From Aquabacterium olei (lineage in GTDB: Bacteria; Pseudomonadota; Gammaproteobacteria; Burkholderiales; Burkholderiaceae_C): a DNA stretch of 64,000 bases. The stretch spans positions 2,480,001 to 2,544,000 of the forward strand of contig NZ_CP029210.1 in the NCBI RefSeq assembly GCF_003100395.1, given 5' to 3'. Both the position numbers and the translations under genes were made by a program. Positions 1 to 64,000 of this stretch are shown here, one piece after another. How positions within the stretch are numbered: the stretch's first letter is position 1; each line of letters opens with the position of its first letter. Under the pieces are notes generated by a model. That model did no database searches and was not told the DNA's origin. It saw only the letters and a list, made by a program, of their open reading frames with translations.

Positions 1-994
1 CTGCCACGGCCTCGGCCGTCAGCCCACGGGCCTGGGTGCATCGCGCGGCCCGCAGCGCGGCCAGCACGGCCAGGGCCAGGGCGAACCGCTGCCCTGGCGT
101 GTCGGGCCACCGCTTGGCCTGAGAGAGCAGACTGGGCATGTAGGCCGCCACCACCGCCCCCATCAGCACGATGAGCCAGCTGAGGTAGATCCAGATCAGG
201 AAGATGGGCATGGCCGCGAATGCGCCATAGACCGTCGAATACACCGGCACCTGCGCGAGGTAGAAGGCCAGCGCCTTTTGCGCCAACTCGAGACCCACGG
301 AGGCAAAGAGCGCGCCGCTCCAGGCATGGGACCAGCGCACGAAGGTATTCGGCACGAAGCGGTACAGCGCGGCAAAGCCAGCGGTCTGCAGCAGGAAGAC
401 GATGCCCGTCAGCATCAGGCTCAGGCCGCCCGGCAGGTCAGCCACCAGCCCGCGAGACGCCGACAGCACGTAGGAGGTCACGGACAGGCTGACGGCGGCC
501 ACCAGCGGCCCGAGCGTCAGCGCCGCCCAGTACACCAGCACCCGCTGCGCGATGGGCCGGGGGCGCCGCACACGCCAGATGCCGTTGAGCGTGTGGTCGA
601 TGGTCAGCATCAGCGCCATCGCCGTGAAGCCCAGCGCCACCAGGCCCAGGCCCCCGAGCTGGCTCGCCTTGGCCGCGAACTTGGTCAGCGTCAGCAACAC
701 CGGTTTGGCGATCATGTCGGGCACCAGCCCGGCCAGCACCTGCTGCTCCAGCACCTTGCGGAACCGCGCAAACACCGGAAACGCGCTGAACAGGGCCAGC
801 ATCACCGTGAACAAGGGCACCAGCGCGATCGTGGTCGTGAAGGTCAGGCTGCCGGCGGTGAGCCCCAGGCGATCCTCGCGAAACCGGTGGCGCAGGGTCT
901 CGTAGGTCTGCCCCCAGGGCCACTGGATCAGCATCTGTACAAACCGGCGCCAGCGCGACAGGCTGGCCCGCCGGGCGGTCCGCAACACATTCAT
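1..994 (-). CDS. YihY/BrkB family inner-membrane protein (3' end cut by window)
   Basis: The reading frame starts at the ATG whose complement ends at 994 and runs off the left edge with no stop, so at least 331 residues are present and the C-terminus is missing. After a basic N-terminus (about residues 1-50) come several hydrophobic segments separated by short loops. These include a stretch with LTAGSLTFTTTIALVPLF and a conserved late segment with YGAFAAMPIFLIWIYLSW, both characteristic of the BrkB/YihY (UPF0761) family of polytopic membrane proteins. The family's biochemical role is unsettled; older names as ribonuclease BN or serum-resistance factor should not be relied on. It is divergent from the DUF2069 gene, with about 50 bases between the starts. 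Confidence 0.88.
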   Translation of the reverse strand, partial: MNVLRTARRASLSRWRRFVQMLIQWPWGQTYETLRHRFREDRLGLTAGSLTFTTTIALVPLFTVMLALFSAFPVFARFRKVLEQQVLAGLVPDMIAKPVLLTLTKFAAKASQLGGLGLVALGFTAMALMLTIDHTLNGIWRVRRPRPIAQRVLVYWAALTLGPLVAAVSLSVTSYVLSASRGLVADLPGGLSLMLTGIVFLLQTAGFAALYRFVPNTFVRWSHAWSGALFASVGLELAQKALAFYLAQVPVYSTVYGAFAAMPIFLIWIYLSWLIVLMGAVVAAYMPSLLSQAKRWPDTPGQRFALALAVLAALRAARCTQARGLTAEAVA

Positions 995-1044
995 CTGGCT
1001 ATGATGCCAGCCTCACGCCCCTCCCACGCTGAAAGAGCCCCGCA

Positions 1045-1491
1045 GTGTCCGTTCCCGATCCCCTCAACGAGCCGGTTCTCGGCCAGCACCCGCCCGAACG
1101 CCAGCGGCAGATCGAGGCGCTGCGTCGCGTCAACCTCGCCGCGCTGCTGGGTCTCATCGCACTTGGCGTGGCGTGGGAGTTGTGGCTTGCACCGCTGCAG
1201 GGCGGCAGCGGCGGCGCGCTGGCCTTGAAGGTGGTGCCGCTCACGTTCGGCATCGCCGGCCTGCTCAAGCACCGGCTCTACACCTGCCGCTGGCTGTCGT
1301 TGCTGGTGTGGCTCTACTTCACCGAGGGCGTGGTGCGTGCTGCGGGCGACACGGGCTTGTCGCAGCAACTGGCTTTTGTTGAAGTGGCCCTCAGCGTGGT
1401 GCTGTTCATCGGCTGCGCGGCTTACGTGCGCCTGCGTCTGCGCGTGCTGCCCCCGAAGGAAAAGGGCGCCCGCCGCAGCGCCGCCGACTGA
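1045..1491 (+). CDS. DUF2069 small membrane protein
   Basis: A 148-residue protein starting with GTG. It has four predicted membrane segments, roughly at residues 29-46, 57-73, 80-96 and 108-128, with a basic C-terminal tail. The central motif LKHRLYTCRWLSLLVWLYFTE-GVVRA is the hallmark of DUF2069, a small inner-membrane family of unknown function. In related genomes it sits beside wrbA and YihY genes; here YihY is the divergent neighbour. The downstream FAD oxidoreductase begins two bases after the stop, so the two are probably co-transcribed. No function can be assigned. Confidence 0.85.
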   Translation: MSVPDPLNEPVLGQHPPERQRQIEALRRVNLAALLGLIALGVAWELWLAPLQGGSGGALALKVVPLTFGIAGLLKHRLYTCRWLSLLVWLYFTEGVVRAAGDTGLSQQLAFVEVALSVVLFIGCAAYVRLRLRVLPPKEKGARRSAAD

Positions 1492-1493
1492 CC

Positions 1494-2948
1494 ATGCCCG
1501 ACACGTCTGACGCCCTGGTTGCCGCGCTGCGTCAAGCGCTGGGCGCAACGGCCGTCCTTACCTCAGAGGCGCAAGCGGACGAACACGCGCGTTATCTGAG
1601 CGACTGGCGGCAGCGCTACCACGGTCGCGCCCGGGCCATCGCCCGCCCAGCCAGCACCGAAGAGGTGGCCACGGTCGTCCGCCTGTGTGCGCAGCACGGC
1701 GTCACCATCGTGCCCCAGGGGGGCAACACCGGGCTGGTGGGCGGCGGCGTGCCCGACGCATCGGGTCTGCAGGTGGTGCTTTCGCTGAGCCGCTTGAACC
1801 GCGTGCTGGCGGTCGACGCCGCCAACCTGTCGATGACGGTTCAGGCCGGCTGCACCCTCGCGCAGGTCCAGGACGCTGCAGCGGCCGCCGGGCTTCTGTT
1901 TCCGCTCAGTCTGGCCTCTGAAGGCACCTGCACCATTGGCGGCAACCTCGCCACCAATGCCGGCGGCACCCAGGTGCTGCGTTACGGCACGGCACGCGAG
2001 CTGTGCCTGGGCCTCGAGGTGGTGACAGCACACGGCGAGGTGCTCGACGCCCTCAGCAGCCTGCGCAAGAACAACACCGGCTACGCCCTGCGTGACCTCT
2101 TCATCGGCAGCGAAGGCACGCTCGGCATCATCACGGCGGCCAGCCTGCGGCTGCATCCGCGCCCGAAGGGCCTGTGCACGGCCCTGGTGGCCTGCGCCGA
2201 CATGGGCGCGGCGGTGACGTTGCTGCAGGCCGCACGCCGCGACTTGGATGCGGGGCTCACCGCATTCGAGGTCATGGAAGCGCTGCCGCTGTCGCTGGTG
2301 GCACGACACCTGCCCGACGCCGCTCACCCTATTGCGCCGTTCAACGCGGACCCCACAAGCGTGCCGCCACCGTGGCTCGTGTTGATGGAACACACCAGCA
2401 GTGTGTCGGACACCCACGCCGCAGAAAGCCTGCAGGGCTGGCTCGACGAGGTGCTCACGACCGGCCTGGCGCAGAACGCCGCGCTGGCGCACAACGAGCA
2501 CCAACGCAGGGCCATGTGGGGCCTGCGTGAGAGCATCCCGCTCGCCGAAAAGACAGAAGGCCTGATGGTCAAGCACGACATCGGCATGCCCACCTCGGCC
2601 GTACCGGCCTTCGTCGAAGAGGCCGGCCGGGCCATCGCACAACGCTGGCCGGACGCGCGGGTCGTCTGCTTCGGCCACCTGGGCGACGGCAACCTGCACT
2701 ACAACGTGCAGCCGCCTGCCTTGGCGCGCAGCGGCCCTGCCCTCGCGATCTTTGAGGGCGAGGTCAACGCCCTGGTGTTCGGGCTGGTGATGGCGCGGGG
2801 CGGCACACTGTCGGCCGAACACGGCATCGGCGCGCTTCGCCGTGATGAACTGGCACGCCGCGCCGACCCAGTGGCGCTCGCCACCATGAAGGCCCTCAAG
2901 CAAACCCTCGACCCGACCGGTCTTCTGAATCCCGGCCGGGTGATCTGA
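1494..2948 (+). CDS. FAD-binding oxidoreductase, GlcD/D-2-hydroxyacid dehydrogenase type
   Basis: A 484-residue flavoprotein of the VAO/PCMH family. The N-terminal FAD-binding domain carries PQGGNTGLVGGG (about residues 73-84), the segment GGNLATNAGGTQVLRYG and IGSEGTLGIITAA. The C-terminal FAD-oxidase domain carries CFGHLGDGNLHYNV and the closing SAEHGIGALRRDEL. This layout fits GlcD, D-lactate dehydrogenase and D-2-hydroxyglutarate dehydrogenases, which oxidise D-2-hydroxyacids to 2-oxoacids and pass electrons to quinone or an electron-transfer protein. No glcE or glcF follows, so a single-subunit D-2-hydroxyacid dehydrogenase is more likely than glycolate oxidase. The substrate cannot be told from sequence. 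It is tightly linked to the DUF2069 gene. Confidence 0.9.
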   Translation: MPDTSDALVAALRQALGATAVLTSEAQADEHARYLSDWRQRYHGRARAIARPASTEEVATVVRLCAQHGVTIVPQGGNTGLVGGGVPDASGLQVVLSLSRLNRVLAVDAANLSMTVQAGCTLAQVQDAAAAAGLLFPLSLASEGTCTIGGNLATNAGGTQVLRYGTARELCLGLEVVTAHGEVLDALSSLRKNNTGYALRDLFIGSEGTLGIITAASLRLHPRPKGLCTALVACADMGAAVTLLQAARRDLDAGLTAFEVMEALPLSLVARHLPDAAHPIAPFNADPTSVPPPWLVLMEHTSSVSDTHAAESLQGWLDEVLTTGLAQNAALAHNEHQRRAMWGLRESIPLAEKTEGLMVKHDIGMPTSAVPAFVEEAGRAIAQRWPDARVVCFGHLGDGNLHYNVQPPALARSGPALAIFEGEVNALVFGLVMARGGTLSAEHGIGALRRDELARRADPVALATMKALKQTLDPTGLLNPGRVI

Positions 2949-2965
2949 GGGCCTGCAGCAGGCCC
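2949..2965. terminator. Hairpin between converging genes
   Basis: Perfect 7-bp stem GGGCCTG / CAGGCCC with a CAG loop, in the short gap between the stop of the FAD oxidoreductase and the stop of the PEP-CTERM gene on the other strand. There is no clear T-tract on either strand, so termination activity is uncertain. Confidence 0.4.
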
Positions 2966-2971
2966 GGAGGC

Positions 2972-3547
2972 TCAGGCGCGACGAAGTGCGCGCACCGCGC
3001 CGATCACACCAAGACCCGCCAGCATCAAGGCAACCGATTCGGGCTCCGGCACCGCAGAAACCGTCAGCGAGAACTGCTGCCCCACCTTCAGGCCGTTGAG
3101 CTGAAGCGTCCAGTCGGCGGTGCCGGCATTGCCGAACACGTCACCGATCTCAAGACCATAGCCTTCGCCGGGCTGGGCCAGTGTGATCTGCGCGATGCCG
3201 CCCGCGCGCGACAGCACCGAGCCCGGTGCAAATGTGGTCTGCACGGTACCGACCGAACCGAAGCTCACGCCCTTGTCCAGCGTCAGCGTCACGAGCGACC
3301 AGTTGAAGCCGCTCAGGTTGGCCAGCACGGCATCGAACTTCAGCTCGGCGGGGTCCGTCGCCTCCACCGTGAAGACCAGCGTGGCAGGACGCTGGTTGGC
3401 CAGGTTGAGGTCCAGGCTCAGCTCGCCATCGGGCGAGTAGAAGCCGGCCAGGGCATTGCCCTGGAGCGACATGCCGGTCATCGTCACCGCATGTGCGGAC
3501 AGGGTCGCCGACAGCAGGGCCGCCGACAGGAAAGCGTGCTTGATCAT
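2972..3547 (-). CDS. PEP-CTERM sorting domain protein
   Basis: A 191-residue secreted protein. The start is the ATG ending at 3547, preceded by a good GGAG ribosome site. A longer in-frame extension upstream overlaps the PhoX-like gene and is spurious. The N-terminus MIKHAFLSAALLSATLSAHA is a Sec signal peptide ending in an AHA site. The mature region is beta-rich with repeated L/V/T patches. The C-terminus has VPEPE at about residues 166-170, a hydrophobic helix and a terminal RALRRA, the tripartite PEP-CTERM signal processed by exosortase (EpsH/XrtA type). No exosortase or exopolysaccharide genes are in the window. The gene follows the PhoX-like gene by 26 bases on the same strand, so the two probably form an operon. 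Function of the mature domain is unknown. Confidence 0.87.
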   Translation of the reverse strand: MIKHAFLSAALLSATLSAHAVTMTGMSLQGNALAGFYSPDGELSLDLNLANQRPATLVFTVEATDPAELKFDAVLANLSGFNWSLVTLTLDKGVSFGSVGTVQTTFAPGSVLSRAGGIAQITLAQPGEGYGLEIGDVFGNAGTADWTLQLNGLKVGQQFSLTVSAVPEPESVALMLAGLGVIGAVRALRRA

Positions 3548-3573
3548 GTGAAAACTCCGTTGATCTGTGTGAT

Positions 3574-5091
3574 TCACTGGTTGCCACGTGCCCAGGGGCC
3601 CGTGATGGCGAAGGTGATGCCCGGCGTCTGGATGTTGACGAACAGCACGCGGCCGCTCGGATCCCAGCAGGCCCCACAGAACTCGCTGCCCTGGTGGTCG
3701 CCCGCATTGACGGACTTGCCCGCGGCGGCAATCTGCGCGGCCGTGAGGTTCACCGTGTTCTTCGCAAAGTAGTAGGCGTCGCCCTGCGCTGTCAGCCCGA
3801 ACATGCGGGAGCCGGAGCCGTAGCTGTCCGGGCTGTTGCCGCCGTCCTCGCACAGCAGGATGCCGCCCCGCGGGCTCACGGTGATGTTGTCGGGGTTGTT
3901 GCCCACCAGCTGGCCGCTGCTGACGTAGATGGCCTTCATCTTCATCGTGGCCAGATCCAGCTCCCAGACGGCACCGTCGCCGCGACCGGGGCGGTTGCTG
4001 CTGTCCACGCCCACGCTCGTGTCCGCGATGTACATCTTGCCGGCGTGGTACCAGATGCCCTCACCGCGGCTCATTTGCAGGCAGCCCGCATTCCAGGCCT
4101 GCGCGAACGTGCCGCTGCAGCCGGTGGCCGAGGTGATGCCCGGCGGCACCAGGGACAAGGCCGCGGTCGTCGTGATGTCGGCGTCCGGGTTGGCGATCGT
4201 GACCCACTCGAGTTCCACCTCGTCGCCCATCGACGCCACGATCAGGCTGGCATTCGGGCGCCCCTTCACGCGGGCCGCCTGCAGCTCACCGCCCTGCACC
4301 AGCGAGCCCACGCCACCTGGCGTCACATGGGGCACATAGCGGTACAGCGCGGACACGTTGCGCGCGTCCTCGGTCTCGTAGACGATGCCGGACTTCGGGT
4401 CGACCGCCACGGCCTCGTGGGCAAAGCGGCCCATGCCCACGATGGGCTGGCCCGTGGTCTGCAACGGATCGGCGGTCACCTCGAAGACATAGCCGTGCTT
4501 CTTGCCGGTGGTCGACACATTGTTCGTGTTGATCTCTTCGCAACTCAGCCACGTGCCCCACGGCGTCACGCCACCAGCGCAATTGACCAGCGTGCCGCCC
4601 AGGCTGGGCGCCATGCTGACCCAGTTGCCATCACGGAAGACGAGGTTCGTGGTGCCGCCCAGTGCGGTGGCGCCGGCAATCTGGCCGTCGTCGTAGACGC
4701 CGGGCGCCTGGATGCGGCTGGCGTAGTCGCCGGTGCCGCGCTCGTGGTTGCGCACCAGCACCATCTCGGTCGAGCGACCGACCTGGCGCGTGCGGACGAC
4801 GGCCATGCCGTCGTGGTTGCTGGGGCAACGCTGGCCGTTGGCCATTAGATCGCCAGTCCAGCCGAAGGACTTGTACGAGAAGCCGGACGGCAGCATGAGC
4901 AGGGGCAGACCGGTGCTCAGGTCATTCACCGGCGCGAGCGCGCCATAGGGGCCGGTGACGAGGTTGCTGAACCGGGTCGCGGCATGCGCCTGGCGCATCT
5001 GCAGCCCTTGCAGGGTGGTGAACAGGCCGGCGGCCATCAGGGCACCAGAGCCTTGCAGCATCTGGCGGCGCTTCATGTCGTGGGGTTTCAT
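3574..5091 (-). CDS. PhoX-like (DUF839) Tat-exported phosphatase-family protein
   Basis: The start chosen is the ATG ending at 5091 (505 residues). The upstream in-frame extension lies in a palindromic leader and lacks a ribosome site. The N-terminus MKPHDMKRRQMLQGSGALMAAG carries a twin-arginine-like KRRQMLQ motif, a hydrophobic segment and an AHAA cleavage region, so periplasmic or extracellular location is expected. The body matches DUF839/PhoX: conserved stretches include PWGTWLSCEE, FAHEAVAVDP, GIVYETEDA and PDNITVSPRGG-LLCEDGG. In characterised PhoX the WLxCEE region supplies iron and calcium ligands, which supports a calcium/iron-dependent alkaline phosphatase fold. It is shorter than Pseudomonas PhoX (over 600 residues), so the substrate is uncertain. 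It is paired with the PEP-CTERM gene downstream. Confidence 0.85.
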   Translation of the reverse strand: MKPHDMKRRQMLQGSGALMAAGLFTTLQGLQMRQAHAATRFSNLVTGPYGALAPVNDLSTGLPLLMLPSGFSYKSFGWTGDLMANGQRCPSNHDGMAVVRTRQVGRSTEMVLVRNHERGTGDYASRIQAPGVYDDGQIAGATALGGTTNLVFRDGNWVSMAPSLGGTLVNCAGGVTPWGTWLSCEEINTNNVSTTGKKHGYVFEVTADPLQTTGQPIVGMGRFAHEAVAVDPKSGIVYETEDARNVSALYRYVPHVTPGGVGSLVQGGELQAARVKGRPNASLIVASMGDEVELEWVTIANPDADITTTAALSLVPPGITSATGCSGTFAQAWNAGCLQMSRGEGIWYHAGKMYIADTSVGVDSSNRPGRGDGAVWELDLATMKMKAIYVSSGQLVGNNPDNITVSPRGGILLCEDGGNSPDSYGSGSRMFGLTAQGDAYYFAKNTVNLTAAQIAAAGKSVNAGDHQGSEFCGACWDPSGRVLFVNIQTPGITFAITGPWARGNQ

Positions 5092-5106
5092 GAGGGACCT
5101 TCTGGG

Positions 5107-5157
5107 GAGGATGTGGGGCGAGACAAACCCGCCGCGCGGCGGGATTCCCACATCCTC
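5107..5157 (-). promoter_or_regulatory. Large nested hairpin in the leader of the PhoX-like gene
   Basis: Outer arms of 11 bases at 5107-5117 and 5147-5157 are perfectly complementary. Inside them lies a perfect 16-base palindrome, CCCGCCGCGCGGCGGG, at 5128-5143. On the transcribed strand the structure ends about 15 bases before the start codon, just before the ribosome site. It could act as an mRNA-stabilising or translation-controlling leader, or as a DNA-binding site. No family is recognised. Confidence 0.6.
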
Positions 5158-5204
5158 GAAGGCCTCGATGACAGGCACGTGGCACTCTGCACCTGCCCGA
5201 CAGT

Positions 5205-5225
5205 CCCCCCCTCAGGCTGGGGGTG
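5205..5225 (-). terminator. Weak hairpin after the DUF1178 gene
   Basis: A C-run and a G-run separated by seven bases can form a CCCCC/GGGGG stem about 25 bases downstream of the DUF1178 stop, the last gene of the nuo-linked cluster. No T-tract follows, so this is only a possible 3' end. Confidence 0.25.
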
Positions 5226-5249
5226 CCGTCTCCCGACGCCCGCTCCCCC

Positions 5250-5759
5250 TCACTGCAGGCTGGACTTCGGCACCACCGGCCAGGGCAAGGCCATCACCTC
5301 GATGCCTTCGTCCGCGAGCGCCTCACGCTCTTCCGCCGAAGCCTGGCCACGGATGCCCCGCTCCGGCGCCTCGCCGTGATGGATACGGCGGGCCTCCTCG
5401 GCGAACCGCTCGCCGACGTCCTCCGTGCGGGCCGTCACCTCCCGCACCAGGTCGGCGTACATCGACCGCAACGCGCGCGCGACGTCCTGTGCCGTTTCAG
5501 CGTGGCGCGCACCTTCCGATGAAAGGCCGCCTCCTCCGCTCGCCGACGCAGCGGGCGCCGATACCGGGGTCACCTGCCCCTCTTCCTTCAGCCCCGACAC
5601 ATTGAGCCGCGGCGCCGAGGGACGCCGCACCACCTCGTGCCCCCCACAGATGGGGCAAGTCACCAGCCCGCGCGCCTGCTGGTCGGCCAGGTCATCCGCC
5701 GAGCCGAACCAGCCCTCGAAGTCGTGCCCCAGGGCACAGTGCAGATCCACCACCAGCAT
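5250..5759 (-). CDS. DUF1178 family protein
   Basis: A 169-residue soluble protein. The N-terminal half begins MLVVDLHCALGHDFEGWF and includes CPICGG (about residues 36-41). Together with the earlier Cys-8/His-12 this resembles a zinc-ribbon knuckle. It is followed by RRPSAPRLNVSG, the signature of DUF1178, found widely in alpha- and betaproteobacteria with no assigned function. A low-complexity linker leads to a charged helical C-terminal half (residues about 85-140, with DVGERFAEEARRIHHGEAPERGIRG). It lies 15 bases after the NUDIX gene and closes the nuo-linked cluster, an order conserved in Burkholderiales. Confidence 0.85.
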   Translation of the reverse strand: MLVVDLHCALGHDFEGWFGSADDLADQQARGLVTCPICGGHEVVRRPSAPRLNVSGLKEEGQVTPVSAPAASASGGGGLSSEGARHAETAQDVARALRSMYADLVREVTARTEDVGERFAEEARRIHHGEAPERGIRGQASAEEREALADEGIEVMALPWPVVPKSSLQ

Positions 5760-5774
5760 GGTTCAATGCCCGCT

Positions 5775-6380
5775 TCAGACCGTCTGCCAATCCAGCGACC
5801 AGTGTCCGGCTCGCCACTGCGCCAGCCACATCATTCCGACCATGGTCTTGGCGTCCGTGAGCTGGCCATCGCGCATCCAACCTTCCAGCTCGGCCTGGGT
5901 TGCCGCGAACACGTCCAGGAACTCGCCCTCGTCAAGTTGCCGCTCGCCCTCGGTGAGTTCGTCGGCAAACCAGATCTCGATGAACTCGTTGGCGTAGCCG
6001 ATCACCGGATGCATCTGCCCGGCCCGGGCCCAGCGGCGCGCCACATAGCCGGTCTCCTCGAACAGCTCGCGTTGCGCACACACCAGGCCGCCCTCCCCCG
6101 GATCGAGCTTGCCCGCGGGGAACTCGATCATCGTGCGCGACACGGGATAGCGGTACTGCCGCTCGACGACCAGACGGCCATCGGGCAGGATCGGCACCAC
6201 CATCACCGCGCCCGGATGAACGACGTATTCGCGCGTGGCCGGACGACCGTCAGGCAGCTGGATGCGGTCGCGCCGCATCGACAGAAAGCGCCCCTCGTAG
6301 ACCGTTTCCGACGACACGGTGTGCTCGCGCAGGTGCGCGTCGTCGGCATGGACCACAGAGGCATCCAGGGGCAAGGTCAT
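5775..6380 (-). CDS. NUDIX hydrolase, probable ADP-ribose pyrophosphatase
   Basis: A 201-residue enzyme from the ATG ending at 6380, which has an AGGAA ribosome site; the longer frame upstream is rejected for lack of one. The Nudix box spans residues 90-112: Gly-90, Glu-96, Arg-104, Glu-105, Glu-108, Glu-109 and Gly-111 fit the GX5EX7REUXEEXGU pattern, and the EE pair binds the catalytic magnesium. The preceding RQYRYPVSRTMIEFPAGKLD and downstream Pro in MHPVIGYANEFIEIW match ADP-ribose pyrophosphatases (NudF type), which cut ADP-ribose to AMP and ribose 5-phosphate. It sits between DUF2818 and DUF1178 behind nuoN. Confidence 0.9.
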   Translation of the reverse strand: MTLPLDASVVHADDAHLREHTVSSETVYEGRFLSMRRDRIQLPDGRPATREYVVHPGAVMVVPILPDGRLVVERQYRYPVSRTMIEFPAGKLDPGEGGLVCAQRELFEETGYVARRWARAGQMHPVIGYANEFIEIWFADELTEGERQLDEGEFLDVFAATQAELEGWMRDGQLTDAKTMVGMMWLAQWRAGHWSLDWQTV

Positions 6381-6449
6381 CGCAGTTCCTGTCGAGAGTA
6401 AGGCAGCAACCTGTCGTGCGGGCAGCACACGTGCCCGCCTGCCCACCGG

Positions 6450-6755
6450 TCAGTGCCGGCGCAGATAGCGCCAGACGAAACCCGGGAAGGCCAGCGTCAG
6501 GAAGACGCACAACCACACGGCCACGAACTCCCAGCGCACCGGGCTGGGCTGCCCGAGGTGCGATTCGAGCGCACGACCCACCAGCGCCACCAGCGCGGCG
6601 TACACGAGCAACTCAAGCAAGCGCCAGGCCACGGTCTTTGCCTCACGGCGGGGGCCGAACACAAACAGGCGCTCGTTCACGAAAGGCAAATTGGCCGCCA
6701 CAAGGGCGGCCAGCAGCACCACAGACACCGCCCAGACGGGCACCAGGCCCGTCAT
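6450..6755 (-). CDS. DUF2818 membrane protein
   Basis: A 101-residue protein with three hydrophobic segments (about residues 7-23, 45-62 and 75-93) and a basic end WRYLRRH. The motif NLPFVNERLFVFGPRREAKTV is typical of DUF2818, a betaproteobacterial family found almost always directly behind nuoN. Its start is 41 bases after the nuoN stop, so it is probably expressed with the complex I operon. An accessory role in complex I assembly or membrane placement is an inference from context only. Confidence 0.86.
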   Translation of the reverse strand: MTGLVPVWAVSVVLLAALVAANLPFVNERLFVFGPRREAKTVAWRLLELLVYAALVALVGRALESHLGQPSPVRWEFVAVWLCVFLTLAFPGFVWRYLRRH

Positions 6756-6796
6756 GCGGCAAACTCCATGTCAATAATGCAGAGCATCGTCGGCAC

Positions 6797-8278
6797 TCAA
6801 CCAGCCAGCGACTGGGTGATGGCGCGGGCGCACAGGGCCATCAGGCCACCCGGCAGGATGCCGAGCACCAGCACGGCCAGCGCATTCACCGACAGCAGCG
6901 CGCGGGCGGCGCCGCCTTCGGCCACCGGGGTGGCGTCGGTCGGTTCGTCAAAGTACATGACCTTGATGACACGCAGGTAGTAGAACGCACCGATCAGCGA
7001 CAGCACCACCGCCACGATCGAGATCTGCAGCAGCAGCGGCGAGTTCGTCGTGATCAGCGCCTGCAGCACGGCCAGCTTGGCATAGAAGCCCACCGTCGGC
7101 GGGATGCCGGCCAGCGAGAACATGAACACGGCCATGGCACCGGCCAGCACCGGGCTGCGCTTGTTCAGACCGGCCAGATCCGAGATCTGCTCGGACTCGA
7201 AGCCCGGACGAGACAGGATCATGATCAGACCGAACGTGCCCAGCGTGGTCAGCACATAGGTCAGCACGTAGAACAGCGACGAGCCGTAGCCGTTGCCAGC
7301 CGACACCGTGTTCCCCGCCACCACCGTCGGCACGAAGCCCAGCAGCATGAAGCCCAGTTGCGCAATGCCCGAGTACGCCAGAAGACGCTTCAGGTTGGTC
7401 TGCGCAATGGCCGCCAGGTTGCCGACTGTCATCGAGGCCACAGCCAGGATGAGCAGCATCTGCTGCCAGTCGGTGGCCAGGTTGATCATGCCTTCCACCA
7501 GCAGGCGGATGGTTATGGCGAACGCAGCCAGCTTCGGTGCGCCAGCCACCAGCAGCGTGACGGCCGTCGGGGCACCCTGGTAGACGTCGGGCACCCACAT
7601 GTGGAATGGCACCACGCCCAGCTTGAACGCCAGACCGGCGACGATGAACACCACACCGAACACCAGCACCTGCTTGTTGGCCGTGCCGGCCAGGGTAGCC
7701 TTGTAGACTTCGCCAATGTCCAGCGAACCGGTGGCGCCGTACATCATCGACAGGCCGTACAGCAGGAAGCCCGAAGCCAGCGCGCCCAGCACGAAGTACT
7801 TCATGGCGGCCTCGGTCGACTGCGCATGGTCGCGGCGCAGGGCCACGAGCGCGTACAGCGACAGCGACATCAACTCCAGCCCCAGGTAGATGGCCAGGAA
7901 GTTGTTGCCGATGATCATGATGGAGATGCCCAGCAGCGAGAACATGCTCAGCGAGAACAGTTCTCCCTTGAGCATGTCGCGGGACGCCGCATAGGTCTGC
8001 GCGTAGACCAGCGAGCCCATCACGGCCAGGGTGGCGCAAAACGACAGGAGGTGGCCCATGGCATCGGTCACCACCATCTGCTGCATGGCATAGACGGAGG
8101 CACCCGAGTCCAGCGCCTGCAGGTGCAGGCCGGCCACGCAGGCCAGCGACAGCATCGTCAGGTAGTAGGTCGGCTTGCGTTGCGGGCAGGTGACGAACAG
8201 GTCCACGAGTGCGACCACGCAGGCCAGGGCCAGCAGGACGATCTCCGGTGTCACCGCGATCCAGTTGAGGTCAGTCAT
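6797..8278 (-). CDS. nuoN: NADH-quinone oxidoreductase subunit N
   Basis: A 493-residue, about 14-helix antiporter-like subunit of the complex I membrane arm, last of the nuo genes. It has the conserved family blocks ALVALRRDHAQSTEAAMKYFVLGALASG, LAFKLGVVPFHMWVPDVYQGAPTAVT and RLLAYSGIAQLGFML. The lysines in the VPFHMW region and the LLAYSS-type helix are the proton-channel residues of this family. It takes part in coupling NADH oxidation to proton transfer. It starts 13 bases after the nuoM stop. Confidence 0.97.
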   Translation of the reverse strand: MTDLNWIAVTPEIVLLALACVVALVDLFVTCPQRKPTYYLTMLSLACVAGLHLQALDSGASVYAMQQMVVTDAMGHLLSFCATLAVMGSLVYAQTYAASRDMLKGELFSLSMFSLLGISIMIIGNNFLAIYLGLELMSLSLYALVALRRDHAQSTEAAMKYFVLGALASGFLLYGLSMMYGATGSLDIGEVYKATLAGTANKQVLVFGVVFIVAGLAFKLGVVPFHMWVPDVYQGAPTAVTLLVAGAPKLAAFAITIRLLVEGMINLATDWQQMLLILAVASMTVGNLAAIAQTNLKRLLAYSGIAQLGFMLLGFVPTVVAGNTVSAGNGYGSSLFYVLTYVLTTLGTFGLIMILSRPGFESEQISDLAGLNKRSPVLAGAMAVFMFSLAGIPPTVGFYAKLAVLQALITTNSPLLLQISIVAVVLSLIGAFYYLRVIKVMYFDEPTDATPVAEGGAARALLSVNALAVLVLGILPGGLMALCARAITQSLAG

Positions 8279-8291
8279 GTTGGTTCGGGCC

Positions 8292-9779
8292 TCAGTTCAG
8301 CTTGCTTTGAGCCACGTGCTTGAGCAGCTCCGTCACGGACACGTGCATCACGTCGGTGAAGGGCTTGGGCTGGATGCCCATCCACAGCACGGCGGCGGCC
8401 AGGACGGCCAGGATCAGGAATTCACGGGCATTGATGTCGGTGAGTTCGCGCACGTGGTCGTTGGTCACGTCACCGAAGTAGACGCGCTTGTACATCCACA
8501 GCGTGTAGGCCGCACCGAAGATCAGTGCGGTGGCTGCCAGCAGGCCGATCAGGAAGTCGTACTGCACGGCGCCCAGGATCACCATCCACTCGCCCACGAA
8601 GCCTGCGGTGCCCGGCAGACCACAGTTGGCCATCGAGAACAGCAGCGCAAAGGCAGCGAACTTCGGCATCGTGTTGACCACACCACCGTAGGACGAGATC
8701 TCACGCGAGTGCACACGGTCGTACAGCACGCCGATGCTCAGGAACATGGCGCCCGAGACAAAGCCGTGGGCGATCATCTGCACCAGGCCACCGGACATCC
8801 CCAGCTCGTTGAAGATGAAGAAGCCCAGCGTCACGAAACCCATGTGGGCGATGGACGAATAGGCCACCAGCTTCTTCATGTCCTGCTGCACCATGGCCAC
8901 CAGACCGATGTAGATCACACCGACCAGCGACAGGGTGATGACGACCGGCGCGTACTCGTGCGAAGCATCGGGCACGATCGGCAGCATGAAGCGCAGGAAG
9001 CCATAGCAGCCCAGCTTCAGCATGATCGCGGCCAGCACGGCGGAACCACCAGTCGGCGCTTCAACGTGCACGTCGGGCAGCCAGGTGTGCACCGGGAACA
9101 TCGGCACCTTCACGGCGAAGGCCGCGAAGAAGGCGATGAACAGCAGCGTCTGCGGCGTGGCCGCCAGCGGCAGCTTGTGCCAGTCGAGGATGCTGAACGA
9201 ACCGCCCGACTTGTAGTACAGGAAGATCAGCGCGATCAGCATCAGCAGCGAGCCGAGCAGCGTGTACAGGAAGAACTTGAAGGCAGCGTACACGCGACGC
9301 GGGCCGCCCCACATGCCGATGATGATGTACATCGGGATCAGGGTCGCCTCGAAGAACACGTAGAAGAGCATGCCGTCGAGCGCCGAGAACACGCCGACCA
9401 TCAGACCCGACAGGATCAGGAAGGCGCCGTAGTACTGGTGCGGACGGTCTTCAATGACTTCCCAGCCAGCCAGCACCACGATCACCGTGATGAAGGCCGT
9501 CAGGGGCACGAACCACATCGAGATGCCATCGACACCCAGGTGGTACATGACATTGAAGCGCTCGATCCAGGCTGCCTTCTCGACGAACTGCATGGCCGCC
9601 GTCGAGTTGTCGAAGCCGGTCATCAGCGGGATGGTGACCAGGAAACCGGCGATCGCGCCGATCAGGGCCACCCAGCGGGTGAAAGCGGCGTTCTCCTGGC
9701 GGCCGACGGCCAGCAGCAGGACCCCGAAGACCACCGGAACCCAGATGGCCAGAGAAAGGATGTTGGACATTGTTTGCAT
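8292..9779 (-). CDS. nuoM: NADH-quinone oxidoreductase subunit M
   Basis: A 495-residue antiporter-like proton-pumping subunit of complex I. Start MQTMSN at 9779 is chosen because a GGGGA ribosome site precedes it; an ATG three codons later has none. The core includes KFFLYTLLGSLLMLIALIFLY, AFAVKVPMFPVHTWLPDVHVEAPT and KKLVAYSSIAHMGFVTLG, the conserved lysine-bearing and broken-helix regions of NuoM/Mrp antiporters. It is flanked by nuoL (16 bases upstream) and nuoN. Confidence 0.97.
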   Translation of the reverse strand: MQTMSNILSLAIWVPVVFGVLLLAVGRQENAAFTRWVALIGAIAGFLVTIPLMTGFDNSTAAMQFVEKAAWIERFNVMYHLGVDGISMWFVPLTAFITVIVVLAGWEVIEDRPHQYYGAFLILSGLMVGVFSALDGMLFYVFFEATLIPMYIIIGMWGGPRRVYAAFKFFLYTLLGSLLMLIALIFLYYKSGGSFSILDWHKLPLAATPQTLLFIAFFAAFAVKVPMFPVHTWLPDVHVEAPTGGSAVLAAIMLKLGCYGFLRFMLPIVPDASHEYAPVVITLSLVGVIYIGLVAMVQQDMKKLVAYSSIAHMGFVTLGFFIFNELGMSGGLVQMIAHGFVSGAMFLSIGVLYDRVHSREISSYGGVVNTMPKFAAFALLFSMANCGLPGTAGFVGEWMVILGAVQYDFLIGLLAATALIFGAAYTLWMYKRVYFGDVTNDHVRELTDINAREFLILAVLAAAVLWMGIQPKPFTDVMHVSVTELLKHVAQSKLN

Positions 9780-9795
9780 GGACTGGTCCCCGCGC

Positions 9796-11802
9796 TCAGG
9801 GCTGCATGAACACGAACCAGGTCATCAGGGCGAACACCCCGAGGATCATGACCAGCGCGTAGTGATAGAGGTAACCGGTCTGGAACAGACGGACGAGCGA
9901 GCCGATCAGGCCGACCAGCTTGGCCGACCCGTTGACGGCCAGACCGTCGATCAGGGCCACGTCACCTACCTTCCAGAAGAAGCGGCCGACCAGGCGCGCA
10001 CCCGCTGCGAAGACGTTCTCGTTGATCCAGTCCATGTAGTACTTGTTCTCGCCGATCACGATCAGCGGACGCAACACCTTGGCAAACATGGCCGGGATCT
10101 GCGGAGCCACCAGATAGAACACGTAGGCCGTGACCACACCGCCCAGTGCCAGCCAGAACGGCAGCGTGCTGAAGCCATGCAGGGCCATCGCCGTCGCACC
10201 ATGGAAGTGGTGAGCCAGCTCGGCCATCGCCGGATGCTTCGCGGCATCGACGAAGATCGCGCCCTTGAAGAAGTCACCGAACAGCATGGGCTCGATGCAC
10301 AGGAAGCCGATCACCACCGACGGAATGGCCAGCAGCAGCAGCGGCGCCGTCACAACCCAGGGCGACTCGTGCGGCTCATGGGCGTGGCCATGGTCGTCAT
10401 CGTGGTGGTCGTGCTCACCCGGGAACGGCTTGTGGTGGAAGCGTTCCTTGCCATGGAAGACCAGGAAGTACATCCGGAAGCTGTAGAACGCGGTGATGAA
10501 CACACCGGCGGTCACGGCGAAGGTCGCGAAACCGGCGGCCGGCAGGTTGCTGGCGTGCACGGCCTCGATGATCGAGTCCTTCGAATAGAACCCGGCGAAG
10601 AACGGCGTGCCGATCAGGGCCAGGTTGCCCAGCAGCGAGGTGATCCACGTGATGGGCATGCGCTTCCACAGGCCACCCATGTTGCGGATGTCCTGATCGT
10701 GGTGCATGCCGATGATGACCGAGCCCGCGCCGAGGAACAGCAGCGCCTTGAAGAAGGCATGCGTCATCAGGTGGAAGACGGCCACGTTGTAGGCGGACAC
10801 GCCCAGGGCGACGGTCATGTAACCCAGCTGCGACAGCGTGGAGTAAGCCACCACACGCTTGATGTCGTTCTGGATGATGCCCAGAAAGCCCATGAACAGC
10901 GCCGTGATCGAGCCGATCACCAGGATGAAGTTCAGGGCGGCGTCCGACAGCTCGAACAGCGGCGACATGCGCGACACCATGAAGATGCCGGCGGTCACCA
11001 TGGTGGCCGCGTGAATCAGCGCCGAAATCGGGGTCGGGCCTTCCATCGAGTCGGGCAGCCACACGTGCAGCGGGAACTGCGCCGACTTGCCCATCGCACC
11101 GATGAACAGGCAGACGCAGATCACGGTGATCAGCGCCCAGTCTGTCTTGGGCAGCGTCATCGAGGTCAGGTCGCCGGCCTTGGCGAACAGCTCGGTGTAG
11201 TTCAGCGTGCCGGTGTAGGCCAGCAGCAGGCCGATGCCCAGGATGAAGCCGAAGTCACCCACGCGGTTGACCAGGAAGGCCTTCATGTTGGCGAAAGTCG
11301 CCGTCGGCTTCTTGAACCAGAAGCCGATCAGCAGATAGGACACCAGGCCCACCGCTTCCCATCCGAAGAACAGCTGCAGCAGGTTGTTGCTCATCACGAG
11401 CATCAACATGGAGAACGTGAACAGCGAGATGTACGAGAAGAAGCGCTGGTAGCCAGGGTCCTCTTCCATGTAGCCGATGGTGTAGATGTGCACCATCAGC
11501 GACACGAAGGTCACCACGCACATCATCATCGCCGTGAGGCCGTCGACCATGAAGCCGACTTCCATCTTCAGCGAGCCCAGCGTCATCCACTCATAGACGG
11601 TCTGGTTGAAGGTCGCGCCGTCCACGGCCACGGCCTTCAGCGTCATCGCCGAGATGATGAAGGCGATCAGCACCCCGAGGATGGTCAGCAGGTGCGCGCC
11701 ACGCCGCCCGATCGCCTTGCCGAACAGGCCGGCGGCAATCGAGCCAACCAGCGGCGCCAGGGGCACCGCCAGCAGCGAGTTGAGAGAAAGTTCTGTTGTC
11801 AT
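9796..11802 (-). CDS. nuoL: NADH-quinone oxidoreductase subunit L
   Basis: A 668-residue distal proton-pumping subunit, with about 16 helices including the long lateral helix near the C-terminus. Conserved blocks are FFGWEAVGLVSYLLIGFW, AMGKSAQFPLHVWLPDSMEGPTPISALIHAATMV and KRVVAYSTLSQLGYM. An unusual His/Asp-rich loop (GEHDHHDDDHGHAHEPHES, about residues 454-472) lies between two late helices. Similar His-rich loops are common in betaproteobacterial NuoL and might bind metal, which is unproven. It is preceded by nuoK with 17 bases between. Confidence 0.97.
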   Translation of the reverse strand: MTTELSLNSLLAVPLAPLVGSIAAGLFGKAIGRRGAHLLTILGVLIAFIISAMTLKAVAVDGATFNQTVYEWMTLGSLKMEVGFMVDGLTAMMMCVVTFVSLMVHIYTIGYMEEDPGYQRFFSYISLFTFSMLMLVMSNNLLQLFFGWEAVGLVSYLLIGFWFKKPTATFANMKAFLVNRVGDFGFILGIGLLLAYTGTLNYTELFAKAGDLTSMTLPKTDWALITVICVCLFIGAMGKSAQFPLHVWLPDSMEGPTPISALIHAATMVTAGIFMVSRMSPLFELSDAALNFILVIGSITALFMGFLGIIQNDIKRVVAYSTLSQLGYMTVALGVSAYNVAVFHLMTHAFFKALLFLGAGSVIIGMHHDQDIRNMGGLWKRMPITWITSLLGNLALIGTPFFAGFYSKDSIIEAVHASNLPAAGFATFAVTAGVFITAFYSFRMYFLVFHGKERFHHKPFPGEHDHHDDDHGHAHEPHESPWVVTAPLLLLAIPSVVIGFLCIEPMLFGDFFKGAIFVDAAKHPAMAELAHHFHGATAMALHGFSTLPFWLALGGVVTAYVFYLVAPQIPAMFAKVLRPLIVIGENKYYMDWINENVFAAGARLVGRFFWKVGDVALIDGLAVNGSAKLVGLIGSLVRLFQTGYLYHYALVMILGVFALMTWFVFMQP

Positions 11803-11819
11803 TGTTGTGTCTCTCCCGA

Positions 11820-12134
11820 TCAGCCCTTGAGCGTGTCGAGCTCGTCGACATTGATCGACTGACGGTTGCGGAACAGCACCACCAGAATGGCCAGACCGAT
11901 GGCCGATTCAGCGGCCGCGACGGTCAGGATGAAGAAGACGAAAACCTGACCATCCATGTTCCCCAGGTAGTGGGAGAACGCGACGAAGTTCATGTTGACG
12001 GCCAGCAGCATCAGCTCGATGGCCATCAGCAGCACGATCAGGTTCTTGCGGTTCAGGAAGATCCCGATCACCGACATCGCGAAGAGGATCGCGCCCAGCG
12101 ACAGGAAGTGCCCGAGGGTGATGGACGTGGTCAT
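11820..12134 (-). CDS. nuoK: NADH-quinone oxidoreductase subunit K
   Basis: A 104-residue three-helix membrane subunit. It has the conserved glutamates in helix 2 ([16 protein letters not shown]) and helix 3 ([19 protein letters not shown]) that form part of the central proton path. Its ATG overlaps the TGA of nuoJ by four bases (ATGA), which implies translational coupling. Confidence 0.97.
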
Positions 12135-12772
12135 GCCTGGCCTCCGGTCTGGTTGCTGGCGTCGGCAGCCGGCGCGTCCACCTGGGGCGCCACCTTGATG
12201 ATGCGCAGGCGGTCGGCCTTCTTGACGCGGACCTGTTCGGACGGGTTCTGGTAGTGCGAATCCTTGCGACGACGCAGCGTCAGCGCGATGGCAGCCACGA
12301 TGGCGACCAGCAGGATCACGGCGGCAATCTGAACCGGGAACAGGTAGTTGGTGTAGAGCTCGATGCCCAGCGCCTTGGTGTTGGCCACCTGCGCGACCTC
12401 AGGCGGGAAGGGGCGAGCCTGAGGCAGGTCGAAGCCACGGGTCAGCACGAAGGCCATCTCGATGGCAATCAGCGCACCGATGATGCCGGCCACCGGGAAG
12501 TGCTTCCAGAACCCCTGACGCAAGGCGTCGACGTTGATGTCGAGCATCATCACGACGAAGAGGAACAGCACCATCACGGCACCGACGTACACGAGCACCA
12601 GCGCAATCGCCAGAAACTCGGCCTGCAGCAGCATCCAGACGCACGAAGCGCTGAAGAAGGCCAGCACCAGATGCAGCGCGGCGGAAACGGGGCTCCGGGC
12701 GGTGATCACGCGGAAGCCCGCGTAGACCAGCACCAGGGCGAACAGATAGAAAAGTAGGCTGAAGGTGTCCAT
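12131..12772 (-). CDS. nuoJ: NADH-quinone oxidoreductase subunit J
   Basis: A 213-residue subunit with five hydrophobic helices in the first 165 residues. The pi-bulge-bearing third helix region is seen as [24 protein letters not shown]. The C-terminal cytoplasmic extension of about 45 residues is charged and alanine-rich, as in other betaproteobacterial NuoJ. It lies six bases after nuoI and overlaps nuoK. Confidence 0.96.
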
Positions 12773-12778
12773 GGTGGG

Positions 12779-13273
12779 TCAGCGGTATTTCGCGTCCGCC
12801 TCCTTGTTGGCTGCAATGTCCTTTTCGTAGCGATCCCCCACCGCCAGGAGCATGTCCTTGGTGAAGTAGAGGTCGCCGCGCTTTTCGCCGTGGTACTCGA
12901 GGATGTGGGTTTCCACGATCGAATCCACAGGGCAGCTTTCTTCGCAGAAACCGCAGAAGATGCACTTGGTCAGATCGATGTCGTAGCGCGTGGTGCGGCG
13001 GGTGCCGTCGTCACGCACGTCCGACTCGATCGTGATGGCCATGGCCGGGCAGATCGCCTCGCACAGCTTGCAGGCGATGCAGCGTTCTTCGCCGTTCTCG
13101 TAGCGGCGCAGGGCGTGCAGGCCACGGAAGCGCGGCGACATCGGGGTCTTTTCTTCAGGGAACTGCACCGTGATGGACGGCTTCAGGAAGTGACGGCCGG
13201 TCAGGGCCATCCCCTTGAACAGTTCGATGAGGAAGAAGCTGGAGACGAATTCCTTGAAGGAGGTCGCAGACAT
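12779..13273 (-). CDS. nuoI: NADH-quinone oxidoreductase subunit I
   Basis: A 164-residue hydrophilic connecting subunit carrying the two [4Fe-4S] clusters N6a and N6b. The ligands are visible as [12 protein letters not shown] (Cys-65, 68, 71, 75) and [12 protein letters not shown]. The amphipathic N-terminus (about residues 1-45) lies along the membrane. It passes electrons from NuoG to NuoB. It follows nuoH by 12 bases. Confidence 0.97.
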
Positions 13274-13285
13274 GGGTGGCCTTCC

Positions 13286-14344
13286 TTATTTCCAGATGTT
13301 CCAGGGCGACATCATCCAGACCCCGACCACCACCAGCCAGACCAGGGTCAGCGGGATGAAGATCTTCCAGCCCAGACGCATGATCTGGTCGTAACGGAAG
13401 CGGGGAAACGATGCGCGCACCCAGAGGAACAGGGTGACGATGATGAAGGCCTTGAGACCCAGCCAGATCCAGCCCGGAATGAAGCTCAGGGCGTCGATCG
13501 GGGGCAGCCAGCCACCGAAGAACATGATGGCGGCCAGCGTGGACACCAGGATCATGTTGGCGTACTCGGCCAGGAAGAACATCGCGAACGACATGCCCGA
13601 GTACTCGATCATGTGACCGGCCACGATCTCCGACTCGCCTTCCACCACGTCGAACGGGTGGCGGTTGGTTTCAGCCAGACCCGAGATGAAGTAGATGACG
13701 GTGATGGGCAGCAGCGGCAGCCAGTTCCAGGACAGGAAGCTCATGCCCATGTCGGCGAACTGGCCCTTGCCCTGGCTCAGCACGATGTCCGTCATGTTCA
13801 GGGAACCGGCGGTCATCAGCACGATCACTAGGCAGAAGCCCATCGCGATTTCGTACGACACCATCTGGGCCGAAGCGCGGATGGCGCCGAGGAAGGCGTA
13901 CTTCGAGTTCGAAGCCCAGCCAGCGATGATCACGCCATAGACTTCCAGCGAGGTGATCGCCATCAAGAACAGCAGGCCAGCGTTGACGTTGGCCAGCGCG
14001 ACCTCCGGGCCGAACGGGATCACCGCCCAGGCAGCCAGGGCCGGCATGATCGTCATGATCGGGCCCAGGAAGAACAGGCTCTTGTTGGCGGCCGACGGGA
14101 CGATGATCTCCTTGAAGATCAGCTTCACGGCGTCGGCAATCGGCTGCAGCAGACCACCAGGACCGGTGCGGTTCGGACCCGGACGGATCTGAGACCAGCC
14201 GATGGCCTTGCGCTCCCACAGCGTGAGGTAGGCCACACAGCCCAGCAGCGGCAGCAGCAGCGCCACGATCTTGATGAGCGACCAGACCACCGGCCAGGCA
14301 CCGCCCAGGCTGGCTGCGCCAGCGTTGTACAGGGTGTCAATCAT
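13286..14344 (-). CDS. nuoH: NADH-quinone oxidoreductase subunit H
   Basis: A 352-residue, eight-helix subunit that forms the quinone-binding chamber with NuoB and NuoD. Diagnostic segments are [59 protein letters not shown] and [27 protein letters not shown]. The last carries the acidic residues of the E-channel. It starts 19 bases after nuoG. Confidence 0.97.
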
Positions 14345-14363
14345 TGAGTGTCTCCCCTACCCT

Positions 14364-16679
14364 TCAGGCTTTTTCGACGCGGATCGCGCCGAAGGAGGCG
14401 CCCAGGGTGGACGTCGCCTGCGTACCGGCGGGCACGCGCACCACGTTGGCCGGCAGGCTGGCATCCAGGACGGCAGGCAGCACGGCAGCGCCTCCTTCTT
14501 GCGACACCTTGACCTGGGCACCGTCGGCCAGACCCAGCTCGGCCCACAGGGCCTGCGGCAGGCTCACCACCGGCGGACGTGCATCGGCCGTGGCCTGCAG
14601 CGACGGCGCACGGCGCACCAGGGCGTCGGCACTGTAGATGGGCAGATCGGCCAGGCGCTCGAGCGCACCGGTGCCACCCGTGAGGGTGATGGCGGCAGGC
14701 GTGTCGTTGTTCAGCTTGGCAGGCAGTGCGGCCAGGTCGCCCAGCGCGCGCGCCTTGACCTCTTCCGAGGTCTCGAAAGCGAAGCCGTCCAGGCCCAGCA
14801 TCGTGCCCAGCACGCGCAGCACCTTCCAGGCCGGGCGGGTCTCGCCCAGCGGCTTGACCACACCGTGGAAGCTCTGCACGCGGCCTTCGGCGTTCACAAA
14901 GGTGCCCGACGTTTCGGAGAACGGCGAGATCGGCAGGATCACGTCGGCGTATTCGGTGGCAGCCGTCTTGAACGGGCTCATGGCCACGACCATTTCGGCG
15001 CCCAGGATGGCGGCTGCCGCTGCGGTCGGGTTGGCGCTGTCGAACTCGGGCTCGACGCCCATCAGCACGAAGGCCTTGAGGCCCTTGCCGGCCAGCATCT
15101 GACCTGCGTTCAGGCCGCCCTGCTGGGGCTGTGCCCCCACAAGCTGGGCGCCCACGGTGTTGGCCGATTCGCCCAGGAAGCCGAAGCGGGCCCCGGTCTG
15201 GCCGGCGATCCACTGGGCCAGCGCCTGCAGCACCGAGGCCTGCGGGTGCTGCGCCGCGGCGTTGCCGAGCAGGATGGCCTTGTTCTGGCCCGACAGCAGC
15301 GAGGCGGCGATGGCCTTGGCGGCGTCCGTGGCGGTGCCGTTGCAGGGCGCGGTCACGCCGAGCTGGTTTGCGATGGCCACGGCCACGTCACCCAGAGCCT
15401 GCGCCCAGGCGCTCGGCGCCACGGTCACGCGCTGAGCCAGCGAGATGGCCCAATCGTCGTTGGCGCCGCCGATGGCCGACACCTGTGCGCCACGGCGGGC
15501 CGCCTGGCGCAGACGCGTGGCAAACAGCGGGTGGTCCTTGCGCAGGAACGAGCCCACGACCAGCGCGCGATCGAGCTTGTCGAGTTCGGCAATGGGCAGG
15601 CCCAGCCAGCGCACACCGGAGCCGGCCGTGAAGTCGGTCTGACGCAGACGGGTGTCGACGTTGTCGCCACCCAGGCCACGAACCAGCTGGCCCAGCAGGA
15701 ACAGCTCTTCGACCGTGCTGTGCTCGGTGGCCAGCGCGCCGATGGCAGCCGCGCCGTGTTCGGCCTTGATGCCCTTGAGGCCGTTGGCCACGTATTCGAG
15801 TGCGGTCGTCCAGTCGACTTCACGCCACTCGCCGCCCTGCTTGATCATCGGACGGGTCAGGCGGGCGTCGGTGTTCAGCGCTTCGTAGCTGAAACGATCG
15901 CGGTCGGCAATCCAGCACTCGTTGACGTCTTCGTTCTCGAGCGGCACCACGCGCATCACCTTGCCGTTCTTGACCTGAACGATCAGGTTGGCACCGGTGG
16001 AATCGTGCGGCGACACGCTCTTGCGGCGCGACAGCTCCCAGGTGCGGGCGCTGTAGCGGAAAGGCTTGCTGGTCAGGGCGCCGACCGGGCAGATGTCGAT
16101 CATGTTGCCCGACAACTCCGAATCGATCGAGCGGCCAACAAAGGTCGCGATCTCGGAATGTTCACCGCGGTGCTGCATGCCCAGCTCCATCACGCCGGCC
16201 ACTTCCTGGCCGAAGCGCACGCAACGGGTGCACTGGATGCAGCGGCTCATCTCTTCCATCGAGATCAGCGGGCCGACGTCCTTCTTGAAGACGACGCGCT
16301 TCTCTTCGTTGTAGCGGGACGAGGAGCCACCATAGCCCACGGCCAGATCCTGCAGCTGGCACTCACCACCCTGGTCGCAGATCGGGCAATCCAGCGGGTG
16401 GTTGATGAGCAGGAATTCCATCACGCCCTGCTGGGCCTTGATGGCTTTCTCGCTCTTGGTGCGCACGATCATGCCCTGGGTCACCGGGGTCGCACAAGCC
16501 GGCATGGGCTTGGGCGCCTTCTCGATGTCCACGAGACACATGCGGCAGTTCGCCGCGATCGAGAGCTTCTTGTGGTAGCAGAAGTGCGGGATGTAGGTAC
16601 CGTGCTGTTCGGCCGCATGCATCACCATGCTGCCTTCCTGGCACTGGACTTTCTGTCCGTCGATTTCGATTTCAACCAT
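14364..16679 (-). CDS. nuoG: NADH-quinone oxidoreductase subunit G
   Basis: A 771-residue peripheral-arm subunit. The start is the ATG ending at 16679 (MVEIEIDGQKVQ); a longer frame upstream overlaps nuoF and is not real. The N-terminal ferredoxin domain has Cys-34, Cys-45, Cys-48 and Cys-62 for the [2Fe-2S] cluster N1b. His-94, Cys-98, Cys-101 and Cys-107 bind N5, and CIQCTRC plus a distal Cys bind N4. The rest is the molybdopterin-oxidoreductase-like domain without cofactor. It carries electrons from NuoF to NuoI. It begins 13 bases after the nuoF stop. Confidence 0.97.
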   Translation of the reverse strand: MVEIEIDGQKVQCQEGSMVMHAAEQHGTYIPHFCYHKKLSIAANCRMCLVDIEKAPKPMPACATPVTQGMIVRTKSEKAIKAQQGVMEFLLINHPLDCPICDQGGECQLQDLAVGYGGSSSRYNEEKRVVFKKDVGPLISMEEMSRCIQCTRCVRFGQEVAGVMELGMQHRGEHSEIATFVGRSIDSELSGNMIDICPVGALTSKPFRYSARTWELSRRKSVSPHDSTGANLIVQVKNGKVMRVVPLENEDVNECWIADRDRFSYEALNTDARLTRPMIKQGGEWREVDWTTALEYVANGLKGIKAEHGAAAIGALATEHSTVEELFLLGQLVRGLGGDNVDTRLRQTDFTAGSGVRWLGLPIAELDKLDRALVVGSFLRKDHPLFATRLRQAARRGAQVSAIGGANDDWAISLAQRVTVAPSAWAQALGDVAVAIANQLGVTAPCNGTATDAAKAIAASLLSGQNKAILLGNAAAQHPQASVLQALAQWIAGQTGARFGFLGESANTVGAQLVGAQPQQGGLNAGQMLAGKGLKAFVLMGVEPEFDSANPTAAAAAILGAEMVVAMSPFKTAATEYADVILPISPFSETSGTFVNAEGRVQSFHGVVKPLGETRPAWKVLRVLGTMLGLDGFAFETSEEVKARALGDLAALPAKLNNDTPAAITLTGGTGALERLADLPIYSADALVRRAPSLQATADARPPVVSLPQALWAELGLADGAQVKVSQEGGAAVLPAVLDASLPANVVRVPAGTQATSTLGASFGAIRVEKA

Positions 16680-16692
16680 CGGTGTTTCCCGC

Positions 16693-18036
16693 TCAGATGT
16701 AGGCCGGGACCATGCAGGTCTTGTGTTCGATGTGGTGCACGAACTCATCGCGGTAGTGCTTGATGAATGCGCGCACCGGCATGGCCGCTGCGTCACCCAG
16801 TGCACAGATCGTGCGACCCTGGATGTTGTCGGCGACAGAGTTCAGCATGTCGATGTCTTCCGGGCGACCTTCGCCGCGCTCGATGCGATCGACCATGCGC
16901 CACAGCCAGCCGGTGCCTTCACGGCAAGGCGTGCACTGGCCGCAGGACTCGTGCATGTAGAAATAGGACAGGCGCTGCAGGCTCTTGACCATGCAGCGTG
17001 TCTCGTCCATCACGATGACGGCGCCCGAGCCCAGCATCGAGCCAGCCTTGGCGATGGAGTCATAGTCCATCGTGCACTCCATCATGATGTGGGCAGGGAT
17101 CACCGGCGACGAAGAGCCACCGGGGATCACGGCCTTGAGCTTCTTGCCGCCCCGCACGCCACCGCACAGATCGAGCAGCGTCGAGAACGGGGTGCCCAGC
17201 GGGATCTCGTAGTTGCCGGGGCGCTCGACGTCACCGGACACGGTGAACAGCTTGGTGCCACCGTTGTTGGGCTTGCCGACGGCCAGGAAGGCCTCGCCAC
17301 CGTTGCGGATGATCCAGGGGACGGCCGCAAAGGTTTCGGTGTTGTTGATCGTGGTGGGCTTGCCGTAGACGCCGAAGCTCGCCGGGAAAGGCGGCTTGAA
17401 GCGGGGCTGGCCCTTCTTGCCTTCGATCGATTCGATCAGGGCGGTTTCTTCGCCGCAGATGTAGGCGCCGAAGCCATGGTGCGCGTGCAGCTGGAAGCTG
17501 AAGCCGCTGCCCATGATGTTGTCGCCGAGGTAGCCGGCGGCACGTGCTTCTTCCAGCGCGGCTTCGAAGCGCTCGTACACCTCGAAGATCTCGCCGTGGA
17601 TGTAGTTGAAGCCGACCGTGATGCCCATCGCGTAAGCGGCGATGGCCATGCCCTCGATGACGATGTGCGGATTGTGGCGCAGGATCTCGCGGTCCTTGGC
17701 CGTGCCCGGCTCGCCTTCGTCGGAGTTGCACACCAGGTACTTCTGGCCCGGGAAGGCACGGGGCATGAAGCTCCACTTCAGGCCGGTCGGGAAACCGGCG
17801 CCGCCACGACCGCGCAGGCCGGACGCCTTCACTTCGGCAATCACCTGGTCCTGCGACAGGCCTTCGCCGCCGTCCTTGCCCAGGATCTTGCGCAGCGCTG
17901 CATAGCCGCCACGCGCTTCGTAGTCCTTCAGGCTCCAGTTCTTGCCGTCAAGATCGGCATAGATCTGCGGGTTGATGTGGCGACCATGGAAGCAGGTCTC
18001 TGCGCCGGTGGCCTGGAATTGAGAGAGGTCGAGCAT
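16693..18036 (-). CDS. nuoF: NADH-quinone oxidoreductase subunit F
   Basis: A 447-residue NADH- and FMN-binding subunit. The start at 18036 ([11 protein letters not shown]) is preferred over one seven codons earlier because GAGGTG lies just before it and the longer form would overlap nuoE. The glycine-rich [16 protein letters not shown] binds FMN and [14 protein letters not shown] and [14 protein letters not shown] complete the site. [12 protein letters not shown] with a downstream cysteine binds [4Fe-4S] cluster N3. This is the entry point for electrons into complex I. Confidence 0.97.
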
Positions 18037-18046
18037 GTCTTTCACC

Positions 18047-18547
18047 TCACTTGGCATTGGCCTTGAGCACGTCGATCAGCTGGTCCAGCTTCTCGTTGCT
18101 CATGTAGCTCACCATCTGGCGGTCGTTGACCAGCGCCACCGGTGCATCGGCGCAGGCGCCCAGGCACTCGCAGTGCTGCACGGTGAACAGACCGTCGGCC
18201 GTGGTGCCGCCGTCTTCCACGCCCAGCTTCTCGCACAGATGCTGCAGGGCCTTCTGGCCATCACGCAGCTGGCAAGGCAGGTTGGTGCACACGTTGATCT
18301 TGAACTGACCAACGGGCTTCTGGTTGTACATGTTGTAGAACGTCGTGACCTCGTGCACCGCCATGGCAGGCATGCCGATGTAGTCGGCAATCTCCTGCTC
18401 GCTTTCGGGCGAGACCCAGCCGCGTTCCTGCTGGATGATGGACAGACAGGCCATGACCGCCGACACGCGCTGGTCAGCCGGGTACTTGGCGAGTTCGCGG
18501 TCGAACCGCGCTTTGGTTTGTTCGCTGAGCATGGGTAGGTCGGTCAC
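18047..18547 (-). CDS. nuoE: NADH-quinone oxidoreductase subunit E
   Basis: A 166-residue thioredoxin-fold subunit with [2Fe-2S] cluster N1a. The ligands are seen as CTNLPCQL and [11 protein letters not shown]. The N-terminal helical part includes [13 protein letters not shown]. The start is uncertain: a GTG at 18547 begins directly next to the nuoD stop, and an ATG at 18532 (MLSEQTK) would shorten the protein by five residues. Neither has a strong ribosome site. It pairs with NuoF in the NADH dehydrogenase module. Confidence 0.95.
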
Positions 18548-19801
18548 TTAGCGGTCGATTTCACCGAACACGATGTCCATCGTGCCGATGATGGCCACGG
18601 CGTCGGCCAGCATGTGGCCACGGCTCATCTCGTCGAGGGCGGCGAGGTGGGGGAAGCCGGGGGCACGGATCTTCAGGCGGTACGGCTTGTTGGCGCCGTC
18701 GGACACCAGGTAGATGCCGAACTCGCCCTTCGGGTGCTCGACGGCCGCGTAGGCCTCGGACTCGGGCACGTGGAAGCCTTCGGTGAAGAGCTTGAAGTGG
18801 TGGATCAGCTGCTCCATCGACGACTTCATCTCGACGCGCGACGGCGGGGCCACCTTGTGGTTGTCGGTGATGACCGGGCCCGGGTTGGCACGCAGCCAGT
18901 CCACGCACTGCTTGATGATGCGGTTGGACTGACGCAGCTCTTCCACGCGGACCAGGTAACGGTCGTAGCAGTCGCCGTTCTTGCCGATGGGGATGTCGAA
19001 GTCGACCTTGTCGTAGACGTCGTAGGGCTGGTGCTTGCGCAGGTCCCACACGATGCCCGAGCCGCGCAGCATGGCGCCCGACAGGCCCATCTGCAGGGCG
19101 CGCTCGGGGGTGACCACGCCGATGCCGACGGTGCGCTGCTTCCAGATGCGGTTGTCGGTCAGCAGGGTTTCGTACTCGTCCACCAGCTTGGGGAAGCGCT
19201 GGGTGAAGTCATCGATGAAGTCCAGCAGCGAGCCCTGACGGTTCTCGTTCAGGCGCGCGATGGTCTTCGCGTTCTTGATCTTGCTGACCTTGTACTGCGG
19301 CATGGTGTCCGGCAGATCGCGGTAGACGCCACCCGGACGGAAGTAGGCCGCGTGCATGCGCGCACCCGACACCGCTTCGTACATGTCGAACAGGTCCTCA
19401 CGCTCGCGGAAGCAGTAGATGAGGATGTTCATCGCGCCGCAGTCGAACCCGTGACAGCCCAGCCACAGCAGGTGGTTGAGCACGCGGGTGATCTCGGCAA
19501 ACATGACGCGGATGTACTGCGCACGCTCGGGCACCTCGATGCCGAGCATCTTCTCGATGGCCAGGCAGTAGGCGTGCTCGTTGCACATCATCGACACGTA
19601 GTCCAGGCGGTCCATGTAGGGCAGCGACTGGATGTAGGTCTTGGATTCGGCCAGCTTTTCAGTGGCGCGGTGCAGCAGGCCGATGTGGGGGTCGGCACGC
19701 TGGATGACTTCGCCGTCCAGCTCGAGCACCAGACGCAGCACGCCGTGGGCGGCCGGGTGCTGGGGACCGAAGTTCAGGGTGTAGTTCTTGATCTCTGCCA
19801 T
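18548..19801 (-). CDS. nuoD: NADH-quinone oxidoreductase subunit D
   Basis: A 417-residue 49-kDa-type subunit that lines the quinone site with NuoB. The [22 protein letters not shown] motif at residues 9-30 carries the conserved His that faces quinone; [13 protein letters not shown] and [20 protein letters not shown] segments follow. The C-terminus FGEIDR is conserved. It is nine bases after nuoC. C and D are separate genes, as usual in betaproteobacteria. Confidence 0.97.
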
Positions 19802-19810
19802 GGCTCGTGC

Positions 19811-20419
19811 TCAGTGGAGACCACCGTAGTTGTCTTCGCGGATGATGCGCGGGGTGATCTCGCGCTGCTCGATGGTGACCGGCTGGTAAATCACACGCTT
19901 CTGCTCGGGGTCGTAGCGCATCTCGACGTGGCCCGTGGTCGGGAAGTCCTTGCGGAACGGGTGGCCGATGAAGCCGTAGTCGGTCAGGATGCGGCGCAGG
20001 TCGGTGTGGCCATCGAAGACGATGCCGTACAGGTCGAAGGCCTCGCGCTCGAACCAGTTCACACCGTTCCAGACGTCGCAGAGCGAAGCCAGCACGGGGA
20101 AATCGTCGTCCAGAGCGAAGGTCTTGACGCGCAAACGCCAGTTCTTGCTGATCGACAGGAGGTGCAACACAACGCCGAAGCGGGGGCCGTCGGCGTAGAT
20201 GGACTCGGCGCCATCCTTGTAGGCGGACCAGTCCATGCCGCAGAGGTCCTGCAGCTGCTCGAAAGCCAGATCGGCGTGGTCACGCAGGGTGCGGGCCACA
20301 TCGAGGTAGTCGCCGGCCGACACGGTGATCGTCAGCTCGCCACGGTCGGAAACCAGGCGCTTGATCTTGTCGCCCAGCACGTTTTGCAGGGCAGCCTGCA
20401 GGGTGTCCAGTTTGCTCAT
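19811..20419 (-). CDS. nuoC: NADH-quinone oxidoreductase subunit C
   Basis: A 202-residue 30-kDa-type subunit. The start is the ATG ending at 20419 ([13 protein letters not shown]); the longer frame overlaps nuoB and is rejected. The signature [40 protein letters not shown] is present near residues 120-160. It has a structural role in the peripheral arm, next to NuoD and NuoB. Confidence 0.97.
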
Positions 20420-20432
20420 GTGCAGGCTCCGG

Positions 20433-20909
20433 TCAGCGGGCAATGGTGTTTTCGCGGCGGATCTTGGCCTGCAGCTGCAGGATGCCGTAGAGCAGTGCCT
20501 CGGCCGTCGGCGGGCAGCCTGGCACGTAGACATCCACCGGCACGATGCGGTCGCAGCCGCGCACCACCGAGTAGCTGTAGTGGTAGTAGCCGCCACCGTT
20601 GGCACACGATCCCATGGACAGCACCCAGCGAGGTTCGGCCATCTGGTCATACACCTTGCGCAGCGCGGGCGCCATCTTGTTGCACAGCGTGCCGGCCACG
20701 ATCATCAGGTCGGACTGACGCGGGCTGGGCCGGAACAGCATGCCGAAGCGGTCGATGTCATAGCGCGCCGCACCGGCGTGCATCATCTCGACCGCGCAGC
20801 AGGCCAGACCAAACGTCATCGGCCACAGCGAACCGGTCTTGGACCAGTTGATCAGCGTGTCGGCCGAGGTGGTGATGAAGCCCTCTTTGAAGACGCCCTC
20901 GATACCCAT
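20433..20909 (-). CDS. nuoB: NADH-quinone oxidoreductase subunit B
   Basis: A 158-residue subunit holding the terminal [4Fe-4S] cluster N2, which reduces quinone. The ligands are the adjacent Cys-37 and Cys-38 ([10 protein letters not shown]), Cys-102 (GSCANGG) and Cys-132 (PGCPPT). It is the most conserved complex I subunit. It is 44 bases downstream of nuoA and 13 bases upstream of nuoC. Confidence 0.98.
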
Positions 20910-20953
20910 AGCAATACCTCTTCAGATTCCTGTGTGGTGACGCGCGAACGGGA

Positions 20954-21313
20954 TCACTCCCAATCCAGCGCGCCCTTCTTCCATTCGTAGGCGAAGCCCA
21001 CGACGAGGATGCCCAGGAACAACATGATGGCCGCGAAACCCGCCATGCCCACTTCCTTCAGGGCCACGGCCCACGGGAACAGGAAAGCGATTTCGAGGTC
21101 GAACAGGATGAAGAGGATGGCAACCAGGTAATAGCGCACATCGAACTTCATCCGGGCGTCTTCGAAAGCCTCGAAGCCGCACTCGTAGGGGGAGTTCTTT
21201 GCCGGGTCAGGGCGACGCGGGCCCAGCAGAAAGCCCAGCAACTGTGGCGCGACACCCACACCGACGCCAACCAGGATGAAAAGGATGACTGGCAGATACT
21301 GCTCGATGTTCAT
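20954..21313 (-). CDS. nuoA: NADH-quinone oxidoreductase subunit A
   Basis: A 119-residue three-helix subunit and the first gene of the operon. It carries the conserved loop [32 protein letters not shown] between helices 1 and 2, with the Cys that becomes accessible in deactive complex I. An AAGGG ribosome site lies just before the ATG. The operon promoter is probably within or upstream of the 235-base stretch that separates it from tRNA-Leu. Confidence 0.97.
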
Positions 21314-21364
21314 CTTGACCCTTGTCTCATTGATTGAACAGGACGCGCGATTGAATCACGCGGA

Positions 21365-21437
21365 CAAAACAAAAGGCGCGCCAGGCCTGACATTGCCCGG
21401 ATTCCATTCCGGTTCAATGACAACCACAGCGCGCCTT
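21365..21437 (-). terminator. Long hairpin with T-rich tail between tRNA-Leu and nuoA
   Basis: Outer arms AAGGCGCGC (21373-21381) and GCGCGCCTT (21429-21437) are perfectly complementary. Inside are further pairs: CATTG with CAATG, and CCGGA with TCCGG around a six-base loop. On the minus strand the stem is followed by TTGTTTTG. It lies downstream of tRNA-Leu and upstream of nuoA, so it probably ends or attenuates the tRNA transcript before complex I. The loop is unusually long for an intrinsic terminator. Confidence 0.55.
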
Positions 21438-21482
21438 CCTTGACACTTTGTGCTGCCCCGCATGACGGAGCCACATTCCAGA

Positions 21483-21516
21483 TGATCAGCTTTGGGGGGA
21501 CGACCGGCGCTGATCA
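21483..21516. repeat. Inverted repeat downstream of tRNA-Leu
   Basis: Arms TGATCAGC (21483-21490) and GCTGATCA (21509-21516) are perfect 8-bp complements separated by 18 bases. It lies between the 3' end of tRNA-Leu and the long hairpin. It could be an RNA processing structure for the tRNA precursor or an operator for nuoA. Nothing else is seen in this stretch. Confidence 0.5.
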
Positions 21517-21547
21517 TGAGGGTTGGCACAAGTGTCTGTTGATCTCA

Positions 21548-21632
21548 TGGTGCCGACGGCGAGACTCGAACTCGCACAGCTTTCGCCACTACCCCCTCAA
21601 GATAGCGTGTCTACCAATTTCACCACGTCGGC
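21548..21632 (-). tRNA. tRNA-Leu (anticodon GAG)
   Basis: An 85-base class II tRNA with encoded CCA. Acceptor arms GCCGACG / CGTCGGC pair perfectly. The D arm GGTGAAATTGGTAGACACG is typical of tRNA-Leu. The anticodon stem CTATC/GGTAG encloses loop TTGAGGG, giving anticodon GAG, which reads CUC and CUU. A variable arm and a T arm with GTTCGAGTC follow. It lies between secG and nuoA on the same strand, a conserved betaproteobacterial arrangement. Confidence 0.96.
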
Positions 21633-21708
21633 CAAACTGACTGGATGACAGCCAGCTCTTTTTCGTCTGTCGCTCGGCTTGCGTGAGGATTGCTTACCGA
21701 AGACTTCT

Positions 21709-21738
21709 ATTCTAAACCGAAAATCGACCTGTCTTGAA
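21709..21738 (-). promoter_or_regulatory. Candidate promoter for tRNA-Leu
   Basis: On the minus strand a TAGAAT -10 hexamer (21709-21714) lies 18 bases from TTCAAG (21733-21738). The start would be near 21702, about 70 bases before the mature tRNA 5' end. The -35 match is only partial. A TTGACA at 21757-21762 is an alternative element further upstream. Confidence 0.35.
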
Positions 21739-21787
21739 GATGTCGTTCGCGTTTGGTGTCAAACGGACGACCTCTTCGAGACACTTG

Positions 21788-22144
21788 TCACTTCGTCGGA
21801 ATCAGGGCAGCGCCCGAAGCCGCGGAAGCCGCCGGCTGAGCTGCAGAGGCAGCGTCGCTGGCAGACTGCTCCAGCACGGTCGGGGCTTCGGCCGTCGGCG
21901 TGCGGAGGTTGCCGAAGTAAGCCAGACCCAGGGTCGTGCTGAAGAAGATCGTCGCCGCCACGGCGGTGGTGCGCGACAGGAAGTTGGCGCTGCCGGTGGC
22001 ACCGAACAGGCTGCCGGACGCACCACTGCCGAAAGAAGCGCCCATGTCGGCGCCCTTGCCGTGCTGCACCAGCACCAGGCCGATCATGGCCAGCGCCGAT
22101 GCGACCTGCAGCAGCAGCACCGCGGTCATCAAAGCTTGTTGCAT
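21788..22144 (-). CDS. secG: Preprotein translocase subunit SecG
   Basis: A 118-residue membrane protein. Two helices (residues about 4-24 and 57-77) flank the conserved cytoplasmic GLVLVQHGKGADMGASFGSG-ASGSLFGATGSANFLSR. That loop is the SecG signature and contacts SecYE and SecA. The C-terminal 40 residues are an Ala/Ser-rich tail typical of betaproteobacteria. It lies 33 bases after tpiA, the usual order tpiA-secG-tRNA-Leu. Confidence 0.95.
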   Translation of the reverse strand: MQQALMTAVLLLQVASALAMIGLVLVQHGKGADMGASFGSGASGSLFGATGSANFLSRTTAVAATIFFSTTLGLAYFGNLRTPTAEAPTVLEQSASDAASAAQPAASAASGAALIPTK

Positions 22145-22177
22145 GTACAGAAACTCCTGTGAGGGTCGGAAGCGACG

Positions 22178-22924
22178 TCAGGCCGCACGCGCGATGGCGG
22201 CAAAATCGGCCGCCTTCAGCGCGGCGCCGCCGATGAGGCCGCCATCGATGTCGGGTTGAGCGAAGAGCTGGGCCGCATTGTCGGGCTTGACCGAGCCACC
22301 ATAGAGCAGTGGCACGGTGGCCGCTTCAGCGCGGGCCGACTTCAGTTGCGCCCGCAGGAAGGCGTGCACGGCCTGCGCCTGCTCGGGCGAAGCGGTCTTG
22401 CCGGTGCCGATGGCCCAGACCGGTTCGTAAGCGACGACGATGCGGGCCAGGTCGGCCCCCAACGTGTCGATCACGGCCTGCAGCTGACGACCCACCACCG
22501 CTTCGGTCTGACCGGCTTCCCGCTCGGCGAGCGTTTCACCGACACAGACGATGGGGATCAGACCGTGCGACAGCGCAGCCCGGGCCTTGTCGGCCACGAG
22601 CTGGTCGCCTTCAGCGTGGTAGCTGCGACGCTCGGAGTGCCCCACGATGGCGTAGGTGGCCCCGACTTCGCGCAGCATCGGCCCCGCGACCTCGCCCGTG
22701 TAGGCGCCCTGCACCTGCACGGAGACGTCCTGGCTTCCGACGCCGATCGCACTGCCTTGCAGCGCGGCCACGACCTCGGCCAGGTACACGAAGGGCGGGC
22801 ACACAGCCACATCGGCGCGGGGCGCCGTGGTGGCCAGATCCGAGGCCAGCAGGCCCTGGATCAGTTCGGCATTGAATGCACGCGAACCGTGCATCTTCCA
22901 GTTACCAACAACCAGCTTCTTCAT
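22178..22924 (-). CDS. tpiA: Triosephosphate isomerase
   Basis: A 248-residue glycolytic enzyme interconverting glyceraldehyde 3-phosphate and dihydroxyacetone phosphate. The start is the ATG ending at 22924 ([13 protein letters not shown]); a GTG five codons upstream overlaps the pnp stop and is less likely. Asn-8 and Lys-10 of NWKMHG, the catalytic His in IVGHSERR, the catalytic Glu in [14 protein letters not shown] and the phosphate-binding [10 protein letters not shown] and GGLIGGAAL are all visible. It lies 11 bases after pnp. Confidence 0.97.
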
Positions 22925-22935
22925 GGCCTGACGGA

Positions 22936-25218
22936 TCACTGTTGTTGCTGTTGGGCCTGCTCGTCACCGTTGCCCTCGGGGGCGTCGGTGAACTGCTGCT
23001 CGGCACGGGGTGCGCGATCGCGGCGCTCGCCACGGTCGCCGCCACGGTCACGGCGCTCGCCGCGATCACCACGGTCGCCGCGGTCACGGCGCTCACCACG
23101 CTCTTCGCGCTCGGGCATGCCTTCAGGGCGCTCCAGCAGGGCCTTCATGGAGAGCTTGATACGGCCCTTCTCGTCGGTCTCGAGGACCTTGACCTTGACC
23201 ATCTGGCCTTCGGTCAGGTAGTCGGAGACCTTCTCGACGCGTTCGTGGGCGATCTGGCTGATGTGCAGCAGGCCGTCCTTGCCGGGCAGCAGGTTCACCA
23301 GCGCACCGAAGTCGAACAGCTTGGTGACCGGGCCTTCGTACACGGCACCGATTTCGACTTCGGCGGTGATTTCGGCAATGCGGCGCAGGGCTTCGTCGGC
23401 CTTGGCGGTGTCGGCCGACGCCACGGTGACGGTGCCGTCTTCCGCGATGTTGATCTGGCAGCCGGTCTCTTCGCACAGGCCGCGGATGGTGGCGCCACCC
23501 TTGCCGATCAGGTCACGGATCTTGTCCTGATTGATCTTGACGGTGTAGAGGCGGGGAGCGAACTCGGACACCTCGGTGTTGGCGCCGGCCATGGCTTCGG
23601 TCATCTTGCCGAGGATGTGCAGACGGGCTTCCTTGGCCTGGGCCAGGGCCACCTGCATGATTTCCTTGGTGATGCCCTGGATCTTGATGTCCATCTGCAG
23701 GGCGGTCACGCCGGCGGTGGTGCCGGCCACCTTGAAGTCCATGTCGCCGAGGTGATCCTCGTCACCCAGGATGTCGGTCAGGACGGCGAACTTGTTGCCT
23801 TCCTTGATCAGGCCCATGGCGATGCCGGCCACGTGGGCCTTCATCGGCACGCCGGCATCCATCATGGCCAGGCAGCCGCCGCAGACCGAAGCCATCGACG
23901 AGGAGCCGTTGGATTCGGTGATCTCCGAGACCACGCGCACGGTGTAAGCGAACTCGTCCTTCGGGGGCAGCAGCGGCACCAGGGCGCGCTTGGCCAGACG
24001 GCCGTGGCCGATTTCGCGGCGCTTGGGCGAGCCGACACGACCCGTTTCGCCGGTGGCGAACGGAGGCATGTTGTAGTGGAACAGGAAGGTGTCGCGGAAG
24101 TCGCCGGTCAGGGCGTCGATGCGCTGGGCGTCCTGCTCGGTGCCCAGGGTGGCGATGACCAGGGCCTGGGTTTCACCACGGGTGAACAGGGCCGAGCCGT
24201 GCACGCGCGGCAGCACGCCGGTGCGGATCTCGATGGGGCGCACGGTGCGGGTGTCGCGGCCGTCGATGCGCGGCTCGCCGGCCAGGATCTGGCTGCGGAC
24301 GATCTTGGCTTCGATGTCGAACAGCAGGCCTTCGACCTTGACGCCGTCGAATGCAATGCCTTCGGCGGTCAGGGCAGCCTTCACGTCGGCGTAGGCAGCG
24401 CGGCAGGCCTGGGTGCGGGCCTGCTTGGAGCGGATCTGGTAGGCGGCGCGCAGCGGGCCTTCGGCCAGGGCGTTGACCTTGGCGATGAAGTCTTCGTCCT
24501 TGGCGGGCGGCTGCCAGTCCCAGGCCGGCTTGCCGGCGTCACGCACCAGGTCGTGGATGGCGTTGATCGCCACGCTGCCCTGCTCGTGGCCGAACACCAC
24601 GCCACCCAGCATCACGTCTTCCGACAGCTGGTCGGCTTCCGATTCCACCATCAGCACGGCGGTTTCGGTGCCGGCGACGATCAGGTCCATCTTGGACTCG
24701 GCCATCTGCGCGGGGCTGGGGTTCAGCACGTACTCGCCATTGATGTAGCCCACGCGGGCTGCACCGATGGGGCCATTGAACGGGATGCCCGAGATCGACA
24801 GCGCGGCGCTGGAGGCGATCATGGCCGCGATGTCAGCCGACACTTCCGGGTTCAGCGACACCACGTGGATGACGAGCTGCACTTCGTTGAAGAAGCCTTC
24901 AGGGAACAGCGGACGGATCGGGCGGTCGATCAGGCGCGAGGTGAGCGTCTCGAGCTCGGACGGCTTGGCTTCACGCTTGAAGAAGCTGCCCGGGATCTTG
25001 CCGGCGGCGTAGGTCTTCTCGATGTAGTCGACGGTCAGGGGGAAGAAGTCCTGGCCGGGCTTGGCGGTCTTGGCGCACACGACGGTGGCCAGCACCACGG
25101 TGCCTTCGATGTCGACCAGGACGGCGCCAGTGGCCTGACGGGCGATTTCGCCGGTCTCCATGGTGACGGTGCGGCCGCCCCACTGGAAGGTCTTGGTGAC
25201 TTTGTTGAACATGGTCAT
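22936..25218 (-). CDS. pnp: Polyribonucleotide nucleotidyltransferase (PNPase)
   Basis: A 760-residue 3'-5' phosphorolytic exoribonuclease of the RNA degradosome. The two RNase PH domains occupy about residues 1-215 and 310-545; the second has [14 protein letters not shown] and [23 protein letters not shown] domain ([12 protein letters not shown], with the GXXG loop) and an S1 domain ([29 protein letters not shown]) follow. The tail after the S1 domain is unusual: about 55 residues of R/G/D/E-rich low complexity ending in a Gln run. An ATG two codons downstream (25212) is an alternative start; GGAG favours 25218. Confidence 0.97.
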
Positions 25219-25290
25219 GGAATTGATCTCCGATGTGCCTCAGGCCACATGGCCAGGGCGATTTGTGATGCCTTCACTCGTTCGCGATGC

Positions 25291-25340
25291 CATTCCAGCG
25301 GGGTTGCGCGGCGCCTGGGCGGGGCAGCCACGTTGGAATG
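25291..25340 (-). promoter_or_regulatory. pnp: Imperfect stem-loop in the pnp leader
   Basis: CATTCCA (25291-25297) and TGGAATG (25334-25340) are perfect complements. The pairing continues inward as CG, GG and TG pairs interrupted by three single mismatches, giving about 13 pairs. It lies 70-120 bases before the pnp start, after the rpsO terminator. In E. coli the pnp leader holds an RNase III-cut stem that mediates autoregulation by PNPase. This stem sits in the equivalent place, but the equivalence is inferred. Confidence 0.5.
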
Positions 25341-25374
25341 ACACAGCGGTCGCTTGAGTCGAGTTGCAGGCGTG

Positions 25375-25417
25375 AAAAAACAAAAAGCCTGTGCTGGGCA
25401 GTCCAGACAGGCTTTTT
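25375..25417 (-). terminator. Intrinsic terminator after rpsO
   Basis: Perfect 11-bp stem AAAAAGCCTGT / ACAGGCTTTTT (25382-25392 and 25407-25417). On the minus strand a T-rich tail TTTTTGTTTTTT follows. It lies 15 bases after the rpsO stop, separating rpsO from pnp. It may be partly read through, as in E. coli rpsO-pnp. Confidence 0.9.
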
Positions 25418-25432
25418 GTCGTCATGCGCTGA

Positions 25433-25702
25433 TTACTTGCGCAGGCCCAGCTTCTGGATCAGGGCGGCGTAGCGGTCGAAGTCCTTGCTCTTCAGGTAGT
25501 CGAGCAGCTTGCGACGACGGCTGACCATGCGCAGCAGGCCGCGACGACCGTGGTGGTCCTTCTTGTTGGCCTTGAAGTGGGGAGTCAGTTCGTTGATGCG
25601 GGCGGTCAGCAGAGCGACCTGCACTTCGGGAGAGCCGGTGTCGGCTTGGCCACGGGCGTTGGCCTTGATGATCTCGGCCTTGTTGATGTCGGCGACGGAC
25701 AT
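25433..25702 (-). CDS. rpsO: 30S ribosomal protein S15
   Basis: An 89-residue protein, exactly the family length. The start is the ATG ending at 25702 ([12 protein letters not shown]) with GGAAA before it; a frame beginning seven codons earlier is rejected. The sequence [49 protein letters not shown] is diagnostic of S15, which binds the three-way junction of 16S rRNA and organises the platform of the small subunit. It precedes pnp, as in most proteobacteria. The 206 bases upstream hold only a short CCGGGT/ACCCGG hairpin at 25799-25817. Confidence 0.98.
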
Positions 25703-25908
25703 GGTGTTTCCAGTTCGATGCATATGCCTGGCCGGCGCGAGAAAGCAGCTGTATCAGCCACCCTTCCTGCCCCGGTTTCGGCGTTGGACTTGCGGACTCC
25801 GGGTGAAACCGACCCGGGCCGTGCGAAATTGACGGCCCCGAAAGGACCATCAAGCCCTCGATATTAGCACAAGCGAGCAGCGGCTGCCCGGCCTGCGCGG
25901 GCGACCGC

Positions 25909-27012
25909 CTACAGCGCGGCGAGGTCCCAGCGGGGCTTCACGTCGAACGACGGTTCCCGGGTGGGCACGGCCTGCCCGGTCTGCAGGCGCATGGCGGCGG
26001 CCAGGGCGATCATGGCGCCGTTGTCGGTGCACAGATGCAGCTCGGGGTAGTGGACGCGCACGCCTCGCCGGCCACAGGCCTGGTCCAGCTGGCTGCGCAG
26101 CTGGCGGTTCGCGCCCACGCCGCCGGCCACCACCAGCCGCTTCAGGCCCGTGGCCTTGAGCGCCCCCAGCGACTTCTTGAGCAGCACCTCGACGATGGCC
26201 GTCTGGGCGGAGGCGGCCAGATCAGCCAGGGCGGCGTGGTTGGCAGGGTCTGCCAGCGCATCGGGTCGATCGAGCCAGCCCTGGCGCACCAGGTGGGTGC
26301 GCACCGCGGTTTTCAGCCCGGCAAAGGAGAAATCGTGATTGCCACTGTGCAGCATGGGCCGGGGCAATTCGAACGCGTCGGCTCGACCTTCTTCAGCCAG
26401 GCGCGCTAGGTGCGGACCGCCCGGGTAAGGCAGGCCCATCAGCTTGGCGGATTTGTCGAAAGCCTCGCCCGCGGCGTCGTCGACGGTCTCACCAAGCAGC
26501 GTGTAGCGCCCCACCCCATCGACCCGCATGAGCTGGGTGTGGCCGCCGGAAACCAGCAGGGCCACGAAGGGGAACTCGGGCGGGTCGGCCGACAGAAAGG
26601 GCGACAGCAGGTGGCCTTCGAGGTGATGCACGCCCAGCAGCGGGCGGTCGATGGCCACGCCGAGGGCGCAGGCCATGCCCGCACCGACCAGCAGCGCCCC
26701 GGCCAGGCCGGGTCCGCGGGTGAACGCCACCACGTCGATCTCGTCGATGCGGCGCCCGGCTTCGGACAACACCTGGCGCGCCAGCGGCACCACGCGGCGG
26801 ATGTGATCGCGTGAGGCGAGTTCAGGCACGACGCCGCCGTAGGCCTGGTGCATGTCGATCTGGCTGTGCAGGGCGTGGGCCAGCAGCACCGGGGCGCCGG
26901 CTTCGGGCAGGGCGACCAGCGCCAGCCCGGTTTCATCACAGGATGACTCGACGCCCAGGATGAGCCGTTCACCAGGAACCCGGGGGGATGCGCGCACTTC
27001 TCTTTCGGACAT
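25909..27012 (-). CDS. tsaD: tRNA N6-threonylcarbamoyladenosine synthase subunit TsaD
   Basis: A 367-residue ASKHA-fold enzyme that transfers threonylcarbamoyl to A37 of ANN-reading tRNAs together with TsaB and TsaE. The start at 27012 (MSEREVRAS) is chosen over the longer frame, which extends into the nasT promoter region. [13 protein letters not shown] is the N-terminal signature. The metal-binding HxEGH is seen in [15 protein letters not shown], and VSGGHTQLM and [12 protein letters not shown] complete the nucleotide site. It is divergent from nasT with 76 bases between starts. Confidence 0.96.
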
Positions 27013-27088
27013 GCACGAAGTGTAGTGGGGGTGATGTAACCCGCCTGCGGCCAAGGGCGCGAGGCGCGGTTGTTGCATCATTCACGTC

Positions 27089-27727
27089 ATGAAAGCCGAA
27101 GCGCGTCCGAATCACCTGCGACTGGTGATCGTCCTGCCTGTGGCGCTGTCCGCCGAACCCGACGAGGCGGAGGTGGCCGAGGCGGAGCGCACGCGCGTCC
27201 TGCGCATCGCCCTGCTCGAGGCCGGCTACAACGTGGTGGCCACCCTGCCGGGCGACCGCTTCCTGCCGGAACGCATTGCGCAGATCCAGCCAGACATGAT
27301 CGTGGTGGATGCCGAATCGCAAGGCCGCGACATCCTGGAACACGTGGTGATGGCAACCCGCGACGAACGCCGGCCCATCGTGATGTTCTCGGACGACGAG
27401 GACACCAGCCATGTTCGACGAGCGATTGCAGCCGGGGTCTCGGCGTATGTGGCCGCGGGGGTGCCATCGGACCACGTGAGGCCCGTGATCGAGGTAGCGA
27501 TGGCACGCTTCGAACATGAAGAGCAGCTCCGGCGTGAACTGGCCGATGCACGCAGCCAGCTGGAAGAACGCAAGGTGGTGGACCGAGCGAAAGGCCTGTT
27601 GATGTCGCGCCAGGGCTTGAGCGAGCAGGAAGCCTATGCGCGGCTGCGCAAGGCGGCGATGGACAAGGGCATCCGGCTCGCCGAGGTGGCTCAACGATTG
27701 ATCGACGCAGCCGACCTGCTGGGCTGA
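27089..27727 (+). CDS. nasT: ANTAR-domain response regulator NasT (nitrate-responsive antiterminator)
   Basis: A 212-residue protein. Residues about 10-135 form a receiver-like domain that keeps Asp-74 (IVVDAES) but lacks the usual acidic residues at the first strand (RLVIVLP), so phosphorylation control is doubtful. A coiled-coil-like linker (about 137-158) leads to the ANTAR domain (about 155-208: VDRAKGLLMSRQGLSEQEAYARLRKAAMD and IRLAEVAQRLI), which binds paired RNA hairpins and prevents termination. In related bacteria NasT is held by the nitrate sensor NasS. No nasS lies next to it. The target hairpins are found immediately downstream, before nrtA. Confidence 0.93.
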   Translation: MKAEARPNHLRLVIVLPVALSAEPDEAEVAEAERTRVLRIALLEAGYNVVATLPGDRFLPERIAQIQPDMIVVDAESQGRDILEHVVMATRDERRPIVMFSDDEDTSHVRRAIAAGVSAYVAAGVPSDHVRPVIEVAMARFEHEEQLRRELADARSQLEERKVVDRAKGLLMSRQGLSEQEAYARLRKAAMDKGIRLAEVAQRLIDAADLLG

Positions 27728-27876
27728 CCACGCGCCGCAGCGCAGCGCCCCGTTTGCGTGCTGGCGCCCCAACCCGACTCGTTTCACGCCCTCTTTTGCG
27801 CCACGCTGCCGCACAGCAGGCACCGTGATGGGCCGATCTGCCGCGACTTTGCGGCCAGCTTCGAGTGCCCGGCTGT

Positions 27877-27892
27877 TGGCACACCCTTTGCA
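27877..27892 (+). promoter_or_regulatory. Sigma-54 (RpoN) promoter of the nrt operon
   Basis: TGGCAC followed by ACCCT-TTGCA has the invariant GG and GC separated by exactly ten bases and matches the sigma-54 consensus at nearly every conserved position. The predicted start is near 27903, only about five bases before the first ANTAR hairpin. Such a promoter needs an enhancer-binding activator, probably NtrC. Convincing NtrC sites were not recognised in the 150 bases upstream, which otherwise hold nothing I can identify. Confidence 0.85.
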
Positions 27893-27907
27893 TTGATCCC
27901 TGCACAT

Positions 27908-27956
27908 CCAGGTCAACGGCGATCTGGCCTGTCTTGGGTGCCCAGTGCCGGGCCCC
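27908..27956 (+). ncRNA. ANTAR-target two-hairpin leader RNA
   Basis: Hairpin P1 (27908-27927) has stem CCAGGTC/GATCTGG and hexaloop AACGGC. Hairpin P2 (27936-27956) has stem GGG-(bulged T)-GCCC / GGGC-CCC and hexaloop AGTGCC. Eight bases separate them. Both loops have A at position 1 and G at position 4, the rule for RNA bound by ANTAR proteins. A terminator follows and nasT is directly upstream. The element should control antitermination into nrtABD. Confidence 0.85.
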
Positions 27957-27969
27957 GAGCTTTCGACAA

Positions 27970-28032
27970 AGGTGTCATCGACGGATCGGTGCGTGCGCGC
28001 ACAGGTCTGGCGAGGACACCTTTTTTGTTTTT
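27970..28032 (+). terminator. Leader terminator controlled by the ANTAR hairpins
   Basis: AGGTGTC (27970-27976) pairs perfectly with GACACCT (28015-28021). An inner hairpin GTGCG-TGCG-CGCAC lies within, and a T-run, TTTTTTGTTTTT, follows from 28021. It sits between P2 and the nrtA start codon, so transcripts stop here unless NasT acts. Confidence 0.8.
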
Positions 28033-28054
28033 CAACACGGGAAAGCTTCGCACC

Positions 28055-29299
28055 ATGAATTCGCAGGATCACAAGATGACCCGCCGCACCATCCTGAAAA
28101 CCGCAGCCGCCGCCAGCGCCGTCGGTGTCGTCCCCGGTCTGCAATCGGCCGTGTGGGCCGCCGGCTCGGACAAGCCCGAGCTGGAAGAGGTCAAGATCGG
28201 CTTCATCCCGCTCACCGACTGCGCCTCGGTGGTGATGGCCTCGGTGCTGGGCTTCGACAAGAAGTACGGCATCAAGATCATCCCGACGAAGGAGGCCTCG
28301 TGGGCCGGTGTGCGTGACAAGCTGGTGAACGGCGACCTGCACATGGCGCACGTGCTGTATGGCCTGGTCTACGGCGTGCACCTGGGCATCGGCGGCCCGA
28401 AGAAGGACATGGCCGTGTTGATGAACCTGAACAACAACGGGCAGGCGATCACGCTGTCGAAGGCGCTTGCGGACAAGAAGGCCGTCGACGGTGCTTCGCT
28501 CGCCAAGCTAATGGCCACGGACAAGCGCGAGTACACGTTTGCCCAGACCTTCCCGACCGGCACGCACGCCATGTGGCTCTACTACTGGCTGGCGAGCTAT
28601 GGCATCAACCCCATGAAGGACGCCAAGGTCATCACCGTGCCGCCGCCGCAGATGGTGGCCAACATGCGCGTGGGCAACATGGATGGCTACTGCGTGGGCG
28701 AGCCGTGGGGCCACCGCGCCATCATGGATGGGATCGGCATCACGGCCGTGACGACGCAGGACATCTGGCAGGATCATCCGGAGAAGGTGCTGGGCTGCAC
28801 GGACGAGTTCGTCAAGAAGCACCCCAACACCGCGCGCGCCGTGATCATGGCCGTGCTGGAAGCCAGCCAGTGGATCGACGCTGGCCTGCAGAACAAGCTG
28901 AAGATGGCCGAGACCATCTCTGCCAAGTCGTACGTGAACACCGGCGTGGATGCGATCAACCAGCGCATTCTGGGTCGCTACCAGAACGGCCTGGGCAAGA
29001 CGTGGGACGACCCCAACCACATGAAGTTCTTCAATGACGGCAAGGTCAACTTCCCGTACCTGAGCGACGGCATGTGGTTCCTCACGCAGCACAAGCGCTG
29101 GGGCCTGCTGAAGGACCACCCCGACTACCTGGGCGTGGCCAGGCAGGTCAACAAGATCGACCTGTACAAGCAGGCCGCCTCGGCCCTGAAGGTCAGCGTG
29201 CCCAAGGACGTGATGCGCACGAGCAAGATGATCGACGGCATGGTGTGGGACGGCAAGGACCCGAAGAAGTACGCCGACGGTTTCAAGATCAAGGCATGA
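28055..29299 (+). CDS. nrtA: Nitrate/nitrite ABC transporter substrate-binding protein
   Basis: A 414-residue protein of the CmpA/NrtA family, start ATG at 28055 after GGAAAG. The N-terminus MNSQDHKMTRRTILKTAAAASA has a twin-arginine TRRTILK motif, a hydrophobic stretch and an AWAA-type cleavage region. Export separates it from the cytoplasmic sensor NasS, which is homologous but unexported. Family blocks are EEVKIGFIPLTDCASVVMAS, WAGVRDKLVNGDLHMAHVLYGLVYG and VGNMDGYCVGEPWGHRA. It binds nitrate in the periplasm for NrtB/NrtD. Bicarbonate or another oxyanion is possible by homology, but the NasT leader supports nitrate. Confidence 0.9.
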   Translation: MNSQDHKMTRRTILKTAAAASAVGVVPGLQSAVWAAGSDKPELEEVKIGFIPLTDCASVVMASVLGFDKKYGIKIIPTKEASWAGVRDKLVNGDLHMAHVLYGLVYGVHLGIGGPKKDMAVLMNLNNNGQAITLSKALADKKAVDGASLAKLMATDKREYTFAQTFPTGTHAMWLYYWLASYGINPMKDAKVITVPPPQMVANMRVGNMDGYCVGEPWGHRAIMDGIGITAVTTQDIWQDHPEKVLGCTDEFVKKHPNTARAVIMAVLEASQWIDAGLQNKLKMAETISAKSYVNTGVDAINQRILGRYQNGLGKTWDDPNHMKFFNDGKVNFPYLSDGMWFLTQHKRWGLLKDHPDYLGVARQVNKIDLYKQAASALKVSVPKDVMRTSKMIDGMVWDGKDPKKYADGFKIKA

Positions 29300-29378
29300 G
29301 CCACCCAGTGGCCACAGAACCCCGCTGAGAACCCGCACCCACCGCCCCGTTTTCGCCCGCCCAGACAAGGAGCCCGAC

Positions 29379-30305
29379 ATGGTCAGCGCCGTCTTCCACA
29401 GCCCCTCCGATGCCAGCGACGCGATGCGTGCCGCCAAGGCTTCTGCCACCGCTTCCGCCTTCCCTGCTTCCACGATGACTTCCGCCACCCTCACTCCACC
29501 TGCCCCGCGCGCGGCGGCGCCCTCCAAACCTCCGGTCGACTGGGGCGCCCTGGCACTGCGCACACTGTCCCCTCTGGCAGGGCTGGCCGTGCTGATCGGC
29601 ATCTGGGCCATGCTGACCATGAAGGGCGGCAACTTCCCGACGCCAGCTGCCACCTGGGAGGCCGCTGTGGCACTGTTCTCGGACCCGTTCTACAGCAACG
29701 GCCCGAACGATCAGGGCATCGGCTGGAACATCCTGTTCTCGCTCAAGCGCGTGGCCATGGGCTTCGGTCTGGCAGCGCTGGTGGGCATCCCGATGGGCTT
29801 CATCATCGGCCGCAGCAAGGTGATCGGCGCGATGCTGAACCCGATCATCAGCCTGCTGCGCCCGGTCTCGCCGCTGGCCTGGTTGCCGATCGGCCTGCTG
29901 GTGTTCAAGTCGGCAGACCCGGCGGCCATCTGGACGATCTTCATCTGCTCGATCTGGCCGATGATCATCAACACCGCGGTGGGCGTGCAGCGCGTGCCGG
30001 AGGACTATCTGAATGTCGCCAAGGTGCTGAACCTGAGCGAATGGAAGATCGTCACGAAGATCCTGCTGCCTTCGGTGTTGCCCTACATGCTGACCGGCGT
30101 GCGCCTGTCGGTGGGCACGGCCTGGCTGGTGATCGTGGCCGCCGAGATGCTGACCGGGGGCGTGGGCATCGGCTTCTGGGTGTGGGACGAGTGGAACAAC
30201 CTGAACGTGCAGCACATCATCATCGCGATCTTCGTGATCGGGATCGTGGGGCTGCTGCTGGAGCAGGCCCTGGTGTCCATCGCCAAGCGATTCAGCTTCG
30301 AGTAA
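29379..30305 (+). CDS. nrtB: Nitrate ABC transporter permease
   Basis: A 308-residue permease. About 60 Ala/Pro/Ser-rich cytoplasmic residues precede six predicted helices. The binding-protein-dependent transport signature appears as LSLLRPVSPLAWLPIGLLVF, with the EAA-type loop AKVLNLSEWKIVTKILLPSVLPYMLTGVRLSVGTAWLVIVAAEML, followed by GIGFWVWDEWNNL typical of NrtB/SsuC-type permeases. AAGGAG precedes the ATG. It lies 79 bases after nrtA. Confidence 0.92.
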   Translation: MVSAVFHSPSDASDAMRAAKASATASAFPASTMTSATLTPPAPRAAAPSKPPVDWGALALRTLSPLAGLAVLIGIWAMLTMKGGNFPTPAATWEAAVALFSDPFYSNGPNDQGIGWNILFSLKRVAMGFGLAALVGIPMGFIIGRSKVIGAMLNPIISLLRPVSPLAWLPIGLLVFKSADPAAIWTIFICSIWPMIINTAVGVQRVPEDYLNVAKVLNLSEWKIVTKILLPSVLPYMLTGVRLSVGTAWLVIVAAEMLTGGVGIGFWVWDEWNNLNVQHIIIAIFVIGIVGLLLEQALVSIAKRFSFE

Positions 30306-30333
30306 CCGCTTCCCTCGTCACAAGGAGTCCGAC

Positions 30334-31134
30334 ATGTCCCACTTCATCGACGTCCGCAACGCGGAGATGGTGTTCAACACGAAGAAGGGCCGCTTCCATG
30401 CGCTGCGCGACATCAACCTGGGCATCGACAAAGGCGAGTTCATCGCGCTGATCGGGCACTCAGGCTGCGGCAAGTCAACGCTGCTGAACCTGATTGCCGG
30501 CCTGCTGCTGCCCACCGAGGGCGGCCTGATCTGCGACAACAAGGAAATTGCCGGCCCCGGGCCGGAGCGCGGGATGGTGTTCCAGAACCACTCGCTGCTG
30601 CCGTGGCTGACCTGCTTCGACAACGTGTATCTGGCGGTCGAGCGCGTGTTCGGCGGCAAGGAAAGCAAGGCACAGTTGAAGGCGCGCACCCAGGCGGCGC
30701 TGGAACTGGTCAACATGGCGCATGCCAGCCAGAAGCGGCCTAACGAGATTTCGGGCGGCATGAAGCAGCGGGTGGGCATCGCACGCGCACTGGCCATGGA
30801 GCCCAAGGTGCTGCTGATGGACGAGCCGTTCGGTGCACTCGACGCCCTGACCCGCGCACACCTGCAGGACGAACTCCTGAAGATCGTCGCACGCACACAG
30901 AGCACCGTCGTGATGGTGACGCACGACGTGGACGAGGCCGTGTTGCTGTCGGACCGCATCGTGATGATGACCAACGGCCCCGCTGCAACCATCGGTGAAG
31001 TGCTGGAGGTACCGCTGGCCCGACCGCGCAACCGCGTGGAGTTGGCCGAGGACGCGACCTACATGCACTGTCGCAAGGCGGTGCTTGACTTCCTGTACAC
31101 GCGGCACGGCGCGCCCCAGAAAGAGGCGGCCTGA
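30334..31134 (+). CDS. nrtD: Nitrate ABC transporter ATP-binding protein
   Basis: A 266-residue ATPase. Walker A GHSGCGKST is at about residues 44-52, the Q-loop is in MVFQNHSLLPW, the signature is SGGMKQR, Walker B is VLLMDEPFGALD and the switch His is in MVTHDVDEAV. The DNVYLAVERVF and DRIVMMTNGPAATIGEVLEV stretches are typical of the nitrate/taurine-type group. It ends without the NrtA-like C-terminal domain of NrtC, so it is of the NrtD type. It is 28 bases after nrtB. Confidence 0.93.
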   Translation: MSHFIDVRNAEMVFNTKKGRFHALRDINLGIDKGEFIALIGHSGCGKSTLLNLIAGLLLPTEGGLICDNKEIAGPGPERGMVFQNHSLLPWLTCFDNVYLAVERVFGGKESKAQLKARTQAALELVNMAHASQKRPNEISGGMKQRVGIARALAMEPKVLLMDEPFGALDALTRAHLQDELLKIVARTQSTVVMVTHDVDEAVLLSDRIVMMTNGPAATIGEVLEVPLARPRNRVELAEDATYMHCRKAVLDFLYTRHGAPQKEAA

Positions 31135-31167
31135 AGCGCGCCGCCGACACCCGCAGAGGATACAAGC

Positions 31168-31183
31168 TGGCACACCTCGTGCT
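31168..31183 (+). promoter_or_regulatory. Second sigma-54-like promoter, downstream of nrtD
   Basis: TGGCAC-ACCTC-GTGCT has GG and GC separated by ten bases and differs from consensus mainly by G for T in the -12 element. The predicted start is near 31194. No reading frame follows; instead a strong terminator lies about 80 bases on. This may be a small RNA promoter or chance. It shares the TGGCACACC block with the nrt promoter. Confidence 0.45.
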
Positions 31184-31193
31184 TTGACTTGCG

Positions 31194-31309
31194 GGACCGC
31201 TTGAATCGCCAGAGCCAGGCGGTCTTCCTCAGCGGGGGTCAGTGGACCGCGAAAATGCCACCGACCTCTTCACGCCTTCCGGTTTCAGGACCGGAAGGCG
31301 TCTTTTTTT
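31194..31309 (+). ncRNA. Possible small RNA between nrtD and lgt
   Basis: From the predicted sigma-54 start to the terminator is about 115 bases with no gene. GACCGC at 31195-31200 and again at 31245-31250 can each pair with the single GCGGTC at 31219-31224, so two alternative folds exist. The 3' end overlaps the lgt 3' end in antisense. This is inference from promoter, structure and terminator only. Confidence 0.3.
31273..31309 (+). terminator. Terminator of the nrt operon, inside the lgt 3' end
   Basis: Perfect 11-bp stem CGCCTTCCGGT / ACCGGAAGGCG (31273-31283 and 31290-31300) with a six-base loop and then TCTTTTTTT. The stop codon of the converging lgt gene (31285-31287) lies in the loop, so the same DNA encodes the last Lgt residues and the terminator. 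Confidence 0.93.
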
Positions 31310-32088
31310 GCCATGCCCCAGAACAGCGCACCCAGCACGATCATCGGGACGCACAGCCACTGACCCATGCTCATGTTGAGCGCGAGCAGGCCCAGGAAGT
31401 TGTCGGGCTCGCGGAAGTACTCCGCGATGAAACGGAAGAGTCCATACCCGAGCAGGAACAGGCCCGCCACGGCCCCTTGGGGGCGCGGGACGCGGGCATA
31501 CCACCAGAGAAGGGCAAACAGCAGCAGGCCTTCCAGCCCGAACTGATAGAGCTGCGACGGGTGCCGCGCCACGTCGGTACCGGACTGCGGAAAGACCATC
31601 GCCCAGGGCAGCGATGGATCGGCCGCTCGGCCCCAGAGTTCGCCGTTGATGAAATTGCCGATGCGGCCCGCGGCCAGGCCCACCGGCACGCACGGCGCGA
31701 CCAGATCGGCCACCTCAAAGAAATGCCGTCGCTGGCGCCGCGCGTACAGCGCCATGGCGGCAATGACCCCGAGCAGCCCCCCGTGGAAAGCCATGCCCCC
31801 TTGCCAGACCGCCAGGATCTCTGCGGGGTGACTCAGGTAATGGCCCGGCTTGTAGAACAGCACGTAACCGAGACGCCCTCCCAGCACGACACCGAGCACG
31901 CCGAAAAACAGCAGATCTTCGACCATGGGCCGATTCCAGCCTCGAGCCGCAAAGTGCGCGCTGGCGGCTCGCCGCACGGCCAACAGGTAAAACAGCGTGA
32001 AGGCCACCAGATAGGTCAGCCCGTACCAGTGCACCTGCAGTGGGCCCAGGCTCACGGCGATCGGATCGAATTGGGGATGGATCAGCAT
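31285..32088 (-). CDS. lgt: Prolipoprotein diacylglyceryl transferase
   Basis: A 267-residue, seven-helix inner-membrane enzyme that adds diacylglyceryl from phosphatidylglycerol to the lipobox cysteine. The start at 32088 ([12 protein letters not shown]) is chosen over a longer frame that enters the divergent promoter region. Visible signatures are [24 protein letters not shown] with the essential His near residue 102, and [14 protein letters not shown] at 141-154, which binds phospholipid. It is divergent from the Na+/H+ antiporter-family gene with 84 bases between. Confidence 0.96.
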
Positions 32089-32172
32089 GGCGCGAACGAT
32101 AACCGATCGGGACGTCACGAATGTGGTGAGCCGCAAGCCGCGAGGCTGCCTGCACTGCTAGCATGCGCGCCC

Positions 32173-33429
32173 ATGAACCCGACCACCATTGAACTCGTCG
32201 GCGCGGCCCTGTTCGCGCTCGCGCTGATCCACACTTTCTCGACCCGGTTCTTCGAGCACCTTGCGCACACACGGCCCAACCATGCCGGCTTGTGGCACTT
32301 TCTCGCCGAGGTGGAGGTCGTCTTCGGCTTCTGGGCGCTGGTGCTCATGGTGTTCATGTTCGCGTTGCTGGGCAAGGCGGAAGCCACCCGCTACCTGGAC
32401 ACTCGCAACTTCACCGAGCCGCTGTTCGTTTTCGCGATCATGGTGTCGGCGGCCACCCGGCCCGTGATCCTGCTGGCCGGCAGCGTCACCCGCATGCTGA
32501 CCCGCCTGATCCCCTTGCCGGGGGCCATGGCGTCCACACTGGTGATCCTGTCGGCGGTGCCGCTGATGGGATCCTTCATCACCGAACCGGCCGCCATGAC
32601 GCTGGCCGCTCTGCTGCTGCGTGACGGAGTCTTTCAACTCGGCATCTCGCTGAGGCTGCGCTATGCCATCCTGGGGGTGCTGTTCGTCAACGTGTCGATC
32701 GGCGGCACGCTGACCCCTTACGCAGCACCGCCGGTGCTGATGGTTGCCAAGGCCTGGGGGTGGGACCTGCAGCACATGCTGCTGCATTTCGGCTGGAAGA
32801 CCGGACTGGCCGTGGTGCTCAATGCCACCGGCCTGGTGCTGCTGTTCTCGCGCGAGTTCCTGCAGTTGCGCCCCCCGGCCCGCAGCACCGACGAACGCCC
32901 CCCCGCCCTCGTCACGCTGATCCACCTCGGCTTTCTCGCCGGGATCGTCGTGTTCGCACATCACCCGGCGGCCTTCCTGGGGCTGTTCCTGTTCTTCCTC
33001 GGCTTCACGGCCGCGTACGAGCGCTACCAATCACCGCTGATTCTGCGTGAAGGCCTGCTCGTCGCGTTCTTCCTGGCCGGCCTGGTGGTGCTGGGCGGCC
33101 AGCAGCAGTGGTGGCTGGAGCCGCTGTTGTTGAGCATGAGCAGCGACGCCATCTTCTTCGGCGCCACCACACTGACGGCCATCACCGACAACGCCGCCCT
33201 CACCTACCTGGGCTCGCTGGTGCCGGGCCTGAGCGAGGAGTTCAAGTACGCCCTGGTGGCCGGTGCTGTGGCCGGCGGTGGCCTCACCATCATCGCGAAC
33301 GCCCCCAACCCCGCGGGCGCATCGATCCTGAAGGTGGGCTTTCCCGAGCAGGCGATCAACGCCGGCGGGCTGCTGCTGGCCGCCCTCCCTGCCACGGCCG
33401 TGGCGGTGCTGTGCCTCAAGCTGCTCTGA
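32173..33429 (+). CDS. Putative Na+/H+ antiporter family protein
   Basis: A 418-residue polytopic membrane protein with about 11 hydrophobic segments. The N-terminus has ALIHTFSTRFFEHLAHTRPNHAGLWHFLAEVEVVFGFWA, followed by SFITEPAAMTLAALLLRD, GGTLTPYAAPPVLMVAKAWGWD and ADAIFFGATTLTAITDNAALTYLGSLVP-like blocks. These match the putative Na+/H+ antiporter family of Pfam (Na_H_antiport_3 type). Charged residues within helices fit ion exchange, but function in this family is mostly untested. No good ribosome site precedes the ATG at 32173. It converges with the P-type ATPase. Confidence 0.8.
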   Translation: MNPTTIELVGAALFALALIHTFSTRFFEHLAHTRPNHAGLWHFLAEVEVVFGFWALVLMVFMFALLGKAEATRYLDTRNFTEPLFVFAIMVSAATRPVILLAGSVTRMLTRLIPLPGAMASTLVILSAVPLMGSFITEPAAMTLAALLLRDGVFQLGISLRLRYAILGVLFVNVSIGGTLTPYAAPPVLMVAKAWGWDLQHMLLHFGWKTGLAVVLNATGLVLLFSREFLQLRPPARSTDERPPALVTLIHLGFLAGIVVFAHHPAAFLGLFLFFLGFTAAYERYQSPLILREGLLVAFFLAGLVVLGGQQQWWLEPLLLSMSSDAIFFGATTLTAITDNAALTYLGSLVPGLSEEFKYALVAGAVAGGGLTIIANAPNPAGASILKVGFPEQAINAGGLLLAALPATAVAVLCLKLL

Positions 33430-33435
33430 CCGCAC

Positions 33436-36129
33436 TCACATGCGGTGCACGCCGCGGGTGCGCCAGAAGGCTTTCTCCGCCTCGACGGCGAGAAACTTCA
33501 GCAGCGCCAGGGCCGCAATGAATCCCCAGGTCTTCAGATCGAGGGCAGCCGTCTGGAAGGTGGCCTGCATTGCAGGGATGTAGGTGAATGCGAGCTGCAA
33601 CACAACGAGCGCGGCGCTGACCCACAGCGCCACGCGGTTGCCGGTCAGCACCTCCCGTCCCCACGCGGCCGCGGTGAAGTGCCGCACGTTGAACAGGTAC
33701 ACCATCTCGCCCAGCGCCAGCATGTTGACCGACGCTGTGCGGGCCTGCTCCAGCGTGTGCCCCCGCGCCAGCTCCCACTGGAAGACAGCGAAGGTCACGG
33801 CCACCATCAGGACGCTCACGTAGGCCATGCGGAAAGCCAGCGCACCGCTGATCAGCGGTGCGCGCGCTGCCCGCGGGGGGTGCTGCATGACCGCCGCCTC
33901 GCCGGGCTCGAACGCCAGGGCCAGCGCCAGCGTGATCGCCGTGACCGTGTTGACCCAGAGGATCTGCCCCGCTGTGACGGGCAGGGCCAGGCCCGCAAAG
34001 ATCGCCAGCACGATGACGCCCGCCTCACCGAAGTTGGTCGGCATCATGAAGAGCAGCGACTTCTTGATGTTGTCGAACACGACCCGCCCCTGGTAGACCG
34101 CCCTCGCGATCGTCGCGAAGTGGTCGTCGGTCAGCACCACGTCGGCGGCCTCCCGTGCGGCATCGGTGCCCTTGAGGCCCATGGCCACCCCGATGTCAGC
34201 GGCCTTGAGCGCCGGCGCATCATTGACGCCGTCACCCGTCATGGCCACGAGATGCCCCCGCGCCTGCAGCGCCGAGACGATGCGCAGCTTGTGCTCGGGG
34301 CTGGCGCGGGCAAACACGTCCACGTCCTGAATGCGTGTCTGCAGCGCCTGCTCGTCCAGCGCGTCGATGTCCTCGCCCGTCAACGCATGCCGGGCACGCA
34401 GGCCGAGCGCGCTGCCGATGGCCGCCGCCGTGACGGCATGGTCACCCGTGATCATCTTGACGCGGATACCGGCCTGCTGGCATTGCGCAATGGCCACGAG
34501 CGCCTCCTGACGCGGGGGATCGATCAGGCCGACCAGCCCCAGCAGCGTGAAGCGCGGCGTGATGTCGGCCCGGGCGAGGGCCACCGTGTCGGTCGCCACG
34601 TCACAGCGGGCCAGGGCCAGCACCCGCTCACCGGCCTGGGCTGCCTCTGCCACCTTTGCGTGCCAGTGGTCGAGGTCCAGCGGCGTGCCGTCGGCCTGCT
34701 GCACGCACAGCGACAGCACGCGCTCCGGCGCGCCCTTGAGCAGGATGCTGGCGTGGCCGTCGTGGTCACGGTGCAAGGTCGCCATGTAGCGGTGCTCGGA
34801 CTCGAACGGGATGGCATCGATGCGCGGGCTGGCCCTCAGCCGGGCCTCGGTGTCCAGGCCGGCGCGGCGGGCCAGCACCAGCAAGGCCCCCTCAGTCGGG
34901 TCACCGAGAACACGCCAGCTGCCGTCCTCGGCCTCCGCCATCCGCGCGTCGTTGCACAGCAGGGCACAGGCTGCCAGCGCATCGAGTGCCGGATCTTCCT
35001 CCGCGTCGACGGTGCGTTCGCCCTCGTGCACGGCCCCCTCCTGCGTGTAGCCCGCACCGCTCACGCGCAGGACCCGACCGGGCAGCATGACGCGCACCGC
35101 GCTCATCTCGTTGCACGTGAGCGTGCCGGTCTTGTCGGTGCAGATCACCGAGACCGATCCCAGCGTCTCGACGGCCGGCAAGCGACGGATGACGGCGCGG
35201 TTGCGCGCCATCGCCCGTGTCCCCATGGCAAGCACGATGGTGACCACCGCCGGCAGGCCTTCCGGAATCGCCGCCACCGCCAGGCCGACCACCGCGAGAA
35301 AGACCTCCAGCATGGGCAGGCCGCGCACGAAGTAGCCGAAGGCAAACGTCAGTGCGCCGATGGCCAGAATGAGCACGGTGATCTGGCGGGCGAAGTGATC
35401 CAGGCGCCGTGTCAGTGGCGTGGCCAGGGTCACGACCTCGCGCACCAGCGTGCCAATACGGCCGATCTCGGTGCCCTCGCCCGTGGCCACCACCACGGCC
35501 GTTGCCTGGCCCTGCGCGACCATGGTGCCCGCATGCAGCATGCTGTGGCGGTCAGCGAGCGCCGTCTGCGCCGCCTGAGGCTCGACCGACTTGTCGACGG
35601 GGACGGACTCGCCCGTGAGCGCAGATTCGTCGACCCGCAGGCCATGGGCGCGCACGACTCGGAGGTCTGCCGGCACCCGGTCGCCTGAAGCCAGACAGAC
35701 AATGTCGCCGGGAACGAGGTCGGCGGCGTCGCAGGTGTGCCGTTCGCCATCCCGCCACACCAGCGCATGCTCGGCCAGCATGGACCGCACCGCGTCGAGC
35801 GCCCGCTCGGCCTTGCCTTCCTGAACAAAGCCGATGACCGCATTGACGATGACCACGCCCAGGATCACCGCCGCATCCACGTGGTCCTCCAGCAGCACCG
35901 TGGCGACACCCGCGGCCAGCAACACATAGATCAATGGGTTGTGGAACTGAAGCAGGAAGCGCTGCCAGGGCGGGACACGCCGAGCCTGGGGCAGACGGTT
36001 GGCACCGTGCCGCGCGCGCCGCTCGACGGCCTGGGCACTGCTCAGGCCGCGATGTGGGTCGGTCTCCAGTCGCGCCACGGCCTCTTCGGCCGTGCAGGCA
36101 TGCCAGGGCGCGGGGGTGTGGTCTGCCAT
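33436..36129 (-). CDS. P2-type cation-transporting ATPase (Ca2+-ATPase-like)
   Basis: An 897-residue pump; the start at 36129 has GGAGG upstream. The order is a cation ATPase N-terminal domain (residues 5-75), actuator domain with LTGES at 171-175, helix 4 with PEGLP at 289-293, phosphorylation site Asp-332 in DKTGTLT, nucleotide-binding KGAPE, hinge TGDGVNDAPAL and six C-terminal helices. PEGLP and the layout point to the IIA/IIB calcium or monovalent group. Helix 6 reads WVNTVTAITLALALAFEPGE: the Asp of the SERCA N-x-x-T-D site is Ala, so the ion may not be calcium. Helix 5 and 6 need modelling. Its promoter region may be under MarR control. Confidence 0.88.
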   Translation of the reverse strand: MADHTPAPWHACTAEEAVARLETDPHRGLSSAQAVERRARHGANRLPQARRVPPWQRFLLQFHNPLIYVLLAAGVATVLLEDHVDAAVILGVVIVNAVIGFVQEGKAERALDAVRSMLAEHALVWRDGERHTCDAADLVPGDIVCLASGDRVPADLRVVRAHGLRVDESALTGESVPVDKSVEPQAAQTALADRHSMLHAGTMVAQGQATAVVVATGEGTEIGRIGTLVREVVTLATPLTRRLDHFARQITVLILAIGALTFAFGYFVRGLPMLEVFLAVVGLAVAAIPEGLPAVVTIVLAMGTRAMARNRAVIRRLPAVETLGSVSVICTDKTGTLTCNEMSAVRVMLPGRVLRVSGAGYTQEGAVHEGERTVDAEEDPALDALAACALLCNDARMAEAEDGSWRVLGDPTEGALLVLARRAGLDTEARLRASPRIDAIPFESEHRYMATLHRDHDGHASILLKGAPERVLSLCVQQADGTPLDLDHWHAKVAEAAQAGERVLALARCDVATDTVALARADITPRFTLLGLVGLIDPPRQEALVAIAQCQQAGIRVKMITGDHAVTAAAIGSALGLRARHALTGEDIDALDEQALQTRIQDVDVFARASPEHKLRIVSALQARGHLVAMTGDGVNDAPALKAADIGVAMGLKGTDAAREAADVVLTDDHFATIARAVYQGRVVFDNIKKSLLFMMPTNFGEAGVIVLAIFAGLALPVTAGQILWVNTVTAITLALALAFEPGEAAVMQHPPRAARAPLISGALAFRMAYVSVLMVAVTFAVFQWELARGHTLEQARTASVNMLALGEMVYLFNVRHFTAAAWGREVLTGNRVALWVSAALVVLQLAFTYIPAMQATFQTAALDLKTWGFIAALALLKFLAVEAEKAFWRTRGVHRM

Positions 36130-36253
36130 TTCGAAGCATCCTCCATCGGTCGATTGCCGGGTCGCCACAGGCAGGCAGTCCGGCGTGCATTCTGCGGTGT
36201 GCGCTCGTCCGCCCGGCTGATGCGGCGCAATTCTCCGCGCCGCGACCGCAGGC

Positions 36254-36280
36254 AAAAAAAGGCCCCGACTTGCGGGGCCT
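36254..36280 (-). terminator. Intrinsic terminator between the marR gene and the P-type ATPase
   Basis: Perfect 8-bp stem AGGCCCCG / CGGGGCCT (36260-36267 and 36273-36280) with loop ACTTG (plus strand). On the minus strand TTTTTTT follows. It ends marR transcripts. It also lies between the candidate promoter at 36327 and the ATPase start codon, so transcripts from that promoter would be only about 65 bases long unless they read through. Confidence 0.88.
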
Positions 36281-36326
36281 GAAGACACTCTCTTCGCAAC
36301 GTCACCACTGCGAGCGTTACGAATGA

Positions 36327-36356
36327 ATTATATTTGAACAAATACTTCCATCACAA
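36327..36356 (-). promoter_or_regulatory. Promoter with embedded palindromic operator
   Basis: On the minus strand TATAAT (36327-36332), a perfect -10, lies 18 bases from TTGTGA (36351-36356). The spacer contains TATTTG-AA-CAAATA (36331-36344 on the plus strand), an AT-rich inverted repeat of the size bound by MarR dimers. The -35 overlaps the marR stop codon. A MarR regulator is encoded directly upstream, so control by it is likely but inferred. Confidence 0.6.
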
Positions 36357-36878
36357 CTGCGCCAGCGGCGTCCGCGAAGCCTCGCCATGTTCGTCCTCCC
36401 CCAGCGTGCGGATCAGCGTTGCCAGGTCATCATGAAGGCGGATCAGCGTGGCCTCATCGAGCTGGGCCAGAGCCTGGGGAAGCACCCCGGCCATCGGCCC
36501 CGGCACACTGGAGAGCAAGGCACGGCCGCTCTCGCTGATCTCCAGGTGAACGACGCGGCGGTCCTGCTCGTCACGGCGCGACAGCATCAGCCCGCGCGAC
36601 ACCAGTGTGCGCACGAGGTTGCTGGTGGTCGACTGGTGGATGTCCATCCGCTGCGCCAGATCACCCACGACGATGCCCGGCTCGGCCGCCACCACGCTCA
36701 GTGCCCACAACTGCGCCCCGCCGACGCCGGTCTGCCGCTCGAGTTGCTGAAAGTGCGTCTTGACCGCGTTGAAGACCACGCGGAACTGACGCAGCACCAC
36801 AGCCGCCTGGGGTGGAAGTGCGCTGGTGCCGATGACATCGGCAGGCGCATTGATGCGCGTTGCAATCGGTTCTGACAC
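36351..36878 (-). CDS. MarR family transcriptional regulator
   Basis: A 175-residue winged-helix repressor starting with GTG. The dimer helix (FRVVFNAVKTHFQQLERQTGVGGAQLWALSVVA) is followed by the recognition region DLAQRMDIHQSTTSNLVRTLVSRGLMLSRRDEQDRRVVHLEISESG, with the wing DRR motif. The C-terminal helices close the dimer. Its start is only nine bases from the divergent ClC start, so it probably controls that gene as well as the promoter with the palindrome beyond its own stop. The ligand is unknown. Confidence 0.88.
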   Translation of the reverse strand: MSEPIATRINAPADVIGTSALPPQAAVVLRQFRVVFNAVKTHFQQLERQTGVGGAQLWALSVVAAEPGIVVGDLAQRMDIHQSTTSNLVRTLVSRGLMLSRRDEQDRRVVHLEISESGRALLSSVPGPMAGVLPQALAQLDEATLIRLHDDLATLIRTLGEDEHGEASRTPLAQL

Positions 36879-36887
36879 GGTGAGCCC

Positions 36888-38267
36888 ATGAAGAGTCGCT
36901 ACCCGTCGGACTGGCTGTCAGACGAAGCAAGGCACGAATTATCCGACTGGCGACGCTGGGCCGCGCGCGCCGTGGTCCTCCTTTTTGCGGCCCTGGCCGG
37001 GCTCGGGGTGATCAGCCTCACCTGGCTGACCGAACAGGCCCTGCACGCCTTCGGTGTCCTCCATGCGCGGTGGCAGTGGGCACCCCTGCTCTGGACGCCG
37101 GCGTTGACCGCCGGGATCGTCTGGATCACACGTCGCTTCGCGCCCGGCGCCGCCGGCTCCGGCATCCCCCAGGTGCTCGCGGCGCAGGACCCGGCTGTGC
37201 CTGTCGAGCAACGCCAGCTCTTCGTGTCGGTGAGGCTTGCACTGGCCAAGGTGGTTCTGACGGCCGGCGGCCTGCTCGCCGGGCTGTCGACCGGCCGGGA
37301 AGGTCCGTCGGTCCAGGTGGCCGCTGGGCTGATGCACCACGCCCGGCGCTGGCTGCCTGCCCGCAGCCCAGTCAACGAGCGCGGTCTGCTGGTGGCCGGC
37401 GGTGCGGCCGGCATCGCGGCGGCCTTCAACACCCCGCTGGGTGGTGTGATGTTCGCCATCGAGCAGCTCTCGCGCCGCCCGGAAGACCGGGCCAGCGGCC
37501 TGCTCATCGGGGCCATCGTCCTGGCGGGCCTGCTCGCCGTCTCCATCCACGGCAATGACACCTACTTCGGGCGCATCGACGCCACGGCCCTGTCGTGGGG
37601 GCTGTGGGGCCCCGGCCTGATGGTGGCGATTCTGTGCGGCCTGCTGGGTGGGCTGTTCTCCCGGCTGCTGATCCAGTCGATGCGCGGCGGGTCGGACGTT
37701 TTCAGCCGGTGGCGTCAACGGCATCCGGTGCGCTTTGCCGCCGGCTGCGGCCTTGCCGTGGCGGTCATCGGCATCGTCACGCAAGGCAGCACCTTTGGCG
37801 GTGGCTATGGCACGACGCGGGCCCTGCTGCAAGGCCAGGAGCCGACCCACGGGCTGTACGTGGTGCTGCGCATGGTGGTCACCTGGCTGTCGGCCTGGAG
37901 CGGCGTACCAGGCGGCATCTTTGCCCCAGCCCTCACCATCGGAGCCGGCATCGGGCACGACGTGGCCGGCTGGACAGGCCACGCCCATCCGGCCCTGATC
38001 GCGCTTGGCATGGCCGGCTTTCTGGCCGGTGCTACGCAGAACCCGTTTACCGCCTTCATCATCGTCATGGAGATGGTCGAGGGCCACGCCATGGTCCTGA
38101 GCCTGATGGGCTGCGCGATGCTGTCGAGCGGCATGGCCCGTGTGATCAGCCCACCGCTTTATGTCGCACTCGCTGAACTGCAGTTGCACCGACTGCCTGC
38201 CACGCCACCCGGCCAGCAAAAAGGGGCCCGAAGGCCCCTTGAGGATGCGGCGGACACCGCGTCGTGA
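36888..38267 (+). CDS. ClC family chloride channel / H+-Cl- exchanger
   Basis: A 459-residue membrane protein. Anion-binding signatures are GSGIPQV (about residues 87-93), GREGPSVQ and GGIFAPALTIGAGIG. The Glu of GREGPSV corresponds to the gating glutamate of ClC transporters. The C-terminus lacks CBS domains and ends in a basic low-complexity tail that overlaps the ilvD terminator. It starts nine bases from the divergent marR start with a GGTGA ribosome site. It probably moves chloride or a related anion such as nitrate; which one cannot be told. Confidence 0.9.
   Translation: MKSRYPSDWLSDEARHELSDWRRWAARAVVLLFAALAGLGVISLTWLTEQALHAFGVLHARWQWAPLLWTPALTAGIVWITRRFAPGAAGSGIPQVLAAQDPAVPVEQRQLFVSVRLALAKVVLTAGGLLAGLSTGREGPSVQVAAGLMHHARRWLPARSPVNERGLLVAGGAAGIAAAFNTPLGGVMFAIEQLSRRPEDRASGLLIGAIVLAGLLAVSIHGNDTYFGRIDATALSWGLWGPGLMVAILCGLLGGLFSRLLIQSMRGGSDVFSRWRQRHPVRFAAGCGLAVAVIGIVTQGSTFGGGYGTTRALLQGQEPTHGLYVVLRMVVTWLSAWSGVPGGIFAPALTIGAGIGHDVAGWTGHAHPALIALGMAGFLAGATQNPFTAFIIVMEMVEGHAMVLSLMGCAMLSSGMARVISPPLYVALAELQLHRLPATPPGQQKGARRPLEDAADTAS
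38218..38240 (-). terminator. Terminator of ilvD, inside the ClC 3' coding end
   Basis: Stem AAGGGGCC / GGCCCCTT (38221-38228 and 38233-38240). On the minus strand the loop is TTCG, a very stable tetraloop, followed by a T-run. It lies 35 bases after the ilvD stop and within the last codons of the converging ClC gene. Confidence 0.88.
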
Positions 38268-38275
38268 TGGCAGGC

Positions 38276-40126
38276 TCAGCGCTTGAGCTGGTTGATGTCG
38301 CGCACCGCGCCCGTGTCTGCCGACGTGGTGAGCAGCGCATAAGCCTGCAGCGCGGCCGACACCATCCGCTGGCGATTGACCGGCTTCCAGGCCTGATCGC
38401 CCTTGGCTTCCATGGCGGCACGGCGGGCGGCCAGCGCCTCGTCGCTGATGGCCAGGTGGATGCGACGGTTCGGGATGTCGATCTCGATCCTGTCGCCGTT
38501 CTCGACCAGCGCAATGGCGCCACCCATGCCGGCCTCGGGCGAGGCGTGGCCGATGGAGAGACCGGAGGTGCCGCCCGAGAAACGACCATCGGTCAGCAGC
38601 GCACACTGCTTGCCCAGGCCGCGGCTCTTCAGGTAAGACGTCGGGTACAGCATTTCCTGCATACCCGGGCCGCCCTTCGGGCCTTCGTAGCGGATCACGA
38701 CCACGTCGCCAGCCTGGACTTCTTCACCCAGGATGCCTTCGACGGCGTCTTCCTGGCTTTCATAGACACGGGCGGTGCCAGTGAACGTCCAGATCGACTC
38801 GTCGACGCCGGCCGTCTTCACGATGCAGCCCTTCTCGGCGATGTTGCCGTACAGCACGGCCAGACCGCCGTCCTTCGTGAAGGCATGGGTCGCCGCGCGG
38901 ATCACGCCCTTCTCACGGTCGAGGTCGAGCGCCTTCCAGCGGCTGTCCTGCGAGAACGCCACCTGCGTGGGGATGCCGCCCGGGGCTGCCTTGTAGAACG
39001 TGTGAACCGCTTCGTCCTGGGTGACCTTGACGTCCCAGTTTGCGATGGCATCGGCCATGGTCGGGCTGTGGACGGTGGGCACGTCGGTGTGCAGCAGGCC
39101 ACCACGGGCCAGCTCGCCCAGGATCGACATGATGCCACCCGCACGGTGCACGTCTTCGATGTGCACGTCGGGCACGGCCGGGGCGACCTTGCTCAGGCAC
39201 GGCACCTTGCGCGAGATGCGGTCGATGTCGGCCATCGTGAACGGCACTTCGGCCTCGCGGGCCGCCGCCAGCAGGTGCAGCACGGTGTTGGTCGAGCCGC
39301 CCATGGCCACGTCGAGCGCCACGGCGTTCTCGAAGGCCTTGAAGCTCGCAATGCTGCGCGGCAGCACGCTGAAGTCGTCCTGCTCGTAGTGGCGCTTGGC
39401 CAGCTCGACGATGGTGCGACCGGCCTTGCGGAACAGCTTTTCGCGGTCGGCGTGCGTGGCCACGATGGTGCCATTGCCCGGCAACGACAGGCCCAGGGCC
39501 TCGGTCAGGCAGTTCATCGAGTTGGCCGTGAACATGCCGGAGCACGACCCGCAGGTCGGGCAGGCCGAGCGCTCGACCTCGGCCACCTCCTCGTCGGAGC
39601 AGTTCTTGTCGGCCGCCTTGACCATGGCGTCAACCAGGTCCAGCGCAATGACCTTGCCCTCGATCTTGGCCTTGCCGGCCTCCATCGGGCCACCCGAGAC
39701 GAACACCACGGGGATGTTCAGGCGCAGGGCCGCCATCAGCATGCCCGGGGTGATCTTGTCGCAGTTGGAGATGCACACCAGCGCGTCGGCGGTGTGGGCG
39801 TTGACCATGTATTCGACGCTGTCGGCGATCAGGTCACGCGAGGGCAGCGAGTACAGCATGCCGCCGTGGCCCATGGCGATGCCGTCGTCCACCGCGATGG
39901 TGTTGAATTCCTTGGCCACGCCACCGGCCGCCTCGATCTCACGGGCCACCAGCTGGCCGAGGTCTTTCAGGTGGACGTGGCCGGGCACGAACTGCGTGAA
40001 GCTGTTGGCGATCGCGATGATCGGCTTCTCGAAATCGCCGTCCTTCATGCCCGTGGCGCGCCACAGGGCGCGGGCGCCCGCCATGTTGCGACCGGCGGTG
40101 GAAGTGCGGGAACGGTACTGGGGCAT
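38276..40126 (-). CDS. ilvD: Dihydroxy-acid dehydratase
   Basis: A 616-residue enzyme of valine and isoleucine synthesis that dehydrates dihydroxy-acids to 2-oxoacids. The length and sequence fit the E. coli [4Fe-4S] type. Cluster and substrate motifs are NCDKITPGM and [18 protein letters not shown]. The N-terminus [27 protein letters not shown] and the [16 protein letters not shown] block are diagnostic. The promoter probably lies within the 70-base gap upstream, where TAAAAT (40166-40171, minus strand) is a possible -10. Confidence 0.97.
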
Positions 40127-40196
40127 CAGGAAACTCCAGGCAGATGACGCTTGTGGGAACCGGTCATTTTAGCCCGCCCCACCAGCCGGCGCAGTG

Positions 40197-40454
40197 TCAG
40201 CGCCGCTTACGGGGGTTCTGCACGCCCATGGCGTCGACGGCCTTCTGTCGGCGCGCCTCGCGCTTGGCGGCCACCTTGTCCATCGCCAGCCGCTGCGTCC
40301 GCCCCGTGGTGTCGGACCACCACCACCACACCGCCGCCAGCCCGAAGGGCAGGCACAGTGCCCACCAGTGCGACGACCACGTCCACTCGCCCACCGGGCC
40401 AATGCCACCCAGCCACATCACCAGCAAGGCCACGCCGATCAACACAAACCACAT
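40197..40454 (-). CDS. TIGR04438 family small Trp-rich protein
   Basis: An 85-residue membrane protein. Two hydrophobic segments at about residues 2-17 and 29-46 hold nine tryptophans, including a WWWW run, followed by a basic tail (AAKREARRQKAVDAMGVQNPRKRR). This matches the small Trp-rich protein family TIGR04438, restricted to betaproteobacteria and of unknown function. It is divergent from the cytochrome c gene and upstream of ilvD on the same strand. Confidence 0.82.
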   Translation of the reverse strand: MWFVLIGVALLVMWLGGIGPVGEWTWSSHWWALCLPFGLAAVWWWWSDTTGRTQRLAMDKVAAKREARRQKAVDAMGVQNPRKRR

Positions 40455-40475
40455 GTGGTGCTTTCCTCATGCACG

Positions 40476-40492
40476 TGTCACGATAAGTGACA
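40476..40492. promoter_or_regulatory. Inverted repeat between the Trp-rich and cytochrome c genes
   Basis: TGTCAC-GATAA-GTGACA is a perfect 6-bp dyad with a five-base centre, placed 22 bases from the Trp-rich start codon and about 80 bases from the cytochrome start. The spacing resembles a dimeric regulator site (CRP/FNR-like in size but not in sequence). The regulator is unknown. Confidence 0.5.
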
Positions 40493-40573
40493 GCGCCGTC
40501 AACCCCGAGAAGGGTGAATGCGTTTATAAATCGACCTCCACTGTAATCCACCCCCCGTACCGGAAGGAGACCC

Positions 40574-40885
40574 ATGAAAAAACTGTCGACCCTCGTCGCC
40601 GCTGCTGCGCTGGCCACCCTCGCCGCCCCGGCCATGGCCAGCATGGAACTGGCCCAGAAGAAGTCCTGCCTGGCCTGCCATGGTGTCGAGCAGAAGATGA
40701 TCGGCCCGTCCTACAAGGACGTGGCGGCCAAGTACAAGGGCCAGAAGGGCGCCGAAGCCAAGCTGGTTGAAAAGGTGCTGAAGGGTGGCAAGGGCGCCTG
40801 GGGCGAGATCCCGATGCCGGCCAACCCCCAGGTCAGCGAAGCCGAAGCCAAGGAACTGGTGCACTGGATCCTGTCGCTGAAGTGA
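40574..40885 (+). CDS. Class I cytochrome c (c-551 type)
   Basis: A 103-residue periplasmic haem protein. The Sec signal peptide covers about residues 1-22 (ending AMA). The haem site is CLACH at 32-36, with axial His-36. The likely sixth ligand is Met-81 in the IPMPANP segment, followed by the C-terminal helix AKELVHWILSLK. This is the cytochrome c-551/c8 pattern of a small soluble electron carrier serving terminal oxidases or denitrification enzymes. GGAAGGAG precedes the ATG. Confidence 0.93.
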   Translation: MKKLSTLVAAAALATLAAPAMASMELAQKKSCLACHGVEQKMIGPSYKDVAAKYKGQKGAEAKLVEKVLKGGKGAWGEIPMPANPQVSEAEAKELVHWILSLK

Positions 40886-40926
40886 TCGGCGGCGCGGGCT
40901 GACACCGCGCCCCCTCTCAGCAACCA

Positions 40927-40948
40927 AGCGCCCTGCGGGGCGCTTTTT
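40927..40948 (+). terminator. Terminator after the cytochrome c gene
   Basis: Stem AGCGCCC / GGGCGCT (40927-40933 and 40938-40944) with loop TGCG, then TTTT. Confidence 0.9.
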
Positions 40949-40977
40949 CATGCCCTGCCGTCGGCGGGACGGACATG

Positions 40978-41003
40978 AAAAAGGCCCCGTCGAAACGGGG
41001 CCT
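40978..41003 (-). terminator. Terminator after the MFS transporter gene
   Basis: Stem AGGCCCCGT / ACGGGGCCT (40982-40990 and 40995-41003) with loop TTCG on the minus strand, followed by TTTTTC. It lies 55 bases after the MFS stop and faces the cytochrome terminator. Confidence 0.9.
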
Positions 41004-41057
41004 GGGGGGTTGTCTCCTCCGTGGGAGGTGCACTGCACCTCCCGCGTGGCATGCCGA

Positions 41058-42713
41058 TCAGTCGCCGGCGTAGATGTCCACGTCCTTGGTTTCCTTCACG
41101 AACAGCAGGCCGATCACGAAGGTGATGGACGCCACGATGATCGGATACCAGAGGCCGTTGTAGATGTTGCCGGTCTGAGCCACGATCGCGAAGGCGGTGG
41201 TGGGCAGCAGGCCGCCGAACCAGCCGTTGCCGATGTGGTACGGCAGGGACATCGAGGTGTAGCGGATGCGGGTCGGGAACATTTCCACCAGCATGGCCGC
41301 GATCGGGCCGTACACGGCGGTCACGTAGATCACGAGCAGCGTCAGGATGGCGATGACGAGCGGCTTGTTCAGCTTGGCCGGATCGGCCTTGGCCGGGTAG
41401 CCAGCATCACGGATGGCCTGCACCACTTCCTTCTTGAAGGCCGCGTCCTTGGCCTTGGCATCGTCGGCGCTCAGACCGGCCGAGCTGTACGAAGCGATCT
41501 CGCGGTCACCGACCTTGATCACGGCCACGCCATCACCGGACACGTTCTCGTAGTTCACCGAGTTGGCAGCCAGCACCTGCTTGGCGATGTCGCACGAGCT
41601 GGTGAACTTGGCGGTGCCAGTCGGGTTGAACTGGAACGAGCACTCGTTCTGGTTGGCGATCAGGGTCACGGGAGCCGTGGCCTGGGCCTTGGCCAGATCG
41701 GGGTTGGCGGCTTCCGTCAGGGCCTTGAACAGCGGGAAGTAGGTCAGCGCAGCAACCAGGCAGCCTGCCAGGATGATGGGCTTGCGGCCGATCTTGTCAG
41801 ACAGCGTGCCGAACACCACGAAGAACGGGGTGCCGATCAGCAGCGAGATGGCCACCAGGATGTTGGCGGTGGCGCCATCGACCTTCAAAGCCTGCGTCAG
41901 GAAGAACAGGGCATAGAACTGACCGGTGTACCAGACCACAGCCTGACCAGCGACCAGACCGAACAGGGCCAGGATCACGATCTTCAGGTTCTTCCACTGA
42001 CCGAAGGACTCGGACAGCGGGGCCTTGGAGGTCTTGCCTTCCGCCTTCATCTTCTTGAAGGCAGGAGACTCGTTCATGCTCATGCGGATCCACACGCTGA
42101 TGCCCAGCAGGATCACCGACACGAGGAACGGCACGCGCCAGCCCCAGTCCTGGAAGGCGTCTTCACCGATGATGGTGCGGGTGCCCAGAATCACCAGCAG
42201 CGACAGGAACAGACCCAGCGTGGCCGTGGTCTGGATCCAGGCGGTGTAGGCACCACGACGGCCGTGCGGCGCGTGCTCGGCCACATAGGTGGCGGCACCA
42301 CCGTACTCACCACCCAGTGCCAGGCCTTGCAGCAAGCGCAGGATGATCAGGATGACCGGGGCGGCCACGCCGATGGCGGCGTAGTTGGGCAGGATGCCGA
42401 CGATGAAGGTGGAGGCCCCCATCAGCAGGATGGTCACCAGGAAGGTGTATTTGCGGCCGATCATGTCGCCGAGGCGACCGAAGACCAGTGCGCCGAACGG
42501 ACGCACGATGAAGCCGGCTGCAAAAGCCAGCAGGGCAAAAATGAAGGCGGACGTCGGGTCCAGGCCGGCAAAGAACTGCTTCGCGATGATGGCTGCAAGC
42601 GAGCCATACAGGTAGAAGTCATACCACTCGAAAACCGTACCCAGACTCGAGGCGAAAATGACTTTCTTTTCCTCTTTGGTCATGGGCGCTGTGGAAACGC
42701 TCGGACTGGCCAT
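41058..42713 (-). CDS. MFS transporter, metabolite:H+ symporter (MHS) type
   Basis: A 551-residue carrier. The start at 42713 has GAGGAG seven bases before it. Family motifs are SSLGTVFEWYDFYLYG, RPFGALVFGRLGDMIGRKYT, RLLQGLALGGEYGGAATYVAEH and GTLSDKIGRKP. Unusually, about 120 residues (331-449) with two cysteines and mixed polar content are inserted in the second half, before helix VIAILTLLVIYVTAVYG; this should lie outside the membrane. It lies directly downstream of acs on the same strand with its own promoter, so acetate or another short carboxylate is a plausible substrate. Confidence 0.88.
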   Translation of the reverse strand: MASPSVSTAPMTKEEKKVIFASSLGTVFEWYDFYLYGSLAAIIAKQFFAGLDPTSAFIFALLAFAAGFIVRPFGALVFGRLGDMIGRKYTFLVTILLMGASTFIVGILPNYAAIGVAAPVILIILRLLQGLALGGEYGGAATYVAEHAPHGRRGAYTAWIQTTATLGLFLSLLVILGTRTIIGEDAFQDWGWRVPFLVSVILLGISVWIRMSMNESPAFKKMKAEGKTSKAPLSESFGQWKNLKIVILALFGLVAGQAVVWYTGQFYALFFLTQALKVDGATANILVAISLLIGTPFFVVFGTLSDKIGRKPIILAGCLVAALTYFPLFKALTEAANPDLAKAQATAPVTLIANQNECSFQFNPTGTAKFTSSCDIAKQVLAANSVNYENVSGDGVAVIKVGDREIASYSSAGLSADDAKAKDAAFKKEVVQAIRDAGYPAKADPAKLNKPLVIAILTLLVIYVTAVYGPIAAMLVEMFPTRIRYTSMSLPYHIGNGWFGGLLPTTAFAIVAQTGNIYNGLWYPIIVASITFVIGLLFVKETKDVDIYAGD

Positions 42714-42760
42714 GTGTGTGCTCCTCTTCATTGCCAAATTGCAGCCGCTTGTGGCGTGCT

Positions 42761-42796
42761 CACCCCAAATATAGGGGGTGTTTCGAGGGATGTCAT
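42761..42796 (-). promoter_or_regulatory. Promoter of the MFS transporter gene with flanking dyad
   Basis: On the minus strand ATGACA (42791-42796) and TATATT (42768-42773) are separated by 17 bases, a good sigma-70 match. The -10 lies inside CACCCC-AAATATAG-GGGGTG (42761-42780), a 6-bp inverted repeat that may be an operator. The rest of the 290-base gap to acs holds nothing recognised except a GGCCCC/GGGGCC hairpin at about 42980-43000 without a T-tract. Confidence 0.6.
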
Positions 42797-43006
42797 TCGG
42801 GGGAATGCGGATGAAAACAAGCCAAACCGACAAATTTCCACGAGGGTTTTCACGAATAGGATGGCTTCGTGCCCTGAAAAACCTGTCTTATTGGCCTGCG
42901 CATACCCAAGCGGTGGGGGTGGAACCCGGCCGATGAATTACTTTTGTGAAGAATATATCGGCGCGGGGACGGTGATGCCTTGGGCCCCGGTCAGGGGCCA
43001 CGACAT

Positions 43007-44980
43007 TCAATTGCTTTGAGCCAATTGATCGAGAATCGCCGGGTTTTCCAGGGTGCTGGTGTCCTGGGTGACGGCATCGCCCTTGGCGATCACACGCAGC
43101 AGGCGGCGCATGATCTTGCCGGAGCGCGTCTTCGGGAGGTTGTCCCCGAAGCGGATGTCCTTGGGTTTGGCGATCGGGCCGATCTCCTGCCCCACGTGGT
43201 TGCGCAGCAGCGAGGCCAGTTGCTTGGCCTCGTCGCCGGTGGGGCGGGGACGCTTGAGCACCACGAAGGCGCAGATGGCTTCGCCGGTCAGGTCGTCCGG
43301 ACGGCCCACCACAGCGGCTTCGGCCACCAGCGGGTGCGACACCAGCGCCGACTCGATTTCCATCGTGCCCATGCGGTGGCCCGACACGTTCAGCACGTCG
43401 TCAATGCGACCCGTGATGGTGAAGTAGCCGGTCTGAGCGTCGCGGATGGCGCCGTCGCCAGCCAGGTAGTACTTGCCGCCGAAATCGGCCGGGTAGTAGC
43501 TCTTCTTGAAGCGCTCCGAGTCACCCCAGATGTTGCGGATCATCGAAGGCCAGGGCTTGCGCACGACCAGCACGCCGCCCTGCCCCCACGGCACTTCCTT
43601 GCCGGTTTCGTCGACCACCGCGGCGTCGATGCCGGGGAACGGCAGCGTGCACGATCCGGGGGCCAGGTCATGGGCGCCCGGCAGCGGCGTGATCATGTGG
43701 CCACCCGTTTCGGTCTGCCAGAAGGTGTCGACGATCGGGCACTTGCCGCCGCCGATTTCGCGGTGATACCACTCCCAGGCGGCCGGGTTGATCGGCTCAC
43801 CCACGGTGCCCAGCAGGCGCAGGCTGCTGAGGTCGAACTGCTTGGGGTGCACTTCGGCGTTCGATTCGGCAGCCTTGATCAGCGCGCGGATGGCGGTGGG
43901 GGCCGTGTAGAAGATCGAGACCTTGTGGGCCTCGATCATGCGCCAGAAGCGGGCCGAATCCGGGTAGGTGGGCACGCCTTCGAAGACAACCTGGGTGCCC
44001 CCGCACGACAGCGGGCCGTAGGCCACGTAGCTGTGCCCCGTGACCCAGCCGATGTCGGCCGTGCACCAGAAGACGTCGTCAGGGCGCAGGTCGAAGGTCC
44101 ACTGCGTGGTCAGCGTGGCGTGCAGCAGGTAGCCGCCGGTGCTGTGCTGGACGCCCTTGGGCTTGCCGGTCGAACCGGAGGTGTACAGCAGGAACAGCGG
44201 GTGCTCGGCGCCCACCCACTCCGGCGGGCACACATCGGAAGCCTGCGCGGTCAGCTCGTCGAGCCAGGCGTCGCGGCCGGCCACCATGGGCACATCGCCG
44301 CCGGTGCGGCGCACCACGAGCACCTGGGTGACGCTGTCGCAGCCACCCAGGGTGAAGGCCTCATCGACGATGGTCTTCAGCGGCAGGCTCTTGCCGCCAC
44401 GCTTCTGTTCATCCGCGGTGATGACCAGCACGGCACCAGCGTCCTCGATGCGGTCGCGCAGCGACTGGGCCGAGAAACCACCGAACACCACCGAGTGCGT
44501 GGCGCCGATGCGGGCGCAGGCCTGCATGGCCACCACACCGTCCACCGACATCGGGAGATACAGGACGACGCGGTCACCCTTCTTCACGCCCTGCGCCTTC
44601 AGTACGTTGGCCAGGCGGGAAACGCGGGACAGCAATTCCTTGTAAGTCACCTTGGAGACGACGCCGTCGTCCGACTCGAAAATGATGGCGACCTTATCGC
44701 CCAGACCGGCTTCGACGTGGCGGTCCAGGCAGTTGTAGGAAGCGTTCAGCTCGCCGTCTTCAAACCATTTGAAGAAAGGCGCCTGGCTCTCGTCGAGGGT
44801 TTTGGTAAACGGTTTGTGCCACTTCAGCAACTCGCGGGCGTGGTTCGCCCAATAACCGCTGTAATCGGCCTCGGCGGCGGCCACCAGTTGGTCGTAGGCT
44901 GCGCGGCTGCCGACGCGGGCCTTGCTGGCAAACGCTTCCGGAACGGGATAGAGGCTGGGGGGGGTGCTTGTGCCAGTCAT
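43007..44980 (-). CDS. acs: Acetyl-CoA synthetase
   Basis: A 657-residue AMP-forming enzyme that converts acetate, ATP and CoA to acetyl-CoA. The start is the ATG ending at 44980 with AGGAGC upstream. Motifs are the P-loop [43 protein letters not shown], the hinge [23 protein letters not shown] and the C-terminal [14 protein letters not shown]. The lysine of the last motif is the site acetylated in related enzymes to turn activity off. Upstream of the divergent UPF0114 gene. Confidence 0.97.
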
Positions 44981-45143
44981 GAGATGGGCTCCTGGGTACC
45001 TGCGCCACAAGGGCGCTGAGTCATTGAATCAATTGCCGGGACATGCCATACCATGGCGCAGGACAAGCCCTGGCTTTCCCTAAACCATGCGCCTCTCCCT
45101 ACAATTTGTTGCTCCGTAGTATCCCTGCTCCAAAGTGACACAG

Positions 45144-45740
45144 ATGCCCAAATCCCCCGCTGCAGTCCCGACGCCCCTCGGTTTCGTCCCCCGCCTGATC
45201 TTCGCCAGCCGCTGGCTCCAGATGCCGCTTTACCTGGGCTTGATCCTCGCCCAGGCGGTCTATGTCTTCCACTTCTGGGTCGAGCTCGTGCACCTCGTGG
45301 AGGCCGCGCTCGGCCAGCCCGAGGCGCTCAGGGCCATCTTCGAAGCCTCGGGCCAGAAAGCCAGCGCGGCTCCCACCCACCTCACCGAGACGACGATCAT
45401 GCTGGTCGTCCTGGGCCTGATCGACGTGGTGATGATCTCCAACCTCCTGATCATGGTGATCGTGGGGGGCTACGAGACCTTCGTTTCGCGCATGAACCTC
45501 GAAGGCCACCCGGATCAGCCCGAGTGGCTGGACCACGTGAATGCCTCGGTGCTGAAGGTGAAGCTCGCCACGGCCATCATCGGCATCAGCTCCATCCACC
45601 TGCTCAAGACCTTCATCAACGCCGAGAACTACTCCGACAAGGTCCTGATTGCCCAGACGGTGATCCACATCGCCTTCCTGTTCTCGGCCATGGCCATTGC
45701 CTACACCGACCGCCTGCTGCACCCGCCTGCCCACCACTGA
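45144..45740 (+). CDS. UPF0114/YqhA family membrane protein
   Basis: A 198-residue protein with three to four membrane helices (about residues 30-50, 84-108, 140-156 and 166-184). Blocks such as RLIFASRWLQMPLYLGLILAQ, DVVMISNLLIMVIVGGYETFVSRM and KVKLATAIIGISSIHLLKTFI match UPF0114 (TIGR00645, YqhA), of unknown function. A GTG three codons earlier is an alternative start. A TACAAT at 45100-45105 is a possible -10. The start of the fumarase gene follows 97 bases after its stop. Confidence 0.88.
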   Translation: MPKSPAAVPTPLGFVPRLIFASRWLQMPLYLGLILAQAVYVFHFWVELVHLVEAALGQPEALRAIFEASGQKASAAPTHLTETTIMLVVLGLIDVVMISNLLIMVIVGGYETFVSRMNLEGHPDQPEWLDHVNASVLKVKLATAIIGISSIHLLKTFINAENYSDKVLIAQTVIHIAFLFSAMAIAYTDRLLHPPAHH

Positions 45741-45837
45741 GCCGAAGTGCGCACACCTGCCCGGCCGATCCGTGTCCATCCTTGGCACAATGTCGGGCTC
45801 AACCCCATCCGTCCATCTGCCCCAAGAAGGCCCTGCC

Positions 45838-47364
45838 ATGACGACCATTCGCCACGACGACCTCGTTGAAAGCGTCGCTGCCGCCCTGCAGTACATCTCG
45901 TACTACCACCCTGCCGACTACATCGCTCACCTGGCGCGCGCCTACGAGCGCGAGGAAAGCCCGGCGGCCAAGGACGCGATCGCGCAGATCCTGACGAACT
46001 CGCGCATGTGTGCCGAGGGCAAGCGCCCGATCTGCCAGGACACCGGCATCGTGAACGTCTTCCTGAAGATCGGGATGGGCGTGAAGTGGGAGGGTTTTGG
46101 CAACCGCAGCATCCAGGATGCCGTGGACGAAGGCGTGCGCCGGGGCTACAACAACCCGGACAACAAGCTGCGCGCCTCGGTGCTGAGCGACCCGATCTTC
46201 GAGCGCAAGAACACCAAGGACAACACGCCGGCCGTGGTGTTCATGGAGCTGGTGCCGGGCGACAAGGTCGACGTGACCGTGGCCGCCAAGGGCGGCGGCT
46301 CGGAAAACAAGTCCAAGGTCTACATGCTCAACCCGTCGGACAACATCGTCGACTGGGTGCTCAAGACCGTGCCGACCATGGGCGCTGGCTGGTGCCCGCC
46401 CGGCATGCTGGGCATCGGCGTCGGCGGCACGGCTGAGAAGGCCGCGCTGTTGGCCAAAGAGTCGCTGATGGACGACATCGACATGTACGAGCTGCTGCAG
46501 CGCGGCCCGCAGAACAAGCTGGAAGAGCTGCGCATCGAGCTGTACGAGAAGGTCAACGCCCTGGGTATTGGTGCGCAAGGCCTGGGTGGCCTGACCACCG
46601 TGCTCGACGTCAAGATCAAGACCTACCCGACGCACGCAGCCTCCAAGCCGATCGCCATGATCCCGAACTGCGCGGCCACCCGCCATGCGCACTTCGTGAT
46701 GGACGGCTCGGGCCCGGTCTACCTGGATCCGCCCAGCCTCGACCTGTGGCCCAACGTGCACTGGGCGCCGGACTACAACAAGTCCAAGCGCGTCGACCTC
46801 AACACGCTGACGCCGGCCGAAGTGGCCAGCTGGAAGCCGGGCGACACCCTGCTGCTCAACGGCAAGATGCTGACCGGCCGCGATGCCGCGCACAAGCGCA
46901 TCCAGGACATGCTCGCCAAGGGTGAGAAGCTGCCGGTCGATTTCACCAACCGCGTCATCTACTACGTGGGCCCGGTCGACCCGGTGCGTGACGAAGTGGT
47001 CGGCCCCGCAGGCCCCACCACCGCCACCCGCATGGACAAGTTCACCGACATGATGCTGGAGCAGACCGGCCTGATCGCCATGGTGGGCAAGGCCGAGCGC
47101 GGCCCGGTCGCCATCGAGTCGATCAAGAAGCACAAGTCGGCTTACCTGATGGCCGTGGGCGGCTCGGCTTACCTCGTGTCCAAGGCCATCAAGGCCGCCA
47201 AGGTGGTGGGCTTCGAAGACCTCGGCATGGAAGCCATCTACGAGTTCGACGTGGTCGACATGCCGGTGACGGTGGCGGTCGATGCCGGCGGCACCAGCGC
47301 CCACATCGAGGGTCCGAAGGTGTGGCAGGCCAAGATCGGCAAGATCCCTGTCAGCGTGGCCTGA
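45838..47364 (+). CDS. fumA: Class I fumarate hydratase
   Basis: A 508-residue iron-sulfur fumarase interconverting fumarate and malate. The start ATG at 45838 is chosen because the longer frame upstream overlaps the UPF0114 3' end. Cluster cysteines are visible in GKRPICQDTGIVNVF, GAGWCPPGMLGIGVGG and MIPNCAATRHAHF. The C-terminal beta domain includes GKMLTGRDAAHKRI, YYVGPVDPV, GPAGPTTATRMDKF and DAGGTSAHIEGPKVW. Alpha and beta parts are fused in one chain, as in E. coli FumA/B. This oxygen-sensitive type is common in facultative bacteria. Confidence 0.96.
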   Translation: MTTIRHDDLVESVAAALQYISYYHPADYIAHLARAYEREESPAAKDAIAQILTNSRMCAEGKRPICQDTGIVNVFLKIGMGVKWEGFGNRSIQDAVDEGVRRGYNNPDNKLRASVLSDPIFERKNTKDNTPAVVFMELVPGDKVDVTVAAKGGGSENKSKVYMLNPSDNIVDWVLKTVPTMGAGWCPPGMLGIGVGGTAEKAALLAKESLMDDIDMYELLQRGPQNKLEELRIELYEKVNALGIGAQGLGGLTTVLDVKIKTYPTHAASKPIAMIPNCAATRHAHFVMDGSGPVYLDPPSLDLWPNVHWAPDYNKSKRVDLNTLTPAEVASWKPGDTLLLNGKMLTGRDAAHKRIQDMLAKGEKLPVDFTNRVIYYVGPVDPVRDEVVGPAGPTTATRMDKFTDMMLEQTGLIAMVGKAERGPVAIESIKKHKSAYLMAVGGSAYLVSKAIKAAKVVGFEDLGMEAIYEFDVVDMPVTVAVDAGGTSAHIEGPKVWQAKIGKIPVSVA

Positions 47365-47395
47365 TGGCCGGGCCGCAGCGCCCGCGCCCCCTCGC

Positions 47396-47430
47396 AAGCC
47401 CCGACGGCCCTCCGGCCTCGGGGCTTTTTC
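47396..47430 (+). terminator. Terminator after the fumarase gene
   Basis: Stem AAGCCCCGA / TCGGGGCTT (47396-47404 and 47418-47426) with an inner GGCC/GGCC pairing, followed by TTTTT. Confidence 0.9.
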
Positions 47431-47479
47431 ATGGCGGGGCCGGACGCACCCTGGGCGCCGTGCGCTAGCCTGCCAGACC

Positions 47480-48538
47480 ATGAAGAACCCGCACTACAAC
47501 CCGACGAAGTCGCATCACCGACCGAACGGGTTTCAGAACAACCACGCATCGTTTCGTGGCAAGCGCTGGCACGAGATCCTGCGCTGGCGTTGGCAGGCAT
47601 GGCGGGCCGGCTTGCCGAAGCCGCTGCAGGAGCCCATCCCGGTGGTGGCCCCGGACCTGGCGTTCATCCATGGCAATGCGCAAGCGGGCTTGCAGATGCA
47701 GCCCGCCGCAACGTGGATCGGTCACATCACCGTGCTGCTACAGATCGGTGGTCTGAATGTCCTGACGGACCCCGTGTTCTCGGAGCGCTGCTTTCCGGTG
47801 CAGTGGGCGGGCCCGCGGCGTCACACACCACCAGGGCTCACGCTCGGGCAACTGCCGCACATCGACATCGTGCTGCTGTCCCACAACCACTATGACCACC
47901 TCGATGAGGGCTCGATGCGGGCGCTGGCGCAGCAGCCAGGCGGCGCCCCACTGGTCATCTGCCCGCTGGCGCACCGGCACTGGCTGAACCGCTGGGGTCT
48001 GCACCGCGTGGTGGAGCTGGACTGGTGGGATCGGCATGTGATCGAGCCGTCTGCGCACAACCACCGCGTGCCTGTGGTACTGACGCCCGCGCAGCACTGG
48101 TCCGCGCGCACCACGACGGACGCGCTGCGCAGCCTGTGGGGCGGGTTCGCGGTGCTGTCGCCGGACTGCCACCTGTTCTTCGCGGGCGACACGGCCTATT
48201 CAAAGGACTTCGTGGACATACGCCAGCACTTTGCGCGCGAGCACACGCCAGGGCAAGGCGGCGGCTTCGATCTCGCACTGCTGCCCATCGGCGCCTATGA
48301 GCCACGCTGGTTCATGAAGGACCAGCACGTGAACCCGAAGGAAGCGGTGCAGATCTTCGAGGACCTGGGCTGCAAGCGGGCCCTCGCGGTGCACTGGGGC
48401 ACGTTCCAGCTGACCGACGAGGCGCTGGACGAGCCGCCTCGGGCACTGGCGGCCGCTTTGCACGCCGCGGACCTGCCTGCTGAAGCGTTCCGGGTGATGG
48501 CCGTGGGGCAGACGTGGCGCCTGCCACCGCGGCCGTGA
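47480..48538 (+). CDS. MBL-fold metal-dependent hydrolase (Lactamase_B_2, NAPE-PLD/RomA-like)
   Basis: A 352-residue protein. The basic N-terminus with NPTKSHHRPNGFQNNHASF and the core VLTDPVFSERCFPVQWAGPRRHTPPG, LSHNHYDHLDEGSM (metal site), TPAQHWSARTTTDALRSLWGGF, FFAGDTAYS and HWGTFQLTDEALDEPP are characteristic of the NAPE-phospholipase D/RomA branch of metallo-beta-lactamase folds. The branch includes phosphodiesterases of uncertain bacterial substrate. No signal peptide is evident. It is followed 28 bases later by the converging PEP-CTERM gene. Confidence 0.88.
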   Translation: MKNPHYNPTKSHHRPNGFQNNHASFRGKRWHEILRWRWQAWRAGLPKPLQEPIPVVAPDLAFIHGNAQAGLQMQPAATWIGHITVLLQIGGLNVLTDPVFSERCFPVQWAGPRRHTPPGLTLGQLPHIDIVLLSHNHYDHLDEGSMRALAQQPGGAPLVICPLAHRHWLNRWGLHRVVELDWWDRHVIEPSAHNHRVPVVLTPAQHWSARTTTDALRSLWGGFAVLSPDCHLFFAGDTAYSKDFVDIRQHFAREHTPGQGGGFDLALLPIGAYEPRWFMKDQHVNPKEAVQIFEDLGCKRALAVHWGTFQLTDEALDEPPRALAAALHAADLPAEAFRVMAVGQTWRLPPRP

Positions 48539-48566
48539 TGCGGCGGATCGCCGCGATCGTTGGTGC

Positions 48567-49556
48567 TCAGCCCTGGCGACGGCGACGCAGGTTCAGCGAA
48601 CCGACCGTCAGCATGCCAGCGGCCAGCAGGCCCCAGGTGCCCGGCTCGGGTACTGCAGGCAGCGGAGCGCCAAGAGCTGCCGCCTGAGCGAACGGCGTGG
48701 AGGCCGAGCCGCTGGTGCTGACATTCAGGGACAACGAGGCGGTCACATCGCTGTTCGATGCGTTCATGAACACCGCAACGAACGAGCGGCTGTCGCTGCT
48801 CGATTGCTCGGTGGCGGGGCGCACTACGTCTTCGTACACAGCTTGGCAGTAGTACCAGTAGGAACTGCACCCGTAGCCATAACCATAAACATCTCGGTAG
48901 CCCACGAAAACAGACTCGGTGTACGCGCCGCGCGCGGTGGCGCTCACCGACACGGTGTCGCTGTAGTTGTACGACACCGAGCCAAGCGGGCCGCCATTGC
49001 TGTAGCTGAGGGCCATGGAAGCCGAAGCGCTCGCCGACTCGACGTTGGAGCACCAGTAGTACGAGGTACAAGCCTGCGGGTTCAGTGCTTCGGCAAACAC
49101 GCTGGCATCTGCCTTGATCACCAGGATCGACTGGGCGGACAGCGTGATGTTGTTCGAGCCGTAGTAACTGTAAGCCGATCCCGAGGCCACCGAGGCGCTG
49201 TACGAAGTACCCGGCCCATATGCGCTGCCGTGCACCGACAGCGAAGTGGTGCTCAACGAAGCCGACCCAGAAGCGTTGTCCAGAGAGGACTCGACGGATT
49301 TTGTGAAGGACAGCAGGCCCTGACGCGAACGCCCGAAGGAATCGGATTCACCGTAGGTCGAGTCCGACACGCTGAGGCTCATGGTGGAGGTGCCCGCATT
49401 GTTCATCAGCGTGAACGCGGCGCCATCCAGCGGATTGAGATCGATGAGTTGGAAGCTGAGGTTGTGGATCGAAGCAGACGACTGCACGGCGGCAGACGCC
49501 AACGAAGTAGACAGGCCGAGCGCGCAGAGCAGCGTGGCCTTGACGAATGAACGCAT
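48567..49556 (-). CDS. PEP-CTERM sorting domain protein with paired Cys/aromatic motifs
   Basis: A 329-residue secreted protein; AGGGAG precedes the ATG. The signal peptide covers about residues 1-22 (ending ASA). The mature region is extremely Ser/Ala/Tyr-rich and beta-prone. Two short motifs, Cys-163 to Cys-169 (CTSYYWC) and Cys-230 to Cys-237 (CSSYWYYC), each put aromatic residues between two cysteines, suggesting disulfide loops on the surface. VPEPG at 302-306, a hydrophobic helix and RRRRQG form the exosortase signal. Function is unknown; a matrix or surface role is inferred from the sorting class. Confidence 0.88.
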   Translation of the reverse strand: MRSFVKATLLCALGLSTSLASAAVQSSASIHNLSFQLIDLNPLDGAAFTLMNNAGTSTMSLSVSDSTYGESDSFGRSRQGLLSFTKSVESSLDNASGSASLSTTSLSVHGSAYGPGTSYSASVASGSAYSYYGSNNITLSAQSILVIKADASVFAEALNPQACTSYYWCSNVESASASASMALSYSNGGPLGSVSYNYSDTVSVSATARGAYTESVFVGYRDVYGYGYGCSSYWYYCQAVYEDVVRPATEQSSSDSRSFVAVFMNASNSDVTASLSLNVSTSGSASTPFAQAAALGAPLPAVPEPGTWGLLAAGMLTVGSLNLRRRRQG

Positions 49557-49683
49557 GTTGACTCCCTGTATGAACGAAACAGACGGGGAGAGAAGTTACA
49601 GGAACGTCGGCTTTGAAACAGATCGACCACCCCCTAGGACAAGGGAGGACATTCGGCTGATGACACCCTCTGTTGAAAACAGG

Positions 49684-49700
49684 GGCTCATCTCGTGAGCC
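49684..49700 (-). terminator. Weak terminator-like hairpin after the PilJ-type gene
   Basis: Stem GGCTCA / TGAGCC with loop TCTCG, followed on the minus strand by CCTGTTTTC. It lies 20 bases after the stop of the PilJ-type gene, in the 163-base gap before the PEP-CTERM gene. The T-tract is short and displaced. Confidence 0.4.
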
Positions 49701-49719
49701 AATCACATCTGCCAGCGTT

Positions 49720-50376
49720 TCAGCCCAGCAAGGTCACAGCACGCGCGAGACGATCCATCTCATCCGTCAGGGCCTCCATCCGGCCCGCCAGTTCCTGCCA
49801 ATTCTCCGATGGCGACGCTCGCGATGCAGAACGGGTGTCGTAAAGCAACTGCCGTGCGTCGTGCGCCAGCGTGCGCACCGTCGCCCCCAGTTGATCCCGT
49901 TGCTGCTCGTGGCTGCGCGCCAGGGTCTGGGCCTCTTGCTCGAAGGCCTGGGTGACGAGGTTGAAGAGGCTGAGCACCGAACTGGCAGACTCCACCAGAC
50001 CTGCCTGCACGGCGGGCTCCAGTGGGACGCCCTGGCGAAGACTCCGAAGAATCTGCTCGGCCAGCCCCACGAAGGCCTGGGTGCGCTGACGCGCCTGCGT
50101 CGGACCGTCGAAGACCAGTCGCAGGTGCTCGCTGAACAACCCCGGATAGCCATCGCCCCCTTCCGTGAGCCGGCGCTGGCTGGCCGCCAGTTGCTGCAAC
50201 ACCTCTTCGGCTGTCTGGACAGCGTCCGCCTGGCCCTGCCCGGCGAGCACGATGAACAGCGTCAGCCGCTGCGACAGCATCCGCTGTCGACCGGAAAGGT
50301 TGATGAGGCGGGACAGCATGTCGGCGCCTGGCTGAGTCAGCGCCGAACCAATGGGCAGGAGAGAAGACGGGACCAT
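49720..50376 (-). CDS. Stand-alone PilJ-type (nitrate/nitrite-sensor-like) N-terminal domain protein
   Basis: A 218-residue protein from the ATG ending at 50376. An ATG 19 codons later is an alternative; a much longer frame upstream runs into clpB and is spurious. LSRLINLSGRQRMLSQRLTLF (about residues 21-41) is the signature of the type IV pili methyl-accepting chemotaxis transducer N-terminal (PilJ) domain; the rest is helical and Gln/Ala-rich. No membrane helix, HAMP or signalling domain follows, so it is a solitary four-helix sensor module. The ligand is unknown; it is not beside the nitrate genes. Confidence 0.75.
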   Translation of the reverse strand: MVPSSLLPIGSALTQPGADMLSRLINLSGRQRMLSQRLTLFIVLAGQGQADAVQTAEEVLQQLAASQRRLTEGGDGYPGLFSEHLRLVFDGPTQARQRTQAFVGLAEQILRSLRQGVPLEPAVQAGLVESASSVLSLFNLVTQAFEQEAQTLARSHEQQRDQLGATVRTLAHDARQLLYDTRSASRASPSENWQELAGRMEALTDEMDRLARAVTLLG

Positions 50377-50462
50377 GCCGCAAGCATACGGGCAGACGCG
50401 CCCGCAAGCCCCCCCGGGACACAGTGGAGTGGCAATGAAGAAAGACCGATCACACAAAACGT

Positions 50463-50486
50463 CAAAAGGCCGCCCGAAGGCGGCCT
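50463..50486 (-). terminator. Terminator after clpB
   Basis: Stem AGGCCGCC / GGCGGCCT (50467-50474 and 50479-50486) with TTCG loop on the minus strand, followed by TTTT. It lies 30 bases after the clpB stop. Confidence 0.87.
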
Positions 50487-50516
50487 CTGGTTCCCCGCGA
50501 TCAGACACGCACCGGA

Positions 50517-53111
<2,595 letters not shown>

Positions 53112-53154
53112 GGGTACTCCTGGGGCACCGGGCATCGGTGCCGATGCGTCCAAG

Positions 53155-53182
53155 AGTGTGGGCAGACACGCCGCATTTCAAG
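53155..53182 (-). promoter_or_regulatory. clpB: Sigma-32 heat-shock promoter of clpB
   Basis: On the minus strand CTTGAAA (53176-53182), a perfect sigma-32 -35 core, is 13 bases from CCCACACT (53155-53162), close to the CCCCATNT -10. The predicted start near 53148 leaves a leader of about 37 bases. ClpB is a classic RpoH target. Confidence 0.8.
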
Positions 53183-53230
53183 CCCCCTGCTGCGCCGACG
53201 GCCTCCACGAGCGCCGCGGCTTGACGTCGG

Positions 53231-54403
53231 TCAAGCGGGTGGTGGGAGGCAGACGACCCGGTTGCGGCCCAGCCGCTTGGCCTCGTACAGGCTGGCATCG
53301 GCCCGGGCCAGACCCTCGTCGAGCGACTCGCCGCGGCCGTGGTAGGCCACGCCGATGCTGACCGTGACGCTCACCGACACCCCGCGCGCCCGGCACGGCG
53401 TGCCTTCCACCACACGGCGCAGCCGCTCGGCCACGCGCAGTGCCTCGCTTTCCAGCTTCACCGGCAGCAGCACGGTAAATTCCTCACCGCCGTAGCGGGC
53501 CAGCAAGGCGTCCTCGCGCAGGTGGTCGCGCAGCACCTGGGCCAGGTGGCGCAGGACCTCGTCACCGATCAGGTGCCCATGCCGGTCGTTGATGGCCTTG
53601 AAGTGATCGACGTCGATCATCAGCACCGCCGTGGCACGCGGCGGTTTGAGCTGCAGGGCCAGCATGCGTTCACCCAGTTCACGCAGCCCGCGCCGCGACA
53701 AGGTTCCCGTCAGGTCGTCGGACAGGGCCCGCGCACGAAGCTGGGCACTGAGCCGCTCGTTGACGATGGCAAACACCACCGCGGCCACCACCAGCGGCAG
53801 GATGGCGATGGCCAGGCCGGACCACGGCAGCAGCCACGCAGGCGCGTGCAGCCAGTGAGCCGGGTAAGGGCCTGGCACGGTGAGGGCATGGTTGAGCACC
53901 ACCACCCAGTTCAGCGCAAAGCCGGCCGCCACGCCCAGCAATGACATTTCGGCGCCACTCACGCGCGGACTGCGCAGGATCAGCCAGCCTTGCTCCACGG
54001 CCAGGCCCACGCTGAGGACCGTGAACACCCAGCCGATCGTCAGCACGAAGTGTCGGTCGCCCGCCCACGCCCCGGCCCAGAGCACCGCGCCCGTGAGGAG
54101 TGTGAGCACCGTGCCCGCGACGGGAGAGGTGCGGCGCCCGTTGAGTTGCCGGAAAGCCCAGGCCAGCAAGGCCACGCCCATGCCGACGAAGCCGATGCCG
54201 AGTTGCAGGTAGCTCGCGCGCGCGGCATCCGGCATCAGGGGCAGGCCGGCCAGTGTGCCGAGGCAGGCAAACGCCCAGCGGTACAGGCTCAGGGCCTGGC
54301 GTATGCGCGGCTGGTCGGTCCGGACGAGCGAAACAAGCCCGAAGCCCACCAGCGCCCCCGCGCCGGCCGCCACGTAGCTGGTGTAGACGTCAATCGCGCC
54401 CAT
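53231..54403 (-). CDS. Membrane-bound diguanylate cyclase (GGDEF)
   Basis: A 390-residue protein. Six or seven hydrophobic segments (about residues 6-212) form an MHYT/7TM-like sensor of no recognised family, followed by a GGDEF domain. IDVDHFKAINDRHGHLIGDEVLRHLA and GGEEF (305-309) fit an active c-di-GMP synthase. The inhibitory I-site RxxD is degenerate: REDA (296-299) stands where it should be, so product inhibition is probably weak. It begins three bases after the crcB stop, so the two are probably co-transcribed. Confidence 0.9.
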   Translation of the reverse strand: MGAIDVYTSYVAAGAGALVGFGLVSLVRTDQPRIRQALSLYRWAFACLGTLAGLPLMPDAARASYLQLGIGFVGMGVALLAWAFRQLNGRRTSPVAGTVLTLLTGAVLWAGAWAGDRHFVLTIGWVFTVLSVGLAVEQGWLILRSPRVSGAEMSLLGVAAGFALNWVVVLNHALTVPGPYPAHWLHAPAWLLPWSGLAIAILPLVVAAVVFAIVNERLSAQLRARALSDDLTGTLSRRGLRELGERMLALQLKPPRATAVLMIDVDHFKAINDRHGHLIGDEVLRHLAQVLRDHLREDALLARYGGEEFTVLLPVKLESEALRVAERLRRVVEGTPCRARGVSVSVTVSIGVAYHGRGESLDEGLARADASLYEAKRLGRNRVVCLPPPA

Positions 54404-54406
54404 GGC

Positions 54407-54790
54407 TCAGGCCCACCAGTGCCGCGCCAGTCGCGCGCCCAGGAAGGCGCAGCCCAGCGCGCCGAGCACGTGGGCGGCTGTGTGCGCCACGGCAACCTCT
54501 GGCCGCCCCTTCTCGATCAGCGCCAGCGACTCGGCCGAGAAGCTGGAAAACGTCGTCAGCCCCCCGAGTCCGCCGGTGACGATCAGCAGCCGCAGTGTTT
54601 CATTCGACACGCGCCCGAAAAAGACGAACGCCAAGCCGGCCAGAAAGCCCCCGACCAGGTTGACGAACAGCGTGCCCAGCGGAAAGCCGACCCACAACGG
54701 GTTGAGCCACAGCGCAGCCAGCCAGCGCAGCCACGCCCCCACCACCGCGCCACCGGCTACAGCGAGGGCTTGCCAGACGTAGGCGCTCAT
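54407..54790 (-). CDS. crcB: Fluoride ion channel CrcB (Fluc)
   Basis: A 127-residue four-helix membrane protein. GAWLRWLAALWL, PLGTLFVNLVGGFLAG and the core GGLGGLTTFSSFSAES are the Fluc signature, with the phenylalanines and Asn that line the fluoride pores of the dual-topology dimer. Its ATG overlaps the moaE stop by four bases. No fluoride riboswitch is present or possible directly upstream, so regulation follows the molybdopterin genes. Confidence 0.95.
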   Translation of the reverse strand: MSAYVWQALAVAGGAVVGAWLRWLAALWLNPLWVGFPLGTLFVNLVGGFLAGLAFVFFGRVSNETLRLLIVTGGLGGLTTFSSFSAESLALIEKGRPEVAVAHTAAHVLGALGCAFLGARLARHWWA

Positions 54791-55332
54791 GCAGGGCCCC
54801 CGGGCGCGTCGGGGCCAGACCAGCGCGCCGCCGCTGCGTCATCGCTGGCGCGCGCTTCCACCCAACGGCTGCCCTGCGCCGAGATTTCCTTCTTCCAGAA
54901 CGGCGCCCGCGTCTTCAGCCAGTCCATCAGGAAAGCACAGCAGGCAAAGGCGTCTCCGCGGTGTGCAGAACTCACCGCCACCAGCACGATCTGGTCACCC
55001 AGCGCCAGCGGCCCCACGCGGTGGATCACCCGCACGCCGCGCACGTCAAACCGCTCGCGGGCGGTCACGATCAACTCGGCGATGCTGCGTTCCGTCATCC
55101 CGGGATAGTGTTCGAGCGACATCACAGGCTGCGAGATGGCTTGGTCCGGGGCAGATTGTGCTGCCCCGCCGGACTCATGCACCCATTCGCGCACCGTGCC
55201 GACAAAGCTCGCTACGGCCCCCACGCCCAGGTCTCCGGCGCGCAGGCGCGCCACCTCGGTGCTCAGGTCGAAGTCGTCGGTGCCGACGGTGACGCAGGAC
55301 AACATGTCCTGCCAGGTGGGTGGCGTGGACAT
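54787..55332 (-). CDS. moaE: Molybdopterin synthase catalytic subunit
   Basis: A 181-residue enzyme that adds two sulfurs to precursor Z, using thiocarboxylated MoaD. ASFVGTVREW, SLEHYPGMTERSIAELI, GVRVIHRVGPLALGDQIVLVAVSSAHRGDAFACCAFLMDWLKTRAPFWKKE are diagnostic; the KKE lysines are catalytic. The C-terminal 20 residues are low complexity. It lies between moeA and crcB. Its partner moaD is not present in the 84-base gap before moeA, where it often lies. Confidence 0.95.
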   Translation of the reverse strand: MSTPPTWQDMLSCVTVGTDDFDLSTEVARLRAGDLGVGAVASFVGTVREWVHESGGAAQSAPDQAISQPVMSLEHYPGMTERSIAELIVTARERFDVRGVRVIHRVGPLALGDQIVLVAVSSAHRGDAFACCAFLMDWLKTRAPFWKKEISAQGSRWVEARASDDAAAARWSGPDAPGGPA

Positions 55333-55416
55333 GGGCTTACCCCTCGGCGATCAGAGAAAGGAAGGCGAACGAAACTTCTGTGCGCATGGTGGCATCTTCG
55401 CAGAACAGCGTGCGGA

Positions 55417-56712
55417 TCAACCCTGGCGGCTCGCCATCGCCGGCTGCAACAGCTCGGCCAGGGGCAGCCACCGCACCAGGTCGCCCGGCACCACGGTCTG
55501 GCCCGGCGCCAGGTCGACCAGGCCGTCCGCCCACGCCGCCGAGCTCAACACGCCCGAGCCCTGGTGCGGGTGCAGCACGGGCCGTCCATCGTCGCCCAGA
55601 CGGGCGCGCACGAACTCGCGGCGCTTGTCGGCCTTCGGCCACGCAAAGCCAGCCGGCAGCATCAGCGGTCGGGGCAGGTGCCACCCCTCACCAGCCAGGC
55701 GGCTCAGCACCGGCCGCACGAGCAACAGAAAGGTCACATAGCTGGCCACCGGGTTGCCAGGCAGACCCATGTACAGCGCGTGCGTGCCATCGGTCCGGCG
55801 CAGCCGACCAAACACGAAGGGCTTGCCCGGCTTGATCGCCAAAGCCCAGAGCGCCAGTTCGCCCTCGGCCTGCACCGCCGCCCGCAGGTGATCCTCCTCG
55901 CCGACTGACACGCCACCGCTGGTGATGATCAGGTCGTGGTGGGCCGCTGCAGAGCGCAGGGCAGCCCGCGTGGCTTCCAGCTGGTCGGGCACGATGCCCA
56001 GGTCGCTCACCACGGCCCCGCATCCCTGCGCCAGGCCCATCAAGGTGTGACGGTTGCTGTTGTAGATGGCGCCTGGCGGCAGCGGCTCGCCGGGCATCAC
56101 CAGTTCGTTGCCCGTCGTCAGCACGCCGAGACGCGGGCGGGCAAACACCGGAAGGTGGGCCGCGCCAACCGAGGCCGCCACGCCGAGGCCCGCAGCGGTG
56201 AGCCGCTGCCCCGCCGACAGCACGGTCTGCCCGCAACCGATGTCCTCGCCGCGGCGACGGATGTTCTGCCCCGCCTGCACGGGCTGGGTGAAGCGCACGG
56301 CTCCCTCGCCGGCCGACTCGGTGTGCTCCTGCATCACCACGGCACCCGTTCCCACGGGCACCGGTGCCCCGGTGAAGATGCGCGCTGTCTGCCCGGGCGC
56401 GAGCGTCACGCCAACCTGCCCCGCGGCAATCCGCTGCGCCACGGTCAGCACGCCGCCCGGCTGCGCCAGGGCCGGCAGGTCTTCCGCATGCACCGCATAG
56501 CCGTCCATGGCGCTGTTGTCGAGCGGGGGAACATCGACGGTCGAGGCCAGATCCTGTGCCAGCACCCGCCCCAGGGCGTCCACGCTGGCCACCGACTCGC
56601 GCTTCAGCACGCAGGCGTCCAGGTGCGTCTGCACCGCGGCGTGCAGGCGCCACCAGGCTTCGTCGAGCGGAGTGAGGGGTTGGAAGGCAGGTGGCACGGA
56701 GATCCTCGGCAC
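55417..56712 (-). CDS. moeA: Molybdopterin molybdenumtransferase
   Basis: A 431-residue protein that inserts molybdate into adenylated molybdopterin. The start is GTG at 56712. Signatures are PPLDNSAMDGYAV (about residues 61-73), GAPVPVGTGAVVMQEHT, LTTGNELV, YNSNRHTL, ITSGGVSVGEEDHL and MGLPGNPVASYVTFLLLVRP. The four-domain MoeA layout is complete. It is first of the minus-strand cluster moeA-moaE-crcB-GGDEF and is divergent from the RIC gene. Confidence 0.95.
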   Translation of the reverse strand: MPRISVPPAFQPLTPLDEAWWRLHAAVQTHLDACVLKRESVASVDALGRVLAQDLASTVDVPPLDNSAMDGYAVHAEDLPALAQPGGVLTVAQRIAAGQVGVTLAPGQTARIFTGAPVPVGTGAVVMQEHTESAGEGAVRFTQPVQAGQNIRRRGEDIGCGQTVLSAGQRLTAAGLGVAASVGAAHLPVFARPRLGVLTTGNELVMPGEPLPPGAIYNSNRHTLMGLAQGCGAVVSDLGIVPDQLEATRAALRSAAAHHDLIITSGGVSVGEEDHLRAAVQAEGELALWALAIKPGKPFVFGRLRRTDGTHALYMGLPGNPVASYVTFLLLVRPVLSRLAGEGWHLPRPLMLPAGFAWPKADKRREFVRARLGDDGRPVLHPHQGSGVLSSAAWADGLVDLAPGQTVVPGDLVRWLPLAELLQPAMASRQG

Positions 56713-56769
56713 AAAGTGAACGCGGCGTGATTGTGGCGCAGCGCACGTCCATCAGACGGCAACCCGGAC

Positions 56770-56783
56770 TTGCGCCGCATCAA
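56770..56783 (+). promoter_or_regulatory. FNR/DNR-like site upstream of the RIC gene
   Basis: TTGCG-CCGC-ATCAA has the 14-base FNR/DNR geometry TTGAT-N4-ATCAA with a perfect right half and a two-base-altered left half. It lies about 60 bases before the RIC start codon, a fitting place for anaerobic or NO-dependent activation. One-half-perfect sites also occur by chance. Confidence 0.35.
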
Positions 56784-56842
56784 AACCCTGCTGCCCTTGC
56801 GCCGCGACCATCGGTGCATTCCTGTCGAACCGTGAGGACACC

Positions 56843-57511
56843 ATGCATGACGCTGACCTGGCCCTGGGCACCCTGGCCCGCGCCATTCCCGGTGCGACCC
56901 GGGTCTTTCACCTGCACAACCTCGACTTCTGCACCGAAGCCGACCAGACGCTCCGGGCCGCGGCCCAGGCAAGGGGCCTGGACCTTGCCGTGATCGAAGC
57001 CGAATTGGCGGCCATCAAGCAGGCCGCCCGCACCCAGGTGAACTGGGCAAGGGCCAGCACGCCGGCGCTGGTGGAGCACCTGCTGGAGCGCTACCACGGC
57101 CACCACCGCGTCCAGCTGCCCGAATTGATGCGGCTGGCCCGGCAAGTGGAGGCCGTGCATGCCGACCATCCGGCCTGCCCACGGGGCCTCGTTTCGGTGC
57201 TCGAGGGACTGGGCACCGCGCTCGCACAGCACATGCAACTGGAAGAGGACTGCCTGTTCCCGCTGCTCGCCGATGGAGAAGCCCAGCAAGCCCAGGCCGC
57301 CATGAACGCCATGCAAAAGGTACACGAGGGCCATGCCAGCGCGCTGGTGCAGCTCGATCGGCTCACGCATGGCTTCACGGCGCCGGACGACGGATCGCCC
57401 GAGTGGCGAACCCTCTGCACCGCGCTGCGCCGGTTCAAGGAAGACCTGATGGAGCACATCTACCTGGAGCGCAACGTGCTCTTCGAGCGCGCCCGGAGGC
57501 TGGCAAGTTGA
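56843..57511 (+). CDS. Di-iron iron-sulfur cluster repair protein (RIC/YtfE/ScdA family)
   Basis: A 222-residue protein in the YtfE register. The N-terminal DUF542 part (about residues 5-45) includes ARVFHLHNLDFC-like sequence with a single Cys-30, where YtfE and ScdA have the pair CC. The hemerythrin-like domain keeps all di-iron ligands: His-85, His-130, Glu-134, His-161, His-205 and Glu-209 align with YtfE His-84, His-129, Glu-133, His-160, His-204 and Glu-208. Such proteins repair Fe-S clusters or remove NO. Loss of one cysteine may alter delivery chemistry. Confidence 0.85.
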   Translation: MHDADLALGTLARAIPGATRVFHLHNLDFCTEADQTLRAAAQARGLDLAVIEAELAAIKQAARTQVNWARASTPALVEHLLERYHGHHRVQLPELMRLARQVEAVHADHPACPRGLVSVLEGLGTALAQHMQLEEDCLFPLLADGEAQQAQAAMNAMQKVHEGHASALVQLDRLTHGFTAPDDGSPEWRTLCTALRRFKEDLMEHIYLERNVLFERARRLAS

Positions 57512-57525
57512 ACCCGCCTGCGCCA

Positions 57526-57554
57526 CGAAAAAAGCCTGCGCAGAGGCAGGCTTT
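57526..57554 (-). terminator. Terminator after thrC
   Basis: Stem AAAGCCTG / CAGGCTTT (57531-57538 and 57547-57554), followed on the minus strand by TTTTTTCG. It lies 20 bases after the thrC stop and may also serve the converging RIC gene weakly. Confidence 0.85.
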
Positions 57555-57574
57555 CAAAGGGAGGCAGGCGAGGC

Positions 57575-58996
57575 TCAGTCCTGGCAGTGCTGGACGATGT
57601 AGTCCTTGACGGCCTGCGTGCTCTTGGGCACCACCACGAAGCGCTTGGGCAGGTCCTCCAGCCCGTCCAGGCCCTGGATCCAGCTCGGACGCTCGGGCTG
57701 ACGGCCCGTGGCTTCCACGATGGTTTCGGCGAACTTGGCCGGCAGGGCTGTCTCCAGCACCAGCATCGGCACGCCGGCCGAGACGTGCTCACGCGCCACC
57801 TTCAGGCCATCGGCCGTGTGGGTGTCGATCATGATGCCGAAGCGCTCGAAGGTGTCCTTGATGGTGGCCAGGCGGTTGGCATGCGTGCTGGTGCCAGACA
57901 CGAAACCGTAGCCCGGCACGCGGGCGAACTCCTCCGCCGTGAGCGTGAACACGCCGCGCTGCTCGACCTCGTCCTTGAACAGGGCCTTCACGCGGGCGCC
58001 ATCGCGGCCCAGCAGGTCGAACACGAAACGCTCGAAGTTCGAGGCCTTGCTGATGTCCATCGAGGGCGACGAGGTCTCGTACGTTTCCGCCGAGCCCCGC
58101 ACGCGGTAGGTGCCGGTGCGGAAGAACTCGTCCAGCACGTTGTTCTCGTTCGTGGCCACCACCAGCTTCTCGACCGGCAGACCCATCATGCGAGCGACGT
58201 GGCCGGCGCAGACGTTGCCGAAGTTGCCCGAGGGCACCGTGAAGCTGACCTTCTCGGCGTTCGACTTGGTGGCGTAGAAGTAGCCGGCGAAGTAGTACAC
58301 GACCTGGGCCAGCAGGCGGGCCCAGTTGATCGAGTTGACCGTGCCGATCTTGTACTTGCGCTTGAACTCGAGGTCGTTCGAGACCGCCTTGACGATGTCC
58401 TGCGCGTCGTCGAACACGCCCTCCACCGCCAGGTTGTGGATGTTCGGGTCCTGCAGGCTGAACATCTGGGCCTGCTGGAACGGGCTCATGCGGCCGTTGG
58501 GGCTCAGCATGAACACGCGCACGCCCTTCTTGCCGCGCATGGCGTATTCGGCCGCGCTGCCGGTGTCGCCCGAGGTGGCGCCCAGGATGTTGAGCTGCTC
58601 GCCACGGCGACCCAGTTGGTATTCGAACAGGTTGCCCAGCAACTGCATGGCCATGTCCTTGAAGGCCAGCGTCGGGCCGTTCGACAGGGCTTCCAGCGCC
58701 AGACCGGGCTCGAGCGGCTTCAGCGGCGTGATCTCGTCAAAACCGTACACCGCCTTGGTGTAAGTCTTGGCCGTCAGGGCCTTCAGGTCGGCCGCCGGGA
58801 TGTCGTCGATGTAGAGCGACAGGATCTCGAAGGCCAGCTCGGCGTACGACAGACCACGCCACTTCGACAGCAGCGCGTCATCGACCTTCGGGTAGGCCAC
58901 CGGCAGGTACAGGCCGCCGTCCGGAGCCAGGCCTTCCAGCAGGATCTCCGAGAAGCCGCGCCGCGTCTGGTCACCGCGGGTGCTGATGTATTTCAT
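57575..58996 (-). CDS. thrC: Threonine synthase
   Basis: A 473-residue PLP enzyme converting O-phosphohomoserine to threonine. MKYISTRGDQTRRGFSEILLEGLAPDGGLYLP is the N-terminal signature, the PLP lysine is in GPTLAFKDMAMQ, and TSGDTGSAA and NFGNVCAGHVA contact the cofactor and phosphate. The length fits the longer proteobacterial type. Its ATG overlaps the hom stop (ATGA), so hom and thrC are translationally coupled. Confidence 0.97.
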   Translation of the reverse strand: MKYISTRGDQTRRGFSEILLEGLAPDGGLYLPVAYPKVDDALLSKWRGLSYAELAFEILSLYIDDIPAADLKALTAKTYTKAVYGFDEITPLKPLEPGLALEALSNGPTLAFKDMAMQLLGNLFEYQLGRRGEQLNILGATSGDTGSAAEYAMRGKKGVRVFMLSPNGRMSPFQQAQMFSLQDPNIHNLAVEGVFDDAQDIVKAVSNDLEFKRKYKIGTVNSINWARLLAQVVYYFAGYFYATKSNAEKVSFTVPSGNFGNVCAGHVARMMGLPVEKLVVATNENNVLDEFFRTGTYRVRGSAETYETSSPSMDISKASNFERFVFDLLGRDGARVKALFKDEVEQRGVFTLTAEEFARVPGYGFVSGTSTHANRLATIKDTFERFGIMIDTHTADGLKVAREHVSAGVPMLVLETALPAKFAETIVEATGRQPERPSWIQGLDGLEDLPKRFVVVPKSTQAVKDYIVQHCQD

Positions 58997-60330
58997 GCCA
59001 ACTCTTCCTTGCGCAGCTTGACGATCGGGGCGAGCACGGTCGGCAGGGACTGCATCGCAGCCAGCGCGGTGTTCATCGCGCCTTCCTTGGTGTCGTGTGT
59101 GAGGATGATGAGGTCGGTCTGGTTGCCGCCCTCGCCGCTCACTTCATCGGCCTCGCGCTGCAGCACCGCGTCGATGCTGATGCCCTGCTCGGCCAGGATG
59201 CTCGTGATGCGGGCCAGCACGCCGGTCTGGTCGGCCACGCGCAGGCGCAGGTAGAACGAGGTGACCACCTGCTCGATCGGCAGGATGGGCAGGCTGGACA
59301 GCGCATCGGGCTGGAAGGCCAGCGCCGGCACGCGCGACGCGGCAGGTGCCTGAACCTGGCGGGCGATGTCGACCAGGTCGGCCACCACGGCCGAGGCGGT
59401 CGGCTCGGAGCCGGCACCCTTGCCGTAATACATGGTGGTGCCCACGGCGTCGCCCTGCACCATCACGGCGTTCATCGCGCCTTCCACATTGGCGATCAGG
59501 CGGCGCATCGGCACCAGCGTCGGGTGGGTGCGCAGCTCGATGCCTTCGGCCTGGCGGCGCGCGATGCCCAGCAGCTTGATGCGGTAGCCCAGTTGCTCGG
59601 CGTACTTGATGTCGGTGGCCGACAGCTTGGTGATGCCTTCCACATGGGCCTTGTCGAACTGCACCGGCACGCCGAAGGCGATGGCGCTCATGATCGTGGC
59701 CTTGTGGGCGGCGTCCACGCCTTCGATGTCGAAGGTCGGGTCGGCTTCGGCGTAACCCAGACGCTGCGCTTCCTTCAGCACCACGTCGAAGTCCAGGCCC
59801 TTGTCACGCATCTCGGACAGGATGAAGTTCGTGGTGCCGTTGATGATGCCGGCCACCCACTGGATCTGGTTGGCCGTCAGGCCTTCACGCAGCGCCTTGA
59901 TGATGGGGATGCCACCGGCCACGGCGGCCTCGAAGGCCACCATCACGCCCTTTTCACGGGCGGCGGCGAAGATCTCGGTGCCGTGCACGGCCAGCAGGGC
60001 CTTGTTGGCCGTGACCACGTGCTTGCCAGCCGCAATGGCTTCCAGCACCAGCGCCTTGGCGATGCCGTAGCCACCGATCAGCTCGACCACCACATCCACG
60101 TCCGGGCTCGCGATCACTTCGCGGGCGTCGGCCACCACCTTGGCGGCATCACCGACCACGGCCTTGGCGCGCTCGGTGTTCAGGTCGGCCACCATGGTGA
60201 TCTCGATGCCCCGGCCAGCACGGCGACGGATCTCTTCCTGGTTGCGCTGCAGCACGGTGAAGGTGCCACCGCCGACGGTGCCGATGCCCAGCAGGCCGAC
60301 GCGCACGGGACGCAGTTGTTCTTGGCTCAT
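58993..60330 (-). CDS. hom: Homoserine dehydrogenase
   Basis: A 445-residue monofunctional enzyme reducing aspartate semialdehyde to homoserine. The start is the ATG ending at 60330 (MSQEQLRPVRVGL). NAD(P)-binding GLLGIGTVGGGT, the catalytic region GIINGTTNFILSEM and FDIEGVDAAHKATIMSAIAFG, and the lysine in DIKYAEQLGYRIKLLGIA are visible. A C-terminal ACT domain (about residues 350-430) indicates feedback by threonine. It is between alaA and thrC. Confidence 0.97.
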   Translation of the reverse strand: MSQEQLRPVRVGLLGIGTVGGGTFTVLQRNQEEIRRRAGRGIEITMVADLNTERAKAVVGDAAKVVADAREVIASPDVDVVVELIGGYGIAKALVLEAIAAGKHVVTANKALLAVHGTEIFAAAREKGVMVAFEAAVAGGIPIIKALREGLTANQIQWVAGIINGTTNFILSEMRDKGLDFDVVLKEAQRLGYAEADPTFDIEGVDAAHKATIMSAIAFGVPVQFDKAHVEGITKLSATDIKYAEQLGYRIKLLGIARRQAEGIELRTHPTLVPMRRLIANVEGAMNAVMVQGDAVGTTMYYGKGAGSEPTASAVVADLVDIARQVQAPAASRVPALAFQPDALSSLPILPIEQVVTSFYLRLRVADQTGVLARITSILAEQGISIDAVLQREADEVSGEGGNQTDLIILTHDTKEGAMNTALAAMQSLPTVLAPIVKLRKEELA

Positions 60331-60405
60331 GTCGTTCTCTTCTCTCGCTGCGCGCGGCCTTGTGGGCGGCGCGGGTGGGTACAAAGGGGTAAGGGAGGTG
60401 CGGGC

Positions 60406-61629
60406 TCAGGCGTAGCGCTTGCGGTAACCATCCAGGAAGCGCGCAATGCGGCCCACGGCGTCGGTCAGGTCGTCGCTGTTGGGCAGGAAGACCAGGCGGA
60501 AGTGGTCAGGGTGGGCCCAATTGAAACCGGTGCCCTGCACGATCAGCACCTTCTCTTCGGCCAGCAACTCGTAAGCAAACTGCTGGTCGTCGGCGATGGG
60601 GTACATCTTGGGGTCGAGCCGCGGGAACATGTAGAGCGCGCCCTTGGGCTTGACCACGCTCACGCCCGGGATCTGGGTCAGCAGGTCATAGGCCAGATCG
60701 CGCTGCTTGCACAGCCGCCCGCCCGGCGCCACCAGGTCCTTGATGCTCTGGTAGCCCCCCAATGCGGTCTGGATGGCCAGCTGGCCCGGCGTGTTGGCGC
60801 ACAGGCGCATCGAGGCCAGCATGTTCAGGCCTTCGATGTAGTCGCGGGCATGGCGCTTCTCGCCGGACACCACCATCCAGCCGGCACGGTAGCCGCACGA
60901 GCGGTAGTTCTTGCTCAGGCCGTTGAAGGTCAGGAACAGCACATCGTCGGCCAGCGAGGCCATCGAGGTGTGCACGGCGCTGTCGTACAGCGTCTTGTCG
61001 TAGATTTCGTCGGCCATCACGATGAGCTGGTGCTCGCGTGCGACCTGGATGATCTCTTTCAGCAGGCTCTCGGGGTAGAGCGCGCCCGTCGGGTTGTTCG
61101 GGTTGATGACGACGATGGCCTTGGTCTTCGGCGTGATCTTGGCGCGGATGTCGGCGATGTCGGGATACCAGTCGGACTGCTCGTCGCACAGGTAGTGCAC
61201 CGGGCGGCCGCCCGACAGCGACACCGCCGCCGTGTACAGCGGGTAATCGGGTGCCGGCAGCAGCACCTCGTCGTCTTCATTCAGCAGCGCATTGAGCGCC
61301 ATCACGATGAGTTCGGAGGCGCCATTGCCCAGGTAGACGTCGTCCACCGTGACGCCCTTGATGCCCTTTTCCTGGCAGTAGTGCACCACCGACTTGCGCG
61401 GCGCGAACAGGCCCTTGCTGTCGGTGTAGCCGGCCGCGCCCGACAGGTTGCGGATCATGTCCTGCACGATCTCGTCGGGCGGCTCGAGCCCGAACACGGC
61501 CAGGTTGCCGATGTTGAGCTTGATGATCTTGTGCCCGTCTTCTTCCATCTGGCGCGCCTTGTCCAGCACGGGCCCACGGATGTCGTAGCAGACGTTGGCA
61601 AGCTTGCTGGATTTGGCGATCGGCTTCAA
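60406..61629 (-). CDS. alaA: AlaA-like pyridoxal-phosphate aminotransferase
   Basis: A 407-residue class I/II aminotransferase. The N-terminus SSKLANVCYDIRGPVLDKARQMEEDGHKIIKLNIGN matches AlaA, the glutamate-pyruvate transaminase. PNNPTGALY, DEIYDKTLYD and the PLP lysine in FNGLSKNYRSCGYRAGW are present. The order aminotransferase-hom-thrC is common in Burkholderiales and couples amino-group supply to threonine synthesis. It is 75 bases upstream of hom. Confidence 0.93.
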   Translation of the reverse strand: MKPIAKSSKLANVCYDIRGPVLDKARQMEEDGHKIIKLNIGNLAVFGLEPPDEIVQDMIRNLSGAAGYTDSKGLFAPRKSVVHYCQEKGIKGVTVDDVYLGNGASELIVMALNALLNEDDEVLLPAPDYPLYTAAVSLSGGRPVHYLCDEQSDWYPDIADIRAKITPKTKAIVVINPNNPTGALYPESLLKEIIQVAREHQLIVMADEIYDKTLYDSAVHTSMASLADDVLFLTFNGLSKNYRSCGYRAGWMVVSGEKRHARDYIEGLNMLASMRLCANTPGQLAIQTALGGYQSIKDLVAPGGRLCKQRDLAYDLLTQIPGVSVVKPKGALYMFPRLDPKMYPIADDQQFAYELLAEEKVLIVQGTGFNWAHPDHFRLVFLPNSDDLTDAVGRIARFLDGYRKRYA

Positions 61630-61744
61630 AACAGGCTCCGTGGGAGTGCGTGGGGGCTCGGCAGGGCTTCCCTTTCCGTGCGCGACCGCAAAAGCGGCAA
61701 GCAGGCACAGACCGCGCTCAAATCGCGGCTTTTTCAGGGAAAGC

Positions 61745-61750
61745 TACAAT
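61745..61750 (+). promoter_or_regulatory. Candidate -10 element for the Mth938-like gene
   Basis: TACAAT in the context GCTACAATTTAA lies about 70 bases before the start codon at 61818, in the divergent region with alaA. No good -35 is seen at 16-18 bases. Confidence 0.35.
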
Positions 61751-61817
61751 TTAACCACACCCTCTCCCGGCCGGCGCAGCCCGTGCGGCCGCCGTGCACC
61801 AACCTGCCCACCCGTTC

Positions 61818-62192
61818 ATGAAACTGCATGCCGACCGCGCCGAGGGCGTCAACGTCATCCATGCCTGCGAACCCGGCTCCGTGTCCGTCAATGGCGTGGC
61901 CTACACGCACAGCATCCTCATTCCACCCACCGGGCCGGTGCAGCCCTGGGAGCCGGCCGCGCTGGCCGACCTGACGGAAGCGCACTTTGCCCCGCTGGTG
62001 GCGGCACGCCCCGAGGTGGTCGTCTTCGGGTCGGGCACCACGCTTCGTTTTCCGCCGCCTGCGGTGCTGCGCGAACTCATGGGCGCACGCATCGGGGTCG
62101 AGTCCATGGACACGGCCGCCGCGTGCCGCACGTTCAACATCCTGGTCGGCGAAGGCCGGCAGGTGTGGGCGGCCCTGCTGATCGGGCGCTGA
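61818..62192 (+). CDS. Mth938-like domain (DUF498) protein
   Basis: A 124-residue soluble protein. The start ATG at 61818 (MKLHADRAEG) is preferred to a GTG eight codons earlier. VNVIHACEPGSVSVNG, LIPPTGPVQPWEP, VVVFGSGTTLRFPPP and VESMDTAAACRTFNILVGEGRQVWAALLI are the Mth938-like pattern, whose mitochondrial relatives (NDUFAF3) help assemble complex I. A role in assembly here is only suggested by that homology. Confidence 0.88.
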   Translation: MKLHADRAEGVNVIHACEPGSVSVNGVAYTHSILIPPTGPVQPWEPAALADLTEAHFAPLVAARPEVVVFGSGTTLRFPPPAVLRELMGARIGVESMDTAAACRTFNILVGEGRQVWAALLIGR

Positions 62193-62280
62193 AGTCGCGT
62201 CTTCGCGCCTCAGCGACCCGAGTCTGATCCTCCCTCAGGGGGATCCAGCCACACCTCGGGGGGTGTCGGCAGAAGCACTT

Positions 62281-62286
62281 TATAAT
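62281..62286 (+). promoter_or_regulatory. Candidate -10 element for bcp
   Basis: A perfect TATAAT, 38 bases before the bcp ATG. The predicted start is near 62293. No clear -35 is seen. Confidence 0.5.
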
Positions 62287-62323
62287 CTGAGGCTATTCAA
62301 TCAGGCTGCTGATTCACCAAGAC

Positions 62324-62803
62324 ATGACACCCGCCCTGAACAAACCGTTGCCGGAATTCGAAGCAGTTGCCACTGGGGGCGTGAAGTTCACTCCTCAGGG
62401 TTACATCGGTCAGACTGTGGTGCTGTACTTCTACCCGAAGGACCACACCCCTGGCTGCACCACCGAAGCCATGCAGTTCCGCGACAAGCACAAGGAATTC
62501 GTGAAGGCCGGGGCCGTGGTGTTCGGCGTTTCACGCGACAACCTGGCCTCGCACGACAAGTTCAAGTCCAACCTCGAACTGCCGTACGAGCTGATTGCCG
62601 ACACCGAAGAGAAGCTCTGCCACATGTTCGGCGTGGTCAAGAACAAGATCATGTACGGCAAGAAGGTCAAGGGCATCGAGCGCTCCACGTTCCTGATCGG
62701 CCCGGACGGCGTGCTGCGCGAAGAGTGGCGCGGCATCAAGGTGGCCGGCCACGTGGACGACGTCCTGAAGGCCGTTCAGAGCCTGAAACAAGAGGCCGCT
62801 TGA
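62324..62803 (+). CDS. bcp: Thioredoxin-dependent peroxiredoxin, Bcp/PrxQ type
   Basis: A 159-residue thiol peroxidase. The peroxidatic Cys-45 is in YPKDHTPGCTTEAMQFRD. The usual nearby resolving cysteine of E. coli Bcp (five residues on) is replaced by Met in the run CTTEAM. A second cysteine, Cys-99 (EEKLCHMFGV), could resolve the intermediate. GVSRDNLASHDKF and STFLIGPDG complete the family pattern. It reduces H2O2 and organic peroxides in the cytoplasm. Confidence 0.95.
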   Translation: MTPALNKPLPEFEAVATGGVKFTPQGYIGQTVVLYFYPKDHTPGCTTEAMQFRDKHKEFVKAGAVVFGVSRDNLASHDKFKSNLELPYELIADTEEKLCHMFGVVKNKIMYGKKVKGIERSTFLIGPDGVLREEWRGIKVAGHVDDVLKAVQSLKQEAA

Positions 62804-62873
62804 GCCGGATCTGTGGTGTGCACGCCAGACTTCGCGGTAAAGAAGCGTAAACGAGGCGGCTCACCATCACAGC

Positions 62874-62903
62874 AAGGGCGTCCCCGAGGCGCCCTTTGTT
62901 TTG
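62874..62903 (+). terminator. Terminator after bcp
   Basis: Stem AAGGGCG / CGCCCTT (62874-62880 and 62890-62896) with a nine-base loop, followed by TGTTTTG. Confidence 0.8.
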
Positions 62904-63021
62904 CCCGCCTGCGACTGTCCAGGATGACACGTTTGTGACCTGTCGGGGGCGGCTGTCACGCCGCCGCCACGCCGGGGGCTCACGCCCGGGATACCGCGCT
63001 GGCGGGCGGGCACGGTGTGTG

Positions 63022-63149
63022 CATAATCGATCGCATGCCCCTGCGCATTGACTGTTTCCCCGCCGACGTCCGACCTGCCTGGCATCGCCCCTGCGATCAT
63101 CAGGTCGACCCGAACGAGGCCGCACACCGCCCTGTGCGGCCTTTTTGTT
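63022..63149 (+). ncRNA. Structured, terminated leader or small RNA upstream of phoH
   Basis: A CATAAT -10 (63022-63027) places a start near 63034. The RNA contains CGACCTG (63071-63077) pairing with CAGGTCG (63101-63107), and inside it ATCGC-CCCT-GCGAT. Next comes a perfect 10-bp terminator stem AGGCCGCACA / TGTGCGGCCT (63117-63126 and 63133-63142) and TTTTTG. The terminator ends 25 bases before the phoH start codon. The 370-base stretch from bcp to phoH holds only this, the bcp terminator and GC-rich short dyads at about 62945-62985. No known riboswitch class is recognised. Confidence 0.55.
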
Positions 63150-63173
63150 TGCCCCAACCCGACGGACTTCACC

Positions 63174-64000
63174 ATGCCTCTGCCCAAGCCGCCCACCAAA
63201 CGCGCTGACATGCTGACCGAGGAGGACTACGCCTCGCAGCCCAAACCGGCCAAGGCAAGCCGCTCGAAAGCCGGCACCCGTACCACCGACGCGGCGCCCC
63301 CGGCCCTGCCCGAGGTCGCGTCGCCCGCCGCCCCGGTGCTGGAGCTGGTCAAGCCGCAAGGCCACACTGCCCGCAACACGGCGCCGGTGCAGCGCACGCC
63401 CGTCGTGGCGGCGCCGCGCACGGCCCCGATCGTGGCCGACAAGGTCAATGCGCCGGCTGCGCCCACGCCCGAACCATCCAGCGCCAGCAAGGCGCGCACC
63501 GCCGCGACCACCGGGGGCAGCCGCCGCCGCAAGGTGGACGACGGCCCGGCCAAGCTGTTCGTGCTGGACACGAACGTGCTGCTGCACGACCCGATGTCGC
63601 TGTTCCGTTTCGAAGAACACGACATCTACCTGCCCATGATCACGCTGGAAGAGCTGGACGGGCACAAGAAGGGCATGACCGAGGTGGCGCGCAACGCCCG
63701 TCAGGTCAGCCGGGATCTGGACGCGCTGGCCGCCGACATGAGCAACCGCCAGCAGGTGGCGCCCGACTCGGGCATCACACTGGCCAAGACCGGCCACGTC
63801 GAAGCCAAGGGCAAGCTGTACTTCCAGACCACGGGCATGGCGATCGAGCTGCCCATGGGGCTGCCCCAGGGCAAGGCCGACAACCAGATCCTGGGGGTGG
63901 TGCAGGCGCTGCGCAACGAGCACCCGGGCCGCGAAGTGGTGCTGGTGTCGAAAGACATCAACATGCGCATCAAGGCCCGCGCGCTGGGCCTGCCCGCCGA
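63174..64000 (+). CDS. PhoH family protein with PIN domain (3' end cut by window)
   Basis: 275 complete codons are present before the right edge. A basic, Pro/Ala-rich low-complexity N-terminus (about residues 1-125) precedes a PIN-like nuclease domain starting KLFVLDTNVLLHDPMSLFRFEEHDIYLPMITLEELDGHKKG. The Asp of LDTNVLL and the glutamates of LEELD are the metal-binding residues. The continuation to VLVSKDINMRIKARALGL matches PhoH2/YlaK-type proteins, whose missing C-terminal half is a PhoH ATPase (RNA helicase-like). An ATG 12 codons on is an alternative start. Confidence 0.88.
   Translation, partial: MPLPKPPTKRADMLTEEDYASQPKPAKASRSKAGTRTTDAAPPALPEVASPAAPVLELVKPQGHTARNTAPVQRTPVVAAPRTAPIVADKVNAPAAPTPEPSSASKARTAATTGGSRRRKVDDGPAKLFVLDTNVLLHDPMSLFRFEEHDIYLPMITLEELDGHKKGMTEVARNARQVSRDLDALAADMSNRQQVAPDSGITLAKTGHVEAKGKLYFQTTGMAIELPMGLPQGKADNQILGVVQALRNEHPGREVVLVSKDINMRIKARALGLPA

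Follow-up and report, generated by a model that had tools for sequence, protein, structure and literature searches.

A putative three-hairpin ANTAR antitermination leader before nrtABD of Aquabacterium olei and its two candidate readers

Results

The window analyzed here is a 64,000-nucleotide stretch of contig NZ_CP029210.1 of Aquabacterium olei, whose genome assembly is 99.7% complete at 4.26 Mb. Inside it, a set of leader elements occupies the gap between nasT and nrtA, ahead of nrtABD (Table 1). The ANTAR domain of NasT scores above its cut-off and its receiver domain below (Response_reg, 20.7 bits), and the Tat-like signal of NrtA falls just under threshold (TAT_signal, 21.2 bits; cut-off 22.7). 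An Rfam search of the window at gathering thresholds returned a tRNA as its sole match. A genome scan with model R1 gave no other strong match to the leader; the runner-up, at 18.2 bits, sits within open reading frames and was rejected as a candidate copy.

Table 1. Genes and leader features of the nasT–nrtABD region, in window positions.
Feature	Position	Strand	Evidence
nasT, receiver-like and ANTAR protein	27089–27727	+	PF03861, 76.4 bits
sigma-54 box TGGCAC-N5-TTGC, TGGCACACCCTTTGC, GG-N10-GC	27877–27891	+	exact pattern match
P1 hairpin, hexaloop AACGGC (27915–27920), C-G closing pair	27908–27927	+	MFE and centroid
Middle hairpin Pm, hexaloop AGTGCC (27944–27949), bulged T27939	27933–27959	+	MFE
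P3 hairpin GAC-AAAGGT-GTC, putative antiterminator, overlaps terminator 5' arm	27965–27976	+	prefix folds, invariant positions
Intrinsic terminator, stem 27968–28023, U tract 28021–28032 (TTTTTTGTTTTT to 28032)	27968–28032	+	MFE
nrtA, NasF-type nitrate-binding protein, Tat-like signal	28055–29299	+	NMT1_2, about 338–339.5 bits
nrtB, permease	29379–30305	+	TIGR01183, 254.6 bits, over cut-off
nrtD/C, ATPase	30334–31134	+	TIGR01184, 335.2 bits, over cut-off

A sequence-only reading of this stretch had described a near-consensus sigma-54 promoter, two hairpins with the hexaloops AACGGC and AGTGCC, each with A at loop position 1 and G at position 4 (A1/G4), an intrinsic terminator ahead of nrtA, and an ANTAR protein encoded just upstream. 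All of these are present. Taken alone, the sigma-54 box is weak evidence, because TGGCACN5TTGC has one exact match in the window against 0.33 expected and 29 of 100 shuffled windows hold at least one; conservation carries the weight. Among 50 loci, 25 intergenic regions defined by nasT, a gap of about 190–375 bases and an nrtA-like gene were chosen regardless of hairpins. The pattern TGGY-N6-8-YTGC is kept in 24 of them (L023 is off at one position), 34–38 bases from the P1 loop in 23 regions and 78 bases from it in L046, and every one of the 25 contains a P1-type A1/G4 hairpin. By arithmetic, assuming that C27891 is position −12, the predicted +1 falls at about 27903, five bases 5' of P1.

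The predicted leader fold reaches −62.4 kcal/mol, below every one of 200 shuffled sequences (z −4.1). The leader also contains a third hexaloop hairpin that the sequence-only reading did not list, P3, whose loop AAAGGT again has A1 and G4; where the ANTAR rule calls for two A1/G4 hexaloops, this leader thus has three. The loop and 3' arm of P3 (27968–27976) are the 5' arm of the terminator, and by prediction the two structures (27965–27976 and 27968–28023) are mutually exclusive. When prefixes of the growing transcript were folded at three-base steps, P3 appeared in 11 of the 14 predicted folds ending at 27977–28016, and from 28019 onward the terminator supplanted it in 6 of 6. Retaining P3 with its loop open gives −49.0 kcal/mol, as against −62.4 for the full fold.

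P3 consists of only three pairs, and in the prefix folds A1 pairs with U6 to leave a tetraloop, which counts against its reading as an ANTAR site. Its conservation points the other way. We aligned the window and 24 loci from the sigma-54 box to the T run (L046 omitted), none of them picked for P3, and found G27965, C27967, G27971, G27974 and C27976, the outer stem positions and G4, invariant in 25 of 25 leaders. A P3-type hairpin lies over the terminator in all 25 intergenic regions, with A1 in 21 and G1, which is unfavorable to our main reading, in four; our P3 scans required G4 and A or G at position 1, so G4 is there by construction. The P3 pair counts in the covariation analysis are likewise by construction, and the unconstrained evidence for P3 is the 25-leader alignment.

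Covariation from P1 to P3 was examined in 33 of 40 leaders, leaving out four near copies (L007, L019, L027 and L036), two leaders with odd linkers (L025 and L042) and one lacking the middle hairpin (L046). Pair changes involving both partners numbered 102, whereas shuffles gave 41.1, and such changes affect 14 of 19 pairs overall, 5 of 7 in P1 and 7 of 8 in Pm. Sliding the pair partners lowered pairing from 86% to 24–51%. As these leaders are related, the figures are not probabilities.

The spacing of the hairpins depends on where the middle one is taken to begin. By the folded stems, 5 nt separate P1 from Pm, 5 nt separate Pm from P3, and P1 lies 37 nt from P3; the eight-base spacer of the earlier description is obtained if the middle hairpin begins at GGG. 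We surveyed linkers and loops in three sets: the genus with the closest named loci (43 ids, of which 33 were kept, nine were identical and L136 was not resolved), Oxalobacteraceae (15 ids: eight resolved, two of them wrongly, six not, one identical) and the order (40 ids: 24 resolved, at least two wrongly [L085 and L086], 14 not, two identical). An order-wide scan gave matches in 73 of 300 genomes at E ≤ 0.01, which is no count of true leaders, and 30 of its loci were inspected. Because the survey admitted only P1 loops with A1 and G4, and only P3 loops with G4 and a purine at position 1, its 33 of 33 for those loops is uninformative; only the middle-hairpin counts are free of selection.

Two classes of P1–P3 linker emerged, one of 5–16 nt (five loci) and one of about 30–48 nt (most others), with outliers at 26 nt (L096) and 59 nt (L042); values of 8, 14, 14 and 70 belong to mis-resolved rows. 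The long class mostly contains a hairpin, and a predicted middle hairpin is common in Burkholderiales. Across the 32 leaders from the genus and nearest named loci, its loop shows A1 in 22, G4 in 29 and the full rule in 21. The rule holds in 13 of 14 Oxalobacteraceae leaders, the loop of L035 having five bases, and among the 19 order rows with a linker hairpin the first loop has six bases in 13 and other lengths in six, with A1/G4 obeyed by all 13 six-base loops (one of them, L007, a near copy of the window). With the rule followed by most leaders outside the genus and by 21 of 32 in the set of the genus and nearest named loci, Pm looks like a genuine third ANTAR site whose loop has become less constrained in Aquabacterium. 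The loop conservation on which the sequence-only reading could be checked therefore divides: P1 and P3 are conserved, and the middle loop departs from A1/G4 in 11 of 32 leaders.

The middle hairpin is missing, with the terminator-overlapping one kept, in L046, in L195 and in the nasF leaders of Erwinia and Pantoea. L046 (L046:5339-6540), from a gammaproteobacterial metagenome-assembled genome (MAG), carries a tandem pair of nasT-like genes, with 36% and 51% identity to nasT of the window, before a two-hairpin leader and nrtABD. L195 (G567 C37, in an assembly with 9% contamination) is a second, diverged nasT–nrtA copy with a two-hairpin leader and a 9-nt linker. In G547 (L136), the P1 loop reads GACGTT and has lost A1, an observation against our main reading, and Pm reads AACGGC; this fits hairpins whose roles may be exchangeable.

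In the two-hairpin antiterminators of eutP, amiE and nasF, the second hexaloop hairpin occupies the terminator's 5' base and is incompatible with it (PMC3369931), a mechanism restated in PMC7496416. By this analogy it is P3, rather than the AGTGCC hairpin, that corresponds to the published ANTAR "P2". The sequence-only reading had instead taken P1 and the AGTGCC hairpin as the switch, which would make P3 merely part of the terminator. The 5-nt spacer between that pair lies within the 5–12 nt range of eut linkers (PMC3369931), both loops have A1 and G4 in the window, and outside the genus the middle loop mostly follows the rule. We nevertheless regard this pairing as very improbable: neither hairpin overlaps the terminator, and binding there would not obviously prevent it; the middle loop breaks the rule within the genus at the frequency given above; no aligned leader varies at G27965 or C27967, two positions that the main terminator stem does not include; and the leaders that lack a middle hairpin retain P3. 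The spacing does weigh against a simple P1–P3 pair, as a 14-nt linker drastically cut eutP induction (PMC3369931) and 37 nt far exceeds it. We therefore propose that either Pm and P3 would be bound, P1 serving for initial docking, or Pm would bridge P1 and P3.

Three proteins encoded in the A. olei genome match the ANTAR profile: NasT, a NasR-type NIT-ANTAR protein 1.1 Mb away (L059, 346–1707; NIT 166 bits, ANTAR 71.5 bits) and a response regulator with a partial match of 30.5 bits (L060:1048-1656, G000 C1:2447.7 kb). The last stands behind an open reading frame that appears kinase-like by eye, and comparable weak matches occur in many genomes of the genus.

Across the genus, 38 of 42 genomes have a strong nrtA (NMT1_2 above 320 bits). 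An ANTAR match lies within 3 kb of nrtA on the same strand in 29 of these and is absent there in nine. Queried with NasT, the nine genomes yielded no NasT, the best match being the C-terminal part of NIT-ANTAR; this absence is less certain for G558 (89% complete) and G575 (86% complete, 7% contaminated). All nine encode a full-length NIT-ANTAR protein (56–85% identical), with both domains verified in one of them; this search by full protein covered 15 of the 42 genomes, including all nine, and the ANTAR profile covered the others. All nine also keep the exact sigma-54 form, P1, P3 and the terminator, whose 5' arm in each is again the P3 loop and 3' arm, with 9 of 9 pairs. Pm varies in these leaders, the P1 loop of G538 reads AAGGGC, and the P1 top pairs of G561 are CC/GG.

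Seven of the NasT-less leaders precede an orthologous nrtA. In G561 and G568 (L166 and L167) the nrtA behind the leader is of another type, with about 33% identity, so promoter and leader outlived an exchange of the transporter. In the seven, the tsaD and nrtA matches are 197–392 bases apart, compared with 887–1521 otherwise, as if nasT had dropped out between them. On the nrtA tree, which has good support at only 13 of its 34 inner branches, these seven imply six gains or losses of nasT, at least three of them forced by well-supported branches, and the absence of nasT does not cluster (183 of 500 shuffles as low).

Three genomes (G560, G562 and G567) have NasT and the leader, and no NIT-ANTAR was found in them; G562, at 99% completeness, is the firm case, G560 being 88% complete and G567 9% contaminated. 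G557 has neither an ANTAR match nor a strong NMT1_2 match. Further ANTAR proteins of 28–65 bits occur in the genus, including eight of the nine NasT-less genomes, and as candidate readers they count against assigning the leader to NasT and NIT-ANTAR. Those eight genomes have one or two further, mostly weak ANTAR matches, and in G561 NIT-ANTAR is the sole match at E ≤ 1e-5.

A second ANTAR-type leader in the A. olei genome separates the NIT-ANTAR gene from a formate/nitrite transporter (FNT) gene (L059:1790-1960; G000 C1 near 3604.9–3605.1 kb). It was spotted by eye, since model R1 misses the FNT type, and has a P1 loop AAAGGC, a terminator-overlapping hairpin ggat-GAAGGC-gtcc and, upstream, a sigma-54-like box with mismatches. 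FNT was the next gene found in 11 of 21 NIT-ANTAR loci (20 genomes, A. olei included). With terminators called by eye, all 11 have a G4 hairpin with a GTC-type 3' arm, ten of them with G at loop position 1, and eight have a P1-type A1/G4 hairpin; by eye, the loop starts with G in L151, L153 and L156. The P1 top pairs are GCY/GGC in FNT leaders as against TC/GA in the nrtA leader, a difference that may suit them to separate readers; in eutP, the sequence of the closing pairs mattered (PMC3369931).

NasS, which usually senses nitrate for NasT, was not found: in the A. olei genome, nrtA scores 339.5 bits with the NMT1_2 profile and the next protein 44.6, and an NrtA query returned one match, leaving no second strong NrtA/NasS relative. 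Among the fetched loci, the same query recovers six gammaproteobacterial NasS proteins at E of about 1e-43 or better. NrtA is 54–59% identical to relatives from Erwinia, Pantoea and a Klebsiella plasmid, and in our tree it groups with enterobacterial NasF and with signal-less proteins encoded after nasT in Oxalobacteraceae and one Rubrivivax MAG. This NasF/NrtA clade of 18 has support of 100/100, with the six other sampled NasS outside, and long branches, some of them at deep joins, were flagged, so that placement within the clade and the root are unsure. That NrtA might itself be a NasS carrying a signal was dropped, given its grouping with enterobacterial NasF. The tree suggests that elsewhere, in the Oxalobacteraceae and the Rubrivivax MAG, a transport-type protein became a NasS-type partner. 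In one locus (L025:4546-8075), nasT, a leader, a signal-less NasS-like protein, a second nrtA and a permease follow one another, the leader directly preceding the NasS-like gene itself.

Discussion

Our computed results comprise the leader sequences with their conservation and covariation, the mutual exclusion predicted by folding, and the distribution of genes; binding, the nitrate response, the reader protein and the identity of the two bound hairpins are what we infer from them. The nrtA leader is probably a nitrate antitermination switch in which P3 competes with the terminator, most likely operated by NIT-ANTAR with NasT as a second or alternative reader. A sigma-54-dependent transcript starting at about 27903 would fold P1, then Pm, then P3. 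Without nitrate, the terminator hairpin would displace P3 once its 3' arm (28015–28023) is made, and transcription would halt by 28032, short of nrtABD. With nitrate, an active ANTAR dimer would bind two A1/G4 hexaloops, P3 among them, and P3 held in this way would block the terminator. The signal would most likely enter through the NIT-ANTAR protein encoded elsewhere.

The sequence-only reading was a sound observation, one hairpin short, that chose between two possible regulators by proximity and without proof. Its view of the sigma-54 promoter, the ANTAR-type antiterminator and the terminator as a single short leader is supported; its choice of NasT from adjacency fares less well. Were NasT the only reader, NIT-ANTAR would serve just the neighboring FNT leader, in which the P1 top pairs do differ; an ANTAR match adjoins nrtA in 29 of 38 genomes, and G562 has NasT and no NIT-ANTAR. 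All nine NasT-less genomes keep the leader, however, and no NasS was found to pass the nitrate signal on, which together make this account unlikely. The converse, NIT-ANTAR as the only reader and NasT as a bystander or modulator heading for loss, is a possibility we hold tentatively: every NasT-less genome pairs NIT-ANTAR with the leader, and the nasF leaders of Erwinia and Pantoea adjoin an annotated nitrate regulatory protein, but 29 of 38 genomes retain NasT, and three without NIT-ANTAR keep NasT and the leader. Since the leader persists in the nine genomes that lack one protein and the three that lack the other, the simplest reading is that either may work it, with NIT-ANTAR the most likely reader in A. 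olei.

How NasT might sense nitrate here invites a further, rather doubtful idea, that Tat-exported NrtA doubles as its sensor in place of NasS. Tat substrates fold prior to export, and for this reason NrtA could hold NasT in the cytoplasm: a folded NrtA precursor would retain NasT and release it upon nitrate binding. The loop would then be closed, because nrtA itself lies behind the leader. Its comparative grounds are the NasF/NrtA clade, a lineage that seems to have given rise to a NasS-type partner elsewhere, and G562, which has NasT, NrtA and the leader but contains no second strong NMT1_2 protein and no NIT-ANTAR. If the idea is true, two unrelated nitrate sensors would share the three-hairpin leader, which could then survive losing either one.

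Compared with known systems, the leader shares with the two-hairpin ANTAR class of PMC3369931 its A1/G4 hexaloops, a last hairpin over the terminator 5' arm and a nitrogen-metabolism target. It differs in the third hexaloop hairpin placed between the others, in the relaxed loop rule of that middle hairpin and in outer hairpins 37 rather than 5–12 nt apart. With the Klebsiella-type NasR/nasF system it has in common the sigma-54 box, P1, an AAAGGC-type hairpin, a NasF-type protein downstream, a NIT-ANTAR protein in the genome and C-G closing pairs such as those in the SELEX of NasR (PMC7496416). Here, however, the NIT-ANTAR gene is 1.1 Mb off, its place being taken by nasT. In Erwinia and Pantoea, the leaders that link the gene of an annotated nitrate regulatory protein to nasF have the sigma-54 box, P1 and a terminator-overlapping AAAGGC hairpin, and unlike ours the enterobacterial nasF leaders have no middle hairpin. 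As in the NasS–NasT system described for Paracoccus (PMC3795266, PMC5424462), NasT is encoded near a hairpin leader before nitrate-assimilation genes; in A. olei, no NasS was found and the leader lies between nasT and nrtA.

Burkholderia was already among the hits of Ramesh et al. 2012 (PMC3369931). A published three-hairpin ANTAR leader is not named in the titles and abstract openings that our literature searches listed. The system is of a known kind, here with a three-hairpin leader and an apparently exchangeable regulator.

Together, these findings indicate that an ANTAR gene adjoining a leader cannot be presumed to encode its reader. The relatives without nasT (nine) or NIT-ANTAR (three) that retain the target RNA make the notion of one switch with two sensors testable. 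The same relatives open both the function of NasT without NasS and the role of a third ANTAR hexaloop to testing.
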